Positions 1-64,000 of a stretch of DNA of 64,000 bases are shown here, piece by piece (position 1 is the stretch's first letter; every line of letters begins with the position of its first letter). The stretch is taken from positions 1 to 64,000 of the forward strand of contig JAGXGB010000081.1 of NCBI GenBank assembly GCA_024636955.1, read 5' to 3'. A program made the translations under genes and the position numbers. The stretch is from Bacteroidales bacterium (GTDB lineage: Bacteria > Bacteroidota > Bacteroidia > Bacteroidales > Lentimicrobiaceae). The notes under the pieces were generated by a model. It searched no databases, was not told the DNA's origin, and saw nothing but the letters and a program-made list of their open reading frames with translations.

Positions 1-185
1 AGGTCAACCTGAAATGAAGCATCAAAAATAGCCTGTGGAGCACCTGCAGTGCCCGCACTGTAAGAAACGGTTACTTCCCAGGGAACAGGCAAAATGATAA
101 GTGAAGCCTCTTCAGTAGTGAACGGCAGCCCATATATATTATCGCCGATTGCGGCACCGTTGGGGTCAAAGGTTGATTTTTCCAT
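1..185 (-). CDS. speB: agmatinase/arginase (ureohydrolase) family protein, N-terminal part only
   Basis: The reverse strand reads from an ATG at 185-183 off the window edge for 61 codons. The translation starts MEKSTFDPNGAAIGDNIYG and continues with a VPWEVTVSYSAGTAGAPQAI segment, which is the N-terminal signature I know from Bacteroidota agmatinase/arginase family enzymes (Mn-dependent hydrolysis of agmatine to putrescine and urea). The metal-binding histidine and aspartate motifs lie beyond the window, so the exact substrate cannot be judged. A Bacteroidota-type -7 box lies only 3 bases upstream of the start codon, suggesting a very short or absent leader. The next gene upstream is divergent, at 566. 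Confidence 0.8.
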   Translation of the reverse strand, partial: MEKSTFDPNGAAIGDNIYGLPFTTEEASLIILPVPWEVTVSYSAGTAGAPQAIFDASFQVD

Positions 186-188
186 AAT

Positions 189-197
189 GCAAAGATA
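189..197 (-). promoter_or_regulatory. -7 promoter box for the agmatinase gene
   Basis: The reverse strand reads TATCTTTGC, matching the Bacteroidota sigma-ABfr -7 consensus TAnnTTTG, 3 bases before the ATG at 185. Transcription would begin at or within a few bases of the start codon, so the message would be nearly leaderless. No clear -33 TTTG was found at the usual distance. Confidence 0.45.
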
Positions 198-205
198 GGG
201 AAAGG

Positions 206-305
206 GTTCAAAAGTTGTTCAAAGGTTGTTCAAAGTGGTTCAAGGGTGGTTCAAGGTGGTGGGGAAGGGTGGGACAGGTAGGACCGGTGAAACTGTTGGG
301 ACCTG
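206..305. repeat. spacer of degenerate 9-bp repeats (GGTTCAAAG then GGGACNGGT families)
   Basis: Positions 206-260 consist of degenerate TTCAAAGGT-like units and 261-305 of GGGACCTGT-like units, both with a period near 9. The same two families occur side by side at 9200-9304. The rest of the 380-base gap (306-565) is AT-rich. Apart from the candidate promoter at 436 I see nothing in it. Confidence 0.7.
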
Positions 306-413
306 CGGACTATGTATTCATGCATAAACATATCTTCTGCCTTGAAAGAAAAAATATAGAATACACATAAACATATAGATGTATAGATGCATAATAATAT
401 TTTTAGCTAAATG

Positions 414-443
414 TTGAATTATTATTTTTCCGCCTTATATTTG
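414..443 (+). promoter_or_regulatory. candidate promoter for the T9SS cargo gene at 566
   Basis: A TTG at 414-416 and a TATATTTG at 436-443 are 19 bases apart, fitting the Bacteroidota -33/-7 arrangement (TTTG / TAnnTTTG). The implied leader of about 115 bases is long, and the surrounding DNA is AT-rich, so a chance match is possible. Confidence 0.4.
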
Positions 444-565
444 GCTGCTTTATAAGCGAGAAGTCATTGCGCAATTAGTACTCTGCATACATTAACTACT
501 TCATTTACTTGATCTTACCCTTTTAGCTGTTAGAAGTAGTTAATAATAACCAAAACTAATTTATC

Positions 566-784
566 ATGAATGAATTGAAAAAAAACAGAGGAAAGCTCGC
601 TTTCTTTGCTTTAGTGATGATTTGGGTTTTAAGCCCAACAGTTTCACAAGCCCAGTACTGGATGAGAACTTATGGGCATCTTGATAATTATTATTTAATC
701 AGGGACTCAACGGAGGCCTTTTTCAGTGCCGACACTTCCAGAATTCGAAACTCCGTTTACGGTTTTAAACATTTCCAACGGTGA
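566..784 (+). CDS. N-terminal fragment of a T9SS-exported beta-propeller protein (signal peptide part)
   Basis: A 72-residue open frame with a good Sec signal peptide (MNELKKNRGK..., hydrophobic core FFALVMIWVL, cleavage near SQA-Q). The C-terminal segment YGFKHFQR ends at TGA 782-784. In related Bacteroidota sortilin/BNR-type cargo the mature N-terminus typically carries a FKxFxRW..FxESRVD-like stretch, and the frame starting at 781 continues exactly there (KTFLESRVDANG). One extra G near 782 would give CGG TGG AAA and join the two as QRWKTF. I therefore read 566-5505 as one gene of about 1,647 residues, interrupted by a 1-base deletion or a sequencing error. As written, this fragment alone would be a secreted peptide without function. 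Confidence 0.75.
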   Translation: MNELKKNRGKLAFFALVMIWVLSPTVSQAQYWMRTYGHLDNYYLIRDSTEAFFSADTSRIRNSVYGFKHFQR

Positions 785-3700
785 AAACATTTTTAGAGTC
801 TCGTGTTGATGCAAATGGAACGCTGGCAACCTACCATCAAAATTTAGCGCAGGAATATGAAAATATTCTAATTACTGATGATGATAGAACACCGGGTCAA
901 TGGAACTCGTTGGGCCCAGTCACCGGCACTACAGGCGTACTTGCTGAATTAGGTATTGTGACATCACTTTTAGTAATAGATGATCAAAATATTTATGCGG
1001 GCACCGGTACAGCAGGATTATTTGTAACAAATAATGGAGGTGCAACATGGAGATCACTTACTGATAAATATCTTATAACAGGTATAGAGTCAATTATCAA
1101 GATTGACCCTGATACAATTTATATCGCTACTGGTTTTGACACCTGGGGAAAAGTGTACGGTAAAGGAATTTTAAAAAGTGAGGATAATGGGTTGACATGG
1201 AAAGATACAGGTCTTAATTCTAATTTTATAGATGGTAGTCCCTTTACTGTGAAAGGAATGATTGCTGACCCTGATTCATCTGGAACTTTTTATGCAATAG
1301 TTCAGGAGGAGAATAGAAGAAATGCCAGAATTGTAAAGAGTGTAGATACTGGAGTGACATGGGATGAAAAATACATTCAGTCGGATATAGATTTGCGAAA
1401 GATAGAAATGGATCCAACAAATTCGAACCGTATTATGGCCGCGGGGAGAGAATTGGTTATATCCAATGATAGGGGAAACAGCTGGCAAACGATTACATCG
1501 AGAATTCCTTATCAAGATATTTCAAATCAATGCGAACTTGATAGAATAACTATGTCATTCCACCCAACAATCCCTGATAGGATTTTGGTTGTTTTAAAAA
1601 AACGAAGTCCATTAGACGTTAACCAAAACACAGCTATTGATTTTTTTATATCAAATGATGGCGGTTTAAGGTTTAGCAGGTGTTCCTTTTTTTCTGACTC
1701 AATAAAGTCTAAGCAATTTACAGAAGACAAGCTCGAATTAGAATGGTCGAAAGCTCATGATGACTGTTTCTATATTGGGGGTTTATGGGTTCATAGTTTA
1801 AGATTGAGTGATACTAATGTGTTCGTTAACGATATAGGTTCTGGTTACCATGTTGATATACGATATTTGACTACTTACACCATTGAAGGTAAAGATTCAG
1901 ACGGTAACTCTCGCTATCTGGATGTGTTGTATCAAGGAAATGATGGTGGTATTACTAAAGGAGTTGAAAGTTCTGAGTCAGGAGTGATATGGCAGGATAT
2001 ATCAGGAACCGGGTTAAATATTACTCAGTATTATGGATTGGGTATTACGGAATCAGACCCTGAGTTATACCTTGGAGGAACACAGGACGGCAATCTTTTT
2101 ATTCATGATAGTACAGGCTGGCATAATAGAAGTAATACAGGTGATGCAGCAGATGCAGTTATTGATTATAACAATCCGGCTAATATTTATATGGTTCATT
2201 TTTGTGGAAGCTCCTACCTAACAATCTCAAAAGATTATGGCCAATCCTGGGATTACCATGAAGTTGGAATGCCCAATGAAGGTTGGTACCGAAGAAACGA
2301 CGGTCCTTTAGAAATGAGTAAAAGAGATCCATCTATCCTTTTTGTTGGCGGTAAGCAAGTGTATAAGTCAAAGCTAGATCAGCAAGGTAATTTAGTTTTT
2401 AATAAGATTTCTGATTTCGATGAAAAATATCCCTATTTTAAAACTATCAGAGTAGCAAAAAACTCAGATAATTTTATCATTGCCGGCAGGCAGAATGCTA
2501 TTTGGGGAGATACATTAAAAACAGCAAGACTTCATCTGACTCTTAACGGTGGTGCAGACTGGTATAATATCACTCCGATAGATATTTTAGATGATGCAGG
2601 CATTTTTGATATAGCCATTGATCCCAAAAAGCACAATAAATTTTATATTGCTCTAGATCGGTTCAATGCTAATAAGAAAGTCTATAAAGGAGAATGGGGT
2701 ATAAACGGCGATACAACGGTAACCTGGACTAACATGTCAGAGGGGCTACCCAATGTGCCTGTAAATTGTATAAAAATATACGAAGGTTCAGATGCTGAAG
2801 AAATGTTTGCAGGAACTGATTGCGGTGTTTACTATTATAATAAGGAAATAGGTAAGTGGATTAAATTTGGAAGAGGAATGCCGGTTTGTCCGGTAAGCGA
2901 CCTTGAAATTAACTACTATACCGGGCAGCTCATTGCTTCAACTTTCGGAAGAGGTATGTATAGAGCAGAGTTGTGCGAGATAGGACCGGCAGAATTAACC
3001 ATTTATATAGATACTATTCAAGTGTGGGAAGACACATTAAGGATACCTGCTGATATTATAATACAATCTGGCGGTAATTTGACGATAAAAGGTAAGATTC
3101 AGATGAAATATAATAAGTCAATAACTGTGCATAAAGGTGCTTTTCTAACTGTTGATGGAGGCACAATTACAAGTTATTGTTCAACTGAACCATGGAGTGG
3201 CATAAAAGTACTTGGAACAGCAAGCGGGGGACAAAGCCCATTATACCAGGGTGTAGTTTATCTTAAAAATGGTGCGGTCATTGAAAAGGCCAGAATTGGG
3301 GTGCATTGTCTTAACCCTGAAGACCCAACGGATAATTACCCGATAACCGGTGGTGGAATAATAATGGCAAATAATACAACATTCAAGAATAACATTACTG
3401 CCGTTCAGTTTGAACGCTATACTTATACTTCATCCATCAGTTTCTTTAAAAACTGTATATTTGAGACCATAGGTACTCCTCTGCCAAGCTATCCTAAAAA
3501 GTACTTTGTTAGATTAAATGAGCTTGCAGGGTTGTTTTTTGGAGCGTGCACATTCAAAAATGAAATTCTTGTAAATCCTTTTGAGAACTTTTTTATACCT
3601 CAACACGGCATCTACAGTGTCAATTCACATTTTGTAGTTGACGGGCAATGTCCTACAACTCCTTGCCCTCCAGAGTATAAGAGTAAGTTTGAGAACCTGG

Positions 3701-5505
3701 TTTATGGAATATATGTAAGCTCAAAACCAGGCACCAGAACTTTCAAGGTTACTAACTCAATTTTTACTAATAACGATTGTGGTATTTATGCTCTGAGCAC
3801 TGATAATGTCGATATCAGAGACAATGATTTTAATATTTGCACCCAAGCCGATCGTGCAACGGGCTTATATTTAGATCATTGTAATGGCTATGTAGTAGAG
3901 GAGAATGAATTTAGATTGACTGAAGTTGTTGGACAACAACCTTCACGAGGAATATACGTGAATGAGAGTGGCCCATATAACAATACTCTTTACCTCAACA
4001 AATTCAATAGTTTAACCTATGGTATTGTAGCAGAAGGATGCAACCGCTCCATTGACGGTTTTGATGGACTGCAGTTGAAGTGCAACACATTTGAGTACAC
4101 ATATAATGACATAACTGTCTTACCTGATTCTTTATTGATAAGTAGTTTAGGAGTTGCAAAAGATCAAGGCAGAGCAGGCGCTAAATTTTGTGACCAACTG
4201 GCAGGAAACACCTTCTCGCAGTTCGACAGTTGCGCGTTCCATTTTTACAATGGACCTTTTAATACGGTGAATTATTATTTTTTGAGATCAAATAATAATA
4301 TGAAGCCACAAAAAAATGTCCGTGTTAAGGTTTCAGGGGAAATTCCTGAATATCCCGGTGATTGCTGTCCTCCAAATGCATATGGAGGAGGCGGTTCAGG
4401 GACTATCGACATGGCAACCATGGAATATAATGTTGAATATCAGGAAACTTCAGCAGAACTTGACTCACTGATAGATCAGGGAGAAACCGACAGTAAACTT
4501 TTCACTATCAATACTGCTATACCTGATGAAGGACTTTCAATCACAGGGGATTTGCTACAAACATCACCTTATGTTTCAGATACGGTAATTAAGAAGACCA
4601 TTGAACGGGAGGATGTTATTACCAACAGTATGTTAAGGGATATTATGGTTGCTAATCCGCATTCAGCAAAATCAACGGAAATGATTGATCAGCTAGATGC
4701 AAGATATGACCCTATGCCTCAATACATGAAGGATGAGATATTGGAAGGGCAATCGATCGAGTCTGCCAGGGAGCACAAAGAAGCAGAACGCAATCTCCTC
4801 AAGCGCGCATACGAATATGGCGTTCACAGGCAGCTTGCCCAATTGTTAACAGATTCGCTCAGAGCTGAAAATGACTCTATCACACTCTTGCTTGAATCAG
4901 ATGGTAGCTTCAATTCGCAGTTGAAATTGGCATGGCTTAGTTTTGAAAATGGAGATACTTTACAAGCCCTTAACTATATATCATCATTGGATACATTGTT
5001 TGAGCTGAATAGCATAGAATCATCTGAGGTAAATAGTCAATCAGATTTTATGCAGTGGATTGTTAATAATCCTGTTTTTGATACTACTCAGATTGAAACC
5101 TTGCTTCTTTTCAGGGTAAGTTCATCTCACAAAGTTTCTTCTGCTGCCATTGGTATTTTACTGGCCAATGATATTCCAATTTATAATGAACCTTATTCTG
5201 TTATTGATTTAAGCAAAGCTTCTGACCTGATTAAGGTAAAAGAAGAAAAGCGTTCAACAGAATATGTAATTGTAACTCCAAATCCTGCTAAGGACTTTAT
5301 TACCGTAAAGTATGCAAGCGAAACAAAGACCTCCGATATTAAGATCTTTAATGAAGAAGGGAAGTTGGTTTTAACAAAAGGTATTCAAAAGCAAATGGAT
5401 GAAATAACCTTAAATACCCGTGATTATAAACCCGGTGTTTACTTCATTATGATGTTGTCAGACAAGGGTAAAGCTTGTTCATCGAAGTTCATAATTACAA
5501 AATAA
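781..5505 (+). CDS. large T9SS cargo protein: beta-propeller, beta-helix and C-terminal sorting domain (body of the split gene)
   Basis: A 1,574-residue frame whose apparent GTG start overlaps the stop of the signal-peptide fragment (GTGA). It has no signal peptide of its own. Residues about 60-740 hold many BNR/Asp-box-like motifs (TNNGGATW, SEDNGLTW, SNDRGNSW, SKDYGQSW) typical of sortilin/VPS10-like propellers. Residues about 790-1200 resemble a right-handed parallel beta-helix. The last 80 residues (TPNPAKDFITVKY ... KPGVYFIMML ... KFIITK) are a type A T9SS sorting domain. The protein is probably surface-attached or secreted, and its ligand is unknown. Secretion requires the upstream signal peptide, so the frame break at 779-784 matters. 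Transcription probably ends at the hairpin at 5516. Confidence 0.8.
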   Translation: MKTFLESRVDANGTLATYHQNLAQEYENILITDDDRTPGQWNSLGPVTGTTGVLAELGIVTSLLVIDDQNIYAGTGTAGLFVTNNGGATWRSLTDKYLITGIESIIKIDPDTIYIATGFDTWGKVYGKGILKSEDNGLTWKDTGLNSNFIDGSPFTVKGMIADPDSSGTFYAIVQEENRRNARIVKSVDTGVTWDEKYIQSDIDLRKIEMDPTNSNRIMAAGRELVISNDRGNSWQTITSRIPYQDISNQCELDRITMSFHPTIPDRILVVLKKRSPLDVNQNTAIDFFISNDGGLRFSRCSFFSDSIKSKQFTEDKLELEWSKAHDDCFYIGGLWVHSLRLSDTNVFVNDIGSGYHVDIRYLTTYTIEGKDSDGNSRYLDVLYQGNDGGITKGVESSESGVIWQDISGTGLNITQYYGLGITESDPELYLGGTQDGNLFIHDSTGWHNRSNTGDAADAVIDYNNPANIYMVHFCGSSYLTISKDYGQSWDYHEVGMPNEGWYRRNDGPLEMSKRDPSILFVGGKQVYKSKLDQQGNLVFNKISDFDEKYPYFKTIRVAKNSDNFIIAGRQNAIWGDTLKTARLHLTLNGGADWYNITPIDILDDAGIFDIAIDPKKHNKFYIALDRFNANKKVYKGEWGINGDTTVTWTNMSEGLPNVPVNCIKIYEGSDAEEMFAGTDCGVYYYNKEIGKWIKFGRGMPVCPVSDLEINYYTGQLIASTFGRGMYRAELCEIGPAELTIYIDTIQVWEDTLRIPADIIIQSGGNLTIKGKIQMKYNKSITVHKGAFLTVDGGTITSYCSTEPWSGIKVLGTASGGQSPLYQGVVYLKNGAVIEKARIGVHCLNPEDPTDNYPITGGGIIMANNTTFKNNITAVQFERYTYTSSISFFKNCIFETIGTPLPSYPKKYFVRLNELAGLFFGACTFKNEILVNPFENFFIPQHGIYSVNSHFVVDGQCPTTPCPPEYKSKFENLVYGIYVSSKPGTRTFKVTNSIFTNNDCGIYALSTDNVDIRDNDFNICTQADRATGLYLDHCNGYVVEENEFRLTEVVGQQPSRGIYVNESGPYNNTLYLNKFNSLTYGIVAEGCNRSIDGFDGLQLKCNTFEYTYNDITVLPDSLLISSLGVAKDQGRAGAKFCDQLAGNTFSQFDSCAFHFYNGPFNTVNYYFLRSNNNMKPQKNVRVKVSGEIPEYPGDCCPPNAYGGGGSGTIDMATMEYNVEYQETSAELDSLIDQGETDSKLFTINTAIPDEGLSITGDLLQTSPYVSDTVIKKTIEREDVITNSMLRDIMVANPHSAKSTEMIDQLDARYDPMPQYMKDEILEGQSIESAREHKEAERNLLKRAYEYGVHRQLAQLLTDSLRAENDSITLLLESDGSFNSQLKLAWLSFENGDTLQALNYISSLDTLFELNSIESSEVNSQSDFMQWIVNNPVFDTTQIETLLLFRVSSSHKVSSAAIGILLANDIPIYNEPYSVIDLSKASDLIKVKEEKRSTEYVIVTPNPAKDFITVKYASETKTSDIKIFNEEGKLVLTKGIQKQMDEITLNTRDYKPGVYFIMMLSDKGKACSSKFIITK

Positions 5506-5515
5506 TTTCTAACTT

Positions 5516-5545
5516 GCGGGGTTGAATTTCTCAACCCCGCTTTTT
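5516..5545 (+). terminator. intrinsic terminator with 10-bp perfect stem
   Basis: A perfect inverted repeat GCGGGGTTGA / TCAACCCCGC (5516-5525 and 5531-5540) with a 5-base loop is followed by TTTTT at 5541-5545. It lies 10 bases after the stop at 5505 and ends 9 bases before the ATG at 5555. The next gene would therefore depend on read-through or on a promoter inside the upstream coding region. Confidence 0.85.
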
Positions 5546-5554
5546 CCCATTTCT

Positions 5555-7135
5555 ATGAAAAATATTATAACCATCATACTGATGCTTTATGGAAGCATTG
5601 CTTTCTCTCAAACCTGGGAGAGAATAATAGGCATGCAGAATAGACCTGAGGCATTCCAGAATTTTTGTGAAAGCTATGACCAGGGATTTCTTGTGTTAGG
5701 AATTAAAGAATTCTCTCCTGATCTAAAAGGATTTGTTGTTAAAACGGATATAAATGGGTATCCACTTTATGAATTGACCTTAGGAATAAATAATACTCAA
5801 AAAACTGTTCCTCAACAATTGTATTCAACAAATGATGGCGGAATGATTATTTGTGGTGCTCATGAAAAGTGGTCTTCAATTGAGGATGTAGGTATCATAA
5901 AACTCAATGCCTGTGGCGATCTTGAATGGTGTAAAATATGGAGAACAGATGATTTTTCTGACTGGGGAAATGAAATTCATCAATTGGATGATGGCGGTTA
6001 TATCATGCTTGCGCATAGGAATACCGATTCAACACATGTTTTTCTTTTTAGGCTTGATAGTAATGGCCACCCACTATGGATTGAGCCATACGTTAACCTG
6101 AATCAGTATCCGGTTTCTTCACCTGGTACTGATGATCTTTTCCTGACAATGCAGGATAAGTATTTGCTTAGTGGTTATTGCTGGTGGTGTGATAGCACAC
6201 AGTGGTGCAGGCTGAAAGCAATGGTGATTCAAGTTGATACTTCAGGTACGGAAGAATGGGTATCTGTTTTTATGGCTGAAGATATCACCTATTATTCAGA
6301 CGGTAATAGTGGTATACAAAAAGGAAGTGGTAATTATTATGTAGGTGCTACCAAGCCCACTGGTGGAGATTATCCCCCAATGTTAATTGTAATAGATACA
6401 CTAGGAAATTTCCTGAGTGATACGCTTGTGCAAATACCTGATATTGGAGATTATTATGCTGAAGGTTATTTACAGGATTTGTTTTTTTTACCGGATGGAA
6501 GGTTATTCACGCATATAGATATGATAAATAATCCCTCTGACTATATTGGGCATTTTAGCTTGCATGAAATAGATTCGCTAGGTGGTTGGCATAATACCTT
6601 TTTCCGTGAGAATGCACATAGTTACAGGTCGAAAACCATTCTAACATCAGATGGTAAAATACTCGCCGGTTCAGTGGTGGGTGCTACAGCCATTGCCCAG
6701 GATATAATACTAATGAAGCTTAACACCTCCCTTGAATACGACAGCATTTACACTGTTCCGAGGGTTTATGACTACCTGTGCCCTGATACTATTGTTTCAA
6801 AAACAATTGATTTGGATTGCGAGGTTATTGTTGATGTAAAGGATATTCCAACACGTGAGGAGTACAACAGGTCGATAAGGCAAATATACATTACTCCGGC
6901 GCCTAATCCCGCAACCGAAGAGATCAGGTTTATGCTCAGAAATACGGAACACCACAAAAACATCAGCATCATCTGTTACGATACACACGGCCGGCAAATG
7001 AGCATGGTTGGAGTTAATTCAGGTATTACTGAAAAAACAATGGATATTTCTTCATGGACTCCCGGCATTTACATGGCTATTGTATATGCAGGAAATCAAA
7101 AAGTGGGAAGTGCAAGGTTTGTTAAAGCTAATTAG
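5555..7135 (+). CDS. T9SS sorting-domain secreted protein of unknown function
   Basis: About 526 residues from the ATG at 5555. An in-frame TTG at 5522 lies inside the terminator hairpin and is unlikely to be the start. The N-terminus MKNIITIILMLYGSIAFSQ is a signal peptide. The body has repeated segments of the type DGGMIICGA, DDGGYIMLAHR and DGKILAGS, suggesting a propeller like those in Bacteroidota outer-surface proteins. The C-terminal 80 residues (PAPNPATEEIRFML ... WTPGIYMAIVYAG ... ARFVKAN) form a type A T9SS sorting domain. Cargo only: no catalytic motif was recognised. It probably forms a unit with the 153-residue protein three bases downstream. Confidence 0.85.
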   Translation: MKNIITIILMLYGSIAFSQTWERIIGMQNRPEAFQNFCESYDQGFLVLGIKEFSPDLKGFVVKTDINGYPLYELTLGINNTQKTVPQQLYSTNDGGMIICGAHEKWSSIEDVGIIKLNACGDLEWCKIWRTDDFSDWGNEIHQLDDGGYIMLAHRNTDSTHVFLFRLDSNGHPLWIEPYVNLNQYPVSSPGTDDLFLTMQDKYLLSGYCWWCDSTQWCRLKAMVIQVDTSGTEEWVSVFMAEDITYYSDGNSGIQKGSGNYYVGATKPTGGDYPPMLIVIDTLGNFLSDTLVQIPDIGDYYAEGYLQDLFFLPDGRLFTHIDMINNPSDYIGHFSLHEIDSLGGWHNTFFRENAHSYRSKTILTSDGKILAGSVVGATAIAQDIILMKLNTSLEYDSIYTVPRVYDYLCPDTIVSKTIDLDCEVIVDVKDIPTREEYNRSIRQIYITPAPNPATEEIRFMLRNTEHHKNISIICYDTHGRQMSMVGVNSGITEKTMDISSWTPGIYMAIVYAGNQKVGSARFVKAN

Positions 7136-7138
7136 GTT

Positions 7139-7600
7139 ATGAAAAAAATACTACTATTGATAAGTTTTATACTAATCGCCATGTTCTCACGGGCACAAAT
7201 CCAGCCAAGCGATTCGTTGTATTTGTGGGTTGATTTCAGCGGAGATAAAATAATGATTGATATCCCCGACAGGTATATGCATTACAGGACTTTGCCCACC
7301 ATGTTGCCAAGTCATGTAAGAGTAAGGACTATTAATACCTTCGTCCCCAACCTGCCTGCTAAACCAGTGCTCGTTTCCATGCTGCAAAGGGAGCTGCAAC
7401 AATCCCACAGCCCTCAAACCAGGGAACAACAACTGAAATACCTGGGGAAGATTGTACTGCTGCTATTTTATACCAACAGTGACTTCAATCAGCTACCCAC
7501 TGAAGTGTTAAACACAATTAATCAACTAACTCAACAGGAAACAGTAAAAAAGGAAGCTGCTTTAGTTGAGAAGTGGGTGGTAATGGCGGGGAAGATTTAG
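7139..7600 (+). CDS. small secreted protein of unknown function
   Basis: 153 residues. The ATG at 7139 follows the preceding stop by 3 bases, so the gene is probably co-transcribed with the T9SS cargo gene. The N-terminus MKKILLLISFILIAMFSRAQ is a clear signal peptide. The remainder is a mixed region without cysteines and with a C-terminal amphipathic stretch (EVLNTINQLTQQETVKKEAALVEKW). No family is recognised. It ends 2 bases before the stop codon of a gene relic on the opposite strand. Confidence 0.6.
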   Translation: MKKILLLISFILIAMFSRAQIQPSDSLYLWVDFSGDKIMIDIPDRYMHYRTLPTMLPSHVRVRTINTFVPNLPAKPVLVSMLQRELQQSHSPQTREQQLKYLGKIVLLLFYTNSDFNQLPTEVLNTINQLTQQETVKKEAALVEKWVVMAGKI

Positions 7601-7602
7601 TT

Positions 7603-7710
7603 TTAGCCTTTCGCCCTCAGCCTCTTAACATGCGCTTCAGCCTCAGCCAGTGACTGCTGCAGTTCTCTGATCTGTTTTGCGATTTTTGGCTCAGGGTACA
7701 TGATCTTGGG
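7603..7710 (-). pseudogene. C-terminal relic of a second transglutaminase-like gene
   Basis: The reverse strand encodes about 35 residues ending in a stop: PKIMYPEPKIAKQIRELQQS followed by LAEAEAHVKRLRAKG. The intact gene at 9306-10409 ends PEPKIARQIKDLQQSLAEAE and AHVKRLRR, so the two C-termini are near-identical over about 30 residues. The rest of the copy is absent: homology stops near 7707, where the next lipoprotein gene begins. The relic has no start codon or upstream domain. It is best read as the remnant of a tandem duplication later replaced by the genes at 7717-9186, or as a recombined fragment. Confidence 0.8.
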
Positions 7711-7716
7711 ATCTAT

Positions 7717-8121
7717 ATGTCAATTATGAAAGTACTTAGTTTGTGTATTGTAATAAGTTTTGTGTTAATGCTTCAGTGCTGCACCAGCGATTACACTGAA
7801 AATTTAGGTGGTGGATATTTCTTCAGAAATGAGGGAGGAGATTTAAAGGATATCCTTTGTGAAGAGCCCAAAGGAGGAGAAATACCTTCAACAGTCATTG
7901 CTTATGATTATGATCAAAACTTCTTAATAGCTTTGCAACGTCCCAAATTGCCACAGGATATTTTGTATGAAAAGAAATATACCTCTAAGTCAGGGGCAGA
8001 TACCACATATTACTGGTTAATTGTAAAGAAAAACCACCTTGTTTTTGGACCGCTAATGGAGAATGAGTTCATAGAAGCTAGGAAGAGGTACAATATTCCT
8101 GAAAGTTTGAACTTTAATTAA
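7717..8121 (+). CDS. small lipoprotein of unknown function
   Basis: 134 residues with ATGs at 7717 and 7726. The hydrophobic N-terminus MKVLSLCIVISFVLMLQCCTS carries a lipobox-like L-Q-C, so it is probably a lipoprotein. The mature part contains GGGYFFRNEGGD and YYWLIVKKNHLVFGPL. This loosely recalls short DUF3997-type lipoproteins, which is a weak resemblance from memory. The gene starts exactly where the transglutaminase relic ends. It is convergent with the AbiEii-like gene, and repeats fill the 172 bases between them. Confidence 0.6.
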   Translation: MSIMKVLSLCIVISFVLMLQCCTSDYTENLGGGYFFRNEGGDLKDILCEEPKGGEIPSTVIAYDYDQNFLIALQRPKLPQDILYEKKYTSKSGADTTYYWLIVKKNHLVFGPLMENEFIEARKRYNIPESLNFN

Positions 8122-8166
8122 GTATAAACCTTGCAAATCCTGGCTTTTATCAACTTAGGGGCTGGG

Positions 8167-8287
8167 TGGAACCTGTGGAATTGGTGGGACCTGTGGGATA
8201 CATTTTTAGTTTTCCACTTTTTACTTTAGCCCTTAGCCTTTAGCCTTTAGCCTTGTTGATTAGCCCTTAGCCTTTAACCTTTAGCCG
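8167..8287. repeat. 9-bp (GGGACCTGT) and 7-bp (GGCTAAA, reverse strand) repeat spacer
   Basis: Positions 8167-8202 read as four 9-base units (GGTGGAACC, TGTGGAATT, GGTGGGACC, TGTGGGATA). From 8214 to 8287 the reverse strand carries GGCTAAA/GGCTAAG heptamers in two blocks. On the reverse strand the heptamers are followed by AGTAAAAAGTGG, as in the copy at 22706-22749. The block begins within a few bases of the stop of the AbiEii-like gene and is in its sense orientation. Confidence 0.85.
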
Positions 8288-8293
8288 TGTTAA

Positions 8294-8926
8294 TTAGTCC
8301 TTATCCTTGAAATTATCAAGGTAATTATCCAGGTTTATTTGAATGGTTTCTTTTACTTGATCCCAATCCCAATCTAAGAGCATTACCGGCATAGGCTCAA
8401 TATCAGCATCAGCGAAGTACCCGAGGCTTTTCAGAACAAGAAACTCAGCTCCATCAGGATATTTCTGTGAATAAAATTCCAACATCTGTTTTAATGAAAA
8501 CTCCTGAAGCAGAAATGCAAGGTCAATAAAATCCTTTTTAGTGCCGCGCCCAGTAATAGCTGCCAATTTCATTGCAGCAATATCCTGCTTACTTGCAAGT
8601 TTGATTCCATCTACAATTAGTGCATACTGAAGCCAATCGTAATTATATCTTACAATATCCGTTTTTACTCCATTGATGAGGTAAACAAAGATATTTTTAG
8701 ACTTTTGGATCAACTTTACCTCGCCAAGTGACCTGATTTCTTCTGCAACTTCCAATTCATCAGCATCTAACTGTCCGAAAAAGTCAAGATCAATAGACTT
8801 TCGATGACCAGCTTGAAGCGCTAATGAAGTACCTCCAACAAGCCGAAGTTCTTTAAATATAGGTAACTTCTGAACCTGTTTCAGAAGTTCCAGTGTGGGG
8901 GTGTTGATTGTTTCGAAGTGTAGCAT
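8294..8926 (-). CDS. nucleotidyltransferase, AbiEii/AbiGii toxin family
   Basis: 210 residues. The nucleotidyltransferase core is visible as LVGGTSLAL (residues 29-37) followed by SIDLDFF with the two catalytic acidic residues D46 and D48, and a later KLASKQDIAAMKLAAITGRG ... KDFIDLAFLL segment typical of AbiEii/COG1848-like proteins. Family members act as toxins of type IV-like toxin-antitoxin or abortive-infection systems by transferring nucleotides to target RNA. Target specificity cannot be read here. The start overlaps the end of the upstream DUF6922-like gene by 46 bases, so the two are translationally coupled. The 3' side carries the GGCTAAA repeat. Confidence 0.85.
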   Translation of the reverse strand: MLHFETINTPTLELLKQVQKLPIFKELRLVGGTSLALQAGHRKSIDLDFFGQLDADELEVAEEIRSLGEVKLIQKSKNIFVYLINGVKTDIVRYNYDWLQYALIVDGIKLASKQDIAAMKLAAITGRGTKKDFIDLAFLLQEFSLKQMLEFYSQKYPDGAEFLVLKSLGYFADADIEPMPVMLLDWDWDQVKETIQINLDNYLDNFKDKD

Positions 8927-9186
8927 CTAAACTCTTCCAAAGGTATTTTTGTAACTAAAGATAGGAAAGCACAACTTCTGGCATCAAGGTCCTTTATATT
9001 TTTTGCAACTCTACCAATCTCCGCAAGGCCGATGTGCTTGTGTATAACCCGCCAATCAGAAATAGTGCCATAGCCCATTACCCTGCCAACAATAAATTGC
9101 TTATGCAATTCAGGATCAACGTCTTTAATATCCACATCCCAAAACAGGTGAGGAGATAAAAGAGTCAGGAAACTTTCTTGTGCCAT
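8881..9186 (-). CDS. DUF6922-like protein, probable partner/antitoxin of the AbiEii-family toxin
   Basis: 101 residues from the ATG at 9186 (MAQESFLTLLSPHLFWDVD...). The LSPHLFWD(V)D...HKxFIVxRVxxxGxxxDW pattern fits the short DUF6922 family, which in Bacteroidota commonly sits directly before an AbiEii nucleotidyltransferase (family recall, not tested). It overlaps the toxin gene by 46 bases. A longer in-frame start at 9276 would add 30 residues encoded entirely by the 9-bp repeat (MNTLNPLNSLNTLNPLNS...). I prefer 9186 because a -7 box lies just upstream of it. Confidence 0.75.
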   Translation of the reverse strand: MAQESFLTLLSPHLFWDVDIKDVDPELHKQFIVGRVMGYGTISDWRVIHKHIGLAEIGRVAKNIKDLDARSCAFLSLVTKIPLEEFRCYTSKQSTPPHWNF

Positions 9187-9190
9187 AAAA

Positions 9191-9198
9191 CAAAGATA
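9191..9198 (-). promoter_or_regulatory. -7 promoter box before the DUF6922-like gene
   Basis: The reverse strand reads TATCTTTG, 4 bases before the ATG at 9186, again implying a nearly leaderless transcript like the one proposed for the agmatinase gene. This argues against the longer start at 9276, which lies upstream of the box. Confidence 0.45.
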
Positions 9199-9199
9199 A

Positions 9200-9304
9200 G
9201 GAAAAATGCCTTCGCGTTCAAAAGAGTTCAAGGGGTTTAAGGTGTTCAAAGAGTTCAATGGGTTCAAGGTGTTCAAGGTGGTTGGCAGGTTGGACTGGTG
9301 GGAC
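9200..9304. repeat. 9-bp repeat array (TTGAACNCC on the reverse strand, then GGACTGGTG)
   Basis: On the reverse strand the spacer reads as 9-base units TTGAACACC, TTGAACCCA, TTGAACTCT, TTGAACACC, TTAAACCCC, TTGAACTCT, ending TTTTGAACGCGAAGGC. The same tail, TTTTGAACGCGAAG, ends the array at 22822-22905. Positions 9265-9302 hold GGTTGGACT/GGTGGGACT units. It fills the gap between the stop of the transglutaminase-like gene and the start of the DUF6922-like gene. Confidence 0.85.
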
Positions 9305-9305
9305 T

Positions 9306-10409
9306 TTAACGCCTTAGCCTCTTAACGTGCGCTTCGGCTTCAGCCAGTGACTGTTGAAGGTCTTTGATCTGCCGGGCGATCTTTGGTTCGGGGTTCATGA
9401 TCTTGGCGGTGAGGTATCTTGATTCCTTGAGTTTGCGTCCGGCATCATCTAAAAGCCTTAACAGTCCTGGACCAGGTTTCGCATTGGCGGGAAGCCTGTT
9501 TCTTTGATTGATGTATTCGTTCAAACTGTAAATTCCATCGTTATAGGAAACTATGGCCGTATTGTATATGTTGATGGTGCTTTTTTGGTTCTCATGCCTG
9601 ATTTCAGTTTGTATGAACTTAAGCCTGTTGGCGACCATGGTATTGGCGATGCCGTTCTTTTCAATACGATAAACTGTTGCGGCCATACGCTCAAGCTGGT
9701 ATTGCTTATCCCACAACTGCAATGTATCAGCATAACTGAAGCTTTGTTTTGCGGTGCTCTGCTGTGTGAGGCCGCTGTAGAACTCCCGGCTTGTGTATGG
9801 ATAGTCGAGAAACTGCCAGAGGTAATCGAATGGCATGTGCGACAGTATAGCCACTGAAGGCCGCATCATGAAGTGGTCGTAGGTAATTTTCTTATGGAAT
9901 TTGCCGGCATCCACAAAGCCGGCGCCCCAGGTTGCATCAAACAGGTACCATTGGTTATTGATCTGTGCGGCATTCCAGGCATGTGGAAGAGTTGCAATTC
10001 TGCCGTTTTGCTTGGTATAACCGGATATTACGTATGAGCGGAGTCCGGTTTTGCGACTTAACTCATCAAACAGGGCAGCGTAGTTTTCACAGATGCCCTT
10101 GCGTGTGCGTAACGGTTTCAATACCATTTCCTCCTTGCGCTCATAACTGACCGCAGTATTCATACTTTCAACATCGTACCTGATATTAGAGGCAATCCAT
10201 GTATATATGGCCCTTACTTTATCGCCATCATTTTTAAAGTTGGCATTGATAAACCCGGCTATACCGGATGTGGTAGTGGAAAGAGAATCAGGGATTCGCA
10301 TTATTTTACGATCAACAGCAGCAAAGTCGGTGGCAGCAGGCCGCTGGGCATTGAGCGCAAACGATGAAATGAGTAAAAGTAGTAAGGTTAGTATGGTGGC
10401 AGGTTTCAT
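9306..10409 (-). CDS. secreted transglutaminase-like (papain-fold) protein
   Basis: 367 residues. Signal peptide MKPATILTLLLLLISSFALNAQ. A transglutaminase-like core spans about residues 55-165: KVRAIYTWIASNIRYD, then the catalytic triad Cys107 (RKGICENYA), His143 (PHAWNAA) and Asp158 (LFDATWG). Proteins of this kind (Transglut_core/CYK3-like) are usually periplasmic peptidases or cross-linking enzymes of unknown substrate. The C-terminal 150 residues are helical and end in a charged coiled-coil-like stretch (QIKDLQQSLAEAEAHVKRLRR). A second copy of only this C-terminus survives at 7603-7710. Confidence 0.85.
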   Translation of the reverse strand: MKPATILTLLLLLISSFALNAQRPAATDFAAVDRKIMRIPDSLSTTTSGIAGFINANFKNDGDKVRAIYTWIASNIRYDVESMNTAVSYERKEEMVLKPLRTRKGICENYAALFDELSRKTGLRSYVISGYTKQNGRIATLPHAWNAAQINNQWYLFDATWGAGFVDAGKFHKKITYDHFMMRPSVAILSHMPFDYLWQFLDYPYTSREFYSGLTQQSTAKQSFSYADTLQLWDKQYQLERMAATVYRIEKNGIANTMVANRLKFIQTEIRHENQKSTINIYNTAIVSYNDGIYSLNEYINQRNRLPANAKPGPGLLRLLDDAGRKLKESRYLTAKIMNPEPKIARQIKDLQQSLAEAEAHVKRLRR

Positions 10410-10753
10410 GAGTTATAAACGAATAAGGTTCAACCAGATCTGTAGTATAAACGAATAAGTATCGTTGAAATTACAGGATGCAGTTAATTATTTTCATATA
10501 GCCGGGCACTATAGCTATGAAACTGAAAGGCCCGGATAATTGTTTCATTTACACAAGAAAAAATTGTGCCAGAAAAAGTGGTTAGAGAACTGGTTGGACC
10601 TGTGGGACTGGTGATCCATCTATGCCCTAAGCCCTATGCCCTATGCTTCTTAAGAACTCAGGACCCAGAACCTTAAACGCTAAACCCTAAACGCATAGAT
10701 TCAGAGAGGAAATAGGATAAATATTGTTAATTTTATATCCAAATCATAGCAAC
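10410..10753. repeat. 344-base spacer containing 9-bp and 7-bp repeats
   Basis: Between two divergent genes. Positions 10580-10616 hold 9-base units (GTTGGACCT, GTGGGACTG). From 10625 to 10696 the sequence parses into heptamers: CCCTAAG, CCCTATG, CCCTATG, then AACTCAG, GACCCAG, AACCTTA, AACGCTA, AACCCTA, AACGCAT. The remaining bases show no ORF or structured RNA that I recognise. Confidence 0.75.
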
Positions 10754-11287
10754 ATGAAATACCTGTACATTTCAATTTTGATTATTGCCAGTAGCACGGT
10801 ATCTGCACAGTCGAACCGTGAGTTTATTAACAATTTCAGCAAGAATGAGGCTAACATTGTTTATTGGCAACTGGTAAGAGATACTGAGCTTACGAGAAAT
10901 GAACTGCTTGATGCTATTATTGAATCTGGGTATTTTACAAACATAGATGTTACCGGTGAAAAGGTAGTCTGTGAGTTAAGGCCTTACAGATTGAATTACG
11001 AGCAATATTCCAAATCGGGGTTAGACCTTGCTCCAGCATATCTGACACAAAACCTGATTGCAGGAACAGTGATCATTGAACTTAGCAATAACAGGTATAG
11101 GACAACCGTTAAGAATATCAGGTTTATTGACAACACATTGGCAGGTCTTGGCATTGTTACCCCCATAGAATATTGGGTGCTTAACCGTGCACAGGATATG
11201 AAGTTTTCACTTTTCAAAAATGGCAGCGAATTGTTAGATAAAGATTTTAGGGTAAAGACTGCGTTTAAGAGAACGGAGGAATTTTAG
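10754..11287 (+). CDS. secreted protein of unknown function
   Basis: 177 residues from the ATG at 10754. A TTG 30 bases upstream is in frame but would put polar residues before the signal peptide. MKYLYISILIIASSTVSAQ is a typical signal peptide cut after Ala-Gln. The mature domain alternates short strands (NIDVTGEKVVCELRPYRLNY, AGTVIIELSNNRYRTTVKNIRFIDN), suggesting a small beta-rich fold similar in style to DUF4468-type periplasmic proteins, but I cannot assign it. Heptamer repeats begin within 15 bases of its stop. Confidence 0.6.
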   Translation: MKYLYISILIIASSTVSAQSNREFINNFSKNEANIVYWQLVRDTELTRNELLDAIIESGYFTNIDVTGEKVVCELRPYRLNYEQYSKSGLDLAPAYLTQNLIAGTVIIELSNNRYRTTVKNIRFIDNTLAGLGIVTPIEYWVLNRAQDMKFSLFKNGSELLDKDFRVKTAFKRTEEF

Positions 11288-11689
11288 GGGTGCTAAAGAA
11301 CAAGGCTAAAGGCTAAAGGCTAAGGGCTAAAGTATAAAGTATGGTTTGTTTTAAACCTATGTTTTTTCTCAAAACTCAAAACTCAAAACTCAGAACTCAG
11401 AACTCAGAACTCAGAACAAAAAACTTTCTGTAACGCTAAACGCTAAACAGTTTTGAACAGTTAGACGATAGCCTATTTACGAAATCCGTAAACATGTCCC
11501 ATAAACGTAACATTTATTCCCGTAAAGGTACATTATGTCACTGTTTTAGGTGATTCTGCTTCTGTGGTAAAATATATTTATCTGGAAAATAGTTGATATT
11601 CTTTACGTTGATACCTCTTAATTGTCTTGATTGCCTAATTGTGTAAAAATGGTACGAATATTGTATAATAAATTGCAAAACGTAACATC
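11288..11689. repeat. 402-base spacer with three heptamer arrays and a possible TetR operator
   Basis: Positions 11301-11335 hold GGCTAAA units. Positions 11368-11416 hold seven exact 7-base units, three CTCAAAA then four CTCAGAA. Positions 11433-11449 hold CGCTAAA units. All follow the stop of the 10754-11287 gene in sense orientation. Downstream of 11460 the DNA is unique and AT-rich and contains the inverted repeat at 11476 and two copies of AAACGTAACAT (near 11504 and 11677). Confidence 0.85.
11476..11492. promoter_or_regulatory. inverted repeat, candidate operator for the TetR-family regulator
   Basis: TTTACG (11476-11481) and CGTAAA (11487-11492) form a perfect 6-bp inverted repeat with a 5-base spacer, about 200 bases before the regulator gene. 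Related CGTAA half-sites occur at about 11506, 11530 and just before the ATG at 11690. TetR regulators usually bind such palindromes next to their own gene. That this is the operator is inference. Confidence 0.4.
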
Positions 11690-12313
11690 ATGGCTGATTC
11701 ATCTGAAAAACATGTGGAAAAGAAACCAAGACATGGTGAGCGTTGGAATAACCTGATGCACACAGCGAAAGAGCTTTTTTGGAAGTATGGTTTCAAGAGG
11801 GTGTCGATTGAGGAGATATGTGAGAAATCTGGAGTGAGTAAGATGACGTTTTACCGCCATTTTGCTAATAAAACGGAGATAGCGAAGGCTGTGTTTGATG
11901 AGGAGGTGCAGCATGGGGTTAATGCTTTCAGGAATATAATACATACGACGAAATTCACGACTGATCAAAAAATGAAGATGATCATCTCATTGAAAATGAA
12001 TGGTTCATACGATATAAGTAAAGAGTTTTTGCAGGATTTTTACAGTAATCCCGAATTGGGACTAAAGGAGTATATTGAAGAAAGGACCCGTGCAGTATGG
12101 GGAGAAATGCTGGAGGATTTCAGGAAAGCTCAGCGTAAAGGTGTGTTCCGCAAGGACTTTAAGCCGGAGTTATTCTTCCATCTTTCACAGAAAATGGCCG
12201 ACCTTATTAATGATAAGAGTATGCTAGAGTTGTATGAAAGTCCACAGGCGCTTATGGTGGAGTTGACTAATATGATGCTGTATGGAATAGTTGAAAGAGG
12301 TGAGGAAAAATGA
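11690..12313 (+). CDS. TetR/AcrR-family transcriptional regulator
   Basis: 207 residues. The N-terminal domain has the TetR helix-turn-helix, AKELFWKYGFKRVSIEEICEK then SGVSKMTFYRHFANKTEIAKAVF (about residues 26-70). The C-terminal ligand domain is not assignable. The stop overlaps the ATG of the next gene (ATGA at 12310-12313), so the regulator is the first gene of the outer-membrane/ABC locus that follows and probably controls it. Charged N-terminus, no membrane segment. Confidence 0.9.
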   Translation: MADSSEKHVEKKPRHGERWNNLMHTAKELFWKYGFKRVSIEEICEKSGVSKMTFYRHFANKTEIAKAVFDEEVQHGVNAFRNIIHTTKFTTDQKMKMIISLKMNGSYDISKEFLQDFYSNPELGLKEYIEERTRAVWGEMLEDFRKAQRKGVFRKDFKPELFFHLSQKMADLINDKSMLELYESPQALMVELTNMMLYGIVERGEEK

Positions 12314-13482
12314 AAACTGCGATTCTTGTTTTAATTTGCACGATTGCTATAATGTTGCCAGGTACTGCGCAAACAGTCATATTTTACCCCTATGATACGG
12401 TTAAATTTAGCGGGCAGGCATCAGCCTGGGCATTGTGGAACTCAGAACTTGATGACCAGTTTTTCGCTGGTGGAAGGTATCTGCCGCAAATTAACTATGG
12501 TCTTGTATATCCGGGAAACCGGCTTTTAGATTTTGAAATTGCAATGAACATGAATGGAATGGCCTCCTTTAACACACCTAATGGCACAGAAACTGATGCA
12601 TACCTAAAGTTGTACAGGGGCTGGGTGCGTTATTCCAATGAGCAATATGAGTTAAGATTAGGACTTCAGAAGATCAATTTTGGTTCAGCATCAATGCTTA
12701 GGCCGCTGATGTGGTTTGACAGACTTGATCCCCGTGATCCATTGCAACTAACCGAAGGTGTGTGGGGATTACTTGCCCGATACTATTTCCTTAACAATGT
12801 GAATGTTTGGGGTTGGGTATTGCGGGGTAATGAAACCCCTTCAGTTTGGGAGGTGGTTAATACTCATAGCCGGTTGCCGGAATATGGGGGTCGCCTGCAG
12901 GTGCCGGTTAAACGGGGTGAAATAGCACTTTCATACAATCACCGGGCTGCCGATGCCCGTGAGTTGGGTAAGTTGTTGCAGCATGCAGAGTGGAAAACCT
13001 TCGACAGGATACCTGAAGACCGGTTTGGACTTGATGGGAAATGGGATTTGGAGGTGGGCTTGTGGTTTGAAGCTACCTGGACCCATAAGATGAAGGACAT
13101 GGGATTGCTCACTAACCAGGCACTGCTGAACTTAGGTGTTGATTACACCTTCCCATTGGGAAACGGCCTGAACGTTATCGCTGAGCAGTTGGTGATAGCG
13201 CGCGACAATAAGCCGTTTGAATTGATCAATCCGCTTTACTTTACAGGCATGTCAGTGAGCTATCCTATAGGGATGTTCGATAACCTGAACGCCATCGTTT
13301 ATTATGACTGGTTTAGCGGATCGACCTACAACTTTCTTAGCTGGAAAAAGCAGTTTAACAGGATTTCGCTGCATAGTATGGTGTTCCTAAATCCGGAAAC
13401 CAACAGACTGCCCATGGCGAATGATCAGTATAACCTGATGGGTGGTAAGGGAATACAATTTATGATAGTGTATAATCATTAG
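12310..13482 (+). CDS. outer-membrane beta-barrel protein of a Lol-like ABC locus
   Basis: 390 residues with signal peptide MKTAILVLICTIAIMLPGTAQT. The mature part is rich in alternating aromatic strands (YELRLGLQKINFG, LEVGLWFEATWTHKM, GVDYTFPLGNGLNVIAEQLVIA) and ends in an amphipathic strand, FMIVYNH, as expected for an outer-membrane barrel of about 16 strands. It overlaps the TetR gene by 4 bases and precedes ABC transporter genes by 86 bases. A role as the outer-membrane end of an envelope transport pathway is inferred from context only. Confidence 0.7.
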   Translation: MKTAILVLICTIAIMLPGTAQTVIFYPYDTVKFSGQASAWALWNSELDDQFFAGGRYLPQINYGLVYPGNRLLDFEIAMNMNGMASFNTPNGTETDAYLKLYRGWVRYSNEQYELRLGLQKINFGSASMLRPLMWFDRLDPRDPLQLTEGVWGLLARYYFLNNVNVWGWVLRGNETPSVWEVVNTHSRLPEYGGRLQVPVKRGEIALSYNHRAADARELGKLLQHAEWKTFDRIPEDRFGLDGKWDLEVGLWFEATWTHKMKDMGLLTNQALLNLGVDYTFPLGNGLNVIAEQLVIARDNKPFELINPLYFTGMSVSYPIGMFDNLNAIVYYDWFSGSTYNFLSWKKQFNRISLHSMVFLNPETNRLPMANDQYNLMGGKGIQFMIVYNH

Positions 13483-13568
13483 TGCAGGCGTTACATTAGC
13501 ATATAGTGTCATTAACACAGTGAGCAGAATCAGTATTACAGGGTGTATAATTACTAACAAAAAGTACG

Positions 13569-14282
13569 ATGGAACAGAAGTCAATAATATCGATCACCAA
13601 TCTCACTAAAGAATTTCCGGTAGGTAAAGGACACTTCACGGCACTCGACAAGGTGAACATAGAATTCGGGGTAGGGGAGTTTGCCGGACTGGTTGGTCCC
13701 AGCGGATCGGGTAAAACTACTTTGCTTAATATCATTGGGTCCCTTGATACACCCACAACCGGTGATGCCATTGTTATGGGACAGTCGATCAGTAAATTAT
13801 CGCATAAGCAGTCGGCATTATTACGCAACCATCATATAGGATTTATCTTCCAGACTTTCAACCTGTTGCCAGTGTACACGGTATATGAGAATGTTGAATT
13901 TGCCCTGCTGTTGCAGAATATGTCGTCAGGCGAACGCCATAAAGCCGTGATGGAAGCGCTTGAGTGGGTTGGCCTTACTGATAAGGAAAAGTCGAAACCA
14001 TCCATGTTGTCGGGGGGTGAAAGTCAGCGTGTTGCAATAGCACGGGCTATGGTAAAGAAACCACAGATAGTGCTTGCCGATGAACCTACTGCCAATCTTG
14101 ATTCGAAGAACTCACACCATATTCTCCAGACGATGAAAAAGCTGAACGAGGAGTTGAAGGTGACGTTCATATTTGCCACCCACGACGAGAAGGTGATGAT
14201 GTACCTTAACAGGGTAGTGAACCTCGCCGATGGGCGCATAGTAAGCGATGAACGTGTAATGAATCATGTAAAAGCACAATAA
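13569..14282 (+). CDS. ABC transporter ATP-binding protein, LolD/MacB type
   Basis: 237 residues with all ABC ATPase motifs: Walker A GPSGSGKTT (43-51), Q-loop Q95, signature LSGGES (147-152), Walker B IVLADEP (167-173) and switch His205 (FATHDEKV). The short spacing and FNLLPVYTVYENVEFALLL segment place it in the LolD/MacB/FtsE branch that pairs with FtsX-type permeases, two of which follow directly (1-base gap). It energises extraction or extrusion of a substrate from the outer leaflet of the inner membrane. Confidence 0.95.
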   Translation: MEQKSIISITNLTKEFPVGKGHFTALDKVNIEFGVGEFAGLVGPSGSGKTTLLNIIGSLDTPTTGDAIVMGQSISKLSHKQSALLRNHHIGFIFQTFNLLPVYTVYENVEFALLLQNMSSGERHKAVMEALEWVGLTDKEKSKPSMLSGGESQRVAIARAMVKKPQIVLADEPTANLDSKNSHHILQTMKKLNEELKVTFIFATHDEKVMMYLNRVVNLADGRIVSDERVMNHVKAQ

Positions 14283-14283
14283 G

Positions 14284-15510
14284 ATGATAGCGTTGAAATT
14301 GGCTTTCAGGAACCTGTTGGGCGCAGGACTGCGTACCTGGCTCAATGTAACGGTGCTCTCGTTTGCCTTCGTTGTGATCATTTTCTACAATGGAATGCTC
14401 AACGGATGGGACAGACAAGGCAAGCGTGATACGCAGGCGTGGGAAGTGGGGCAGGGACAACTTTGGCATCCTACTTACGATAAGTATGATGTGTTCTCCA
14501 TTCAGGATGCCCATGGTTTGATGGAAACTCGCGAAAAGCAGTTAGCGGTGGAAGGTAAACTCACACCCATTTTAATTGCACAGGGAACTGCCTATCCCGA
14601 AGGTCGCATGCAGGGTGTGCTGCTTAAAGGTATTGACCCGGAACAGAAGATTCTAAAGATTCCTTCACATCTGCTTAAGCAAACAGCTACTGCGGCTGAT
14701 GATGCTACTGCGACTGATGGTGCTACTGAGGTTGATGTGCATTATGCAATTGATGTGCACCATGCGATAATAGGTAAAAGAATGGCTAAATCGCTAAAAG
14801 TAGGTGAAGGTGATCAGATGCTGATAAGGTGGCGCGATAAGAATGGCACTTTTGATGCACTTGAAGTTAAGATAGTGGCTGTTTTCAAGAGCGATGTGCC
14901 TTCAATTGACAACGGTCAGATGTACCTGAGCCTGCAAACTCTGCAACAGATGATGGACATGCCTGGTGAGGCAACCATACTGGTTTCAGGTACTGAAGAG
15001 ATCAACGGAAACTTAGGCAACTGGGTATTTAAGGATCTGGACTTCCTGTTTACAGAGCTTGACGAGATTATTCTGTCGAAAAGGGCAGGCTCGATGATCA
15101 TGCAAAGCACGTTACTGCTGATTGCCCTACTGGCGATATTCGACACGCAGATATTGTCGATATTCAGAAGGCAGAAAGAAATAGGCACATACATAGCCCT
15201 GGGAATGACCCGTGCTCAGGTAGTAGGTATATTCACGGTTGAAGGAGGTGCCCACAGTATTCTTGCAGCTCTGGTGGGGGCAGTATATGGCATACCGCTA
15301 TTCATGTGGCTTGCTGCAAAAGGAATCACATTTGGGGTTGACGATATGGGTATTACCATGGCAGAAACCATTTTTCCATATTACAGTCTGGGCTTAATTG
15401 CGTTCACAACTTTATTTGTAATAGCAGCAGCCACAATCGTAAGTTATATTCCGGCAAGGCGAATATCGAAAATGAATCCCACTGATGCGTTGAGGGGGAA
15501 GGTGAATTAA
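14284..15510 (+). CDS. FtsX/LolE-type ABC transporter permease
   Basis: 408 residues. One N-terminal membrane segment (about residues 15-38) precedes a large periplasmic domain of MacB-PCD type, followed by three C-terminal segments (about 275-295, 315-340, 365-390) and a cytoplasmic PARRISKMNPTDALRG tail typical of this family. In the periplasmic domain, residues about 135-160 are a low-complexity stretch built from short repeats (TATAADDATATDGATEVDVH, then YAIDVHHAI) that looks like a local tandem expansion. It lies 1 base after the ATPase gene. Confidence 0.9.
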   Translation: MIALKLAFRNLLGAGLRTWLNVTVLSFAFVVIIFYNGMLNGWDRQGKRDTQAWEVGQGQLWHPTYDKYDVFSIQDAHGLMETREKQLAVEGKLTPILIAQGTAYPEGRMQGVLLKGIDPEQKILKIPSHLLKQTATAADDATATDGATEVDVHYAIDVHHAIIGKRMAKSLKVGEGDQMLIRWRDKNGTFDALEVKIVAVFKSDVPSIDNGQMYLSLQTLQQMMDMPGEATILVSGTEEINGNLGNWVFKDLDFLFTELDEIILSKRAGSMIMQSTLLLIALLAIFDTQILSIFRRQKEIGTYIALGMTRAQVVGIFTVEGGAHSILAALVGAVYGIPLFMWLAAKGITFGVDDMGITMAETIFPYYSLGLIAFTTLFVIAAATIVSYIPARRISKMNPTDALRGKVN

Positions 15511-15522
15511 AAACTAACGACC

Positions 15523-16794
15523 ATGTTTAAATTTATATTGAAAGGATTATTGCGGGATAAGAGGAGGAGCCTGCTCCCGGTAATAGTGGTATCGATAGGG
15601 GTGTTCCTAACGGTATTCATGAGTGGGTGGCTCACAGGAGTGTTCAAGGACATGATTGATGTGAATGCCAATTTCACAACCGGTCATGTGAAGATTATGA
15701 CCCGCTCCTATGCTGAGAATGAAAACCAAATACCCAATGACCTTGCATTAACGGGGGTAGATAGTTTAATGAGTGAGCTTAACAGTCGATACCCTGAGAT
15801 GGAGTGGGTTGCCAGGATACACTTTGGTGGATTAATTGACATTCCGGATGAGCAGGGAGAAACAAGGGCGCAGGGTCAGGCGGTTGGAATGGGTATTGAC
15901 CTTTTTGATAATAGCCTGGAAGCTGAGCGTATGAATATCCCTTCATCAGTAGTTAAGGGAAGGATTCCGTCCATAAGTGGTGAAGCCCTTATAAGTGACG
16001 ATTTTGCTGAGAAGTTTAATGTGGCAGTGGGCGATGAAATGACCTTGTTCGGGTCAACCATGAATGGAGCCATGATGTTTCAGACATATACCATTTCGGG
16101 TACTGTAAGGTTTGGAGCTGCTATGCTCGACAGGGGCGCAGTTATTGTTGACATAGAGGATGCCCGCGAGGCTATGGACATGCAGGATGCAGCTGGTGAA
16201 ATACTTGGATATTCGAAGGAAGGGTTGTACGATGACGAGCAGGTGTCAGTAATAAAAGAATCGTTTAATAGTGCCTTCACCAATCCTGATGACGAATTTT
16301 CACCTGTGATGCTCAGGCTCAGGGATCAGCAAGGGTTGGATGAATATCTGGCATTGTCAGAAAGTATAAGTTTTATGATGATGCTTATATTCGTGCTGGC
16401 GATGTCGATTGTACTATGGAATACAGGATTGCTGGGAGGACTCAGGCGATATACAGAGTATGGCATAAGGCTTGCACTGGGTGAGGAGAAATCGCAGATC
16501 TACAAGACCATGTTGTACGAGGCCCTGCTTATTGGCCTCATTGGCTCGGTTATTGGAACTGCACTTGGATTGTCAGCTGCCTGGTATTTGCAGACCTATG
16601 GCCTTGATTTTGGTGATATGATGGCCAATTCCACCATGATGATGCCACAGGTTTTCAGGGCATACATCTCGCCAAGGTTATTCTATATAGGTTTCATACC
16701 CGGTACCTTCGCAATGGTGTTGGGCACCGCATTGGCCGGGTTTGCCATATACAAACGCAAAACGGCAAAATTATTTAAGGAATTGGAGGTTTGA
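15523..16794 (+). CDS. FtsX/LolE-type ABC transporter permease (second subunit)
   Basis: 423 residues with the same layout as the preceding gene: an N-terminal membrane segment (RRSLLPVIVVSIGVFLTVFM), a periplasmic domain and three C-terminal membrane segments (around SFMMMLIFVLAMSIVLW, LLIGLIGSVIGTALGL and FIPGTFAMVLGTALAGFAIY). Two different permeases plus one ATPase matches the LolCDE architecture (two of D, one each of C and E), although sequence alone does not show that lipoproteins are the substrate. The 3' spacer carries heptamer repeats and a palindrome. Confidence 0.9.
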   Translation: MFKFILKGLLRDKRRSLLPVIVVSIGVFLTVFMSGWLTGVFKDMIDVNANFTTGHVKIMTRSYAENENQIPNDLALTGVDSLMSELNSRYPEMEWVARIHFGGLIDIPDEQGETRAQGQAVGMGIDLFDNSLEAERMNIPSSVVKGRIPSISGEALISDDFAEKFNVAVGDEMTLFGSTMNGAMMFQTYTISGTVRFGAAMLDRGAVIVDIEDAREAMDMQDAAGEILGYSKEGLYDDEQVSVIKESFNSAFTNPDDEFSPVMLRLRDQQGLDEYLALSESISFMMMLIFVLAMSIVLWNTGLLGGLRRYTEYGIRLALGEEKSQIYKTMLYEALLIGLIGSVIGTALGLSAAWYLQTYGLDFGDMMANSTMMMPQVFRAYISPRLFYIGFIPGTFAMVLGTALAGFAIYKRKTAKLFKELEV

Positions 16795-16802
16795 AGAGAG
16801 GG

Positions 16803-16890
16803 GTTAGGGGTTAGTGGTTAGTGGTTAGGGATAAGGCTAAAGGCTAATGGCTAAAGGCTAAAGGCTAAAGTGAAGGAAAAAAGTGGTTAG
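16803..16890. repeat. GGTTAGT and GGCTAAA heptamer arrays 3' of the permease gene
   Basis: Positions 16803-16830 read as GGTTAGG/GGTTAGT heptamers and 16834-16870 as GGCTAAA/GGCTAAT heptamers, then AGTGAAGGAAAAAAGTGG. The order (GGTTAGT, then AAGGCTAAA units, then an A-rich AAGTGG tail) is the same as at 22676-22749. Sense orientation relative to the upstream gene. Confidence 0.85.
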
Positions 16891-16903
16891 AAGTGAGTTG
16901 TAG

Positions 16904-16923
16904 GGACAGGTCGTGACCTGTCC
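16904..16923. repeat. palindromic element GGACAGGTC-GT-GACCTGTCC
   Basis: A 9-bp perfect inverted repeat with a 2-base loop, preceded by GTAG (16899-16902). It sits between two same-strand genes, just after the heptamer arrays. The GTAGGGAC...GTCC form recalls dispersed palindromic intergenic repeats known from other bacteria. It may also act as a weak hairpin in the mRNA. Confidence 0.6.
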
Positions 16924-16982
16924 ATCATTGATGTTGGAAGAAATGAGACATACGGCATTTTAATAACAATGAAAAATCAATA

Positions 16983-17714
16983 ATGAAAACAATAATAACA
17001 ATAATCGCCTTATTGGTGGGATTAACAGGCAATGCGCAGGACGCAAAGACAATACTGCAGAAGGTTGATGACAACATGTCGTCAAAGAACCGGGTGTTTG
17101 AATCGACGATGGTTATACATGGTAAACGGAACAGCCGTACGATCACCTCACGGTCGTATTCAGAAGGCGAGAAGCAATCGTTTACTGAATACCTGTCGCC
17201 TGCCAGGGAGCAAGGTACAAAGATGCTGAAGGTGAACGATCAGCTATGGATATATTCACCGTCGACTGACAGGACTATCCAGATTTCGGGGCACATGCTA
17301 AGGCAATCGGTAATGGGTTCTGACTTGTCATATGAGGACATGATGGAGGACCGTAAACTCACGGAGGTATACGAACCTAAGGTTACAGGTGAGGAAACAA
17401 TAGAAGGGCGCAAGGCTTATGTGCTTGAACTTACTGCCCTTGTAAGCGACCTGGCTTACCACAAGCGCAAGATGTGGATTGACACTGAGCGTTTCGTGCC
17501 TGTGAAAGAAGAGTTATATGCCAAAAGTGGCCAACTGCTCAAGCAAACCACCCTGTCAGATGTTCAGCAAATACAAGGCAGATGGTTTCCAACAAGCATT
17601 GTTTTCAAGGACATGCTGAAAGACGGCAAAGGCACCGAGTTCAAAATGACGAACATCAAATTCAACCAGGATATACCGGCGTATATTTTCACCAAGGCAG
17701 CGTTGAAGAAGTAG
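16983..17714 (+). CDS. LolA-like outer-membrane lipoprotein-sorting family protein
   Basis: 243 residues with signal peptide MKTIITIIALLVGLTGNAQ. The mature domain has the strand pattern of the LolA-like family (pfam17131 type): FESTMVIHGKRNSRTITSR, EYLSPAREQGTKMLKVNDQLWIYSPSTDR, YVLELTAL, KRKMWIDTERFVPVKEELY, FPTSIVFKDM. Such proteins are periplasmic carriers with a half-closed hydrophobic barrel. Position after an ATPase and two FtsX-type permeases suggests it shuttles the extracted substrate across the periplasm to the barrel encoded at 12310. The annotation 'lipoprotein-sorting' is by family, not shown. Confidence 0.85.
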   Translation: MKTIITIIALLVGLTGNAQDAKTILQKVDDNMSSKNRVFESTMVIHGKRNSRTITSRSYSEGEKQSFTEYLSPAREQGTKMLKVNDQLWIYSPSTDRTIQISGHMLRQSVMGSDLSYEDMMEDRKLTEVYEPKVTGEETIEGRKAYVLELTALVSDLAYHKRKMWIDTERFVPVKEELYAKSGQLLKQTTLSDVQQIQGRWFPTSIVFKDMLKDGKGTEFKMTNIKFNQDIPAYIFTKAALKK

Positions 17715-17723
17715 TACAACTGT

Positions 17724-17748
17724 AGAGACGTCCATTTATGGCGTCTCT
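17724..17748. terminator. hairpin between convergent genes (AGAGACG...CGTCTCT)
   Basis: AGAGACG (17724-17730) pairs with CGTCTCT (17742-17748), and an inner CCA/TGG extends the stem around a TTTA loop. It begins with TGTAG, like the element at 16899, and is 10 bases after the LolA-like stop and 50 bases before the end of the convergent peptidase gene. It is probably a mobile-type palindrome that also acts as a bidirectional terminator, though the U-tract is weak. Confidence 0.5.
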
Positions 17749-17768
17749 GTTCTGTCGTTTAGTGAATA

Positions 17769-17800
17769 TTGTTCTGGGTTCTGAGTTCTGGGTTCAGGGT
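17769..17800. repeat. heptamer array TTCTGGG/TTCTGAG
   Basis: Four 7-base units (TTCTGGG, TTCTGAG, TTCTGGG, TTCAGGG) directly precede the stop codon of the peptidase gene on the opposite strand. In the sense of that gene they read as CCCAGAA/CTCAGAA units, the same motif as the array at 11368-11416, again 3' of a gene in sense orientation. Confidence 0.75.
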
Positions 17801-19930
17801 TTATAAATGTGCGTCGAAGTATTCGGCAATTTTACGATACAAATGCGCCCGGTCTATTCCCCGTAAATTATGTTCGTGGGTTGGGTAAACAAAGTAATCC
17901 ACCTGTTTCTTCTGCTCGATACATGTTTTCAGGAAATCAAGACTTTGCTGCCATACAACCGTGTTGTCAATCCCTCCATGAATGATAAGCAGTTTACCTT
18001 CGAGTTGGTCAACACGTTCGAGCAGGTTTGAGGCTTTGTAACCTTCGGGGTTTTGTTCAGGGGTATCCATGTAACGTTCACCATACATAATCTCGTAGTA
18101 TTTCCAATCGGTTACTGGTCCGCCGGCTGAAGCTACTTTAAAGATGCTTGGGTAAGTAAGCTTAAGATTGATGGTAAGGAAGCCCCCATAGCTCCATCCG
18201 TCAATGCCAATACGTTCGGTATCAACAAAGGGAAGTGACTGCAGATATTCAATACCCTTCATTTGATCGGCCATTTCAGTTTTACCAACATTGCGATGGA
18301 TGATACTTTCAAATTCGAAACCCCTGTTTGCTGATCCTCTGTTGTCGAGTGTAAACACAACATAGCCTTGTTGCGCCATGTAATGGAGGAAAAGACCGCC
18401 ACTCATCCAGCTTTCAGTTACCATTTGGGCATGGGGTCCACCGTATACATATACGAACACAGGATATTTGTTAGAAGGGTCAAAACCGGCAGGTTTAATC
18501 AGGCGGCAGTAAAGGTCAGTTTTATCATCATCAGCCTTTATAGTAAAAATGTTTGTTTCGCCTAATGCATAATCCTTAAGCGGATTGCCGGAACGGTTGA
18601 GCTCTTTTGACTTGCCTGATTTTACTTCAATCAGGTTGGTAATGGAAGGAGTTTGCAGATTGTTAAAGGTGGTGATAAAATACCTGCCATCAGGACGCAC
18701 AGTGGTTCTGTGAGTGCCTTTATCAGTGGTAAGTTGCTTACGTTTGCCGGATTTGAGGTCAACATAATAAAGGTGACTTTCAATGGGTGAAGCTTCGGTA
18801 GAAGTGTAGAACAAACCTTTCGCATCCTGATCAAAGCTTTCAATGCCTGTTACCATCCAGTTGCCCGAAGTAACCTGACTAATTAACTGTCCATTGATAT
18901 TATACAGGTATATATGGTTGAAGCCATCACGCTGACTCTGCCACAGGAACTGTGTGTTAATTCCGGGAATGAACATCATGGGGTTTAGTGGCTCAACATA
19001 GCGTGCATTGGTTTCTTCGAAAAGTGTTTTAATGAAATTGCCTGTACCAACTTCATACTGGTTAAGCTTCATGTGGTTTTGGTCGCGGTTTAGCACAGCA
19101 ATGAATATGTGCTTCTGGTCGGGGCTCCAGGCGATGTTGGTTAGGTATTGCTCAGCAGGTTCGCCGGTTTTCAGAAACACGGTTCTGCCTGTTTTAACAT
19201 CATAAACGCCTACAGTTACATGGTGGCTGGTCATACCGGCCATTGGATAACGTATATTTTTTAACTCTGCCACTCTAGCAGTTATGTCAACCAGAGGATA
19301 TTCGGTTACCATGCTTTCATCCATTCGGTAAAAGGCAAGCATATTACCTTCGGGCGACCAGAAAGTGCCTTTGCTGATGCCGAATTCATTACGGTGAACA
19401 GTTTGTCCGGTTACAACTCCTTTGTTCTTTTCAGAAGAAACAGTAACCTGCTGGTTGCCATCGGAAATGAAGAGGTTATTGTCAATTGTATAAGCAACAG
19501 AAGTGCCCTTGGATGAAGCATCAGCATTCTCTGCCTCATTGGGCAGGCTATGTTCTCTGGAAAGCTTGCCTGTTGAATGGTTTAGAGCGTAATAATCATT
19601 GCCGATGCTGAATGTAAGCACCTGTTCATCACGCCAGGAGATGGAAGGAATTCGTTTAACACTTTCCTTACCTGCGGCAGTTAATATTTCATTGAATTTG
19701 TTGAGGGTGATGAGGGTGTCATTCTTCTCCTTCCCAATATGGCCGCGCATCACTGCATTGGTTTCCTGCCAGGTGAAGTAGCCGCTGTTGCCCTGCCATT
19801 GAAGGTTACTCAGCGAAGTAGCGTAGAGGCTCCTGTTTGACATGATTTCTTCAGGAACAAGCATTTTTTCCTGAGCAAGTGCTATGAAAAGCGTAAATGA
19901 CAGGAGGATGGTTAATGTTAGGCTGCGCAT
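17801..19930 (-). CDS. dipeptidyl-peptidase IV-like serine peptidase (S9B family)
   Basis: 709 residues with signal peptide MRSLTLTILLSFTLFIALAQ. An N-terminal propeller of DPP-IV type contains the VHRNEFGI segment and FWSPEGNMLAFYRMDESMVTEY. The C-terminal alpha/beta-hydrolase has the nucleophile Ser580 in GWSYGGF, Asp655 in HGGIDNTV and a His in PTHEHN (685-687). The enzyme would remove N-terminal dipeptides, typically after Pro, in the periplasm, as in peptide-fermenting Bacteroidota. Length is normal for the family. Convergent with the LolA-like gene; not obviously linked to it in function. Confidence 0.9.
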   Translation of the reverse strand: MRSLTLTILLSFTLFIALAQEKMLVPEEIMSNRSLYATSLSNLQWQGNSGYFTWQETNAVMRGHIGKEKNDTLITLNKFNEILTAAGKESVKRIPSISWRDEQVLTFSIGNDYYALNHSTGKLSREHSLPNEAENADASSKGTSVAYTIDNNLFISDGNQQVTVSSEKNKGVVTGQTVHRNEFGISKGTFWSPEGNMLAFYRMDESMVTEYPLVDITARVAELKNIRYPMAGMTSHHVTVGVYDVKTGRTVFLKTGEPAEQYLTNIAWSPDQKHIFIAVLNRDQNHMKLNQYEVGTGNFIKTLFEETNARYVEPLNPMMFIPGINTQFLWQSQRDGFNHIYLYNINGQLISQVTSGNWMVTGIESFDQDAKGLFYTSTEASPIESHLYYVDLKSGKRKQLTTDKGTHRTTVRPDGRYFITTFNNLQTPSITNLIEVKSGKSKELNRSGNPLKDYALGETNIFTIKADDDKTDLYCRLIKPAGFDPSNKYPVFVYVYGGPHAQMVTESWMSGGLFLHYMAQQGYVVFTLDNRGSANRGFEFESIIHRNVGKTEMADQMKGIEYLQSLPFVDTERIGIDGWSYGGFLTINLKLTYPSIFKVASAGGPVTDWKYYEIMYGERYMDTPEQNPEGYKASNLLERVDQLEGKLLIIHGGIDNTVVWQQSLDFLKTCIEQKKQVDYFVYPTHEHNLRGIDRAHLYRKIAEYFDAHL

Positions 19931-20040
19931 TTGGGTGTGTGGTATTTGTTTGATTTGTGATATTTAAAGAAGGATTAAAATTTAGCTTTAAGATATTGCC
20001 AAGGTTAATTTGCTATAATTTGCCTGTGGGTTAGTTTATT

Positions 20041-20093
20041 AGTAGGTAGTTTGCCAGTAGGTAGTTTGTCAGTAGGTAGTTTGCCAGTAGGGT
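20041..20093. repeat. 15-bp tandem repeat, 3.5 copies
   Basis: AGTAGGTAGTTTGCC occurs at 20041, 20056 (one change) and 20071, then a partial copy at 20086: an exact 15-base period. It lies 28 bases beyond the stop of the GGGP-synthase gene and upstream of the peptidase gene, both on the reverse strand. Confidence 0.9.
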
Positions 20094-20121
20094 AATTCTT
20101 TCTTCAACACAATATATGCTC

Positions 20122-20856
20122 CTAATTTTTAATAGCCGAAGCAATTTCTGCAATTACAGCAGGGTCTTTCTCCACAGCATTACCTATTACGATAACATCA
20201 GCTCCGGCAATTGCCGTTGCTTGGGCGAGTTCAGGTGTGTTGATGCCACCACCTACTATCAGAGGTATTTCAATGCTTTGACTTACATTTTTTACCATTG
20301 AAGCTGACACAGGAGTGCCTGCGCCGCTTCCGGCATCCATGAAAATGAGCTTTAAGCCAAGCATTTCACCTGCCATAGCAGTGCATACAGCTATATCGTC
20401 CTTATCAGAAGGTATTGGAACAGAGTTGCTCATATACGATACTGCGGTAGGTCGGCCACTTTCAATAAGCATATACCCGGTGCCGATAACTTCAACATTG
20501 CTTAACTTGAGATATGGAGCCGCCACAACGTGCCTGCCAATAAGCATTTCAGCATTTCGACCCGAAATAAGCGAAAGAAACAATATTGCATCAGCATGGT
20601 AGCTCATTTGCAAGGTGTTGCCGGGAAACAATATTACCGGCACACCTGACTGCTCTTTAAGCAACCTGATGCATGAATCGAGGCCATTATTTACCAGCAA
20701 ACTGCCACCAACAAAGAAATAATCAACCTTATGGTCGGCAGCAAGTTTCCCAAGTTGCTTAAGATGTTTATCGTCAGCCTTATCAGGATCAACAAGTACG
20801 GCAAGTTGCTTTTGTGATTCTGTCTTCCTGACGGATATGGTTTGCAGAATATTCAT
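20122..20856 (-). CDS. geranylgeranylglyceryl phosphate synthase family protein (PcrB/GGGPS)
   Basis: 244 residues from the ATG at 20856 (MNILQTISVRK...). An upstream in-frame ATG at 20889 would add 11 residues not seen in the family. Motifs of the GGGPS TIM barrel are present: LAVLVDPDKADD, DYFFVGGSLL, VPVILFPGN, EVIGTGYMLIESG, LIFMDAGSGAG, PLIVGGGINTPE and ADVIVIGNAVEKDP. Family enzymes join sn-glycerol-1-phosphate and a polyprenyl diphosphate by an ether bond. They make archaeal lipids, and related bacterial proteins occur in Bacteroidota and Firmicutes. Its product in this organism is unknown. Confidence 0.9.
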   Translation of the reverse strand: MNILQTISVRKTESQKQLAVLVDPDKADDKHLKQLGKLAADHKVDYFFVGGSLLVNNGLDSCIRLLKEQSGVPVILFPGNTLQMSYHADAILFLSLISGRNAEMLIGRHVVAAPYLKLSNVEVIGTGYMLIESGRPTAVSYMSNSVPIPSDKDDIAVCTAMAGEMLGLKLIFMDAGSGAGTPVSASMVKNVSQSIEIPLIVGGGINTPELAQATAIAGADVIVIGNAVEKDPAVIAEIASAIKN

Positions 20857-20889
20857 AATGACATTAATAATGGGGACGAAAATAAGCAA

Positions 20890-21238
20890 TTTTGTGGAAT
20901 TATGTTCCTTGACCCTGGTGCATTGTGTTATAGTGGGGCATGTGGTTTATTGTGTTGGAGTGGAGCGTGTGGTTCATTGAGATGGTGTGGGGCATTTTGC
21001 ATGATGTTTGGCGTTGTGGTGCTTGGGCTTATATGCTTTGCGCTTGGGACATGGCGCTTGGTGCTTGGAGAGGGGGGTGCTTGGAGAGGGGTGCTTGGAG
21101 AAGGGTGCTTGGAGAAGAGTGCTTGGAGAAGAGTGTTTTGCGAAAGGTACACTTTACAGGTTAGTGCTCTGTCCATGAAATGAATGCATTAAATACATAA
21201 CTTGTGAGAAAATTTTGTAATTTTGCAGTCCTTAAAAA
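20890..21238. repeat. G-rich spacer ending in a 14-bp tandem repeat
   Basis: From 20920 to 21060 the plus strand is a degenerate G/T-rich repeat (TGGGGCATGTGG-, GGCGCTTGG-like units). From 21077 a GTGCTTGGAGAAGA unit recurs at 21077, 21091, 21105, 21119 and (degenerate) 21133, an exact 14-base period, with a 16-base copy at 21061. The strand is almost free of C, with runs of 3-6 G. Open frames across it exist only because of the repeat and I do not call them genes. Confidence 0.8.
21218..21226 (+). promoter_or_regulatory. -7 promoter box for S-adenosylhomocysteine hydrolase
   Basis: TAATTTTGC matches TAnnTTTG and lies 31 bases before the ATG at 21257. A TTG at 21202-21204 is closer than the usual -33 spacing, so only the -7 element is supported. 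Confidence 0.45.
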
Positions 21239-21256
21239 ATGATCAAAAAAAGAAAT

Positions 21257-22675
21257 ATGAAATCAACTGAAACATTGCAACTTCCATATAAAGTTAAAGA
21301 TATAAATCTTGCAGAGTTTGGCAGGAAAGAGATAGAAATAGCTGAGAAAGAGATGCCGGGACTTATGTCGATCAGGCGTAAGTATATGGCTGAGCAGCCA
21401 TTAAAGGACGTGCGCATATCAGGTTCATTGCATATGACCATTCAAACTGCGGTGTTGATTGAAACGCTTGCAGCTTTAGGCGCACAAGTGCGTTGGGCGA
21501 GTTGTAATATATTCTCCACACAAGATCATGCTGCTGCAGCTATAGCCGCTACAGGCATTCCTGTTTTTGCATGGAAAGGTGAAACACTTGAAGAATATTG
21601 GTGGTGTACACTCCAGGCATTATCATTCCCTGAAGGTCTAGGTCCGCAAATGATTGTTGATGATGGTGGCGATGCCACATTGTTAGTTCATAAAGGTTAT
21701 GCTGCTGAGAAGAACCCTTCACTGCTTAATGCGATTGCATCAAATACTGAAGAATCATTTGTACTCAAAACCTTACAGGATGCCTACTCGGAAGATAACC
21801 AGCGTTGGCACAGGGTTGTGAAAGAATTAAAAGGTGTGTCGGAAGAGACTACCACAGGTGTGCACCGTTTATATCAGATGTTTGAAGCAGGTGAGTTATT
21901 GGTACCTGCCATTAATGTTAATGATTCAGTTACTAAATCTAAATTTGATAACCTTTACGGATGCCATGAGTCACTTGCCGATGGTATTAAGCGGGCTACC
22001 GATATAATGATTGCCGGAAAGGTAGTTGTTGTGTTGGGATTTGGTGATGTTGGTAAAGGATGTGCACGATCAATGCGTTCATACGGTGCCAGGGTAATTG
22101 TTACCGAGATAGATCCGATTTGTGCACTTCAGGCTGCTATGGAAGGATTCGAAGTTAATACTATAGAGGAAGGGTTGAAAGAAGGTGATATTTATGTGTC
22201 AGCAACCGGTAACCGCGATGTGATCACCTTTGAGCACATGAGCCGCATGAAGGACCAGAGTATTGTATGCAACATTGGCCATTTTGATAATGAGATTCAG
22301 GTTGAGCAGCTCAACAATGCTGCTGAGGTAGGTAAGGTTAATATTAAGCCGCAGGTTGATAAGTATGTGTTTAGTGATGACAGGTCAATCTTCCTGCTCG
22401 CTGAAGGCCGTTTGGTAAACCTCGGATGTGCAACGGGCCATCCTTCTTTTGTAATGAGTAATTCCTTCTCCAATCAAACATTGGCACAAATAGACCTTTG
22501 GAAGAACAACTATGAAGTTGGAGTTTACCGCCTTCCTAAGAAACTTGATGAAGAAGTTGCCAGGCTTCACTTAGAACACATAGGTGTAAAGCTCACAAAA
22601 CTGTCTCCGGAACAGGCTTCGTATATTGGAGTAGCTCCTGAAGGCCCGTACAAACCTGAACATTACAGGTATTAG
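21257..22675 (+). CDS. ahcY: S-adenosylhomocysteine hydrolase
   Basis: 472 residues from the ATG at 21257 ([22 protein letters not shown]...). An in-frame ATG at 21239 would add MIKKRN, and the later start leaves room for a leader after the -7 box. The full family pattern is present: [19 protein letters not shown], the [14 protein letters not shown] substrate segment, [16 protein letters not shown], the NAD-binding [26 protein letters not shown], and the C-terminal [10 protein letters not shown] that contacts the cofactor of the neighbouring subunit. Cytosolic NAD-dependent enzyme that removes SAH from the methylation cycle, giving adenosine and homocysteine. Confidence 0.97.
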
Positions 22676-22749
22676 TGGTTAGTGGTTAGTGGTAAGGGGT
22701 TAGGGGCAAGGCTAAAGGCTAAAGGCTAAAGGCTAAAGTAAAAAGTGGT
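22676..22749. repeat. GGTTAGT and GGCTAAA heptamer arrays 3' of ahcY
   Basis: Starting at the ahcY stop codon the plus strand reads GGTTAGT heptamers (22678-22705), then GGCAAGGCTAAA and four GGCTAAA units (to 22738), then AGTAAAAAGTGG. This is the most regular copy of the composite element also found at 16803, 11301 and, on the reverse strand, 8214. Confidence 0.9.
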
Positions 22750-22828
22750 ACCTCCCCTCGATAAAAACTCGGGGACAATTCATTGAACTACCTCCCCTCG
22801 ATAAAACCCGGGGACCATTCCCTTGAAT
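22749..22828. repeat. two tandem 40-bp units with a CCCC...GGGG hairpin
   Basis: TACCTCCCCTCGATAAAA begins at 22749 and again at 22789, exactly 40 bases apart. Each unit contains CTCCCCTCGATAAAA followed by CGGGGAC, able to fold with a 4-5 bp GC stem, and ends in TTGAAC/TTGAAT, which leads into the 9-bp array downstream. Confidence 0.85.
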
Positions 22829-22905
22829 ACTTTGAACTCCTTGAACCCTTTGAACAACCTTGAACGCGAAGCTTTGAACAACTTTTGAACGCGAAGCTTT
22901 GAACT
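22822..22905. repeat. 9-bp TTGAACNCC array with GCGAAG-tailed units
   Basis: Plus-strand units TTGAATACT, TTGAACTCC, TTGAACCCT and TTGAACAAC are followed by two copies of a TTGAACGCGAAGCTTTGAAC sequence. The array reaches the stop codon of the convergent lipoprotein gene. TTTTGAACGCGAAG is also the end of the array at 9200, on the other strand. Confidence 0.85.
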
Positions 22906-23329
22906 AGTTATAGACCCTCAGCACATAACCGTCGTAACTTGTACGGTATTGTTTGAGCGGAATACCGGCAGGGCCTGCTATTGGGGTGCCATCAGTAAGG
23001 AGAAATCTCGATCCGCATACCGAATCAACAGCTATTATACCTGAGCTTTCTACTTCAATCCTTGCCCCTTCAACCAGTGGATCGAACGGACATGCCCTTT
23101 CATAGGCCATGAACTGATCATTCATAGGACGGTATATAATAATACCCTTGTATCCCCCTGATACATAAGCCCATTGTCCGTCGGCAATATAGTCGAGCGT
23201 ATTTGGATACAGCAGAAAGTCAACATAAACATAGGGGATTGAGGTTTCATTTTCGTCCTTACCACATGAATTAAAAGATAGGAAAACGAAGCTCAGCAGA
23301 AAGAGAAACAATATTTTTCGGAGTGACAT
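22904..23329 (-). CDS. lipoprotein with a degenerate Rieske-like domain
   Basis: 141 residues. Signal peptide with lipobox SFNSCGKDE, so an outer- or inner-membrane lipoprotein. The domain from residue 35 on has the Rieske ferredoxin layout: YERACPFDP at the first ligand loop and VCGSRFLLTDGTPIAGPAG at the second. The canonical C-x-H ... C-x-x-H is changed to C-P-F and C-G-S-R: both cysteines remain but neither histidine does, so a normal [2Fe-2S] cluster is unlikely. The function may be structural or the cysteines may form a disulfide. Family assignment is by pattern recall. Confidence 0.65.
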   Translation of the reverse strand: MSLRKILFLFLLSFVFLSFNSCGKDENETSIPYVYVDFLLYPNTLDYIADGQWAYVSGGYKGIIIYRPMNDQFMAYERACPFDPLVEGARIEVESSGIIAVDSVCGSRFLLTDGTPIAGPAGIPLKQYRTSYDGYVLRVYN

Positions 23330-23475
23330 AAGTGTTGATTGAGATGATCACTATCTTGCAAAAGTTAATGACCTGAATTTTATTTTATGAAATCGCTTAA
23401 TTGTATCAAACGAGCCAATAAAGATAATATTTTTGCAAGAAGAGTGGATTGAAAGAAAAAAAGAAATGCAGCGAG

Positions 23476-23727
23476 ATGAGTGGATTTAAAATTTCAGTAG
23501 CAGCAATACTTTGTTCTTTGTTGCTGGGATCATGTTCCATCTTCAAAAAATCGGAGGTAGATAAAGCTGAAGCCACCGAAAAACAGGAGATCAATGCCTT
23601 TGATGCCGAAATCAGGAAGCGTCAGAAAGCACACTATAAAATGCAGAACCGGGAAGCAAAGAAGATGATGAAGCGTAGTATGCGGAAGTCGAAAAGATTG
23701 AACCGGCCACGACTGCAAAATGGTTGA
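23476..23727 (+). CDS. small basic lipoprotein of unknown function
   Basis: 83 residues from the ATG at 23476 (MSGFKISVAAILCSLLLGSC). The lipobox LLGSC predicts a lipid-anchored mature peptide of about 65 residues. It is highly charged: an acidic patch (EVDKAEATEKQEINAFDAE) is followed by a very basic tail (KMMKRSMRKSKRLNRPR). The TTG start further upstream (23449) would add KEKKKCSE and is less likely. It is followed 41 bases later by another small uncharacterised gene. No family recognised. Confidence 0.6.
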   Translation: MSGFKISVAAILCSLLLGSCSIFKKSEVDKAEATEKQEINAFDAEIRKRQKAHYKMQNREAKKMMKRSMRKSKRLNRPRLQNG

Positions 23728-23767
23728 ATAATATTTCCTAACTTTACCATGTAAAAAATTAAGAGCA

Positions 23768-24406
23768 ATGGACGATTTTCTATATATTATACTTGGGATA
23801 GCATGGTTGGCATATTCACTTTATACAAACAAGCAGAAGCTTGATAAGAAGAGGGCTGAACGTGAAGCACAGATGAGGGGCGGTACTCCTCAGAGCCATG
23901 ATATTGATGAAGATTACCAAAGAACTGAAGATGAGTACCGAAAGGCAGAGGATGATTACAGGAGAGCAGTTGACGAGCCACGCCCTCATGTTGAAACACC
24001 GAGAAGGCAAGAGACCACCCACCGCAGGCCTGAAGAAGAGTATATGCCGTTGCCCAAAAAAACACTTTTTGATGAACTCTTTGGGGATCAATCTTCACCT
24101 TATCAGGAGGCGGAAGAGGAAACCTACATTCCTGAAATAAATGAGCAAACCTGGCAAAAGAAAATGTCGGAGTACGCTGGTGTTGAGGCTGCTTCAATGG
24201 AGGAGATAAAGGACGAAGTGCCACTAGATTACTTTACACGACAATATGAAGAAGTATATAAGTCTGCAGACCATAGGGTTATTAACAGTATGCAGGATTA
24301 TGAAGAATATTATCAGATTCAGGAGGTTCAGGAAGATTTTGACCTGAAAAAGGCTGTAATTTACAGCACAATCCTTAGAGCCCCATATGTTTCGGAAGAG
24401 GTTTAA
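23768..24406 (+). CDS. membrane-anchored charged protein of unknown function
   Basis: 212 residues. One N-terminal membrane segment (DDFLYIILGIAWLAYSLYTN) is followed by a long, charged, probably disordered region (EDYQRTEDEYRKAEDDYRRA with repeats of the type (E/D)-Y-R-x-A) and a small C-terminal region ending in DLKKAVIYSTILRAPYVSEEV. The KKAVIYSEIL..PY-like C-terminus is common to short uncharacterised Bacteroidota proteins (recall). The gene precedes the TonB-receptor locus by 118 bases. Confidence 0.6.
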   Translation: MDDFLYIILGIAWLAYSLYTNKQKLDKKRAEREAQMRGGTPQSHDIDEDYQRTEDEYRKAEDDYRRAVDEPRPHVETPRRQETTHRRPEEEYMPLPKKTLFDELFGDQSSPYQEAEEETYIPEINEQTWQKKMSEYAGVEAASMEEIKDEVPLDYFTRQYEEVYKSADHRVINSMQDYEEYYQIQEVQEDFDLKKAVIYSTILRAPYVSEEV

Positions 24407-24524
24407 ATTTGTTCACTTTAATTAACATTTTTTGTGGGTCAAAATAATTTATTGTTACCTTTACCCGCTTTTTGTACTGCACACACACAAACACACGTAT
24501 ATTCTAACATAAAATTTCATTGGT

Positions 24525-27500
24525 ATGATCAGAAATCTTCTACTAACTTTTTGGTTGGTACTGACAGCGAATCTGTTAGTGTTCTCTCAATCGGGAACAC
24601 TCAGAGGAAAAGTCATCGACAAGGACACTAAAGAACCTATTCCTTTTGTGAACATAGTCGTTGAACTAGGCGGAACTCAAGCTGGAGGTACAACATCTGA
24701 CTTTGATGGTAATTACACCATTAAGCCGATTACTCCCGGTAAGTACGACTTGAAAGCCACATACGTGGGCTTCAAGCCAGTATTGGTCAAGGGTATTCAA
24801 ATAAAATCAGACCAGATAACTTTCTCCGATATTATTATGGAGTCAACAATGGTGGAACTCACCGAATTTGAAGTTGTTGATTACAAGGTTCCCCTCATTG
24901 ATAAAGATAAAACTTCAGTAGGGGCAACAGTTACTTCAGAGGAGATTGCGAAGATGCCAAACCGGTCGGCCAATGCTGTTGCTGCAACTGTGGGAGGTGT
25001 ATTCTCTGCCGACGGAGAGCGCGGAAGTGTTCGTGGTCAGCGATCAGAAGGTACCATCATGTACATTGACGGTATAAGGGTTCGCGGAACATCTTCACTG
25101 CCTGAATCAGCTATTGAACAGGTATCAGTTATTTTATCAGGAGTTCCTGCTCAGTACGGTGATGCAACAGGTGGTATTATCAATGTAACTACAAAAGGCC
25201 CTAGTCGTGAATTCGGTGCAGGTATTGAGTTGCAGACCTCAGAATACCTAGATGCCTTTGGATATAACCGTGGTGGACTTAATATGCAAGGACCACTGCT
25301 ATGGAGTCGCGATGAGAATGGTGAAAAGAAAACTGCCCTATTAGGCTATTTTATTGCAGGTGAGATCACCTACAACAGGGACAGCAGACCAACTGCAACA
25401 GGTGCTTATGTAGCAAAAGATGATATCCTGAGCAGTCTTGAACAAAATCCCTTGCGTTTAACCGGTACAGGTTTTGGTACATATTATAATACCAATTTTA
25501 TAAGGAAAGAACACCTTGATTTCGTGAAAGCAAACCCTAACACACAAAGTTATGATATCAATGCTTCAGGAAAGTTGGATGTAAAAACAGGTCCTAACGT
25601 AAACTTGTCATTCGGAGGTTCAATAAATACATACGACAGGAGCAATTACAGTTTCCTGAATGCAATGTTCAATTCAGCAAAGAATGTGCAGGTTATGGGA
25701 AATACCTGGAGGGTGTTTGGTCGTTTCACACAACGCTTCCCTGCTGATCCTGACGGAAAATCACTCATAAAGAATGTGTATTACACCATTCAGGCTGACT
25801 ATACTAAATCAATGCAAACTGTTCAGGATCCTGACCATAAAGACGAAATGTTCCGATATGGTTACCTTGGAAAATATGAAACCTCCACAGTTAGATCATT
25901 TACGAATGAAATGATGCTGGATACCGCAAGTGGTATGACAGCATATATCCACAATGGTTTCAGAGATATTGGCGTTAAATACACCCCCGGAGAATTCAAT
26001 CCGGTGACTGCTAACTACACTCGTCAGTATTATGAATTATTTCCATCACTACAGTACCACTCTGACCTGAGTAGTATTATTGAAGGCGGAGGTTTATTGA
26101 ATGGTATGGGTGCCGGTGGAGCTTATAATATTTTTGGTGTTCCGGGAGCAATACAATCTAATTACCAGGTAGTAGATCAGGAACAATATGCACTCAATGC
26201 AAATGCATCAGCTGATATAGGAAACCATGCATTCCAGTTCGGTTTTATTTATGAGCAACGTGTTGACAGGTTCTTCTCATACAATCCTGTTGGATTCTGG
26301 TCATTAATGAGAGGTCTTACCAATTCACATATCCAGCAGCTTGATGTTGCCAATCCAAATTTTGTTACGCTTGACGGTGTATTTATGGATACCATTTATT
26401 ATGACCGTAAATATGACCAGGTATCACAGCGTAATTTCGATATTAATCTGCGCGAAAAACTCGGACTTCCTGTAAGTGGTACCGATTGGATCGATATTGA
26501 TTCCTATGACATGAATTCCTATACCATCAATTATTATGATGAGAATGGAAGGCTGGTTACTAAGGCATTAGATGGCCCATTGGATATAAGTATGTTAAGC
26601 CCCGATGAACTTTACAATAATGGTGGTTTACTTGCAAATTATAGCGGATACACCTATACCGGTGAGCGCACTAAACTCAGTGAAAGCCCAAGTTTTGATG
26701 ACTTCTTCAATAAGAGGGATGAAAACGGTATGTATACCCGTGAGATTGCACCATTTACTCCTATTTATATGGCGGGTTACATTCAGGATAAGTTTGCCTT
26801 TGAAGACCTTATTTTCAATATTGGATTACGTGTTGACAGGTTTGACGCTAACCAAAAGGTTTTAACCGATCCATATACTTTATATCCTGCAAAGACTGTA
26901 AGTGAAGTAGGAGACCTTGGATCACATCCTGCTAATATGGGTGATGATTTTGTTGTATATGTTGACAACCAACGCAACCCAACAACAGTTATGGGTTATC
27001 GCGATGGAAACAATTGGTACAATGCTGAAGGTTTGGTAGTAACTGACCCAACCATTGCATTAGATGCCGGTAATGGAGTTATACCATATCTTGTAAATAA
27101 AGATAACCTGGTAGTTTCATCTGATGCATTTAGCGACTATGAACCACAGATTTCTGTGATGCCGCGTGTATCATTCTCATTCCCGATTTCAGATGAAGCG
27201 TTGTTCTTTGCCCATTATGATGTACTTACTCAGCGCCCAACATATGCTTTACGCATGAGTCCGCTTGATTATTACTTCCTTCCTTTAACAGGAAGTCCGG
27301 ATATTAGCAATCCAAACCTAAAGCCTGAAAAGACTATTGACTACGAATTAGGATTCCAACAGCGTTTGTCACCAAGCTCATCAATGACGATTTCAGCTTA
27401 TTACCGTGAAATCCGTGACCAGATACAGGCTTTCCGCTACACTGCCGCATTCCCTAAAACCTATTATTCTTATAATAATATAGACTTTTCAACTGTAAAA

Positions 27501-28229
27501 GGGGTAACATTAACTTACGACATGCGTCGTACAACCAACACAAGGGTTAGGGCTAGTTATACATTACAGTTTGCCAACGGTACAGGCTCAGATCCTGAAT
27601 TTGCAAAAGGTTTGATCCAAACAGGTCAGCCTAACTTGCGTACATTGTTCCCAATGAGTTTTGACCGCCGCCACGCTGTTAACGTAATGCTTGATTATCG
27701 TTTTGGTGAAGGTAAGGAATACAATGGACCAGTTATCAGACGTTCAAGGACTGATGCAACCGGACAAGAGGTTGTTAAGTCAACCAGGCTACTGCAAAAC
27801 ACCGGTGTTAACTTTACAGTATTCGGTGGATCAGGTACTCCTTATACCCGCTCAAGTAAGATTGTTGCCATTGGACAATCAGGTATTATTGACGGATCAA
27901 TCAATGGTTCACGGTTACCATGGCAGTTCAGGATTGACGGTCGCGTTGACAAAGACATCAACATCAACTGGTCAGAGAATAGATCATCATTCCTAAATCT
28001 GTACGTACAGGTGCTCAATATTTTTGATTCCAAAAATATCATGGGCGTATACGGAGCAACAGGTAACCCTGATGATGATGGATATCTGGCAGCTGCAGAA
28101 TACCAGCAGTTTATTAATACTCAGCTCGATTCACAGGCTTATCGTGATCTCTATAGCATCAGGGTTAACAGCCCGGGCAATTATAGCTCACCACGCCAGA
28201 TTCGTTTTGGTTTAATACTGAACTTCTAA
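24525..28229 (+). CDS. TonB-dependent outer-membrane receptor with carboxypeptidase-regulatory-like domain
   Basis: 1,234 residues. Signal peptide to about residue 22 (LLVFSQ). Residues 24-110 form the CarboxypepD_reg-like domain (GTLRGKVIDKDTKEPIPFVN ... GKYDLKATYVGFKP). The plug follows at about 115-230 (VGGVFSADGERGSVRGQRSE, IDGIRVRGTSSLPESAIEQV, GIINVTTKGP) and then a large barrel ending RQIRFGLILNF with the C-terminal aromatic. It imports or binds an unknown ligand using TonB energy. No SusD partner follows. Instead a giant secreted protein and a PorV-family barrel are next, 36 and about 50 bases apart, suggesting one transcription unit. Confidence 0.93.
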   Translation: MIRNLLLTFWLVLTANLLVFSQSGTLRGKVIDKDTKEPIPFVNIVVELGGTQAGGTTSDFDGNYTIKPITPGKYDLKATYVGFKPVLVKGIQIKSDQITFSDIIMESTMVELTEFEVVDYKVPLIDKDKTSVGATVTSEEIAKMPNRSANAVAATVGGVFSADGERGSVRGQRSEGTIMYIDGIRVRGTSSLPESAIEQVSVILSGVPAQYGDATGGIINVTTKGPSREFGAGIELQTSEYLDAFGYNRGGLNMQGPLLWSRDENGEKKTALLGYFIAGEITYNRDSRPTATGAYVAKDDILSSLEQNPLRLTGTGFGTYYNTNFIRKEHLDFVKANPNTQSYDINASGKLDVKTGPNVNLSFGGSINTYDRSNYSFLNAMFNSAKNVQVMGNTWRVFGRFTQRFPADPDGKSLIKNVYYTIQADYTKSMQTVQDPDHKDEMFRYGYLGKYETSTVRSFTNEMMLDTASGMTAYIHNGFRDIGVKYTPGEFNPVTANYTRQYYELFPSLQYHSDLSSIIEGGGLLNGMGAGGAYNIFGVPGAIQSNYQVVDQEQYALNANASADIGNHAFQFGFIYEQRVDRFFSYNPVGFWSLMRGLTNSHIQQLDVANPNFVTLDGVFMDTIYYDRKYDQVSQRNFDINLREKLGLPVSGTDWIDIDSYDMNSYTINYYDENGRLVTKALDGPLDISMLSPDELYNNGGLLANYSGYTYTGERTKLSESPSFDDFFNKRDENGMYTREIAPFTPIYMAGYIQDKFAFEDLIFNIGLRVDRFDANQKVLTDPYTLYPAKTVSEVGDLGSHPANMGDDFVVYVDNQRNPTTVMGYRDGNNWYNAEGLVVTDPTIALDAGNGVIPYLVNKDNLVVSSDAFSDYEPQISVMPRVSFSFPISDEALFFAHYDVLTQRPTYALRMSPLDYYFLPLTGSPDISNPNLKPEKTIDYELGFQQRLSPSSSMTISAYYREIRDQIQAFRYTAAFPKTYYSYNNIDFSTVKGVTLTYDMRRTTNTRVRASYTLQFANGTGSDPEFAKGLIQTGQPNLRTLFPMSFDRRHAVNVMLDYRFGEGKEYNGPVIRRSRTDATGQEVVKSTRLLQNTGVNFTVFGGSGTPYTRSSKIVAIGQSGIIDGSINGSRLPWQFRIDGRVDKDININWSENRSSFLNLYVQVLNIFDSKNIMGVYGATGNPDDDGYLAAAEYQQFINTQLDSQAYRDLYSIRVNSPGNYSSPRQIRFGLILNF

Positions 28230-28265
28230 TTAAGACTTGTAAATAGAATAGATCACAATATACTA

Positions 28266-31200
28266 ATGAATATGAAAAATATACTCCGAATTACATTTGC
28301 AGTTATACTGCTTAGTATTCTGGCAGTGCCTGTGTTCGCCGACTATAATAAAAGTGGGGGCAATAAATCATCAGGACCTGTAGTTAAATCTACTGCAGCG
28401 GGCTGCTTACCCGGTGCCGGATTCAAATATCTTGAAGTAAATAATGTAAGAGCACGTATCAACACTGGTGGAGATATGTGGTGGGACTTTGAAGTTGCAC
28501 AGTACGAGATCCCTAAAGGGTCGCGCAAGACTTCTATGTTTGCCGCAGCACTATGGATTGGTGGTATTGATGAAAACGACCAGTTAAAGCTAGCTGCCTT
28601 GAAATTCCGCCAAGGTCCTAATGCACAATCACCAGGTACTGGTAATGATTTCTGGCCTGGTCCGCTAACGGTAGACAATACTGCCGCTATTGATGAGGCT
28701 ACTTGTGCTGAATATGATAAGCATTTCCCAATCAGCAGAAGAGAAGTTGATGAGTTTGTTGCATGGCAGGATAATAAAGCTGCTTTCCCAAATTACCAAA
28801 TACCAGCTTCAATCCTTAACTGGCCCGCTCATGGTGATATATCCAAAAAACAAAGTTATTACCTTGCTCCTTTCTTTGATGCTGATGGAAGTATGCATTA
28901 TAATCCTGAAGATGGAGGAGATTACCCATATTATGACCTTGCAAATGAACTATGTCATTCAGCAACTGCAACCATGGAGACCATTGAAGGTACTTCAAAA
29001 GGTGGTTTGCTTTCTGACCAGGTTATTAAGGGTGATGAAACACTTTGGTGGGTATTCAATGATAAAGGAAATATACATACTGAGACTCAAGGTACACCTA
29101 TTGGACTTGAGATAAGGGCGCAGGCTTTCGGGTTTGCCACCAATGATGAGATCAATAATATGACATTCTACAGTTATGAAATCATCAATCGTTCAACATA
29201 CCGTTTAAGAGATACTTATTTCAGTCAATGGGTTGATACCGACCTTGGTTTCGCAACTGACGATTATGTTGGCTGTGATGTTAACAGGGGTTTAGGTTAT
29301 TCATACAACGGAAAGCCTAAAGATGGTGACGGACAGTTCTGGGCATACGGTGATCAGCCTCCTGCAATTGGAGTTGACTTTTTCCAGGGACCTTATATGG
29401 ATCCTGACGGTTCAGATAATCCATCATTTAATGGAGAAGGTATATTAGGCCCTTCATTCTTTGGCGATTGTAGCATAGTTGGTTTGAACGGTTCTTCAAT
29501 GGGCTTTGAATATGGTACAGAGCAAGATCCTCAAGCAGGTAACTTTATTGTTCGTTCAGAGGCTATCAATGGCGTTAACTTTGGTAATGGTATTGTAGAT
29601 GATGAGCGTTTTGGTATGCGCAGGTTTGTATACCATAACAATAGTACTGCAGGTGCTTTCCCATTCCAGCTTGACCCTGCTTATGCTCCACAATATTACA
29701 ATTATCTTAAAGGTATCTGGATGGATAACACCAAGATGATCTATGGTGGAAACGGGCATTTATCTGCAGGTGGATACGGTCCAGCAGCAGATTTCATGTT
29801 TCCAGGTTTAACAGATGAGTGCGATTGGGGTACCAATGGTTTACCACCAGCAGGACCTAAAGACTGGACAGAAGAAATTGCAATGAATCAACCAAACGAC
29901 CGTCGATTCATGCAGTCAGCAGGTCCTTTCATCCTTGAACCGGGTGCAGTAAACTATATTACAGTTGGTATTCCCTGGGCTCGTGCATCTTCAGGTGGAC
30001 CATGGGCTTCTGTAAAGCTTCTTCAGGTTGTTGACGACAAATGCCAGCTATTGTTTGATAACTGTTTTGCTGTCGTTAGTGGACCTAATGCACCTGATCT
30101 TACAATTCGCGAACTTAATGAAGGCTTGATTTTCTATATCAGCAACCGTAAGACAAATGATGCAGGTAACAACCTCAACGAAAGTTACAAAGAACTAGAC
30201 CCTGCTATTAAGGCAGTAGCCAACAGTACAGGTTATGACTTTGATCCATACTACCGTTTTGAAGGATATCAGATCTTCCAGTTAAAAGATGCAACAGTTT
30301 CAGTAGCTGATATTCATGATCAGAAGCTTGCACGTATAGTATATCAAACTGATGTTAAAAACAAAGTTACTCAGCTTGTTAATCATAATTTCGACCAATC
30401 GCTCAATGCAAATGTACCTGTTGAAGAAGTAAATGGAAGCGACCTTGGAATACGTCATACTTTCAGATTGACTGAAGATGCGTTTACCGGTCAAACACTG
30501 GTTAACCATAAACAGTACTATTATCTGGCTCTTGCATACGGATATAATGAGTACATGATATATAGCGCCGATCCTGGATCTCAGGAACCGGGAATTATTG
30601 GAATGGAAGGCCAGAAAAGAGTTTATTTGGCCGGTAGAAAGAATATAAAGGTATACACTGCTATCCCTCATAAGAATGTTGGTACTATTCAGGCTAATGC
30701 AGAATATGGCGATGGCGTTGAAATTACACGCCTTCAGGGTCAGGGTAACGGCGGCAATGTATTAGACCTTACTGATGCCACTATTGCTGAAATATTGAGC
30801 AAAAATCCGGTTGATTCTACTAACCAGATGGGTAGCCCTGATTATCCTATTGCATATGAAGCTTCATACAAACAAGGAAAAGGTCCTATAGATGTAAGAG
30901 TAATTGATCCTTTGAATGTTATTGGCGGTGAGTTTATACTGGCTTTTGATTCGCTGGTTCCTTATTATCAGCAAGTTGGTGCCGACAGTACTATTAATTA
31001 TAAAGCTCACTGGCATTTAACTGACATAACAAGCAGCAAGACCTATCATTCTGATACAACAATCTCGTATAAAAATGAGCAAATGATACCTGAGTTAGGT
31101 ATCGCTATAACCATACATGAGCCTTTGCAAAATGGTCCTATCAGAGTTGGTTCTAATGGCGATGCTAGTATTTTTGAAGTAATTAATGATAACAACGGAT

Positions 31201-32567
31201 TACTGGAATCAACCTTTACATTCAGTGACAGTACTAAGCCATGGTTACTTGGAGTACCTGATATAGATGGTTTGCCTGCATTGAACTGGATTAGATCAGG
31301 TGTTGTAGATGACGTATCAAATCCGGCTAATAGTGACTATAAAATTTCAGTACCAGGTGGTAGTACTTTTGCTGACCCGAACTCAAATTATGAAAAAATA
31401 GTTGCAGGAACATGGGCTCCATACATCATGACGGCAACTAGTGAACAGGATCCGCTTTATGCTCCTGCTTACAGGAATATATCCAAGGTATCAGCAAGAT
31501 TGTCTGATGTTGCAAGTGTTGACATCGTTTTTACATCTGACAAGTCAAAATGGACCAGGTGTCCTGTTGTTGAAATGAGTGCAGATAAAACCTTATCCGA
31601 AGGTGGAGTTGATAGATTTAACATACGTGCAGGTGCTTCAGTAAACGTAAATGGTGAGGCAGGTGTTACCAGTAGTGATCCAATGTTAAACTCCAACTAT
31701 ATTAATGAAACCGGCATGGGTTGGTTCCCTGGTTATGCTGTGAACGTTGAAACTGGTGAACGCCTCAATATATTGTTTGGAGAGAATTCATGGTTAGCTG
31801 GTGACAATGGTCGCGATATGCTATTCAATCCTTCTTCAAGAATCACAACTCCTGGTGGAGACCTTGTTCTTGGAGGTATGCACTACTTGTATGTATTTGC
31901 ACATACAACTGGTAAAGCAGTAGCTATTGCGAATATACCGGCGTATGATGCAGGTGCTACACTTAGAGCAAATATTCCGGTTACACTTGGTGCTGGAACA
32001 CAACGCGCGCTCGTATATTCAAGTGCAATGTACGTTAATATGCCTATTGCAAACCCGGAACATCCATGGCTTGTTACTGATGCAAAAGTACGTATCAGGA
32101 TGATTAAACCATATCTGCGTTATTACAGCGTTTCCCATGAAGGAATGCCACTTCTGGCTGACGACGTGGAGAATGGAAACTATCCTATGTATAGTTTCAG
32201 TACAAAAAGCATTGCTACTACTGATGATAACATTACCAAGGCACAGTCAGATCTTGATCTTATCAATGTAGTTCCGAATCCTTACTATGCTTATTCAGCT
32301 TATGAAACCAACCAATTGGATAACAGGGTTAAAATTACCAATCTGCCTCGCAGATGTACTGTTACGATATATTCAACCAATGGTTCTATGATCAGGCAAT
32401 TTACAAAGGATGAGTCAGGAACTGCCATTGAATGGGATCTTAAGAATCATGCTGGTATCCCTATAGCAGGTGGTGTTTATCTCATACATGTTAAGGCTGA
32501 CGGAGTAGGTGAAAAGATTGTTAAATGGTTTGGTTCACTAAGACCTATTGACCTTAACGCGTTTTAG
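28266..32567 (+). CDS. giant secreted protein with FlgD/T9SS-like C-terminal domain, function unknown
   Basis: 1,433 residues with signal peptide (ILRITFAVILLSILAVPVFA). The N-terminal domain (GGDMWWDFEVAQYEIPKGSR, AALWIGGIDENDQLKLAALK) is characteristic of very large surface proteins that accompany TonB receptors and PorV-family barrels in Bacteroidota. The C-terminal region (NVVPNPYYAYSAYE ... VKITNLP ... GGVYLIHV) is a FlgD-Ig/T9SS-like sorting domain. No enzymatic motif recognised. Start: ATG 28266 or 28272. Context suggests surface display of the protein at the receptor. Confidence 0.8.
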   Translation: MNMKNILRITFAVILLSILAVPVFADYNKSGGNKSSGPVVKSTAAGCLPGAGFKYLEVNNVRARINTGGDMWWDFEVAQYEIPKGSRKTSMFAAALWIGGIDENDQLKLAALKFRQGPNAQSPGTGNDFWPGPLTVDNTAAIDEATCAEYDKHFPISRREVDEFVAWQDNKAAFPNYQIPASILNWPAHGDISKKQSYYLAPFFDADGSMHYNPEDGGDYPYYDLANELCHSATATMETIEGTSKGGLLSDQVIKGDETLWWVFNDKGNIHTETQGTPIGLEIRAQAFGFATNDEINNMTFYSYEIINRSTYRLRDTYFSQWVDTDLGFATDDYVGCDVNRGLGYSYNGKPKDGDGQFWAYGDQPPAIGVDFFQGPYMDPDGSDNPSFNGEGILGPSFFGDCSIVGLNGSSMGFEYGTEQDPQAGNFIVRSEAINGVNFGNGIVDDERFGMRRFVYHNNSTAGAFPFQLDPAYAPQYYNYLKGIWMDNTKMIYGGNGHLSAGGYGPAADFMFPGLTDECDWGTNGLPPAGPKDWTEEIAMNQPNDRRFMQSAGPFILEPGAVNYITVGIPWARASSGGPWASVKLLQVVDDKCQLLFDNCFAVVSGPNAPDLTIRELNEGLIFYISNRKTNDAGNNLNESYKELDPAIKAVANSTGYDFDPYYRFEGYQIFQLKDATVSVADIHDQKLARIVYQTDVKNKVTQLVNHNFDQSLNANVPVEEVNGSDLGIRHTFRLTEDAFTGQTLVNHKQYYYLALAYGYNEYMIYSADPGSQEPGIIGMEGQKRVYLAGRKNIKVYTAIPHKNVGTIQANAEYGDGVEITRLQGQGNGGNVLDLTDATIAEILSKNPVDSTNQMGSPDYPIAYEASYKQGKGPIDVRVIDPLNVIGGEFILAFDSLVPYYQQVGADSTINYKAHWHLTDITSSKTYHSDTTISYKNEQMIPELGIAITIHEPLQNGPIRVGSNGDASIFEVINDNNGLLESTFTFSDSTKPWLLGVPDIDGLPALNWIRSGVVDDVSNPANSDYKISVPGGSTFADPNSNYEKIVAGTWAPYIMTATSEQDPLYAPAYRNISKVSARLSDVASVDIVFTSDKSKWTRCPVVEMSADKTLSEGGVDRFNIRAGASVNVNGEAGVTSSDPMLNSNYINETGMGWFPGYAVNVETGERLNILFGENSWLAGDNGRDMLFNPSSRITTPGGDLVLGGMHYLYVFAHTTGKAVAIANIPAYDAGATLRANIPVTLGAGTQRALVYSSAMYVNMPIANPEHPWLVTDAKVRIRMIKPYLRYYSVSHEGMPLLADDVENGNYPMYSFSTKSIATTDDNITKAQSDLDLINVVPNPYYAYSAYETNQLDNRVKITNLPRRCTVTIYSTNGSMIRQFTKDESGTAIEWDLKNHAGIPIAGGVYLIHVKADGVGEKIVKWFGSLRPIDLNAF

Positions 32568-32614
32568 TGCATTGTAATGAACATTGAAAAAAAACACACA
32601 ACAAATTATTGGTT

Positions 32615-33670
32615 ATGAATAAGATCTCTAAATACATAGTTGCCACCCTGATGATAGGATCAGTATTGATCCCGTTTAACCAGTCAACTGCCGGTAATAA
32701 GGACAGAACCGGTCAGGCAGGTGCATCAGAATTACTTATCAATCCCTGGGCAAGAAGTTCAGGGTGGGGTGGAGCCAACATCGCTCATGTAAAAGGTTTG
32801 GAAGGCCTTTACGGTAATGTTGCTGGTATTGCCCATACCAAAACAACTGAACTTATTTTTTCACACACGCAATGGCTCAAGGGTAGCGAAATTGATATAA
32901 ATACCTTTGGGCTTACTCAAAAGGTGGGTGAAACTGGTGTTCTTGGATTGGGAATCATGTCAATGAATTTCGGAGATATTCCTATCACCACTGAAGCATT
33001 GCCGGAAGGTGGCATTGGAAACTTTTCTCCTAGCTACATGAATATCAATATCGCTTATGCAAAAGCTTTCTCGAGTTCTATATATGGGGGTATTAATATT
33101 AAGATCATTTCGGAAGTTATCTCTGACGTAAGTGCACAAGGGGTTGCTATTGATGCAGGTATTCAGTATGTTACAGGCCCTGTTGATAACATCAGGTTTG
33201 GTATCACCTTGCGTAACGTTGGACCTACCATGTCATTTAGCGGTGACGGTTTGTCTATACGTAGTTTGCTTCCCGGACAGGAAAGTTACTTTACCCTTGA
33301 ACAGCGTTCAGCAGAGTTTGAGTTGCCAACTCAATTGGCAATGGGTGCATCATACGATTTCTTTTTTGGTGAGATGCACAGGTTGACTTTTGCAGGTAAT
33401 TTTATTTCAAATTCATTTACCAATGATCAGTTTGCAGGTGGTGCAGAATACGAATTAAAATCGTACCTCATGTTAAGAGCCGGTTATACTTATGAAGATG
33501 GAATCACCTCAAGCAGTAGGACAACCGCTTTTACTGGTCCCAGTGCTGGTTTAACAGTTTCTGTCCCTATAAATAAGGAAAAAGGTTCAACCCTTGCAAT
33601 TGATTATTCATTTCGTCAAACAAGTCCATTTAACGGCACACACAGTATAGGTGCCCGCATAAACTTGTAA
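32615..33670 (+). CDS. PorV/PorQ-family outer-membrane protein
   Basis: 351 residues from the ATG at 32615 (the preceding TTG is not needed). Signal peptide followed by GQAGASELLINPWARSSGWG and LYGNVAGIA, the N-terminal pattern of PorV/PorQ-like (UPF0164-related) 14-stranded barrels. The C-terminus DYSFRQTSPFNGTHSIGARI ends with a barrel strand. PorV itself is the T9SS shuttle that delivers cargo from the translocon to the attachment complex. This paralogue, encoded right after a large T9SS-like protein, may serve as a dedicated shuttle for it (inference). Confidence 0.85.
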   Translation: MNKISKYIVATLMIGSVLIPFNQSTAGNKDRTGQAGASELLINPWARSSGWGGANIAHVKGLEGLYGNVAGIAHTKTTELIFSHTQWLKGSEIDINTFGLTQKVGETGVLGLGIMSMNFGDIPITTEALPEGGIGNFSPSYMNINIAYAKAFSSSIYGGINIKIISEVISDVSAQGVAIDAGIQYVTGPVDNIRFGITLRNVGPTMSFSGDGLSIRSLLPGQESYFTLEQRSAEFELPTQLAMGASYDFFFGEMHRLTFAGNFISNSFTNDQFAGGAEYELKSYLMLRAGYTYEDGITSSSRTTAFTGPSAGLTVSVPINKEKGSTLAIDYSFRQTSPFNGTHSIGARINL

Positions 33671-33704
33671 AGTTTTATTACCAGGTAACGAACCTGTATA
33701 TTTT

Positions 33705-33738
33705 AGAAAGGACCCTTGTAACAAAGGGTCTTTTCTCT
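33705..33738 (+). terminator. intrinsic terminator after the receptor/PorV locus
   Basis: GACCCTT (33711-33717) pairs with AAGGGTC (33724-33730), flanked by AAAG/TTTT that extend the stem, and followed by TTTTCT. It lies 41 bases after the PorV-family stop and before greA, closing the 24.5-33.7 kb unit. Confidence 0.8.
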
Positions 33739-33768
33739 TATTATTTTGAGCATTAACAACTGAACATT

Positions 33769-34230
33769 ATGTACTTTACTCAAGAGGGATTAAATAAACT
33801 AAAAGCCGAGTTGGATCATCTTATCGGTGTTGAACGTCCTGCTATATCACAACAAATAGCCGAAGCACGAGATAAAGGTGATTTATCAGAAAATGCCGAA
33901 TACGATGCAGCCAAGAATGCACAAGGCATGCTTGAACTCAAGATTTCAAAACTGCAGGAGACAATCAGGAACGCTAAAGTCATTGATGAATCAAAAATGG
34001 ATAATTCAAAAGTTCTTATCCTTTCTTCAGTTAAAGTCAGAAATACCAAAACTAACGCTGTGATGACATATATGTTAGTTCCTGAAAATGAGGCAAACCT
34101 TAAAGAAGGTAAGATATCAGTAAATTCCCCAATTGCACATGGATTGCTGGGAAAATCTGTTGGTGAAACTGCGGAAATAAAGGTTCCTGCAGGGATAATT
34201 GGACTTGAGATAATTGAAATAGAGCGTTAA
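33769..34230 (+). CDS. greA: transcription elongation factor GreA
   Basis: 153 residues, normal length. The N-terminal coiled coil carries the family signature EARDKGDLSENAEYDAAKNAQ with the D-x-x-E acidic tip. The C-terminal FKBP-like domain ends in SPIAHGLLGKSVGETAEIKVPAG. It stimulates the RNA-cleavage activity of RNA polymerase to rescue backtracked complexes. Followed after 19 bases by a HIT-family gene. Confidence 0.97.
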   Translation: MYFTQEGLNKLKAELDHLIGVERPAISQQIAEARDKGDLSENAEYDAAKNAQGMLELKISKLQETIRNAKVIDESKMDNSKVLILSSVKVRNTKTNAVMTYMLVPENEANLKEGKISVNSPIAHGLLGKSVGETAEIKVPAGIIGLEIIEIER

Positions 34231-34249
34231 AACTTTAAAACATGATGCT

Positions 34250-34654
34250 ATGGCAACAATATTTTCAAAGATCATAAATGGTGATATTCCGGCATATAAA
34301 GTTGCTGAATCAGATGATTTCATGGCCTTTTTGGATATTAATCCCTTAGCTGAAGGCCATACACTTGTGATTCCAAAGGTTGAAACGAATTATATTTTCG
34401 ACATGGATGATCAAGAATATGCTAATTTTTTTCTCTTTGCTAAAAAGGTAGCACATGCTATCAAATCAGTTATACCGTGTACTAAGATCGGGGTAGCTGT
34501 CATTGGATTGGAAGTTGCTCATGCCCATATTCACCTGGTGCCTATAAATGATGTGTATGATATTGATTTCAAGAAAGAGAAACTCAAATTAAGTAAAGAG
34601 AGGTTCCTCGAAATTTCGGGTCTTATAGCCGATAAAGTTAAAACAGATGGTTAA
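34250..34654 (+). CDS. HIT-family nucleotide-binding hydrolase
   Basis: 134 residues. The histidine triad is VAHAHIHLVPIN (His91, 93, 95) and the N-terminal FSKIINGDIPAYKVAESDDF matches the HINT/HIT branch, which hydrolyses nucleoside phosphoramidates or dinucleotides. The second half of the triad is H-x-H-x-H with I and L as spacers. The gene overlaps the glycosyltransferase start by 8 bases, so it is translated with the cluster that follows. Confidence 0.93.
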   Translation: MATIFSKIINGDIPAYKVAESDDFMAFLDINPLAEGHTLVIPKVETNYIFDMDDQEYANFFLFAKKVAHAIKSVIPCTKIGVAVIGLEVAHAHIHLVPINDVYDIDFKKEKLKLSKERFLEISGLIADKVKTDG

Positions 34655-35507
34655 AGTGGCTAGTGTAGTAATTCCTGCATACAATGAAGAAACAGGGATA
34701 GGGCCGTTGCTTGAGAAAATGCAGGTTAATGGTTTGTTGGACAAATTCGAGGTAATTGTAGTAGATGATGGTTCAACCGATCGAACTGCAGAAATAATTT
34801 CAGGTTACCCTGTGAAAATTGTACGCCATGGTGTCAACAAAGGATACGGTGCTTCATTGAAAACAGGTATCAGGCGATCAACATGCGATAAGGTTATGAT
34901 GCTTGACAGTGATGGGCAACATGATCCTGAATACCTTGATGTCATTGTATCTATGCTTGATGAGGCTGAAATGGTTATTGGAGAGCGTAATGCTGAATCA
35001 TTCCAGGTAGGCAATCGAAAAGGTGGTAAATGGCTTATACGAAAGACCGGTGAATTCCTGGTTGATCAACCATTGCCAGATTTTAATTCAGGTTTGCGGG
35101 GATTCAAGAGGGAACTTATCCTTAATTTGTTGCATATCATGCCAAACGGATTCTCCTTCTCTACAACTTCAACACTTGCATTCCTAAAAGAAGGATATAC
35201 TATAGGAACATTTCCAATTTATGTGTCAGAAAGAATTGGCCGCAATAGTAGCGTGAAGTTCTTTAAGGACGGTTCAAAAACTATGCTACTCCTTTTTAGG
35301 ATCATTATGTTATTTAATCCGTTGAAAGTGTTTTTCCCAACAAGCATAGTTTTTGCACTCGCAGGAGTAGTATGGGCATTTCTTGGATATCTGGTATACT
35401 TTCGAATACCAAATTCATCATTGTTATTGGTTATACTTGGAATGTTTTTCTTCTTCTTTGGCTTGTTAGCTGATCAAATCGCTTTACTTAACCGAAAAAA
35501 AGGATAA
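34647..35507 (+). CDS. family 2 glycosyltransferase, polyprenyl-phosphate sugar synthase type
   Basis: 286 residues. GT-A core: VASVVIPAYNEETGIG, EVIVVDDGSTDRT, KGYGASLKTGI and the metal-binding DSD at 87-89 (MLDSDGQHD). Two C-terminal membrane segments (about 228-248 and 256-276) resemble dolichyl/undecaprenyl-phosphate mannose or glucose synthases. It probably charges undecaprenyl phosphate with a sugar at the inner membrane. Overlaps the HIT gene and precedes a methyltransferase-like gene by 5 bases. Confidence 0.9.
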   Translation: MVKVASVVIPAYNEETGIGPLLEKMQVNGLLDKFEVIVVDDGSTDRTAEIISGYPVKIVRHGVNKGYGASLKTGIRRSTCDKVMMLDSDGQHDPEYLDVIVSMLDEAEMVIGERNAESFQVGNRKGGKWLIRKTGEFLVDQPLPDFNSGLRGFKRELILNLLHIMPNGFSFSTTSTLAFLKEGYTIGTFPIYVSERIGRNSSVKFFKDGSKTMLLLFRIIMLFNPLKVFFPTSIVFALAGVVWAFLGYLVYFRIPNSSLLLVILGMFFFFFGLLADQIALLNRKKG

Positions 35508-35512
35508 ATGTG

Positions 35513-36235
35513 ATGGATAGTCGCAAGAACCAGTGGACTGATAAAGAAGTGGAGCAGCACTGGGACCGCGTGGCCTCTGTTTATGTTCAGGAAAACAACA
35601 AAGTTAAGGAGGCTCACGATCAGCGTTTTAAAGAATCAGTCAGGCATCTCGAATTATATCCCGGTGCACGGGTGCTAAATATAACATCACGTGATTGTGA
35701 GGCGAATGATTATATTACCAGAGATCAACATGATGCTGAAGTAATAAATGCTGAAATTTCTTCAGGCCTGATGAAGGTGGCTCAATCCATAAGACCATAC
35801 GTAAAACAGGTTAAGCTCAGTGGTTATAGTACCTTGCCATTTGAAAATGGGGCGTTTAGCAGGGTTTTGAGCCTCGAGACGTTAGAACATGTTGCTGAGC
35901 CCCAAGAGTTCCTTAAAGAGCTCTATAGGGTATCACAACCCGATGCTAAACTTGTGTTAAGCTGTCCCCCTGCAACCAGCGAAATTCCATATAAAATATT
36001 CACATTACTCTTTGGCGGACATGGTGAAGGACCGCACCGCTTTCCTTCATCCCGAGAGGTAAAGGAATGGCTTAAAGAGACAGGATGGGAGCTTATATTA
36101 CATAAAGGAACGGTATTACTACCTGTTGGTCCGGTGGGATTGCAAAATGCCGCTGAGCGACTAATTGAAAGATTGCAGAATACATTTATCTCAGAATTGG
36201 GAATAAGGCAATTTTATGTCTGTAAAAAGTATTGA
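35513..36235 (+). CDS. class I methyltransferase-like protein with unusual SAM motif
   Basis: 240 residues from the ATG at 35513 (a GTG at 35510 is alternative). The central part (FSRVLSLETLEHVAEPQEFLKELYRVSQPDAKLVLSCP) is the post-I/motif II region of Methyltransf_11-type enzymes. Motif I is expected near residue 60 but reads ARVLNITSRDCEAND, without the GxGxG loop, so SAM binding may be weak or the protein may be divergent. Overlaps the next gene by 20 bases; its substrate is probably the glycan or lipid made by the neighbours. Confidence 0.75.
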   Translation: MDSRKNQWTDKEVEQHWDRVASVYVQENNKVKEAHDQRFKESVRHLELYPGARVLNITSRDCEANDYITRDQHDAEVINAEISSGLMKVAQSIRPYVKQVKLSGYSTLPFENGAFSRVLSLETLEHVAEPQEFLKELYRVSQPDAKLVLSCPPATSEIPYKIFTLLFGGHGEGPHRFPSSREVKEWLKETGWELILHKGTVLLPVGPVGLQNAAERLIERLQNTFISELGIRQFYVCKKY

Positions 36236-37544
36236 TAAGTTAAAGTTCATTATGAAATCACACCTTTGTACGAGGTGCGGCAGTTGCGTGGGATTATCGG
36301 AAGGAAAGATTGTTTTCAATGACCGCGAAGGAGAGTATCGGCCTCAGGTAGTAACTGAACCATCAGAAGAGCAGGCCAGCAGATTGTTATATTCATGTCC
36401 AGGTAAAGATTTTGATTTTAAGAAATTCAGGGAAGAATTTTATAAAGACACTCCTGAATTTCACGTATATATGGGTCCATTATACTCAATTCATATTGCA
36501 TATAGTAACGATCAGCTAATCAGATCAGCCGGGGCAAGTGGAGGTATGATTTCCGCTATCCTTATCTGGTTACTTGAGAAAGGGAGGATTGATGGAGCAG
36601 TTGTGACAGGAATGTCAGATGAAAAACCCTGGCTGACAAAGTCCTTTATAGCGACTACACCCAAGCAGATACTTGATGCTGCACAGAGCAAATATATTAT
36701 CACATCAGTTAATGAAATACTTCCTGAAATTGAAGCTTTTAATGGGCGACTTGCTTATGTAGGCCTACCAGGGCAAGTACAAAGCATCAGGAAACTTCAA
36801 TCAGTTGGGGATTCATCAGTTAAGAACATAGATTATATTTTTGGCCCCTTTTATGGTAATACGTTACATTTCAGTTCTATCAGGAACTTTTTGAAATCAT
36901 ACAAAGTCAATGACTATCGAAACATAAGTAAACTATACTTTCGTTATGGGGAATGGCCAGGTAATATGCGTGTTGAAATGAATGATGGTAGAGTGGTTCA
37001 GCTGCCAAAATTCCATGCAAACTACCTGATCCCGTTTCACATCATGGCAAATTCACTACTTTGCACAGATTTAAGTAATGAATTTACTGATATATCAGGA
37101 GGTGATGCCTGGGCACCAGTTTATGAAGAACGTGGAAAAGGATTCTCAATGGTTATTGCACGGTCAGAAAAAGGTAATAATATTTTGAATGAAATGTTTG
37201 AATCTGGCGCTATTAGCTTGAAACCCATCACTATTGATGAGGCTATCACCATGCATTCACACGGTTATGACCTTAAAAAACGTGGTACCTTTATAAGGTA
37301 TAAATTCAGGAAATGGTTAGGACAGACTAATCCTGATTTTGGTTATGAAATTAAAGGTTTTCCCCTCAGTCGCTATTTTATGGAATTAGCAATTGATACT
37401 TTATTCCTTATTGCCGGTACGTCTCCTGCCAGATGGCTGGTAGCCCAGATACCCCCTGTACTCGTAGGCAGAGTATTTGAAAAGACCAGGAATATCTGGA
37501 AAAAAGCTACATTTAGTATAAAAAGAGATAATCTTAATCAATGA
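36216..37544 (+). CDS. FrhB-family (coenzyme F420 hydrogenase beta subunit-like) iron-sulfur protein
   Basis: 442 residues. N-terminal cysteine cluster C18-x2-C21-x2-C24 (LCTRCGSC) with a distal C61-P, as in FrhB_N, predicts one [4Fe-4S] cluster. The GASGGMISAILIWLLEKGRI segment and C-terminal NSLLCTDLSNEFTDISGGDA are typical of FrhB_C. Proteins of this family occur often in polysaccharide gene clusters, where their redox role is not known. Overlaps the upstream methyltransferase-like gene by 20 bases and the next gene by 4 (ATGA). Confidence 0.9.
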   Translation: MSVKSIDKLKFIMKSHLCTRCGSCVGLSEGKIVFNDREGEYRPQVVTEPSEEQASRLLYSCPGKDFDFKKFREEFYKDTPEFHVYMGPLYSIHIAYSNDQLIRSAGASGGMISAILIWLLEKGRIDGAVVTGMSDEKPWLTKSFIATTPKQILDAAQSKYIITSVNEILPEIEAFNGRLAYVGLPGQVQSIRKLQSVGDSSVKNIDYIFGPFYGNTLHFSSIRNFLKSYKVNDYRNISKLYFRYGEWPGNMRVEMNDGRVVQLPKFHANYLIPFHIMANSLLCTDLSNEFTDISGGDAWAPVYEERGKGFSMVIARSEKGNNILNEMFESGAISLKPITIDEAITMHSHGYDLKKRGTFIRYKFRKWLGQTNPDFGYEIKGFPLSRYFMELAIDTLFLIAGTSPARWLVAQIPPVLVGRVFEKTRNIWKKATFSIKRDNLNQ

Positions 37545-38515
37545 AAAAGCAGACTGGGTTAGTGCTTTTAAAGGTTCTGGGCAGTATTGCTATCATTATC
37601 TTCCTGATTACCCGGATTGAATGGGATATCAAGAAATTCAAGGATATTTTCAATGAAATCAACATAGCATGGTATCTTATTTCGCTTAGCGGAGTTATTT
37701 CGGTGCTCTGGTTAAAAAGTATCCGTTGGAATCTGCTACTAAGGGCAGTTGGTTGCAATTACCCTTTTTTATCTGCATTCATAGCTTATTTGGCATCGTT
37801 TACTATAGGGATACTTACACCTGGAAGAGTAGGAGAGATAGCGCGGCTTTATTATGTGAGGGCTGACCGTAAGATAGATTTCTTCAATTCATTTAAGACG
37901 ATTGTGACCGACAGGATTTTTGATTTTGCTATTCTTATATGGTTTGGTGCAACAGGCCTTTTGTTTTTTTATAAAGTTTTAGGTGATTATCAGTCCCTAA
38001 TATACTTGGCAGTTACAGGCTTCACGATGTTTGCATTTTGGTTTTTAGGGAAAACGGTTCTTGGCTCTCTTAACTCCACAAAAACCTATTTAATCTTTAT
38101 TAATGAGTCATGGGGTGAAATGTTTGATAAAAAAATGATTAAACCATGGCTGCTAACTATATCCTCCTATGTGCTGTTTTATGTGGCTAATTGGTTTATA
38201 TTAATTTCAATAGGACAAAGGATATCATTGGTTGAGATAGGTTTTATTCTCAGCCTGATGAGTTTAATTACATTAATACCTATCACAATAGCAGGTTTTG
38301 GTACAAGAGAGGTCAGTCTTATTTACCTTTTTGCATTTTATGGATTAGCGCCTGAAACAGCAATTATATTTTCGCTTCTCCAATTTCTTGCTTTCTTTAT
38401 GTGGGGTGGTTTAATAGGATGGGTTTGCTGGTTAATAAAGCCTGTAAAACTCTCCATAATAAGAGAAGATGCAGAAAAAGCATTTCATTATCTAAAGCGG
38501 GCAAAAGCTAATTGA
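37541..38515 (+). CDS. flippase-like membrane protein, UPF0104/lysylphosphatidylglycerol synthase TM family
   Basis: 324 residues with about eight membrane segments. Motifs include SLSGVISVLWLKSIRWNLLL, LTPGRVGEIARLYYVR and LITLIPITIAGFGTREVSLI, all characteristic of the LPG_synthase_TM/UPF0104 family. Members are membrane proteins, some of which act in lipid or lipid-linked sugar movement. ATGA overlap with the FrhB gene makes it the last of the HIT-GT2-MTase-FrhB-flippase cluster. Spacer repeats follow. Confidence 0.9.
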   Translation: MKKQTGLVLLKVLGSIAIIIFLITRIEWDIKKFKDIFNEINIAWYLISLSGVISVLWLKSIRWNLLLRAVGCNYPFLSAFIAYLASFTIGILTPGRVGEIARLYYVRADRKIDFFNSFKTIVTDRIFDFAILIWFGATGLLFFYKVLGDYQSLIYLAVTGFTMFAFWFLGKTVLGSLNSTKTYLIFINESWGEMFDKKMIKPWLLTISSYVLFYVANWFILISIGQRISLVEIGFILSLMSLITLIPITIAGFGTREVSLIYLFAFYGLAPETAIIFSLLQFLAFFMWGGLIGWVCWLIKPVKLSIIREDAEKAFHYLKRAKAN

Positions 38516-38538
38516 TTTGGTCAAGACAAAAACAGTTT

Positions 38539-38648
38539 TAATTGTTGATACCATACAACTTAATTGTTGATACCATACAACATAAGTATTGAGACAATGC
38601 AGCATAAATCTTGATACCAAAAAACTTAAATGTTGATACCAAATTATG
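38539..38648. repeat. five 22-bp phased repeats (iteron-like array)
   Basis: TTGATACC occurs at 38545, 38567, 38611 and 38633, with the degenerate TTGAGACA at 38589, so five positions are spaced exactly 22 bases apart. The full unit is about TTAATTGTTGATACCATACAAC, and the first two units are almost identical. The array sits in the 187-base gap before the aldo/keto reductase ATG (38703), 23 bases after the stop of the flippase-like gene. Confidence 0.9.
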
Positions 38649-38702
38649 AATATTAGTTCACAGCATTGCATTATGTAATATCGTATAACAACATCTAAAT
38701 AT

Positions 38703-39689
38703 ATGAATTATCTCCCATCAAGTGAAAGGTACAAGGATGCGCTGTACAGAAAATGTGGCAATAGTGGAATAAGCCTCCCACCTGTTTCATTAGGCTTATG
38801 GCATAATTTCGGCGGTAATGACATATTCGAGAATAGCAGAAAAATGCTTTGGCATGCTTTTGATAAAGGTATTACGCATTTTGATCTTGCAAACAATTAC
38901 GGCCCACCTGAAGGAAGTGCTGAATCAACCATGGGAAGGGTGCTTTCGAGTGATTTTAAAGCTTATCGTGATGAGATGATCATCTCAACCAAGGCTGGAT
39001 ATTTGATGTGGCCTGGTCCTTACGGAGATGGTGGATCACGGAAATATCTTTTCTCCAGTTTGGATCAGAGCTTGAAGAGGCTGAACCTTGATTATGTCGA
39101 TATCTTTTATTCACATAGACCAGATCCGGGAACTCCAATTGAAGAAACCATGTCAGCACTTGTGGATATTGTAAAACAGGGTAAAGCGCTATATGTAGGG
39201 CTCTCAAATTACAATCCTGAGCAGACAGAAAGAGCTGTAGCACTCTTAAAAAGTGGGGGAGTTGAATGCCTCATTCATCAGCCCAGATATTCGATGTTTG
39301 AACGATGGATTGAGAATGGTTTACTTGAAGTGCTGGAGAAAAATGGCATAGGATGTATTGCGTATTCGCCTCTTGCACAAGGACTACTTACTGATCGTTA
39401 CCTTGAAGGTATTCCTGCAGGCTCAAGGGCATCAAAAGCCCATTTTCTAAAACCTGAAAGTATAACCCCTGAGAAACTTGCTAAAATAAGAAAATTAAAT
39501 TCTATGGCTAATCAGCGTGGGCAAACACTCGCACAAATGTCACTTGCCTGGGTACTGAAAGATAACCGTATTACTTCAGTTTTGGTGGGAGCCAGCAGTA
39601 CTCAGCAGATTGATGACAACATAAAAGCTCTTGAGAACATAACTTTTTCAGAGCAAGATATTTCAGCAATCAATGATATTTTAAAATGA
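38703..39689 (+). CDS. aldo/keto reductase
   Basis: 328 residues with the AKR catalytic tetrad: Asp61 (FDLANNYG), Tyr66, Lys97 (STKAGY) and His138 (YSHRPD). The GLWHNFGG and GPYGDGGSRKYLFSSLDQSL segments match the YghZ-type L-glyceraldehyde-3-phosphate reductase branch, and the NADPH-binding VLVGASSTQQIDDN is near the C-terminus. It reduces small aldehydes in the cytosol. Its promoter must lie in or next to the 22-bp array upstream. Convergent with murF-alr. Confidence 0.92.
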   Translation: MNYLPSSERYKDALYRKCGNSGISLPPVSLGLWHNFGGNDIFENSRKMLWHAFDKGITHFDLANNYGPPEGSAESTMGRVLSSDFKAYRDEMIISTKAGYLMWPGPYGDGGSRKYLFSSLDQSLKRLNLDYVDIFYSHRPDPGTPIEETMSALVDIVKQGKALYVGLSNYNPEQTERAVALLKSGGVECLIHQPRYSMFERWIENGLLEVLEKNGIGCIAYSPLAQGLLTDRYLEGIPAGSRASKAHFLKPESITPEKLAKIRKLNSMANQRGQTLAQMSLAWVLKDNRITSVLVGASSTQQIDDNIKALENITFSEQDISAINDILK

Positions 39690-39693
39690 ATCA

Positions 39694-39724
39694 TTTTGCA
39701 TGATCATTTTTTTGCATGATCATT
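39694..39724. repeat. 15-bp direct repeat in the convergent spacer
   Basis: TTTTGCATGATCATT occurs at 39694-39708 and 39710-39724. Each copy contains the palindrome ATGATCAT. It fills most of the 55-base gap between the convergent aldo/keto reductase and murF-alr genes and could act as a weak bidirectional terminator. Confidence 0.7.
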
Positions 39725-39744
39725 GGTATGATTGTCATAATTGC

Positions 39745-42228
39745 TTATTCCTGAAAGTATATCCTTTTAACCCTTCTCGAAATGCCAGTTAATATCTCAT
39801 AAGGTATAGTTTCCATTTGTTCGGCTACCTTGTTTAATGAGATTTCATGACCAAACACAATAACCTCATCACCTTCCTCAGCCTCAACACCAGTGATATC
39901 CAGTATAGTCATATCCATATTAACGTTTCCAATGATTGGAACGAGTTTGTTTTTTACAAACATGCATCCAACACCGTTTCCCAGCTTTCGCCCTAAGCCA
40001 TCAGCATAACCAACAGGAACAATAGCTATTGTACTGTTATGTTGAGCTATCCACTTACAATTGTAACCAACTGCATCGCCTTCATAAATGGTTTTCACTT
40101 GAGAAATGACAGTTTTAAGGCTGCTAACTATTTCAAGCTTTTTTTGAATAGATACCAGCGGAGAAACACCATAAAGAGAAATGCCCAATCGTACCATTTC
40201 AAACTGGGCATATGGATGGCGTATTATTCCGGCAGAGTTTAGAATATGTCGCATAAAAGAGTAACCCAGATTGTCTTTGATTCTCCAGGTCATTCGCTCG
40301 AAGTTTGATATCTGGGCAGTTGTGAACCAATCCAGATCTTTAACATCACTGGCAGCCAGGTGAGAGAATACAGAAATAACTTTTATTTGAGGATAAGTAT
40401 TCAATTGATTAGCGAGTTGTTCAATGTCGTCTTCCATAAAACCCAACCGATGCATTCCCGTATCAAGCTTAATATGGATATTGACTGGATGCTCAAAAGC
40501 ACCATTAGTATTATCAATTGTATTTATTAAATTGTCAAGCGTCCTAAAACTGTAAATTTCAGGCTCAAGATTATACCTGATTAAACTTTCCATTCCGCTT
40601 ATTTCAGGATTCATAACCATTATGGGTAAACTGATTCCAGCTTTGCGCAATTCAACACCTTCATCAACATAAGCAACAGCAAGGTAATCGGCATGATGGA
40701 ACTGCAATGTGTTGGCTATCTCGAATGATCCGGAGCCATAAGAAAAAGCCTTCACCATGACCATGATTTTGGTTGATGGTTTAACAATTGACCTGAAGTA
40801 ATTAAGATTATGCACAAGTGCATTCAAGTTTACTTCCAGAATAGTTTCATGCGATTTCTGTTGGAGTAACTCATTAATGCGTTCGAACTCAAACATCCTG
40901 GCTCCTTTAATCAGGATACTCTCATTCCGGAATTGAAGTTGGTTTATGTTCGAGATAAATTCATCGGTAGTATCAAAGAACTGTTTTTGCATTGAGAACA
41001 ACTCACGAAACTTTGCTATCTCAGTGCCTATTCCTATAAGTCTGGTAATTCCTTTTTGGCTTAACAGATTGGCGATTGAACCATAGAGATGTTCACTGTT
41101 AGAGGAACTTTGCAGCATATCGCTCAATATTACAGTCTTTTTCTCATGTCCTGTTTGTTGTGTAAGGAAGTCAAGGGCATTTGCCAGAGAATCGGGGTCA
41201 GAACTATAGGTGTCATTTATTATGATGCAACCATTAATTCCCTCCTTCATTTCAAGTCGCATAGCAACTGACTGAAGTTTCAGCATTCGGTTCCTTATAA
41301 CTTCAGGTCCATAACCAAAAACTAACATGGCCGACCAGCAGTGAATAGCATTTTCTATAGAAGCTTCATCAGTAAATCGTATAGTGATATCATGAACCGT
41401 GTTCTGATAGACACCCTTGATTGTGGTAGATCTTTTATCTCTGATGATTTCCTTGATTTGAAGGGTTGAATTGATACTTGTGCCCCAGCTGAATAAAGAA
41501 GGAGCAAAACCGTTCTTGTCCTTTCCTTCGATTAGTTGTTTGTGGATTACTTCAGCATCTTGATTATAAATTATAGTATTTGTTTTTTGAAATAACAAAA
41601 GCTTTTCCTTAGTTTTTTGATCATGAGAAATAAAGAACTGGTCATGTGCCTGTCCTATGTTTGTAATGATGCCAATAGTTGGTTTGATTATTTCATAAAG
41701 CTTAACCATTTCACCTGGCTGGGAAATGCCAGCTTCAAATATTGCAAGGTTATGCAAGGGGCTTATTTGCCATACTGAGAGTGGAACTCCAATTTGCGAA
41801 TTATAACTTTTAGGACTTCTAACGATAGTTTTCTCTTCTGATAGCAATTGCCATAACCATTCTTTGACAATAGTTTTACCATTGCTTCCTGTAACACCAA
41901 TAACAGGAATGTTGTACTGTATGCGATGCCAGGTTGCTAATTTTTGCAATGCTGCCAAAGTGTCGTCAACTACTATGAAGTTAGCTTCATAGCTTTGATT
42001 AGCAGGTAATTTATTTACACAGAAATTTCTAACACCCTGCTTTGCAAGCTCTTCAATATATTTATGGCCATCATTCCTTTGGGTAACAAGGGCAAAAAAC
42101 AAAGACATGGAAGGTGAATTCAGCTTTCGGCTATCGGTAACGAGGTCACTAATTAATACCTGAGCTGAACGAATTGATACCTTCCCTGAAACAATTTCAG
42201 CTATTTCGGTGATGTTATATTCCTTCAA
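39745..42228 (-). CDS. murF-alr: bifunctional UDP-MurNAc-tripeptide:D-Ala-D-Ala ligase / alanine racemase
   Basis: 827 residues; the start is TTG at 42228. Residues 1-455 are MurF: ATP loop GVTGSNGKT (111-119), NDTYSSDPDSL (338-348). Residues about 463-827 are alanine racemase: EVNLNALVHNLNYF, PLP lysine K493 (MVKAFSYGSG), HIKLDTGMHRLGF, and VPVGYADGLGRKLGNG. The fusion links D-Ala supply to addition of D-Ala-D-Ala to the peptidoglycan precursor and is a known arrangement in Bacteroidota. It lies 17 bases downstream of pdxA, so they are probably co-transcribed. Confidence 0.95.
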   Translation of the reverse strand: MKEYNITEIAEIVSGKVSIRSAQVLISDLVTDSRKLNSPSMSLFFALVTQRNDGHKYIEELAKQGVRNFCVNKLPANQSYEANFIVVDDTLAALQKLATWHRIQYNIPVIGVTGSNGKTIVKEWLWQLLSEEKTIVRSPKSYNSQIGVPLSVWQISPLHNLAIFEAGISQPGEMVKLYEIIKPTIGIITNIGQAHDQFFISHDQKTKEKLLLFQKTNTIIYNQDAEVIHKQLIEGKDKNGFAPSLFSWGTSINSTLQIKEIIRDKRSTTIKGVYQNTVHDITIRFTDEASIENAIHCWSAMLVFGYGPEVIRNRMLKLQSVAMRLEMKEGINGCIIINDTYSSDPDSLANALDFLTQQTGHEKKTVILSDMLQSSSNSEHLYGSIANLLSQKGITRLIGIGTEIAKFRELFSMQKQFFDTTDEFISNINQLQFRNESILIKGARMFEFERINELLQQKSHETILEVNLNALVHNLNYFRSIVKPSTKIMVMVKAFSYGSGSFEIANTLQFHHADYLAVAYVDEGVELRKAGISLPIMVMNPEISGMESLIRYNLEPEIYSFRTLDNLINTIDNTNGAFEHPVNIHIKLDTGMHRLGFMEDDIEQLANQLNTYPQIKVISVFSHLAASDVKDLDWFTTAQISNFERMTWRIKDNLGYSFMRHILNSAGIIRHPYAQFEMVRLGISLYGVSPLVSIQKKLEIVSSLKTVISQVKTIYEGDAVGYNCKWIAQHNSTIAIVPVGYADGLGRKLGNGVGCMFVKNKLVPIIGNVNMDMTILDITGVEAEEGDEVIVFGHEISLNKVAEQMETIPYEILTGISRRVKRIYFQE

Positions 42229-42245
42229 GCTCAGATGTATTATGT

Positions 42246-43316
42246 TTAAGATTCTGTTTCGTGACGGCTTGCCTTTAAAGGATTTGCCGATATTTCAGCG
42301 TATTGTTTTCTGTTATACCATATATCACACGCAAGGAACATTGCTGCTCTGAACGAATCAGGTGAAGCAAGATCTTTTCCGGCTATTTCATAAGCAGTGC
42401 CATGAGCGGGTGAAGTTCGAATGAAAGGCAAACCTGCTGTAAAGTTAACTCCCGAATCAAATGACAGCGTCTTAAAAGGTAGCATACCCTGATCGTGGTA
42501 CATGGCAAGTATTCCATCAAATTTATTGTAATTTGATGATCCGAAGAAGCCGTCAGCAGGGTAAGGTCCAAAGACAAGATATCCTTTTTCTTTGGCCTTT
42601 TCAATGGCTGGTTTAATAACAGTAATTTCCTCATTTCCCAACAGCCCTTCATCACCAGCGTGAGGATTTAATCCCATAACTGCAATTTTTGGAGAATTAA
42701 TGCCAAAGTCAGTAATTAGCGACTTGTGAAGAATGTCAATTTTATTAAGAATAAGGTCAACATTAAGCCTTCCGGCAATTTCATTCACAGGAATGTGTCC
42801 TGTTATAACACCAATCCTAAGATTGTTGCTGATCATAAGCATTAACGAATCTGTTGAGTTGAACTTTGTGGCAAGATACTCTGTATGACCCGGAAAAGTA
42901 AATTCATCTGATTGGATTGTTTTTTTATTAATCGGTCCAGTTACTAAAGCATTTGTAAAACCTTTCATTAAGTCAGCGGTGGCTGCTTCTAATGATAAAA
43001 AAGCTTGCTCACCTGAGAATGAAGTAGGTTTTCCTACCTCAATTTTAACTTCCTCATCATGCAGGTTGATCAGGTTAGCTTTTTTAGGGTTAATATTCTC
43101 AGTTTTACGGGCAATGTGGAAATTGAAGTCAGATAAGTTAGTAGCCTTTTTGTAAAAGGAAACGGCTTTTGATAACCCATAAACCACAGGCGTGAGCATT
43201 TCGTAGATGCGATTATCAGATAGGCACTTGATTATAATCTCGTAACCAATTCCATTCAAATCACCTGTTGATATGCCAATTATTGGTTTACTTTCGCTTT
43301 CGGGCATTTTATTCAT
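42246..43316 (-). CDS. pdxA: 4-hydroxythreonine-4-phosphate dehydrogenase
   Basis: 356 residues. Family motifs: GISTGDLNGIGYE at the N-terminus, ALVTGPINKKTI, FPGHTEYLA (metal His), MGLNPHAGDEG, and the metal-binding MYHDQGMLPFK. NAD-dependent oxidation of 4-phosphohydroxy-L-threonine in the DXP-dependent pyridoxal phosphate pathway. The start of dxr, which serves the parallel isoprenoid branch, lies in the same window. The ATG at 43316 is preceded by a -7 box; a second ATG 9 bases in is possible. Confidence 0.95.
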   Translation of the reverse strand: MNKMPESESKPIIGISTGDLNGIGYEIIIKCLSDNRIYEMLTPVVYGLSKAVSFYKKATNLSDFNFHIARKTENINPKKANLINLHDEEVKIEVGKPTSFSGEQAFLSLEAATADLMKGFTNALVTGPINKKTIQSDEFTFPGHTEYLATKFNSTDSLMLMISNNLRIGVITGHIPVNEIAGRLNVDLILNKIDILHKSLITDFGINSPKIAVMGLNPHAGDEGLLGNEEITVIKPAIEKAKEKGYLVFGPYPADGFFGSSNYNKFDGILAMYHDQGMLPFKTLSFDSGVNFTAGLPFIRTSPAHGTAYEIAGKDLASPDSFRAAMFLACDIWYNRKQYAEISANPLKASRHETES

Positions 43317-43332
43317 TTTATTATTATTTAAG

Positions 43333-43341
43333 GCAAAGATA
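43333..43341 (-). promoter_or_regulatory. -7 promoter box for pdxA-murF-alr
   Basis: The reverse strand reads TATCTTTGC, 16 bases before the pdxA ATG and in the 66-base divergent gap to the phosphoesterase gene. It fits the Bacteroidota TAnnTTTG element. Confidence 0.5.
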
Positions 43342-43382
43342 AGATTTTGCTATTTTAGCGCATCATTTTATAATCGTAAATT

Positions 43383-44216
43383 ATGACAACCTGTTATTTC
43401 GTTTCTGACTTGCATGGCAGTGAAGATAAATACAATTTACTTGCAAGGGAAATAATCCGAAATAAACCCTCTTTTTTGTTTTTAGGTGGCGATCTGTTGC
43501 CTCATGTCAGATATTCAGATAAACAGAAAAGCAATGAATTAAATTCCTTTATTAAAGAATTTATGTTTCCGTTGTTTCAAAGTTTGCAAAAGCAAATGGG
43601 GTGTAATTATCCGGATGTTTTTTTAATCGCAGGCAATGATGACTATAAATCTGATATACCGGGTTTTGAATATGGCGTTCAGAAAGAATTGTGGAAATTC
43701 CTGAATAGCAATAAAGTAAGGTTTGGACCTTACCATATTTATGGATACTCTTATGTGCCACCTACACCATTCAGAATCAAAGATTGGGAGAAATATGACA
43801 TTGATGGTTCAATCAATCCAGGTTGCCTCACCCCTGAAGGTGGTTATAGAAGTGTTCCGCCCTCACCAGCAGATGGCAAACTAATCAGTGATGATTTGGA
43901 AATTTTGATTGGAAATGACATAATGGACAGAGCGATATTCATGTTTCATTCTCCTCCTTACGATTCCTTACTTGATAAAATAAAAGGGCAGGAAAGTATT
44001 GGAAGTATCGCTATAAGACGTTTTATTGATAACAAACAACCATATATCACACTCCACGGTCATGCTCACGAATCATCAACATTAACGGGATGCTGGAATC
44101 AGCAGTTCGGAAGAACGCATTCTTTTTCAGCTGCATACGATGGAAATGATTTGGCATTAGTGGTATTTCAGATTGATAATCCTGCTCAATCTGAAAGAAA
44201 GCTAATTGCAGAATAG
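43383..44216 (+). CDS. calcineurin-like metallophosphoesterase
   Basis: 277 residues. The metallophosphatase motifs are DLHGSEDKY (D-x-H), GGDLLPH (GD), GNDD (GN-D variant), a central H in MFHSPPYD and the C-terminal LHGHAHESS (GHxH). No signal peptide, so cytosolic. Its substrate (cyclic nucleotide, dinucleotide or protein phosphate) cannot be inferred. Divergent from pdxA, 66 bases apart; convergent with waaA. Confidence 0.88.
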   Translation: MTTCYFVSDLHGSEDKYNLLAREIIRNKPSFLFLGGDLLPHVRYSDKQKSNELNSFIKEFMFPLFQSLQKQMGCNYPDVFLIAGNDDYKSDIPGFEYGVQKELWKFLNSNKVRFGPYHIYGYSYVPPTPFRIKDWEKYDIDGSINPGCLTPEGGYRSVPPSPADGKLISDDLEILIGNDIMDRAIFMFHSPPYDSLLDKIKGQESIGSIAIRRFIDNKQPYITLHGHAHESSTLTGCWNQQFGRTHSFSAAYDGNDLALVVFQIDNPAQSERKLIAE

Positions 44217-44231
44217 TTTTTAGATAAACCC

Positions 44232-45551
44232 TCAACCAGCAATTTCATTGGTTATGTATTTCTCCAGTTCACTCATGATGAGTTGTGTTGCCCCCGTTCG
44301 GTTCTTAACATACTCGCTTGCAGCAATTGAATAAGCTTCAAGTTTATGAGGGGAATCAATGAAGGAGGTTACTACATTTATAAGTTCCTCTGCAGATGAT
44401 ACGCTAACTGCTGCATTTTCAGCTATCAGTTCTCTGGCTTCCTTAAATTTTAGATAATTTGGTCCGAAAATAACAGGCATACCGTACACGGCAGCCTCGA
44501 GAGTATTATGAATGCCTTGTCCAAAACCTCCACCAATAAATGCAATGTCACCATAATTGTATATGCGGGACAGTATACCAATAGAATCAATAATCACTAC
44601 TTGTTTATCAATTATTCTGCGAGCAGTTTTCATATTCTCACCTGTCCCTTGTGGTTTTTGGTCAGGGTTTGCACTAAACACTTCGCTAAACAAACAGTAA
44701 TTACCAGGAAATTTACCAGTAAGTTCATTTAGGTGGTGTGTATTTACCTCATGGGGCGCAATTATAAGTTTTAAATTAGGGGTACTTTCAACGAGTTTTT
44801 GTAGCAACACTTCGTCAGCTGGCCATGTGCTTCCGGCAACCATTATTTTGCTTCCTTGTGAAAAATTTTCAAGTTCATCAATTGGAGTTATTTGCTGTAT
44901 GATACTTGAAACTCTATCAAATCGTGTGTCCCCGCATACAGTAACGTTATTCACGTCAATCATTCTAAGCAGTTCAGATGATTCTTCATCCTGTACAAAT
45001 ACTTGTTTCAAATTACGCAAATGTGTTCTGAACCAACCACCATACCATTTGAAAAAGTGCTGTTCAGGACGGAATATAGCTGATATGGTATAAGCAGGGA
45101 TTTTATTGGTGTGAAGTTCATTTAGGTAGTTGAACCAGAATTCATACTTGACAAATATTGCTATTGCCGGGGATACTATTTTTATAAATCTTCTGGCATT
45201 TCTCTTTGTGTCAATAGGTAGATAAAACACCATATCTGCATCAGAATTGGCTGACTTGTTATTAAATCCTGATGGTGAGAAGAAAGTCAACAAGACGATG
45301 AACCCGGGAAATCTTTTTTTTATTTCTTGTATAACAGGCCTGCCTTGCTCGTACTCACCCAGAGAAGCACAATGTACCCAGATTACAGGGGCAGGATTTT
45401 CACCCGAATTATGAGCTCCGAAAACCTCTTCAAGTTTATCAAAAATATACCGCCGGCCATAGAACCAATCTCTCGCTTTCTGATTAACTAACGATAATAG
45501 TCGAAGGGATAGCCCGTATAAACCTACAATGACGCTATAAATGTTTCGCAT
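44232..45551 (-). CDS. waaA: 3-deoxy-D-manno-octulosonic acid (Kdo) transferase
   Basis: 439 residues. GT30 family: an N-terminal membrane anchor (IYSVIVGLYGLSLRLLSL), then PVIWVHCASLGEYEQGRPVI, FLTFFSPSGF-like and AIFVKYEFWFNYL segments, and the C-terminal nucleotide-binding IGGGFGQGIHNTLEAAVYGMPVIFGP. It adds Kdo from CMP-Kdo to lipid A precursors on the inner face of the inner membrane, so this organism makes a Kdo-containing lipid A core. Upstream neighbour on the same strand is an outer-membrane protein gene, 37 bases away. Confidence 0.95.
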   Translation of the reverse strand: MRNIYSVIVGLYGLSLRLLSLVNQKARDWFYGRRYIFDKLEEVFGAHNSGENPAPVIWVHCASLGEYEQGRPVIQEIKKRFPGFIVLLTFFSPSGFNNKSANSDADMVFYLPIDTKRNARRFIKIVSPAIAIFVKYEFWFNYLNELHTNKIPAYTISAIFRPEQHFFKWYGGWFRTHLRNLKQVFVQDEESSELLRMIDVNNVTVCGDTRFDRVSSIIQQITPIDELENFSQGSKIMVAGSTWPADEVLLQKLVESTPNLKLIIAPHEVNTHHLNELTGKFPGNYCLFSEVFSANPDQKPQGTGENMKTARRIIDKQVVIIDSIGILSRIYNYGDIAFIGGGFGQGIHNTLEAAVYGMPVIFGPNYLKFKEARELIAENAAVSVSSAEELINVVTSFIDSPHKLEAYSIAASEYVKNRTGATQLIMSELEKYITNEIAG

Positions 45552-45588
45552 CCATTTATTTATTTCGGAAAGAGATTCAGCGGTTCAA

Positions 45589-46374
45589 TTAATAGTAATA
45601 GAACTCTTTAGGCGTTCGTTTGTAAACCGGAATAAACCATCCTGCCTTTAATGAGAACAATATATCAGTAAATTTACCAGTGTTATAATTCATCTCTGAA
45701 AATGAATACGGTCGGGCATGCTGCGTAAAAGCCACCGTTAAATCAATTCCAGTGTAAAAATTTATTACACGCTTATTGTCAAGGTATAAGAATCCTGCAA
45801 AAGCGTTAATAGCAGGCCCTCTCTTTAACTCGTCATATCCTTTTAAATAATCACCTGTAATTTGAGGTGCTGATTTATCGCGATGGTCAATAAAAATTTT
45901 ATGCTCTAAATAGCCTCCACCAAGACCAAACACTATACCTGAATTTGGATTAGGTTTCCCAAGTGAAATAACTTTGCCTGCTTTTGCAATCAATGAATAA
46001 CCACGCTCATTAAAGTGGTAGGTGGAGTATATTCCTTCAAGGTCAACGATGTTCCCATCCTGTGTTTCAATGTTGCTTAAGATCTTATCGGTATTTTTAA
46101 CTTCTGTTCCGAACATAAAACCACCTTCAATGCCAAACAACCAATTTTCAGATGTTTTATACATGTATCCGGGACCTACCATTGAATTAGCACCAAATCT
46201 CCTGGCAATGTCACCTCCCGGAACCTGATAAGCATAGTGTGCTTGTATCAAATGCATTGAAATAACCGAATCCTTAACATTGAGCTGTGCATGCGCAATG
46301 CCAGGAATCATGAACATTAAAGTTATAAAACAGGAAGTAATGAGCGCGCTTGAAAGGGAGATAATCCTAAGCAT
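45589..46374 (-). CDS. outer-membrane beta-barrel protein of unknown function
   Basis: 261 residues with signal peptide ending GIAHAQ. Repeated strand motifs (LFGIEGGFMFGTEVK, GIVFGLGGGYLEHKIFI, VINFYTGIDLTVAFTQ, LFSLKAGWFIPVYKR) predict an 8-10-stranded barrel. Position directly before waaA suggests an envelope role. Many Bacteroidota encode a similar protein next to waaA (recall). A -7 box precedes it and no catalytic motif is seen. Confidence 0.75.
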   Translation of the reverse strand: MLRIISLSSALITSCFITLMFMIPGIAHAQLNVKDSVISMHLIQAHYAYQVPGGDIARRFGANSMVGPGYMYKTSENWLFGIEGGFMFGTEVKNTDKILSNIETQDGNIVDLEGIYSTYHFNERGYSLIAKAGKVISLGKPNPNSGIVFGLGGGYLEHKIFIDHRDKSAPQITGDYLKGYDELKRGPAINAFAGFLYLDNKRVINFYTGIDLTVAFTQHARPYSFSEMNYNTGKFTDILFSLKAGWFIPVYKRTPKEFYYY

Positions 46375-46400
46375 TATATGTTAACTGGTTGGTATAGGGT

Positions 46401-46409
46401 GCAAATATA
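46401..46409 (-). promoter_or_regulatory. -7 promoter box for the outer-membrane protein/waaA unit
   Basis: The reverse strand reads TATATTTGC, 26 bases before the ATG at 46374, matching TAnnTTTG. It is one half of a divergent promoter region; the other half is at 46479. Confidence 0.5.
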
Positions 46410-46478
46410 CGCAATACTCCAATAATACAGTGATTTTGTAGAAAGAGCAAGGTATTTTAACAAATTTGGTAATAGTTG

Positions 46479-46487
46479 TATCTTTGC
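46479..46487 (+). promoter_or_regulatory. -7 promoter box for the nucleotide-sugar cluster
   Basis: TATCTTTGC, a full match to TAnnTTTG, lies 61 bases before the ATG at 46549. A TTTG at 46465-46468 is too close to be the -33 element, so only the -7 box is called. Confidence 0.5.
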
Positions 46488-46548
46488 GGCCTTACTAAAA
46501 GAAAGTTTAAATTGATTCACCTATTTAATCAACCAATACTTCAGTTTC

Positions 46549-47682
46549 ATGAATAAAATATCAATGGTCGACCTTAAAAATCAATACCTGAAAATCAAAG
46601 ATCAGATTGATTTAGCTATTACAGAAGTTATTGATTCCACAGCTTTCATAAATGGCCCGGCTGTTAAATCATTCCAGGAACATCTTGAGCAATATCTTGG
46701 TGTGAAGCATGTTATCCCCTGTGCTAATGGAACTGATGCGCTGCAAGTGTCAATGATGGCCTTAAATCTCAAACCTGGCGATGAAGTAATTACCACCTCA
46801 TTTACATTTATTGCTACTGCAGAAGTGATTGCCTTGCTTGGGCTATCACCTGTTGTAGTTGATGTAGATCCTGATACATTCAATATTGATCCTGAAGCTA
46901 TCAAACGGGCCATTACTCCTAAAACGAAAGCAATTGTGCCGGTTCATCTTTTCGGACAATGTGCTGACATGGAAGCTATTCTTGAAATAGCTAAGGAGCA
47001 CAATTTATATGTTATTGAAGACGCCTGCCAGTCAATTGGCGCTGATTATATATTCAAAGATGGAAATAGAAAGAAGTCTGGTACAATAGGAGATATCGGC
47101 TGCACATCGTTTTTCCCAAGCAAGAATCTTGGTTGCTATGGTGATGGTGGTGCCATATTTACAAATGATGATAATTTGGCTAAGCAATTAAGGGTTATGG
47201 TCAACCATGGCATGACAGTTAGGTACTATCATGATTTTGTTGGAGTAAACAGCAGGTTAGACAGTATTCAGGCTGCTGTTCTGGATGTTAAGCTTAAATA
47301 TCTTGATGATTATAATAATGCCCGCACCCAGGCAGCTGAATACTACAATAAGGCTTTTGCAAATCATCCTAACCTCAAAACACCTTTTAAAGCACCACAT
47401 TCTACTCATGTATTTCATCAGTATACATTAGTAACTTCAGGTATTGACCGTAATGCACTCACTGAATTTATGGCTGTGAATCAGGTTCCCGCAATGATTT
47501 ATTATCCTGTACCTTTACACATGCAAAAGGCATATATTGATCCACGTTATAATGAGGGTGATTTTCCTGTAACTGAGCACCTTTGTAAAACAGTTGTTTC
47601 TCTTCCTATGCATACAGAATTAGATGAAGAACAATTAGCATACATTACCGGGAAACTCCTGGAATTTGTAAATAAAGGGTAA
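46549..47682 (+). CDS. DegT/DnrJ/EryC1-family nucleotide-sugar aminotransferase, WbpE-like
   Basis: 377 residues. PLP lysine K192 in FFPSKNLGCYGDGGA and the EDACQSIGA motif are typical. VPVHLFGQCADM and the overall pattern resemble WbpE, which transaminates UDP-2-acetamido-3-keto-glucuronic acid to the 3-amino sugar for 2,3-diacetamido sugars. The acetyltransferase next door is WbpD-like, supporting this pathway. Other sugar aminotransferases of the family are possible. Confidence 0.85.
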   Translation: MNKISMVDLKNQYLKIKDQIDLAITEVIDSTAFINGPAVKSFQEHLEQYLGVKHVIPCANGTDALQVSMMALNLKPGDEVITTSFTFIATAEVIALLGLSPVVVDVDPDTFNIDPEAIKRAITPKTKAIVPVHLFGQCADMEAILEIAKEHNLYVIEDACQSIGADYIFKDGNRKKSGTIGDIGCTSFFPSKNLGCYGDGGAIFTNDDNLAKQLRVMVNHGMTVRYYHDFVGVNSRLDSIQAAVLDVKLKYLDDYNNARTQAAEYYNKAFANHPNLKTPFKAPHSTHVFHQYTLVTSGIDRNALTEFMAVNQVPAMIYYPVPLHMQKAYIDPRYNEGDFPVTEHLCKTVVSLPMHTELDEEQLAYITGKLLEFVNKG

Positions 47683-47753
47683 CATAGAAGAAACGTTTAC
47701 ATGCTGTGTTGGTTAATTATGTAGGTTAACTGCTTAAACAATAACAAATATTA

Positions 47754-48335
47754 ATGGACGAAAAGATAGATTATTTTGCACATGAAACTGCTGTGATAGA
47801 TGAAGGCTGCACTATTGGGAAAGGCGTCAAAATCTGGCACTTCTGCCATGTGATGGAAGGCTGCATTATTGGAGAAGGTTGCAACATTGGCCAGAATGTA
47901 GTGATTTCTCCAGGCGTTGTACTCGGAAAAAATGTAAAAGTCCAGAACAATGTTTCCATCTATACAGGTGTTACTTGTGAGGATGATGTTTTCCTTGGGC
48001 CATCAATGGTGTTCACAAATGTTATTAATCCAAGAAGTGCAGTCAACCGACGCGGCAGCTACAGCACTACTGTGGTTAAAAAAGGCGCTTCAATTGGGGC
48101 AAATGCAACCATTGTTTGCGGACATGATATTGGAGAATATGCCTTCATTGGTGCTGGTGCTGTGGTAACTAAAGAGGTGTTACCTTATGCTCTGGTTGTT
48201 GGTAATCCTGCAAGGCAGACGGGGTGGATGAGTGAATATGGCCACAAACTGAGTTTTAATAAAGAAGGAATAGCTGAATGTCCTGAAAGCCGTGACATTT
48301 ATCAATTGAAGGATGGACACGTTAGTAAGATTTAA
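47754..48335 (+). CDS. left-handed beta-helix acetyltransferase, WbpD-like
   Basis: 193 residues built of hexapeptide repeats (IGKGVKIWHFCHVMEGCIIG, NVVISPGVVLGKNVKVQNNV). FLGPSMVFTNVINPRSAVNR and YALVVGNPARQTGWMSEYGH are close to WbpD/WlbB, which acetylate UDP-2-acetamido-3-amino-glucuronic acid using acetyl-CoA. The C-terminal AECPESRDIYQLKDG tail is also that of WbpD (from memory). With the WbpE-like enzyme it gives two consecutive steps of UDP-diNAcGlcA synthesis. Confidence 0.87.
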   Translation: MDEKIDYFAHETAVIDEGCTIGKGVKIWHFCHVMEGCIIGEGCNIGQNVVISPGVVLGKNVKVQNNVSIYTGVTCEDDVFLGPSMVFTNVINPRSAVNRRGSYSTTVVKKGASIGANATIVCGHDIGEYAFIGAGAVVTKEVLPYALVVGNPARQTGWMSEYGHKLSFNKEGIAECPESRDIYQLKDGHVSKI

Positions 48336-48358
48336 AACCAAACATTAAACATTGCATT

Positions 48359-49387
48359 ATGAAGGTTCTGGTCACTGGAGGTACAGGGTACATAGGTTCT
48401 CACACAGTAGTTGAGTTGCAAAATAAGGGTTATGAGGTGATTATTATTGATAACCTTTCTAATTCATATAAGTATGTTATAGACAGGATAACTCAAATTA
48501 CGGGTACAAGACCAGGCTATTACAATTTTGATCTTTCTGATGGTGCAAAGACCGCTGAATTCTTTAATGAAAACTCAGACATCTCCGGCATTATACACTT
48601 CGCTGCTTATAAAGCAGTTGGTGAATCAATGGAAAAGCCGCTGATGTATTATCAGAACAACCTGATTTCACTCCTCAATATCCTGGATGGAATGAAGGAG
48701 CATCACATTGTTAATTTAGTATTCTCATCATCCTGCACTGTCTACGGGCAGCCAGATGAACTGCCGGTAAAAGAAAGTTCACCGCTTAAGGAAGCATGGT
48801 CACCATATGGTAGTACTAAACAAATGTCGGAAGAAATTATTAGATTTGCAGTTCAGGCACATGGCTTGCGCAGCATAGCACTTCGATATTTTAACCCCAT
48901 TGGTGCGCATGATTCAGCACTGATTGGTGAACTACCATTAGGAGTGCCTAATAACCTGGTTCCATTTATAACCCAAACTGGTATAGGCAAACGCCAGATG
49001 TTGAAAGTTTTTGGGTCAGATTATAATACGCCCGATGGCACAGCAGTGCGTGACTATATACATGTAGTTGACCTTGCTAAAGCCCACGTAACAGCTGTTG
49101 ACAGGATGATTGAAAAGAAGTCAGCACATGATTATGAAGTATTTAATCTTGGTACAGGTAATGGATTTAGTGTACTTGAGGTTATAAAGTCGTTTGAGCG
49201 GGTTGCCAACCAAAAGCTCAACTATGAAATTGTAGCTCGCAGACCAGGTGACATTGAAAAAGTTTGGGCAGATACTTCATTCGCAAATGAGGAGTTAGGC
49301 TGGAAAGCAACTCGTGACATTGATGACATGATGAGTTCTGCTTGGAAGTGGGAGCAAGCACTTAATGAAAATGAAACAGATCAGTAA
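48359..49387 (+). CDS. galE: UDP-glucose 4-epimerase
   Basis: 342 residues, extended short-chain dehydrogenase. NAD-binding TGGTGYIGSHT at the N-terminus, catalytic YGSTK (Y-x-x-x-K) after SSSCTVYGQ, and RYFNPIGAHDS typical of GalE. Interconverts UDP-glucose/UDP-galactose or the N-acetyl forms. It is 23 bases after the WbpD-like gene and 47 before rfbB, so one transcript is likely, serving surface glycan synthesis. Confidence 0.93.
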   Translation: MKVLVTGGTGYIGSHTVVELQNKGYEVIIIDNLSNSYKYVIDRITQITGTRPGYYNFDLSDGAKTAEFFNENSDISGIIHFAAYKAVGESMEKPLMYYQNNLISLLNILDGMKEHHIVNLVFSSSCTVYGQPDELPVKESSPLKEAWSPYGSTKQMSEEIIRFAVQAHGLRSIALRYFNPIGAHDSALIGELPLGVPNNLVPFITQTGIGKRQMLKVFGSDYNTPDGTAVRDYIHVVDLAKAHVTAVDRMIEKKSAHDYEVFNLGTGNGFSVLEVIKSFERVANQKLNYEIVARRPGDIEKVWADTSFANEELGWKATRDIDDMMSSAWKWEQALNENETDQ

Positions 49388-49434
49388 AATAGAAAATAGA
49401 CCTGAAGTATAAATTTCAAGTTCAATAAAGCATA

Positions 49435-50487
49435 ATGAAGAACATACTAATTACGGGTGGCGCAGGATTCATAGGTTCGCATGTTGTGAGGCTTTTTGTT
49501 AATAAATACAAGGACTACAATATTGTTAACCTTGATAATCTTACTTATGCCGGAAACCTTGCAAATCTTAGGGATATTGAAAATTCAGGTAACTATACTT
49601 TTATAAAAGGTGACATTACAAATGGTGATTTTATTCAGCAATTATTTACTGAAAGGAATTTTGATGGCGTAATACATCTTGCTGCAGAGTCACATGTTGA
49701 CAGATCAATTTCCAACCCTATGGAGTTTATAATGACCAATATTGTTGGTACTGTTAATTTACTGAATGCTTCATTATCATCATGGAAGTCAAACTGTGAA
49801 GGGAAACGATTTTACCATATCTCAACTGATGAAGTTTACGGTTCATTAGGTGCTGAAGGCAAATTTATAGAATCAACTCCCTATGATCCAAGAAGTCCAT
49901 ATTCTGCAAGCAAAGCCAGCAGTGATCATTTGGTAAGGGCGTATAATCATACTTTTGGACTACCAGTTGTTATATCAAACTGCTCTAATAACTACGGACC
50001 ATACCAATTCCCAGAAAAGCTGATCCCATTATTCATTCATAATATTAGGAACATGAAGCCTCTGCCCGTATACGGTAAAGGGGAAAACATCCGCGATTGG
50101 CTATATGTTGAAGATCATGCACAAGCAATTGATCTCTTGTTTCATAAAGGAACAATTGGTGAAACTTATAACATTGGCGGTAATAACGAGTGGAAAAACA
50201 TAGATCTTATCATCAAGCTGTGTGAAATAATGGACCAAAAGCTTAATCGCCAGCCTGGTGAATCAGCTAAGCTGATTACTTATGTAAAGGACAGGGCCGG
50301 GCATGATTTAAGATATGCTATAGATGCTTCTAAAATAAAAGGTGAGCTAGGTTGGGAGCCCACAGTAAAGTTTACCGAGGGATTTGAATCTACTGTTGAA
50401 TGGTATCTCAATAATGAAAACTGGTTGAATGCAGTAACATCGGGCGAATATCAGAATTACTACGAAAAGCAATACGTGTCAAGATAA
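49435..50487 (+). CDS. rfbB: dTDP-glucose 4,6-dehydratase
   Basis: 350 residues. GGAGFIGSH NAD motif, HLAAESHVDRSI, STDEVYGSL, catalytic YSASK, NNYGPYQFPEKLIPLF and RDWLYVEDH, all diagnostic for RmlB/RfbB. It makes dTDP-4-keto-6-deoxyglucose, precursor of rhamnose and related deoxy sugars. No rfbA, rfbC or rfbD follows, so the remaining genes must be elsewhere. Last gene of the nucleotide-sugar cluster; 169 bases follow before the catalase. Confidence 0.95.
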   Translation: MKNILITGGAGFIGSHVVRLFVNKYKDYNIVNLDNLTYAGNLANLRDIENSGNYTFIKGDITNGDFIQQLFTERNFDGVIHLAAESHVDRSISNPMEFIMTNIVGTVNLLNASLSSWKSNCEGKRFYHISTDEVYGSLGAEGKFIESTPYDPRSPYSASKASSDHLVRAYNHTFGLPVVISNCSNNYGPYQFPEKLIPLFIHNIRNMKPLPVYGKGENIRDWLYVEDHAQAIDLLFHKGTIGETYNIGGNNEWKNIDLIIKLCEIMDQKLNRQPGESAKLITYVKDRAGHDLRYAIDASKIKGELGWEPTVKFTEGFESTVEWYLNNENWLNAVTSGEYQNYYEKQYVSR

Positions 50488-50574
50488 TTTTCCATTTATA
50501 TTCCTGGTTACATTCTTGCCTTTTTGAACTTTCAGTTTCAGGAAGGACCAAATATTCTATGCTTCATTTTAATG

Positions 50575-50593
50575 AACCTTTGACGTAAAGGTT
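50575..50593. promoter_or_regulatory. inverted repeat AACCTTT-N5-AAAGGTT upstream of the catalase gene
   Basis: A perfect 7-bp inverted repeat with a 5-base loop (GACGT), 64 bases before the catalase ATG. It could be an operator of a peroxide regulator or a weak terminator for rfbB (no U-tract follows). Which one is not decidable from sequence. Confidence 0.35.
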
Positions 50594-50656
50594 AGTTTAA
50601 TCTTTTGATATTTCCTTCCTTTCAGGTACTCATCAAATGTATTTAAACATATAACC

Positions 50657-52813
50657 ATGAAGCAAGACGACACAAACAGCAGAAAGGACAATGATCCTGG
50701 AAGTGAGGATCATTTAACTACCAATCAAGGTGTTAGGATAAACAATACTGATGATTCTCTTAAAGTAGGATCACGCGGGCCAACACTAATGGAAGATTTT
50801 CATTTTCGTGAGAAGATGACTCACTTTGATCATGAGCGCATTCCTGAAAGAATTGTTCATGCCCGTGGTTCAGCGGCTCATGGAGTTTTCAGGGTATATG
50901 ATGATTCAATGAAAAAGTATACCAAAGCAAGATTCCTCACTGATCCATCAATTGAAACTCCTGTTTTTACCAGATTCTCTACTGTTGTAGGATTCAGAGG
51001 TTCAGCTGATACTGTTAGAGATGTAAGAGGGTTTGCGACCAAGTTTTATACGGTTGAAGGGAATTATGATCTGGTAGGTAATAATATGCCGGTTTTCTTT
51101 ATTCAGGACGGCATAAAGTTTCCTGACCTGGTTCATGCAATTAAACCTGAACCTCATAATGAAATGCCTCAGGCATCTGCTGCACACGATACTTTTTGGG
51201 ATTTCATTTCATTGATGCCTGAAACGATACACACGATAATGTGGGTACTTTCTGACCGGGCTTTACCAAGAAGCTATAGTATGATGGAGGGATTCGGAGT
51301 TCACACTTTTAAACTGATCAATAGCAGTGGTGAAGCTCACTTTGTAAAATTTCATTGGAAGCCCCTGGCTGGAGTTTATTCTGTAACATGGGATGAAACC
51401 CAAAAGATTGCGGGTGCTGATCCCGATTTTAACAGGCGTGATCTTTGGGAGTCAATTGAAATGGGAAATTACCCTGAGTATGAATTCGGTGTTCAGATAA
51501 TTAATGAAAGCGAAGAGTTCGACTTTGCCTTTGATTTGCTGGACGCAACAAAACTCTGGCCCGAAGAATTAGTGCCTGTCAAAAAAATAGGGAAAATGGT
51601 GCTAAACCGTAATCCTGATAATTTCTTTGCTGAAACTGAGCAAGTAGCGTTTCATCCCGGTAACCTTGTGCCCGGAATAGATGTCACTAACGACCCACTT
51701 CTGCAGGCAAGATTATTTTCATACCTTGATACTCAACTGATACGTCTGGGTGGCCCTAACTTTACTGAAATTCCGATTAATCGTCCTCATGTAGATGTAT
51801 CAAATAATCAACGAGATGGACACATGCGCCAGACAGTTAATAAGGGTCGTGTTAGCTATTCTCCTAATTCGTTAGGCGATGGTAAGCCTATGACTACTCC
51901 TAAGAGCGAAGGGGGTTATGTACATTATAATGAGAAGGTTGAAGGAGCAAAGATTCGTGAAAGAAGCATTAGTTTTAAAGACCACTTCAGTCAGGCCACA
52001 ATGTTTTATAATAGCCAAACTCCAACCGATAAGAAGCATATTCTGGAAGCATTTGAATTTGAATTAGGGAAAGTAGAAGCAATGGCCATTCGCGAAAGAA
52101 TGGTTGAACTTATTGCGAACGTTGATATTGATCTTGCAAAAGAAGTTGCCAAGAGGATTAATGTTGAATATACATCCATTGGCATCATTGAAAAAGCAGG
52201 TGATGCCGATAAAAACATTAAAGACCCACTAGCACCAGATAAGAAAAAGAAAAGTGTTGATGTTTCACCTGCCTTAAGTCAGGAAAATCATAGGGCTAAT
52301 TCATTAAAAGGGAGAAAAATTGCTGTGTTGCTGGCTGAAGGGTTCAATGACAATGAATATAAAACTTTCAAAAAGCACATGGACACCCTGGGTGTTAAGA
52401 CTGTGGTTATTTCAAAAATGCTAGGTGAATTGAAAGGAAATGGCGCAGACAAAGTATCAGTTGATAAAAGTTTCGTTACCACATCTTCGGTTTTATACGA
52501 TGGATTATACGTACCGGGCGGTGCAGCACACATACAGGCCTTAAGCAAACAGGGCGACGCAATTCACATGATAAATGAAACGTACAAGCACTGCAAGGTT
52601 ATTGGGCTAATAAGTGAAGCAGTTAACTTACTCGGAGTAGCTGATTTAAGTGGCATTAAAGAATCAAACACTGATGGAGTTAACATTAATATGGGTGTTA
52701 TTAGCTTGGTTGATTCAAAAGATATAACCGACTTCAACACATCTTTTGAAAATGCATTACGGCGATATCGCCATTGGGATCGTGAAGATTACATAGAGCA
52801 TGTCCCTGCTTAA
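50657..52813 (+). CDS. katE: large-subunit (clade 2, HPII-type) catalase
   Basis: 718 residues, the size of HPII catalases. Catalytic His68 in [14 protein letters not shown], the [19 protein letters not shown] segment and the heme-ligand [15 protein letters not shown] are all present. The C-terminal 160 residues ([44 protein letters not shown]) form the flavodoxin/DJ-1-like domain specific to large catalases. It lacks the DJ-1 cysteine, as is normal there. Degrades hydrogen peroxide in the cytosol and implies oxygen exposure. Ends at a strong terminator. Confidence 0.96.
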
Positions 52814-52830
52814 AACTTAGTAATCTACAA

Positions 52831-52878
52831 AACAAGTATTGCTCAATAAGTGATCTTATTGAGCGATACTTGTTTTTA
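52831..52878. terminator. strong bidirectional terminator between katE and fabD
   Basis: ACAAGTATTGCTCAATAA (52832-52849) pairs with TTATTGAGCGATACTTGT (52856-52873), 18 base pairs with one G-T mismatch and a short loop. AAA precedes and TTTT follows, giving a U-tract on both strands. It separates the convergent catalase and fabD genes. Confidence 0.92.
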
Positions 52879-52895
52879 TAATGTGATACCGGTCT

Positions 52896-53774
52896 TTATT
52901 GTGCACTCAGTGCTTCAGCTTCTGGAGCAATCTTTTTTACAAGACCCTGAAGAACTGTTCCCGGTCCAACCTCTATAAAAGTTGTTGCACCGTCATTGTG
53001 CATATTTTGAATTGTTTGTGTCCATCTTACCGGAGCTGTAAGTTGCTTAACCAGATTTTCACGGATAATTGCAGGATCAGATACTGGTGATGCGTTTACA
53101 TTTTGGTAAATTGGGCAAATAGGAGTATTGAAGTGGGTGTTATAAATTGCTTCCGCAAGTTCTACCCTGGCAGGCTCCATTAGAGGAGAGTGAAAAGCTC
53201 CACCAACTTTTAGTGGTAATGCCCTCTTTGCGCCAGCTGCTTTTAGTTTTTCACATGCAATTTCAATCCCGGCAACTGATCCTGAGATTACGAGTTGGCC
53301 AGGACTATTATAATTAGCAGGAACAACAATCTCATTAATGCCAGAAAGTACTTCTTCAACCTTCCGGTCATCAAGGCCAAGTATTGCAGCCATAGTGCTT
53401 GGTTCAGCTTCACAAGCTTTTTGCATAGCCATTGCACGAGCATATACTAACTTTAATCCATCGTCAAATGATAGAGCCCCAGAAGAAACTAATGCGCTGA
53501 ATTCTCCTAGCGAATGACCGGCAGTCATATCCGGTTTAAATTGATCACCTAAGCTTTTAGCTAAAATTACTGAATGAAGGAAAATAGCAGGTTGGGTAAC
53601 CCTTGTTTGACGGAGGTCTTCATCAGTACCTTCAAACATCAAGTCAGTAATCCTGAATCCAAGAATTTCATTGGCTCTCTCAAATAATGCACGGGCTTCG
53701 GAATTACTATCATATAGATTTTTTCCCATTCCTACAAACTGAGCTCCTTGTCCGGGAAATACGTATGCTTTCAT
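52896..53774 (-). CDS. fabD: malonyl-CoA:acyl carrier protein transacylase
   Basis: 292 residues from the ATG at 53774 (MKAYVFPGQGAQFVGMG); a longer frame to 53855 adds a segment not seen in FabD. Active-site Ser88 in GHSLGEF, His195 in GAFHSPLM, Gln in FPGQGAQ, and the C-terminal EVGPGTVLQGLVKK. Moves malonyl from CoA to ACP to start fatty-acid elongation. A -7 box lies 25 bases upstream, inside the gap to the aminotransferase gene. Confidence 0.96.
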   Translation of the reverse strand: MKAYVFPGQGAQFVGMGKNLYDSNSEARALFERANEILGFRITDLMFEGTDEDLRQTRVTQPAIFLHSVILAKSLGDQFKPDMTAGHSLGEFSALVSSGALSFDDGLKLVYARAMAMQKACEAEPSTMAAILGLDDRKVEEVLSGINEIVVPANYNSPGQLVISGSVAGIEIACEKLKAAGAKRALPLKVGGAFHSPLMEPARVELAEAIYNTHFNTPICPIYQNVNASPVSDPAIIRENLVKQLTAPVRWTQTIQNMHNDGATTFIEVGPGTVLQGLVKKIAPEAEALSAQ

Positions 53775-53798
53775 AAAGTAAAATTGGTTTTTTAGGGT

Positions 53799-53807
53799 GC
53801 AAAGATA
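53799..53807 (-). promoter_or_regulatory. -7 promoter box for fabD
   Basis: The reverse strand reads TATCTTTGC, 24 bases before the fabD ATG, supporting that start over the longer frame. Confidence 0.5.
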
Positions 53808-53830
53808 AAGAGTTTTGGATTTCACCACCT

Positions 53831-54931
53831 CTATTTGGGTAAAACTGCTTCCCACGCTTGAAGTGCTTCTGGCATATTTGCTCGCCCAAACCCAACTCTA
53901 ATATGGGATTGGCCGTACTCAAACATTTCAGACGGAACAGTCATTATCCCGGTTTCCTGTACTAACCTTTCAGCATAATCAAGTGACGGTTCACTCAAAT
54001 TAAGTTTAACAAATGCAGTTGAGCCTGCAGGCGGTTCACTATAATCCTTTATGAAATTCGAATGTCTTCCTGCAAATTCAGCAAATATCGCCTTATTACT
54101 GCGGATTTTATTAAGATTAACCTCTATGAATTCTTCACTATTGTTAAGGGCTATCATTGTCAATATTTCAGCAGGTGCGCTGTTACAAATGCTCAGGTAA
54201 TCTCTGAACAACTTCATTTTTTGCAATAATGATTGGTTGTGAGAAACAACCCATCCTATACGCAAGCCTGCCAGACCAAATGATTTGGCTGTTCCCCAGA
54301 GGCTAATTGTATTCTCATAGAGATCAACCAATGAATCATTGAGTTTTGCAGGATCATGTACCAACTTATGATACATTTCATCAGAATACAAAAGAGTGTT
54401 ATACTTCGATGCAATTGAGATTATGGTGTCAAGTTCTTGTTTGGTGGGATAGTAGCCGGTTGGATTATGCGGAAAGTTTACAATTAACATTCTGGTTTTT
54501 TGAGAAACGAGACTACGGAGGTCATCAGGATTAAATGATCCGTTGATGTCGGGTTCCCAAAATTTAATGTAACAACCAATGTCCTTTGCTATCTGGTATA
54601 ATGACTGGTATGCAGGCTTCATGCATACAATTTCATCCCCCGATAAAAGGGAAAGCTTCATAAGGATATAATTGGCCTCCCCGGGTGTAAGAACAAACAC
54701 CTCATCAGCTTTGATAGAATTGTAGTGTTTAGCTATTGCTTCCCTTAGTAAAGGATCACCTGTTGAATCTTTATAACCCAAAGTGAGATTATTCCATAGC
54801 TTAAGTTCGTTATTTGTAGCCTTTGACAGAACATAATCGAGGCTGAAGCCATCACAGTCAGAACTTGACAACAGGTATCTCACGTTAAATTCATACCTGG
54901 CAAAATACCTTTCAAGTTTAAAGGGGTCCAT
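53831..54931 (-). CDS. fold-type I PLP aminotransferase
   Basis: 366 residues. PLP-binding Lys in WGTAKSFGLAGLRIGW, the NFPHNPTGYYPT motif and GYKDSTGDPLLREAIAKHY are those of aspartate/MalY-type aminotransferases (Aminotran_1_2). Substrate not assignable; similar Bacteroidota proteins are annotated only as pyridoxal-dependent aminotransferase. The predicted active site is complete. It has no operon partner: fabD has its own promoter and folE is 35 bases upstream. Confidence 0.88.
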   Translation of the reverse strand: MDPFKLERYFARYEFNVRYLLSSSDCDGFSLDYVLSKATNNELKLWNNLTLGYKDSTGDPLLREAIAKHYNSIKADEVFVLTPGEANYILMKLSLLSGDEIVCMKPAYQSLYQIAKDIGCYIKFWEPDINGSFNPDDLRSLVSQKTRMLIVNFPHNPTGYYPTKQELDTIISIASKYNTLLYSDEMYHKLVHDPAKLNDSLVDLYENTISLWGTAKSFGLAGLRIGWVVSHNQSLLQKMKLFRDYLSICNSAPAEILTMIALNNSEEFIEVNLNKIRSNKAIFAEFAGRHSNFIKDYSEPPAGSTAFVKLNLSEPSLDYAERLVQETGIMTVPSEMFEYGQSHIRVGFGRANMPEALQAWEAVLPK

Positions 54932-54966
54932 CAGGTTAAAATTTATGAGTTAAAGTGATACGTTTG

Positions 54967-55656
54967 TTAATGTAGCCTTGATCCAATAAGGTGAATGAAT
55001 TCAGCTCTTGTTTTATCAACAAGGAAAGCTCCTGTAAAATCAGAAGTTGTAGTTACTGAATTTTGTTTCTGAATGCCCCTCATACTCATACACATATGCT
55101 GAGCTTCAACTACTACTGCAACTCCTAAAGGCTTCAATGTATTGTTGATTGCTTCTTTGATCTGAGTTGTTAAGCGCTCCTGCACCTGAAGGCGACGGGC
55201 AAAGGCATCAACCACCCTGGGTATTTTACTAAGTCCTACAATATGACCGTTTGGAATGTATGCTACATGAGCTTTCCCAAAGAATGGAATCATGTGGTGT
55301 TCGCACAATGAATATATTTCAATATCCTTAACTATGACCATTTGTTTATAATCCTCTTCGAACATAGCTGAACGCATAATTTCCTCAGGGTTTAGATCAT
55401 ATCCATGGGTAAGAAACTGCATAGCCTTTGCTACCCGCTCAGGAGTTCTGACTAATCCTTCACGATTAGGATCCTCACCTATTAGTTTTAGAATTTCTTT
55501 GTAGTGGTTTCCTAATTTCAGAAGCGTTTTGTTGTTGTATGTATCACGACGGTGATACCCAACCTCCATTGAATAGTCATCCATCATGTTTTCAATAACC
55601 ATATCATTAAGGCCATCTTTCATTCCATCCTTTTCCATAATCTTTTTTTTCATCAT
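54967..55656 (-). CDS. folE: GTP cyclohydrolase I, type IA
   Basis: 229 residues. Zinc ligands in [12 protein letters not shown] and [11 protein letters not shown], plus [19 protein letters not shown] and [15 protein letters not shown], define FolE-IA. It makes 7,8-dihydroneopterin triphosphate. The N-terminal 40 residues are an extension with many methionines ([20 protein letters not shown]), longer than usual, so the real start may be internal. Overlaps queD by 4 bases (ATGA), so the product can pass to the pterin synthase. Confidence 0.94.
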
Positions 55657-56066
55657 GTTCCGTAATACTCTACAAAGTTTCTTTCAGTTTCATACAATTT
55701 AATGCAATGTAAAACTGCACCAAGATCATAAATTGTGCCTTCAAGCTCTTTCCATATATACATGGCAATATTTTCTGCTGATGGCAGAACGCCTTTCATA
55801 AATTCAACTTCGAGATTGAAATTTTTATGGTCAACCTTATCAATAATCTTTTCGTTAATAATTTTGCTCAAAGTTTTAAGATTAATCAAAAACCCAGTCT
55901 CAGGATTTACTTCTCCCTTTATTGTAACAAATAACGAGTAATTATGGCCATGCCAGTTTGGATTTGAACACTTGCCGAATATTTCGAGGTTTTGCTCATC
56001 ACTTAGTTCAGGACTGAAAAGTCGGTGAGCGGCATTAAAATGTTCCTGGCGGGTTATGTAGATCAT
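55653..56066 (-). CDS. queD: 6-pyruvoyl-tetrahydropterin synthase/QueD family protein
   Basis: 137 residues. Zinc-binding His in HFNAAHRL and in WHGHNYSL, catalytic Cys in [12 protein letters not shown], and the late [11 protein letters not shown] Glu are those of PTPS/QueD. Coupled to folE by a 4-base overlap. The product could be 6-carboxytetrahydropterin (queuosine) or tetrahydrobiopterin precursor; the sequence does not separate these. Upstream gap of 55 bases. Confidence 0.92.
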
Positions 56067-56121
56067 AAAACAAAATTTTCATCAAAATTACAATAATTAG
56101 CTGACCGTTATGCTTAGGCTC

Positions 56122-56514
56122 TTACCGGCTGCTTGCTCCCTTATTAAGCTTAACAAGATGTATCACTTCAAATACTGTAAAAATCATATACATGATAAAG
56201 AAGCTAATGATGAAATTGACCGCATCATATAAAAAGTTAAGAGAGTAAACCATCAAGATTACCAGGTACAGAAGTAGCTTAATTGTTGTATTCGCCAAGT
56301 ACACATTAACGAATTTTTGAGGAGCCTGCTGTATCTTTTTATGTATAAAGAGAAATGAAATTAAGGTAGCTGCAGTGTGAAATATTAAGATGAAAGGCAA
56401 TACAGGACTTACATATTGAGGTGGTGATAAAAATAATAGCCCGATAACAGCTATTCCGGTTAATGAAGCAAGGAGTAATAGCTGACGAAGGAATAAGCGT
56501 ACTTCATTATTCAT
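56122..56514 (-). CDS. integral membrane protein linked to AtpZ, function unknown
   Basis: 130 residues from the ATG at 56514 (MNNEVRLFLRQLLLL). A longer frame to 56562 overlaps atpZ and is less likely. Four membrane segments (about 10-28, 37-54, 68-86, 92-116). The position, 4 bases after atpZ, and size match small AtpI-like proteins that sit before F-type ATP synthase genes in Bacteroidota. No ATP synthase gene follows here. Confidence 0.75.
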   Translation of the reverse strand: MNNEVRLFLRQLLLLASLTGIAVIGLLFLSPPQYVSPVLPFILIFHTAATLISFLFIHKKIQQAPQKFVNVYLANTTIKLLLYLVILMVYSLNFLYDAVNFIISFFIMYMIFTVFEVIHLVKLNKGASSR

Positions 56515-56518
56515 GATC

Positions 56519-56743
56519 TTAATTATTAGAATTAAACTCTTTGATGAAAAGCCATATTGCAAGGCTGACGCCTCCCAGCGAAAAGATAAGTGTAAATATA
56601 GGAAATGAAAGACCTAACCAATGGTCAGCCTTGTATCCTCCAAATGCACTGCCAGCAATAATTGCAAGCATTTGTACTGCCCTACCAAAATACCGGGCAT
56701 AAGGATTTAGTGGATTATTTTGCTCAGTGCTCAACAGAAGCAT
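56519..56743 (-). CDS. atpZ: AtpZ/AtpI-family F1Fo ATPase-associated membrane protein
   Basis: 74 residues from the ATG at 56743 (MLLLSTEQNNPLNPYARYFG). The two-helix hairpin (AVQMLAIIAGSAFGGYKADH, then FPIFTLIFSLGGVSLAIWLF) with G-x-x-x-D matches the AtpZ family (pfam09527), small Mg/Ca-linked proteins of the ATP synthase operon that assist assembly of the rotor. Overlaps the bactofilin gene by 20 bases. An upstream start at 56821 would be inside bactofilin and is not needed. Confidence 0.88.
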   Translation of the reverse strand: MLLLSTEQNNPLNPYARYFGRAVQMLAIIAGSAFGGYKADHWLGLSFPIFTLIFSLGGVSLAIWLFIKEFNSNN

Positions 56744-57119
56744 GAATTGAATGTGATGCAGGGGCTTCAACTGAAGGCCCATCCATACTGCAAGTGCCTG
56801 TAAAACGGGCGCCAGGTTCAATTGAAAGCTTACTTACACTCAACTCCCCTGTTACCACTGCAGTTGCCTTTAGGGCAAGTAACTCTTTAATTCTTAAAAC
56901 GCCGTTAACATGTCCTTCAATGTCAGCGTTAATGCAGTTGATTTCACCTTCTACTGATCCGGTTGAACCTAATATTACTTTACCTCCTGCAGTGACTGTG
57001 CCATTTAAAGTACCGTCGATTCTGATATTACCGTTTGATTCAACATCGCCAGTGATAATTGTACCTGACTGAATTAAATTAGCTGATGGGGGAGCTTCGG
57101 GTATATTGTTTTTGGCCAT
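56724..57119 (-). CDS. bactofilin (polymer-forming cytoskeletal protein)
   Basis: 131 residues. The central DUF583 domain of right-handed beta-helix repeats is clear: NGNIRIDGTLNGTVTAGGKV, STGSVEGEINCINADIEGHV, KATAVVTGELSVSKLSIEPG. The N-terminus (about 15 residues) is short and polar. Bactofilins form filaments involved in cell shape and envelope organisation. The gene is followed by atpZ with overlap and preceded by porW at 23 bases, so shape and secretion genes may share a transcript. Confidence 0.93.
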   Translation of the reverse strand: MAKNNIPEAPPSANLIQSGTIITGDVESNGNIRIDGTLNGTVTAGGKVILGSTGSVEGEINCINADIEGHVNGVLRIKELLALKATAVVTGELSVSKLSIEPGARFTGTCSMDGPSVEAPASHSIHASVEH

Positions 57120-57142
57120 AATGATATAAATTGGTTGTAGAT

Positions 57143-59797
57143 CTATTTCTGATAATTTTGATTAAAGAACTGAAGATAAGGTGGAATTTTCTTCTCTTTG
57201 AAAAACACAGGATAGTTTGATGCAGAAATTACAAATTGATCGTAAGTGCCTTCCAAAATACCCGAGAAAATATACCCATCACTACCTATGTGATTAAAAT
57301 AAGTCATTGCCTCTTCACTATTTGAAAAAGTGCTAACAGTTATCATCTGCCTGTTCCCATCCATAATCACACTATTTACCTGTAGATTTTTCGAAACATA
57401 ATTTCTGGAGTTAAAGTCAGTAATACGCACTTTTGTTCCATAAACATTAACAGCGGTAGCATCAACTATCAGCACATAAAAATGTGATGCAGTTGACTCC
57501 ATTGAATACATTGAAATATTCTCCGGTGCATCTTCAGGCACTATTCCTCCGTCCTTAGAACCATTATTACCTGCACTAGCTTGATTGCCAAGCAACATAT
57601 TGGCATATGGAACCACTGTTGACGTAGGATAATTTTTAATCAATTGTGCAAGCTCTATCTTCATAGTGTCAGTATCAAAAGTCTTACCAAATGACAATGC
57701 TCTAAGATACGCGAACTGGGGGGCCAATGCATGGTCAGGATAATTACTAATTGCATCATTGCTGTATATCACAACAGTTCGGTATAAGCCGTCATTAAAT
57801 GCCCTGTAAGTTTCTTCATACAATGTTTTTACCCGGTTACTGGCAGCTTCAAGTTCAGCTTTGTATCCTGGATCCATCAGAATCTTTGCATAATCACTTT
57901 CAGGATACTTCTGAATGATTTGATTCTTATGTACTAGCATTTCAGTTGAATCACCCTGATCCCTTTTTATTCTATATACGTGATAGTGTGCCTGTAGTGC
58001 ATTGGAGTCGTCAGGAAATCTTTCAAGCAACTTGTGGAAAGTCTTGCTTGCTTCTGTTACATCATAAAGTTCCTCTAGGTATATTATTCCTGCACTAAAG
58101 AGAGACTGGGCAATTTGAATATTGCTAACTTGTAATTTTTCAGGCGTAAGCGGGAGATTCATGAGGTAGGTATCTCTAGAACGGAAGTTAACACCGGTTC
58201 CTTTTCCTTTGCCTTCAATAATAGTTGTATCAGAGCTAATGCCGTTTTCTGCAAGTTGATCCCAATTAACTACCCGTTTGTTGCTTAGCCGCCAGTTATC
58301 TTCAAGGCGACGCCGACCCCATTTTCGGGTGAATTCGCTATAACCCATGCCAATGGCTGAAGGATTATAGAAATACCAGCCACCTCCTCCTACCTGTGTT
58401 TGCCCTTCCAAATCCGAAACTCTTTTTCCAGCTAAACCAAAACCTGCTTCCATAGCCAAGCGTTCTTCCTCTGCTTTTCTTTGCACTTCTTCTTCCCGCT
58501 TTACGAACTGAGCAATAGCTTCATCAATTATGGCAAACCTTTCTGCCTCGGGCATATTTGCCAAATTTTGCAAACTATCTTGTATATGAATTATTTGAAG
58601 GTGATCAACCAAGCGAGTAACAATCTCTGTGCGGTCACTTATCTTGTCGTAATCAGGGTATTCCTCTGGTAGGTAATTCAGCGCGGTATCATAGTACAAT
58701 TGAGCAAAACCATATTGTTGTTTTTTAAAATAAATATCAGCCAGCTTCAATGCTGAAGTTGATTTTTGGAAATCATTATCAACACTTGTAGCTACAGATT
58801 TGCGAAGATAATTGACTCCCAGTGTGTCGTTCTTCTCTTTAAAAGCTATATCAGCAAGGGCATAATAGATTTGATCCTGAAAATCTTCATTTCTAACTTC
58901 TTTAAGCATCTTTTCAAGTTCCCTTACTATGAGTTTGCGGTCACTACGATTGGCATCATAAACCCGCGCTAAATTGATACGCGCATTAAAGGCCATTTCA
59001 AAGGATGGAGTGCCCTTTATTGCCATAGTATAATATTCAGTAGCTTGGCTATCCTTACCTTCATGCTGGTAAATCTGTCCTAAAATAAAATATAGTCTGG
59101 TTTTAAACTTTGAACCCGATTGCAAAGGTAACCCAGCTTCAATTGTTTCACGTGCCAAGCTATACCTACCTTGTGCAATATACATGTCAGCATAGGCAAT
59201 TGGTAATCCCTTCCTTACACTCCAGGGCAACAAGGAAGTTTTTGATTCTTCATTCAACTGGTCGAATAATGAAATAGCTTTCTCGTATTGTTTAAGTTTG
59301 TGGAAAGTGCGGCCTGTCCATAGTATAGCTTCATAATGTACTGGTTCATCAGGGTATCTCGATGAAACAAACTCGAATGCTCTTCGTGCTGCATTATAAT
59401 CCTGCTTGAAATAATTTGCCTTGCCAATCATCATGTAACTGTACATGACCCACTTCACATACTCCTTGTTGTTAAAGTACATTGAATGCCTTTGGATTAC
59501 CTTTGAAGCTTTTTCAATGGCCCTGTCCATATTAGGATTTATGGTCTGTGCATTACTTGCATTGCCATAATTATAAATCGGTAAAACGGAAATGTAATTA
59601 TCCTTTGCCGATTTGCTTAATTCATTAACACCTTCCTTCAACGCTTCATTGCCATTCCACCATGCATTGTAATGCGCATTGAGGTTGTGGTATACTCTGC
59701 GAGTGAAAGTATTTTTCTTCGTTGAACAAGCAGATATGAACACTGTTAAAAGTGTCATAAATAGTATGTTGCGGATCAAACGATAGTTAGCAGCCAA
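57143..59797 (-). CDS. porW: tetratricopeptide-repeat lipoprotein, T9SS component PorW/SprE
   Basis: 884 residues. Signal peptide with lipobox ISAC (Cys24) followed by STKKNTFTRRVYHNLNAHYN, the start typical of PorW/SprE (SprE in gliding Flavobacteria). TPR-like repeats run from about 120 to 400 (YNAARRAFEFVSSRYPDEPV, KQYEKAISLFDQL, KQQYGFAQLYYDTALNYL). A mid-region YNPSAIGMGYSEFTRKWGRR and a second TPR block follow. PorW is an outer-membrane lipoprotein needed for T9SS cargo export. Several cargo genes lie in this window. Confidence 0.9.
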   Translation of the reverse strand: MAANYRLIRNILFMTLLTVFISACSTKKNTFTRRVYHNLNAHYNAWWNGNEALKEGVNELSKSAKDNYISVLPIYNYGNASNAQTINPNMDRAIEKASKVIQRHSMYFNNKEYVKWVMYSYMMIGKANYFKQDYNAARRAFEFVSSRYPDEPVHYEAILWTGRTFHKLKQYEKAISLFDQLNEESKTSLLPWSVRKGLPIAYADMYIAQGRYSLARETIEAGLPLQSGSKFKTRLYFILGQIYQHEGKDSQATEYYTMAIKGTPSFEMAFNARINLARVYDANRSDRKLIVRELEKMLKEVRNEDFQDQIYYALADIAFKEKNDTLGVNYLRKSVATSVDNDFQKSTSALKLADIYFKKQQYGFAQLYYDTALNYLPEEYPDYDKISDRTEIVTRLVDHLQIIHIQDSLQNLANMPEAERFAIIDEAIAQFVKREEEVQRKAEEERLAMEAGFGLAGKRVSDLEGQTQVGGGGWYFYNPSAIGMGYSEFTRKWGRRRLEDNWRLSNKRVVNWDQLAENGISSDTTIIEGKGKGTGVNFRSRDTYLMNLPLTPEKLQVSNIQIAQSLFSAGIIYLEELYDVTEASKTFHKLLERFPDDSNALQAHYHVYRIKRDQGDSTEMLVHKNQIIQKYPESDYAKILMDPGYKAELEAASNRVKTLYEETYRAFNDGLYRTVVIYSNDAISNYPDHALAPQFAYLRALSFGKTFDTDTMKIELAQLIKNYPTSTVVPYANMLLGNQASAGNNGSKDGGIVPEDAPENISMYSMESTASHFYVLIVDATAVNVYGTKVRITDFNSRNYVSKNLQVNSVIMDGNRQMITVSTFSNSEEAMTYFNHIGSDGYIFSGILEGTYDQFVISASNYPVFFKEKKIPPYLQFFNQNYQK

Positions 59798-60029
59798 TGA
59801 TTATAATGTTTACAATTTTTCTACCTTATAACTGTTAATTTGCAAAAATATTTTATTTTTCCGAAAAGGAAGGAATAAAGTTTGGAATAATGAATATCTG
59901 CAGCACTGAATATGGTTGATGAGGCCATTCACCTATAATTATTTATTCTATTTTCTATTGCTACTTTTACGCATTAATAACTAATTATGGACTTTAGTGT
60001 TCTAATTTTACCAGTCAATAAAAATATTT
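59798..60029. promoter_or_regulatory. divergent intergenic region between porW and the P-type ATPase
   Basis: 232 bases, AT-rich, must contain promoters for both divergent genes. No convincing TAnnTTTG or inverted repeat was found. Confidence 0.25.
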
Positions 60030-62684
60030 ATGTGGCATAGTAAATCAAAAGAAGAAGTCATTCATGAAATGAATGTCGATCCTGAACAAGGCTTGTCATC
60101 AGATGAAGTACTAAAACGACGTGAAAAGTATGGCAGCAATGTGCTAAACGCAAAGAAGAAAAAAAGTATTCTTCGCATGTTCGTAAATCAATTAAGCGAC
60201 TGGTTAATATATGTGCTCTTTGCTGCTGTTGTAATAACACTGATTTTAGGCGAATATATTGACTCAATCATTATCCTACTGGTTATTATTATTAATGCCG
60301 TACTTGGAGTATTGCAGGAAGTTAAGGCTGGTAAGGCTATTGAAGCTCTTAAGAAAATGTCATCACCAAAAGCTTTGGTAAAAAGGAATGGACAAGTATC
60401 AGAAATTGATTCAATAGGTATTGTACCTGGTGATATACTTATACTTGATGCAGGTAGGTTTATTGCTGCTGACATCAGGATCATAGAATCAATGAATCTT
60501 AAAATTGAGGAGTCTGCACTAACAGGTGAGTCGGTGCCATCTGATAAAGGCGCCGACCTTATGTATGAAACTGATACTCCTCTGGGCGACAGGGAAAATA
60601 TGGGCTTTATGACTAATCTTGTCACTTATGGCAGGGGAGTGGGAGTAGTAGTAGGAACTGGCATGAACACTGAGGTTGGAAAGATAGCCGAATTCCTTGA
60701 CACTGATGAGGAAGGTAAAACTCCTCTCGAACTCCGATTGGATGAGTTAGGTAAGATGCTAGGTAAAATAGCTATTGCAATATGTGTATTTATTTTTATC
60801 CTGACTGTAATACAGGGGCGTGATTTAGCTGAAATGTTCTTAATAGCAGTTTCATTAGCAGTTGCCAGCATTCCTGAAGGATTAGCTGCAATTGTTGCTG
60901 TGGTTCTTTCTATTGGTGTTACTATCATGTCAAAAAAGAACGCCATCATCAAAAGGCTTCCTGCAGTTGAAACTTTAGGGTCAGTAAATATTGTATGCTC
61001 TGATAAAACAGGAACTCTCACTCAGAATAAAATGACTGTTGTTCGTTTCTTTACCCTTGGTGGTGAAGAACAAGTTCAAAGGGAAAAATCAAATACAGCT
61101 TCCGAGGATGCCCGATTCTTGGCAAAAGCTATGATTCTTAGCTCTGATGCAACATATAATGAAGGTAAAGGCACAGGTGATCCCACTGAGATTGCATTGT
61201 TGCTTTTTGCTGATGACTTGCAGATAAGCAGGCAACAAGTGAACCGATCGAATAAGCGTATAGGGGAATTCTCATTTGATTCTGAAAGGAAGCTAATGTC
61301 TACACTTACGGATGAAAATGGCAAACATACAGTCTATACCAAAGGAGCTATTGACAATATCATAAACATTTCAACCCGGGTGTTGAAAAATGGAGAAGAA
61401 ATACCTATAACCGACGAACATCGCCGTGAATTCAACAAGGCAACTGTTGATATGTCAAATCAGGCTCTCCGAACATTAGGTGCTGCTTACAAACATGTTG
61501 AAGCAAAAGTTGGTTCGGATGAAATGGAAAGTGACCTGGTGTTGATTGGACTAGTTGGAATGATAGATCCGCCCAGAGAAGAAGTCAAATCATCCATTGA
61601 GTTGGCCAAATTAGCTGGAATTACTACTATAATGATTACCGGTGACCATAAAAATACGGCCTATGCTATTGCACGTGAACTTAAAATTGCTGATCAACCA
61701 GAGCAGGCAATTACAGGTCAGGAGATTGATAAATTCAGTGATGATGAATTTGCTGAACGCGTGTCAGACTTTTATGTTTATGCGCGGGTTTCTCCTGAGC
61801 ATAAAGTAAAAATCGTAAAAGCTTTAAAAGCTAAAGGTAATGTCGTTTCTATGACTGGTGATGGTGTTAATGATGCACCATCGCTTAACGCAGCTGATAT
61901 TGGTGTTGCAATGGGAATTACAGGCACTGATGTGGCAAAAGGTGCATCGGACATGATACTTACTGATGACAATTTTGCAACTATTATTATTGCCATTGAG
62001 CAAGGAAGAAACATCTACAACAACATTAAGAAATCAGTTGTGTTCCTCCTCACATGTAATATCGGAGAAGTTGTTGCTATGCTAGTCACCCTTCTTATTG
62101 GATGGCCTGTTCCTCTGATAGCTACGCAGCTACTATGGATCAATCTTTTAACCGACTCTCTGCCTGCCATTGCATTGGGTATGGACCCTGGTGATCCTGA
62201 TGTTATGAAAGAAAAACCCCGCAACCCAAAAGAAAGTTTCTTTTCTGGAGGTGTAGCACTGCATGCAATATTTGGCGGAGCTTTGATAGGATTCCTAACA
62301 ATTTTTGCTTTCTGGTATGGATTTTACGAATTAGGGTATAGCCCATTTGATAAAGGAATACCTGAAGAGGTTATATCATATGCCCGTACTATGGCTTTCA
62401 TGGTTCTAGTTGCAAGCCAAATGTTTTATGCTTTGGCAATGAGAAATAGCATCAAATCTATATTCAAAATCGGCATATTCACCAACAAGTACCTCATAGG
62501 AGCTATTGTATTCGGCATTTTGGCCCAGCTGTTAGTCATTGAGGTGCCTTTTATGCAAAAAGCCTTTGGCCTTCAAATGCTTGATACAAACGGATGGTTA
62601 GTCGCTATTGGATTAGGTTTATTGCCACTGATAGTGAACGAGCTCTATAAGTTAGTTTTAGTATCTTTGCACCGCTTTAGATAA
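60030..62684 (+). CDS. P-type cation ATPase, type IIA (calcium-type)
   Basis: 884 residues. TGES loop (LTGESVP), phosphorylation Asp325 in CSDKTGTLTQNK, KGAI nucleotide-binding loop, and hinge TGDGVNDAPSL. Membrane helix 4 has ASIPEGLAAIVAVVLS and helix 6 has WINLLTDSLPAIALG, the type IIA (SERCA/PMR1-like) pattern; the D in NLLTD is an ion ligand. Ten membrane segments are visible. Exports Ca2+ or Mn2+, the exact ion not shown. The last residues overlap the promoter of the next gene. Confidence 0.92.
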   Translation: MWHSKSKEEVIHEMNVDPEQGLSSDEVLKRREKYGSNVLNAKKKKSILRMFVNQLSDWLIYVLFAAVVITLILGEYIDSIIILLVIIINAVLGVLQEVKAGKAIEALKKMSSPKALVKRNGQVSEIDSIGIVPGDILILDAGRFIAADIRIIESMNLKIEESALTGESVPSDKGADLMYETDTPLGDRENMGFMTNLVTYGRGVGVVVGTGMNTEVGKIAEFLDTDEEGKTPLELRLDELGKMLGKIAIAICVFIFILTVIQGRDLAEMFLIAVSLAVASIPEGLAAIVAVVLSIGVTIMSKKNAIIKRLPAVETLGSVNIVCSDKTGTLTQNKMTVVRFFTLGGEEQVQREKSNTASEDARFLAKAMILSSDATYNEGKGTGDPTEIALLLFADDLQISRQQVNRSNKRIGEFSFDSERKLMSTLTDENGKHTVYTKGAIDNIINISTRVLKNGEEIPITDEHRREFNKATVDMSNQALRTLGAAYKHVEAKVGSDEMESDLVLIGLVGMIDPPREEVKSSIELAKLAGITTIMITGDHKNTAYAIARELKIADQPEQAITGQEIDKFSDDEFAERVSDFYVYARVSPEHKVKIVKALKAKGNVVSMTGDGVNDAPSLNAADIGVAMGITGTDVAKGASDMILTDDNFATIIIAIEQGRNIYNNIKKSVVFLLTCNIGEVVAMLVTLLIGWPVPLIATQLLWINLLTDSLPAIALGMDPGDPDVMKEKPRNPKESFFSGGVALHAIFGGALIGFLTIFAFWYGFYELGYSPFDKGIPEEVISYARTMAFMVLVASQMFYALAMRNSIKSIFKIGIFTNKYLIGAIVFGILAQLLVIEVPFMQKAFGLQMLDTNGWLVAIGLGLLPLIVNELYKLVLVSLHRFR
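62662..62670 (+). promoter_or_regulatory. -7 promoter box for the M23 peptidase/dxr unit
   Basis: TATCTTTGC lies within the last codons of the ATPase gene, 24 bases before the ATG at 62695. So the downstream unit can be transcribed independently. Confidence 0.5.
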
Positions 62685-62694
62685 TTAGAACTGA

Positions 62695-63594
62695 ATGGCT
62701 AAGAGAGATGCTGACTTCCCGGAAAAAAAAGTGCGCTGGTATCAGAAGCTTCGTGATAAATACCGACTTGTTATTTTAAATGAAGATACATTTGAAGAAA
62801 AGCTTTCTTTCAGCTTGTCAAGAATGAATGTGTTTGTAGTTATGGGCATGATTGCCATTATCTTTATCTTTCTTACTACTTACCTGATTGCTTTTACACC
62901 TTTGAAAGAATATATCCCCGGATACAACGATGCGGATGTTCAGGAAGAACTTTATGAATTGCAATTGAGAGCTGACTCACTGGAGAATGCATTCAGGAGC
63001 AAAGATCTATTCATTGCTAACATGAGAAGAGTAATGATGGGTGAGTCTGAAGATGTTGTTAAAAATGTAAATGTAACAGATTCTTCAAACTATTTGAAGT
63101 ACGATAATATTACACTCAAAAAGTCAAAGGAAGATTCACTTTTGAGGTCAGAATATGAAAAGAGTAACCAGTACAGCCTTACAACTAACACTAATCCTGA
63201 GCGACGGAATAGCTCTTTTAGCGACATCACTGGCCTTTTCCCACCTGTAAAAGGTATTATCACCAGCAAATTTAATATCTCATCCAAACACTATGGAATT
63301 GATATTGTAGCGGCAAAAAATGAAGCAGTTAAGTCAGCTTATGATGGAACGGTTATATTCTCTGAGTGGAGTTCACAAACCGGCCATGTTATTGCAATTC
63401 AGCATACAAACAACGTGATAAGCGTTTATAAACATAATTCTGTAATTCTCCGTAAACAAGGTTCCAGGGTAAGGGCAGGTGAAAGCATTGCTATAATTGG
63501 TGAATCAGGTGAGTATTCTACTGGTCCTCATCTTCATTTTGAATTATGGATTAACGGAAACCCTGTTAATCCTGAAAACTTCGTGATATTTTAG
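62695..63594 (+). CDS. M23-family peptidoglycan metallopeptidase
   Basis: 299 residues. One membrane segment (about 46-70, FVVMGMIAIIFIFLTTYLIA), a coiled-coil region (about 82-105), then the LytM/M23 domain with zinc ligands His199 and Asp203 (KHYGIDI), His279 and His281 (PHLHFELW). It is probably a periplasmic membrane-anchored D,D-endopeptidase of cell-wall remodelling. All ligands are present, so it is likely catalytically active. dxr follows after 8 bases. Confidence 0.92.
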   Translation: MAKRDADFPEKKVRWYQKLRDKYRLVILNEDTFEEKLSFSLSRMNVFVVMGMIAIIFIFLTTYLIAFTPLKEYIPGYNDADVQEELYELQLRADSLENAFRSKDLFIANMRRVMMGESEDVVKNVNVTDSSNYLKYDNITLKKSKEDSLLRSEYEKSNQYSLTTNTNPERRNSSFSDITGLFPPVKGIITSKFNISSKHYGIDIVAAKNEAVKSAYDGTVIFSEWSSQTGHVIAIQHTNNVISVYKHNSVILRKQGSRVRAGESIAIIGESGEYSTGPHLHFELWINGNPVNPENFVIF

Positions 63595-63602
63595 TTTATA
63601 AG

Positions 63603-64000
63603 ATGAAAAATAAACGAAGGATTGCAATTTTAGGCTCAACTGGTTCCATTGGTACTCAGGCACTTGAAGTAATCAGTAAGTATCCTGATTTATTTGAAGT
63701 TACGGTGCTTGCCGCTAACAATAATGTTGACTTGTTAATCCAACAATCCTTCAAATTTAGGCCTGATACTGTAGTTATTACTAACCCCGATCATTACAAT
63801 ACAGTCTCATCTGCGCTTGACCCAATTGATATAAAAGTCTATACGGGGAGTGAGTCATTATGCCAGGTAATGGAAATGGAGACCATTGACATGGTTTTGA
63901 TTGCAATGGTTGGTTTTTCAGGTTTAAAGCCTACTATCAGTGCCATTAATGCCGGCAAAGCCATCGCACTGGCTAATAAAGAAGTTTTAGTTGTTGCCGG
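63603..64000 (+). CDS. dxr: 1-deoxy-D-xylulose-5-phosphate reductoisomerase, N-terminal part
   Basis: The frame starting with ATG at 63603 runs off the window: MKNKRRIAILGSTGSIGTQA, then LEVISKYPDLFEVTVLAANN, and later AINAGKAIALANKEVLVVAG. The GSTGSIG NADPH-binding loop and ALANKE are diagnostic of DXR, which catalyses the first committed step of the MEP isoprenoid pathway. Cytosolic. Close to the M23 gene (8-base gap) and probably co-transcribed. Confidence 0.96.
   Translation, partial: MKNKRRIAILGSTGSIGTQALEVISKYPDLFEVTVLAANNNVDLLIQQSFKFRPDTVVITNPDHYNTVSSALDPIDIKVYTGSESLCQVMEMETIDMVLIAMVGFSGLKPTISAINAGKAIALANKEVLVVA

Follow-up and report, generated by a model that had tools for sequence, protein, structure and literature searches.

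The genes for a TonB-dependent receptor (TBDR), a giant secreted protein and a barrel of the PorV/PorQ family lie next to each other in a genome of the Lentimicrobiaceae (Bacteroidales), and this triad is a conserved unit across much of the Bacteroidota phylum. The interpretation slightly favored here is that the three genes encode one outer-membrane capture-and-uptake assembly without SusD, in which the giant is held by a dedicated barrel and partners the TBDR. A search of the open literature found no paper describing this TBDR-giant-barrel cassette, although it may have been described elsewhere.

Organization of the locus

The analyzed DNA (the window) comprises 64,000 nucleotides of a fragmented draft assembly of 83 contigs. 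The TBDR and giant genes are separated by 36 bases, and the giant and barrel genes by 47 or 41 bases, depending on whether the ATG or the TTG start of the barrel is used (Table 1). The initial annotation, which described three adjacent genes with gaps of 36 and 47 bases closed by a terminator, was borne out by the open reading frames and the hairpin downstream. Its statement that no SusD is present holds for the triad, where none was detected by Pfam or NCBIfam, but not for the genome, which has four SusD matches elsewhere. The Bacteroidetes -33/-7 promoter pattern had three matches in the window, which is the chance level, and none at the triad.

Table 1. Features of the TBDR-giant-barrel locus, in window coordinates.
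Feature	Position	Strand	Details
TBDR gene	24525-28229	+	1234 aa
Giant secreted protein gene	28266-32567	+	1433 aa
PorV/PorQ-family barrel gene	32615-33670	+	ATG start; in-frame TTG start possible at 32609
N-terminal CarboxypepD_reg-like domain of TBDR	24603-24872	+	Pfam PF13715, 57.8 bits (cut-off 32.2)
TBDR plug domain	24924-25178	+	Pfam PF07715, 30.7 bits (cut-off 23.9)
C-terminal sorting domain (CTD) of giant, residues 1318-1433	32217-32564	+	conservation, Foldseek, PorZ profile
C-terminal helix of giant, within conserved tail WFGxxRPxDLxxF	32544-32561	+	alignment and model
Intrinsic terminator closing the triad	33705-33736	+	32-base hairpin, 13-pair stem, T-rich tail

Directly upstream of the TBDR lies a small gene (23768-24406, 212 aa, with an N-terminal hydrophobic stretch), which has a weakly conserved counterpart (30-44% identity) at the equivalent position of most loci of the genus, and may be part of the triad unit. 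The window copy of the triad is single-copy and adjoins GreA and HIT genes, with no carbohydrate genes beside it. Elsewhere in the window, two adjacent genes (781-5505 and 5522-7135) encode secreted proteins with type IX secretion system (T9SS) type A tails above cut-off, the first having sortilin-like and right-handed beta-helix/NosD regions, and the gene at 50657-52813 encodes an ordinary large-subunit catalase with a DJ-1/PfpI C-terminal domain.

The receptor and the giant protein

In the TBDR, a CarboxypepD_reg-like domain (residues 27-116) is followed by a plug (134-218) and a barrel (PF00593), all three scoring above their Pfam cut-offs. The SusC/RagA models of NCBIfam, searched at E values up to 0.1, gave no match to this receptor.

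The giant is a multi-domain, mostly beta protein, with no Pfam domain above cut-off and no match in a sequence search of the PDB. Its hydrophobic N-terminus with a VFA-type end was read by eye as a putative Sec signal peptide, and a lipobox near the N-terminus was found in none of 148 giants. The protein was modelled as two overlapping halves from 51-row alignments, covering residues 26-790 (pLDDT 86.8, pTM 0.86) and 785-1433 (pLDDT 87.3, pTM 0.83), and the last ~112 residues formed a T9SS-type beta-sandwich in the model.

A FlgD/T9SS-like C-terminus had been proposed in the initial annotation. By sequence the resemblance was below threshold (Por_Secre_tail, E 0.059; FlgD_ig, E 0.074; type A CTD model TIGR04183, 18.4 bits vs a cut-off of 23); the predicted structure supported it. 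In Foldseek searches, the second half of the giant matched PorZ (5m11, E 6.6e-6) and FlgD, and the CTD matched the sorting domains of NucA (8glk_D, TM 0.67 over that domain) and RemZ (8gl8_D, TM 0.69 over that domain) inside the T9SS translocon. According to the model and Foldseek, the giant thus ends in an Ig-like beta-sandwich sorting domain, and it would be exported through SprA. The best curated match of the C-terminus was that of PorZ (E 2.8e-8); against the complete PorZ model (NF052228) the giant reached 32.7 bits with a cut-off of 260, the C-terminal part alone being matched.

The CTD (last 116 residues) was the most conserved region of the giant, with a mean column identity of 73% compared to 51% for the whole protein. 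The extension WFGxxRPxDLxxF, which runs past the type A CTD, is conserved in Bacteroidia and absent from most distant relatives, and is partly helical in the model (helix 643-648, with a pLDDT of only ~50 at that end).

Fold searches with the first half of the giant gave marginal matches, nearly all of them to carbohydrate-active enzymes (dextran dextrinase 9ju0 at E 1.1e-3, GH116, GH94). Since these matches were marginal, with TM ~0.24, a carbohydrate-binding fold is not claimed.

Distribution and linkage of the triad

Profiles of the giant CTD and of the barrel were searched in a sample of 297 genomes from across the phylum. The CTD was found in 146 genomes and the barrel in 143, with 139 having both (p about 5e-70 for co-occurrence, uncorrected for relatedness). 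SprA was present in every genome with the CTD (146/146) and every genome with the barrel (143/143), and absent from 68 of the 297. The window genome has the T9SS translocon, SprA_N being detected at E 1.7e-170.

Complete triads in the gene order of the window were recovered 148 times. Among 173 CTD-bearing ORFs from all fetched loci, a set that was partly fetched via the barrel (L191-L230), the barrel directly followed in 159 of the 169 with downstream room, and a TBDR directly preceded in 121 of the 125 with upstream room. When loci were fetched by the CTD alone (L231-L270, n = 40), the barrel lay directly downstream in 28; one locus (L255) had the order TBDR-barrel-giant, another (L260) had the barrel nearby, and 10 had no barrel, one of these being at a contig end. 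The barrel was also missing from six of 80 named loci (L166, L177, L183, L185, L186, L188). The absence of an adjacent barrel from about a quarter of the CTD-only loci and from these six indicates that the barrel can act in trans, or that canonical PorV may suffice. The initial annotation would have been undermined if the PorV-like gene showed no link to the giant in other genomes; the co-occurrence and the adjacency in most loci uphold this link strongly.

Each of the 18 genus mates had the giant, and of 41 further families sampled from the order, about a third had it complete or nearly so. In loci of the genus and order, contig permitting, full-length giants were flanked by a TBDR and a PorV-like barrel, arranged as in the window, down to ~40% identity. 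The downstream genes greA and HIT were usually kept, and the triad outlasted their loss in four loci (L041, L056, L075, L076). Within the class the cassette was usually single-copy; outside it many genomes carried several, with up to 15 CTD matches per genome. In 40 of 42 cases the nearest relatives of a cassette barrel sat in other genomes, so the cassette types predate the genera. Receptor, giant and barrel diverged together, with pairwise distance correlations of 0.945, 0.924 and 0.921; like the counts above, these values are uncorrected for relatedness.

Local duplication was seen in some cassettes, as a second giant homolog directly or one gene past the barrel (L142, L182, L190) or as two tandem barrels (L173). 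Two loci in multi-cassette genomes (L249, L260) had tandem near-identical giants with no adjoining barrel.

Homologs of the giant body with ordinary type A tails were also encountered, and none of those fetched had TBDR and barrel neighbors. The smaller proteins of this kind were rejected as members for that reason, and their position outside TBDR-barrel units is a naturally occurring hint that the barrel tracks the tail rather than the body. In two loci (L061, L065), proteins with the N-terminal body of the giant and type A tails adjoin C10-family peptidases with CUB domains, and in a third (L060) a truncated giant homolog adjoins an oppositely oriented C10 peptidase gene.

Neighboring genes and possible ligands

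Genes adjoining the cassettes were sampled from multi-copy relatives, related genomes included. Downstream of the barrel (n = 46) they encoded GH16 (8), malectin (8), CBM20 (5), CBM48 (3), GH9 (2) and T9SS tail (19) proteins, and upstream of the receptor (n = 33) CBM9 (10) and T9SS tail (20) proteins. In one lineage GH16-malectin-tail proteins lie beside the cassette, and in another starch-binding CBM20/48/53 proteins. The GH16, GH9, malectin and starch-binding neighbors of some distant copies suggest glycan uptake, and some multi-copy relatives probably handle polysaccharides. Further cassettes adjoin genes for GWxTD proteins, peptidyl-prolyl isomerases or multihaem cytochromes, indicating that not every cassette need serve glycans.

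SusD genes were fewer where cassettes were many: the Spearman correlation was -0.66 across genomes with SprA and -0.62 inside a single family, and SusD was absent from 23 of 26 genomes of two cassette-rich families. This complementarity is only suggestive, because family means from outside the class gave a correlation of 0.00. It is tentatively proposed, at somewhat less than even confidence, that a SusD-independent surface uptake architecture, pairing TonB receptors with a T9SS-delivered capture or lid protein and a dedicated third-class PorV-family barrel, is widespread in Bacteroidota and serves polysaccharides in place of SusCD in several lineages.

The distribution also bears on an alternative in which the barrel is a dedicated shuttle or anchor, but the unit is structural or maintains the envelope, like PorZ on PorQ, with the TBDR as a scaffold. 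This is unlikely. It would suit a cassette that is single-copy in the genus of the window and in many Bacteroidia, is found throughout the 18 genus mates, adjoins the housekeeping genes greA and HIT, and has a CTD whose best curated match is PorZ. The receptor, however, keeps its plug and barrel above the Pfam cut-offs, and the divergent lineages of multi-copy relatives adjoin glycan-active genes. Moreover, a full-length giant is missing from the majority of the 41 further families sampled, which argues that the giant is not essential housekeeping.

The PorV-family barrel

The resemblance of the third gene to PorV, proposed in the initial annotation, was confirmed as kinship within the family. 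The barrel passed the PorV/PorQ family model NF033709 (148.5 bits, cut-off 90), and missed the cut-offs of the PorV equivalog NF033710 (63.4 vs 250 bits), the PorQ equivalog NF033711 (70.3 vs 220), PorV2 (47 vs 325) and PorP/SprF TIGR03519 (17.5 vs 90.55). The barrel sequence alone gave nothing useful against the PDB; its profile matched PorV (6h3i) at E 1.4e-13 and TodX at ~0.07.

Besides the triad barrel, the window genome holds one PorV (491.7 bits) and one PorQ. Matches to both were present in all 25 cassette-bearing genomes examined, and were over each cut-off in 23. In a maximum-likelihood tree, PorV (24 sequences), PorQ (15) and the cassette barrels (91) formed three exact groups with support of 1.0, 0.999 and 0.98, so that the placement of the barrel in a third clade, neither PorV nor PorQ, is well supported by these sequence comparisons. 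An identity as BamG was rejected, the window protein being unmatched; weak matches occurred in two distant cassettes.

Weak Toluene_X/FadL matches to Pfam were also seen in the barrel, and barrels of the PorV family are FadL-like (PMC9143113). The barrel could accordingly be pictured as a channel of the FadL type that takes in a small or hydrophobic compound as a third uptake component, with the giant exported by the canonical PorV that the window genome does contain. The profile match strongly preferring PorV to TodX, the position of the barrel directly 3' of a CTD gene, an arrangement shared with type B cargo, and the presence of SprA in every barrel-bearing genome make this improbable. It is very improbable that selection on expression alone maintains the adjacency as an ancient operon, with PorU processing the giant, which would then be released or bound to LPS in the manner of ordinary type A cargo and enter no physical complex. 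CTD proteins without an adjacent barrel occur, and PorV and PorQ are present, but many family-level groups share the gene order, which also survived a paralog divergence predating the genera, and the homologous-body proteins with a type A tail have no TBDR or barrel neighbors.

Proposed mechanism

In the capture-and-uptake assembly favored here, the giant would be exported by Sec and, once the T9SS has recognized its C-terminal beta-sandwich, would travel through SprA. The PorV-family barrel dedicated to it, whose gene follows directly, would then collect the giant and retain it at the surface, where the giant would partner the TBDR as a capture or lid component, the role played by SusD lipoproteins in SusCD. 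The proposal of the initial annotation, a dedicated shuttle displaying the giant at the receptor to capture a ligand, is thereby partly supported: the type B CTD/PorP precedent argues strongly for the barrel as the putative dedicated shuttle of the giant, and ligand capture by the giant at the receptor is plausible. Weighing against the assembly are the loci with no adjoining barrel, the lack of carbohydrate genes beside the window copy, the loss of the SusD anticorrelation among family means outside the class, and the absence of a confident fold match for the N-terminal half of the giant. Shuttle specificity, surface retention, receptor contact and uptake are inferred.

If true, this interpretation would join T9SS secretion and TonB-dependent nutrient uptake, two fields that have been studied apart. 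It would give a function to many unassigned barrels annotated as PorV/PorQ family, for which some genomes have 20-40 candidate places, and would explain how SusD-less Bacteroidota lineages, which often have multiple cassettes, could capture large substrates. Cargo specificity of T9SS carriers beyond type B signals would also become testable.

Comparison with known systems

For type B T9SS cargo, a PorP/SprF-like barrel is required; the barrel gene usually lies directly downstream, and the barrel doubles as the anchor of the cargo (PMC12618676, PMC9143113). As in the type B pairs SprB-SprF and PG1035-PorP, the triad has a T9SS cargo gene with a carrier or anchor barrel directly downstream, and orphan cargo occurs in both. 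Unlike type B, the triad has a CTD with a PorZ/type A-like beta-sandwich fold, its barrel belongs to the PorV/PorQ family, and a TonB receptor is included.

PorV collects type A cargo inside SprA (PMC10994853). The triad barrel is homologous to this shuttle, but it scores 63 bits vs a cut-off of 250 and is separated from PorV in the tree, and a genuine PorV is encoded elsewhere in the genome.

In the T9SS attachment complex, the tail of PorZ stays uncleaved on PorQ, and it has been hypothesized that cognate PorV-like barrels shield tails from cleavage (PMC10202324). The giant CTD has its closest curated and structural match in PorZ, and PorQ is itself a PorV-family barrel holding an uncleaved CTD. 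The triad differs from this pair in its scores (giant 32.7/260 bits for PorZ, barrel 70/220 for PorQ) and in the separate clade of its barrel.

With SusCD/RagAB the triad shares a TonB receptor with a CarboxypepD_reg-like domain and a putative surface partner, and some relatives lie beside glycoside hydrolases and starch-binding proteins. In contrast to SusCD/RagAB, there is no SusD and no lipoprotein partner, the receptor is unmatched by SusC models, and the partner is predicted to be exported by the T9SS. By analogy, the triad looks like a PorV-family counterpart of the type B cargo/PorP-SprF pairing, tied to a TonB receptor.
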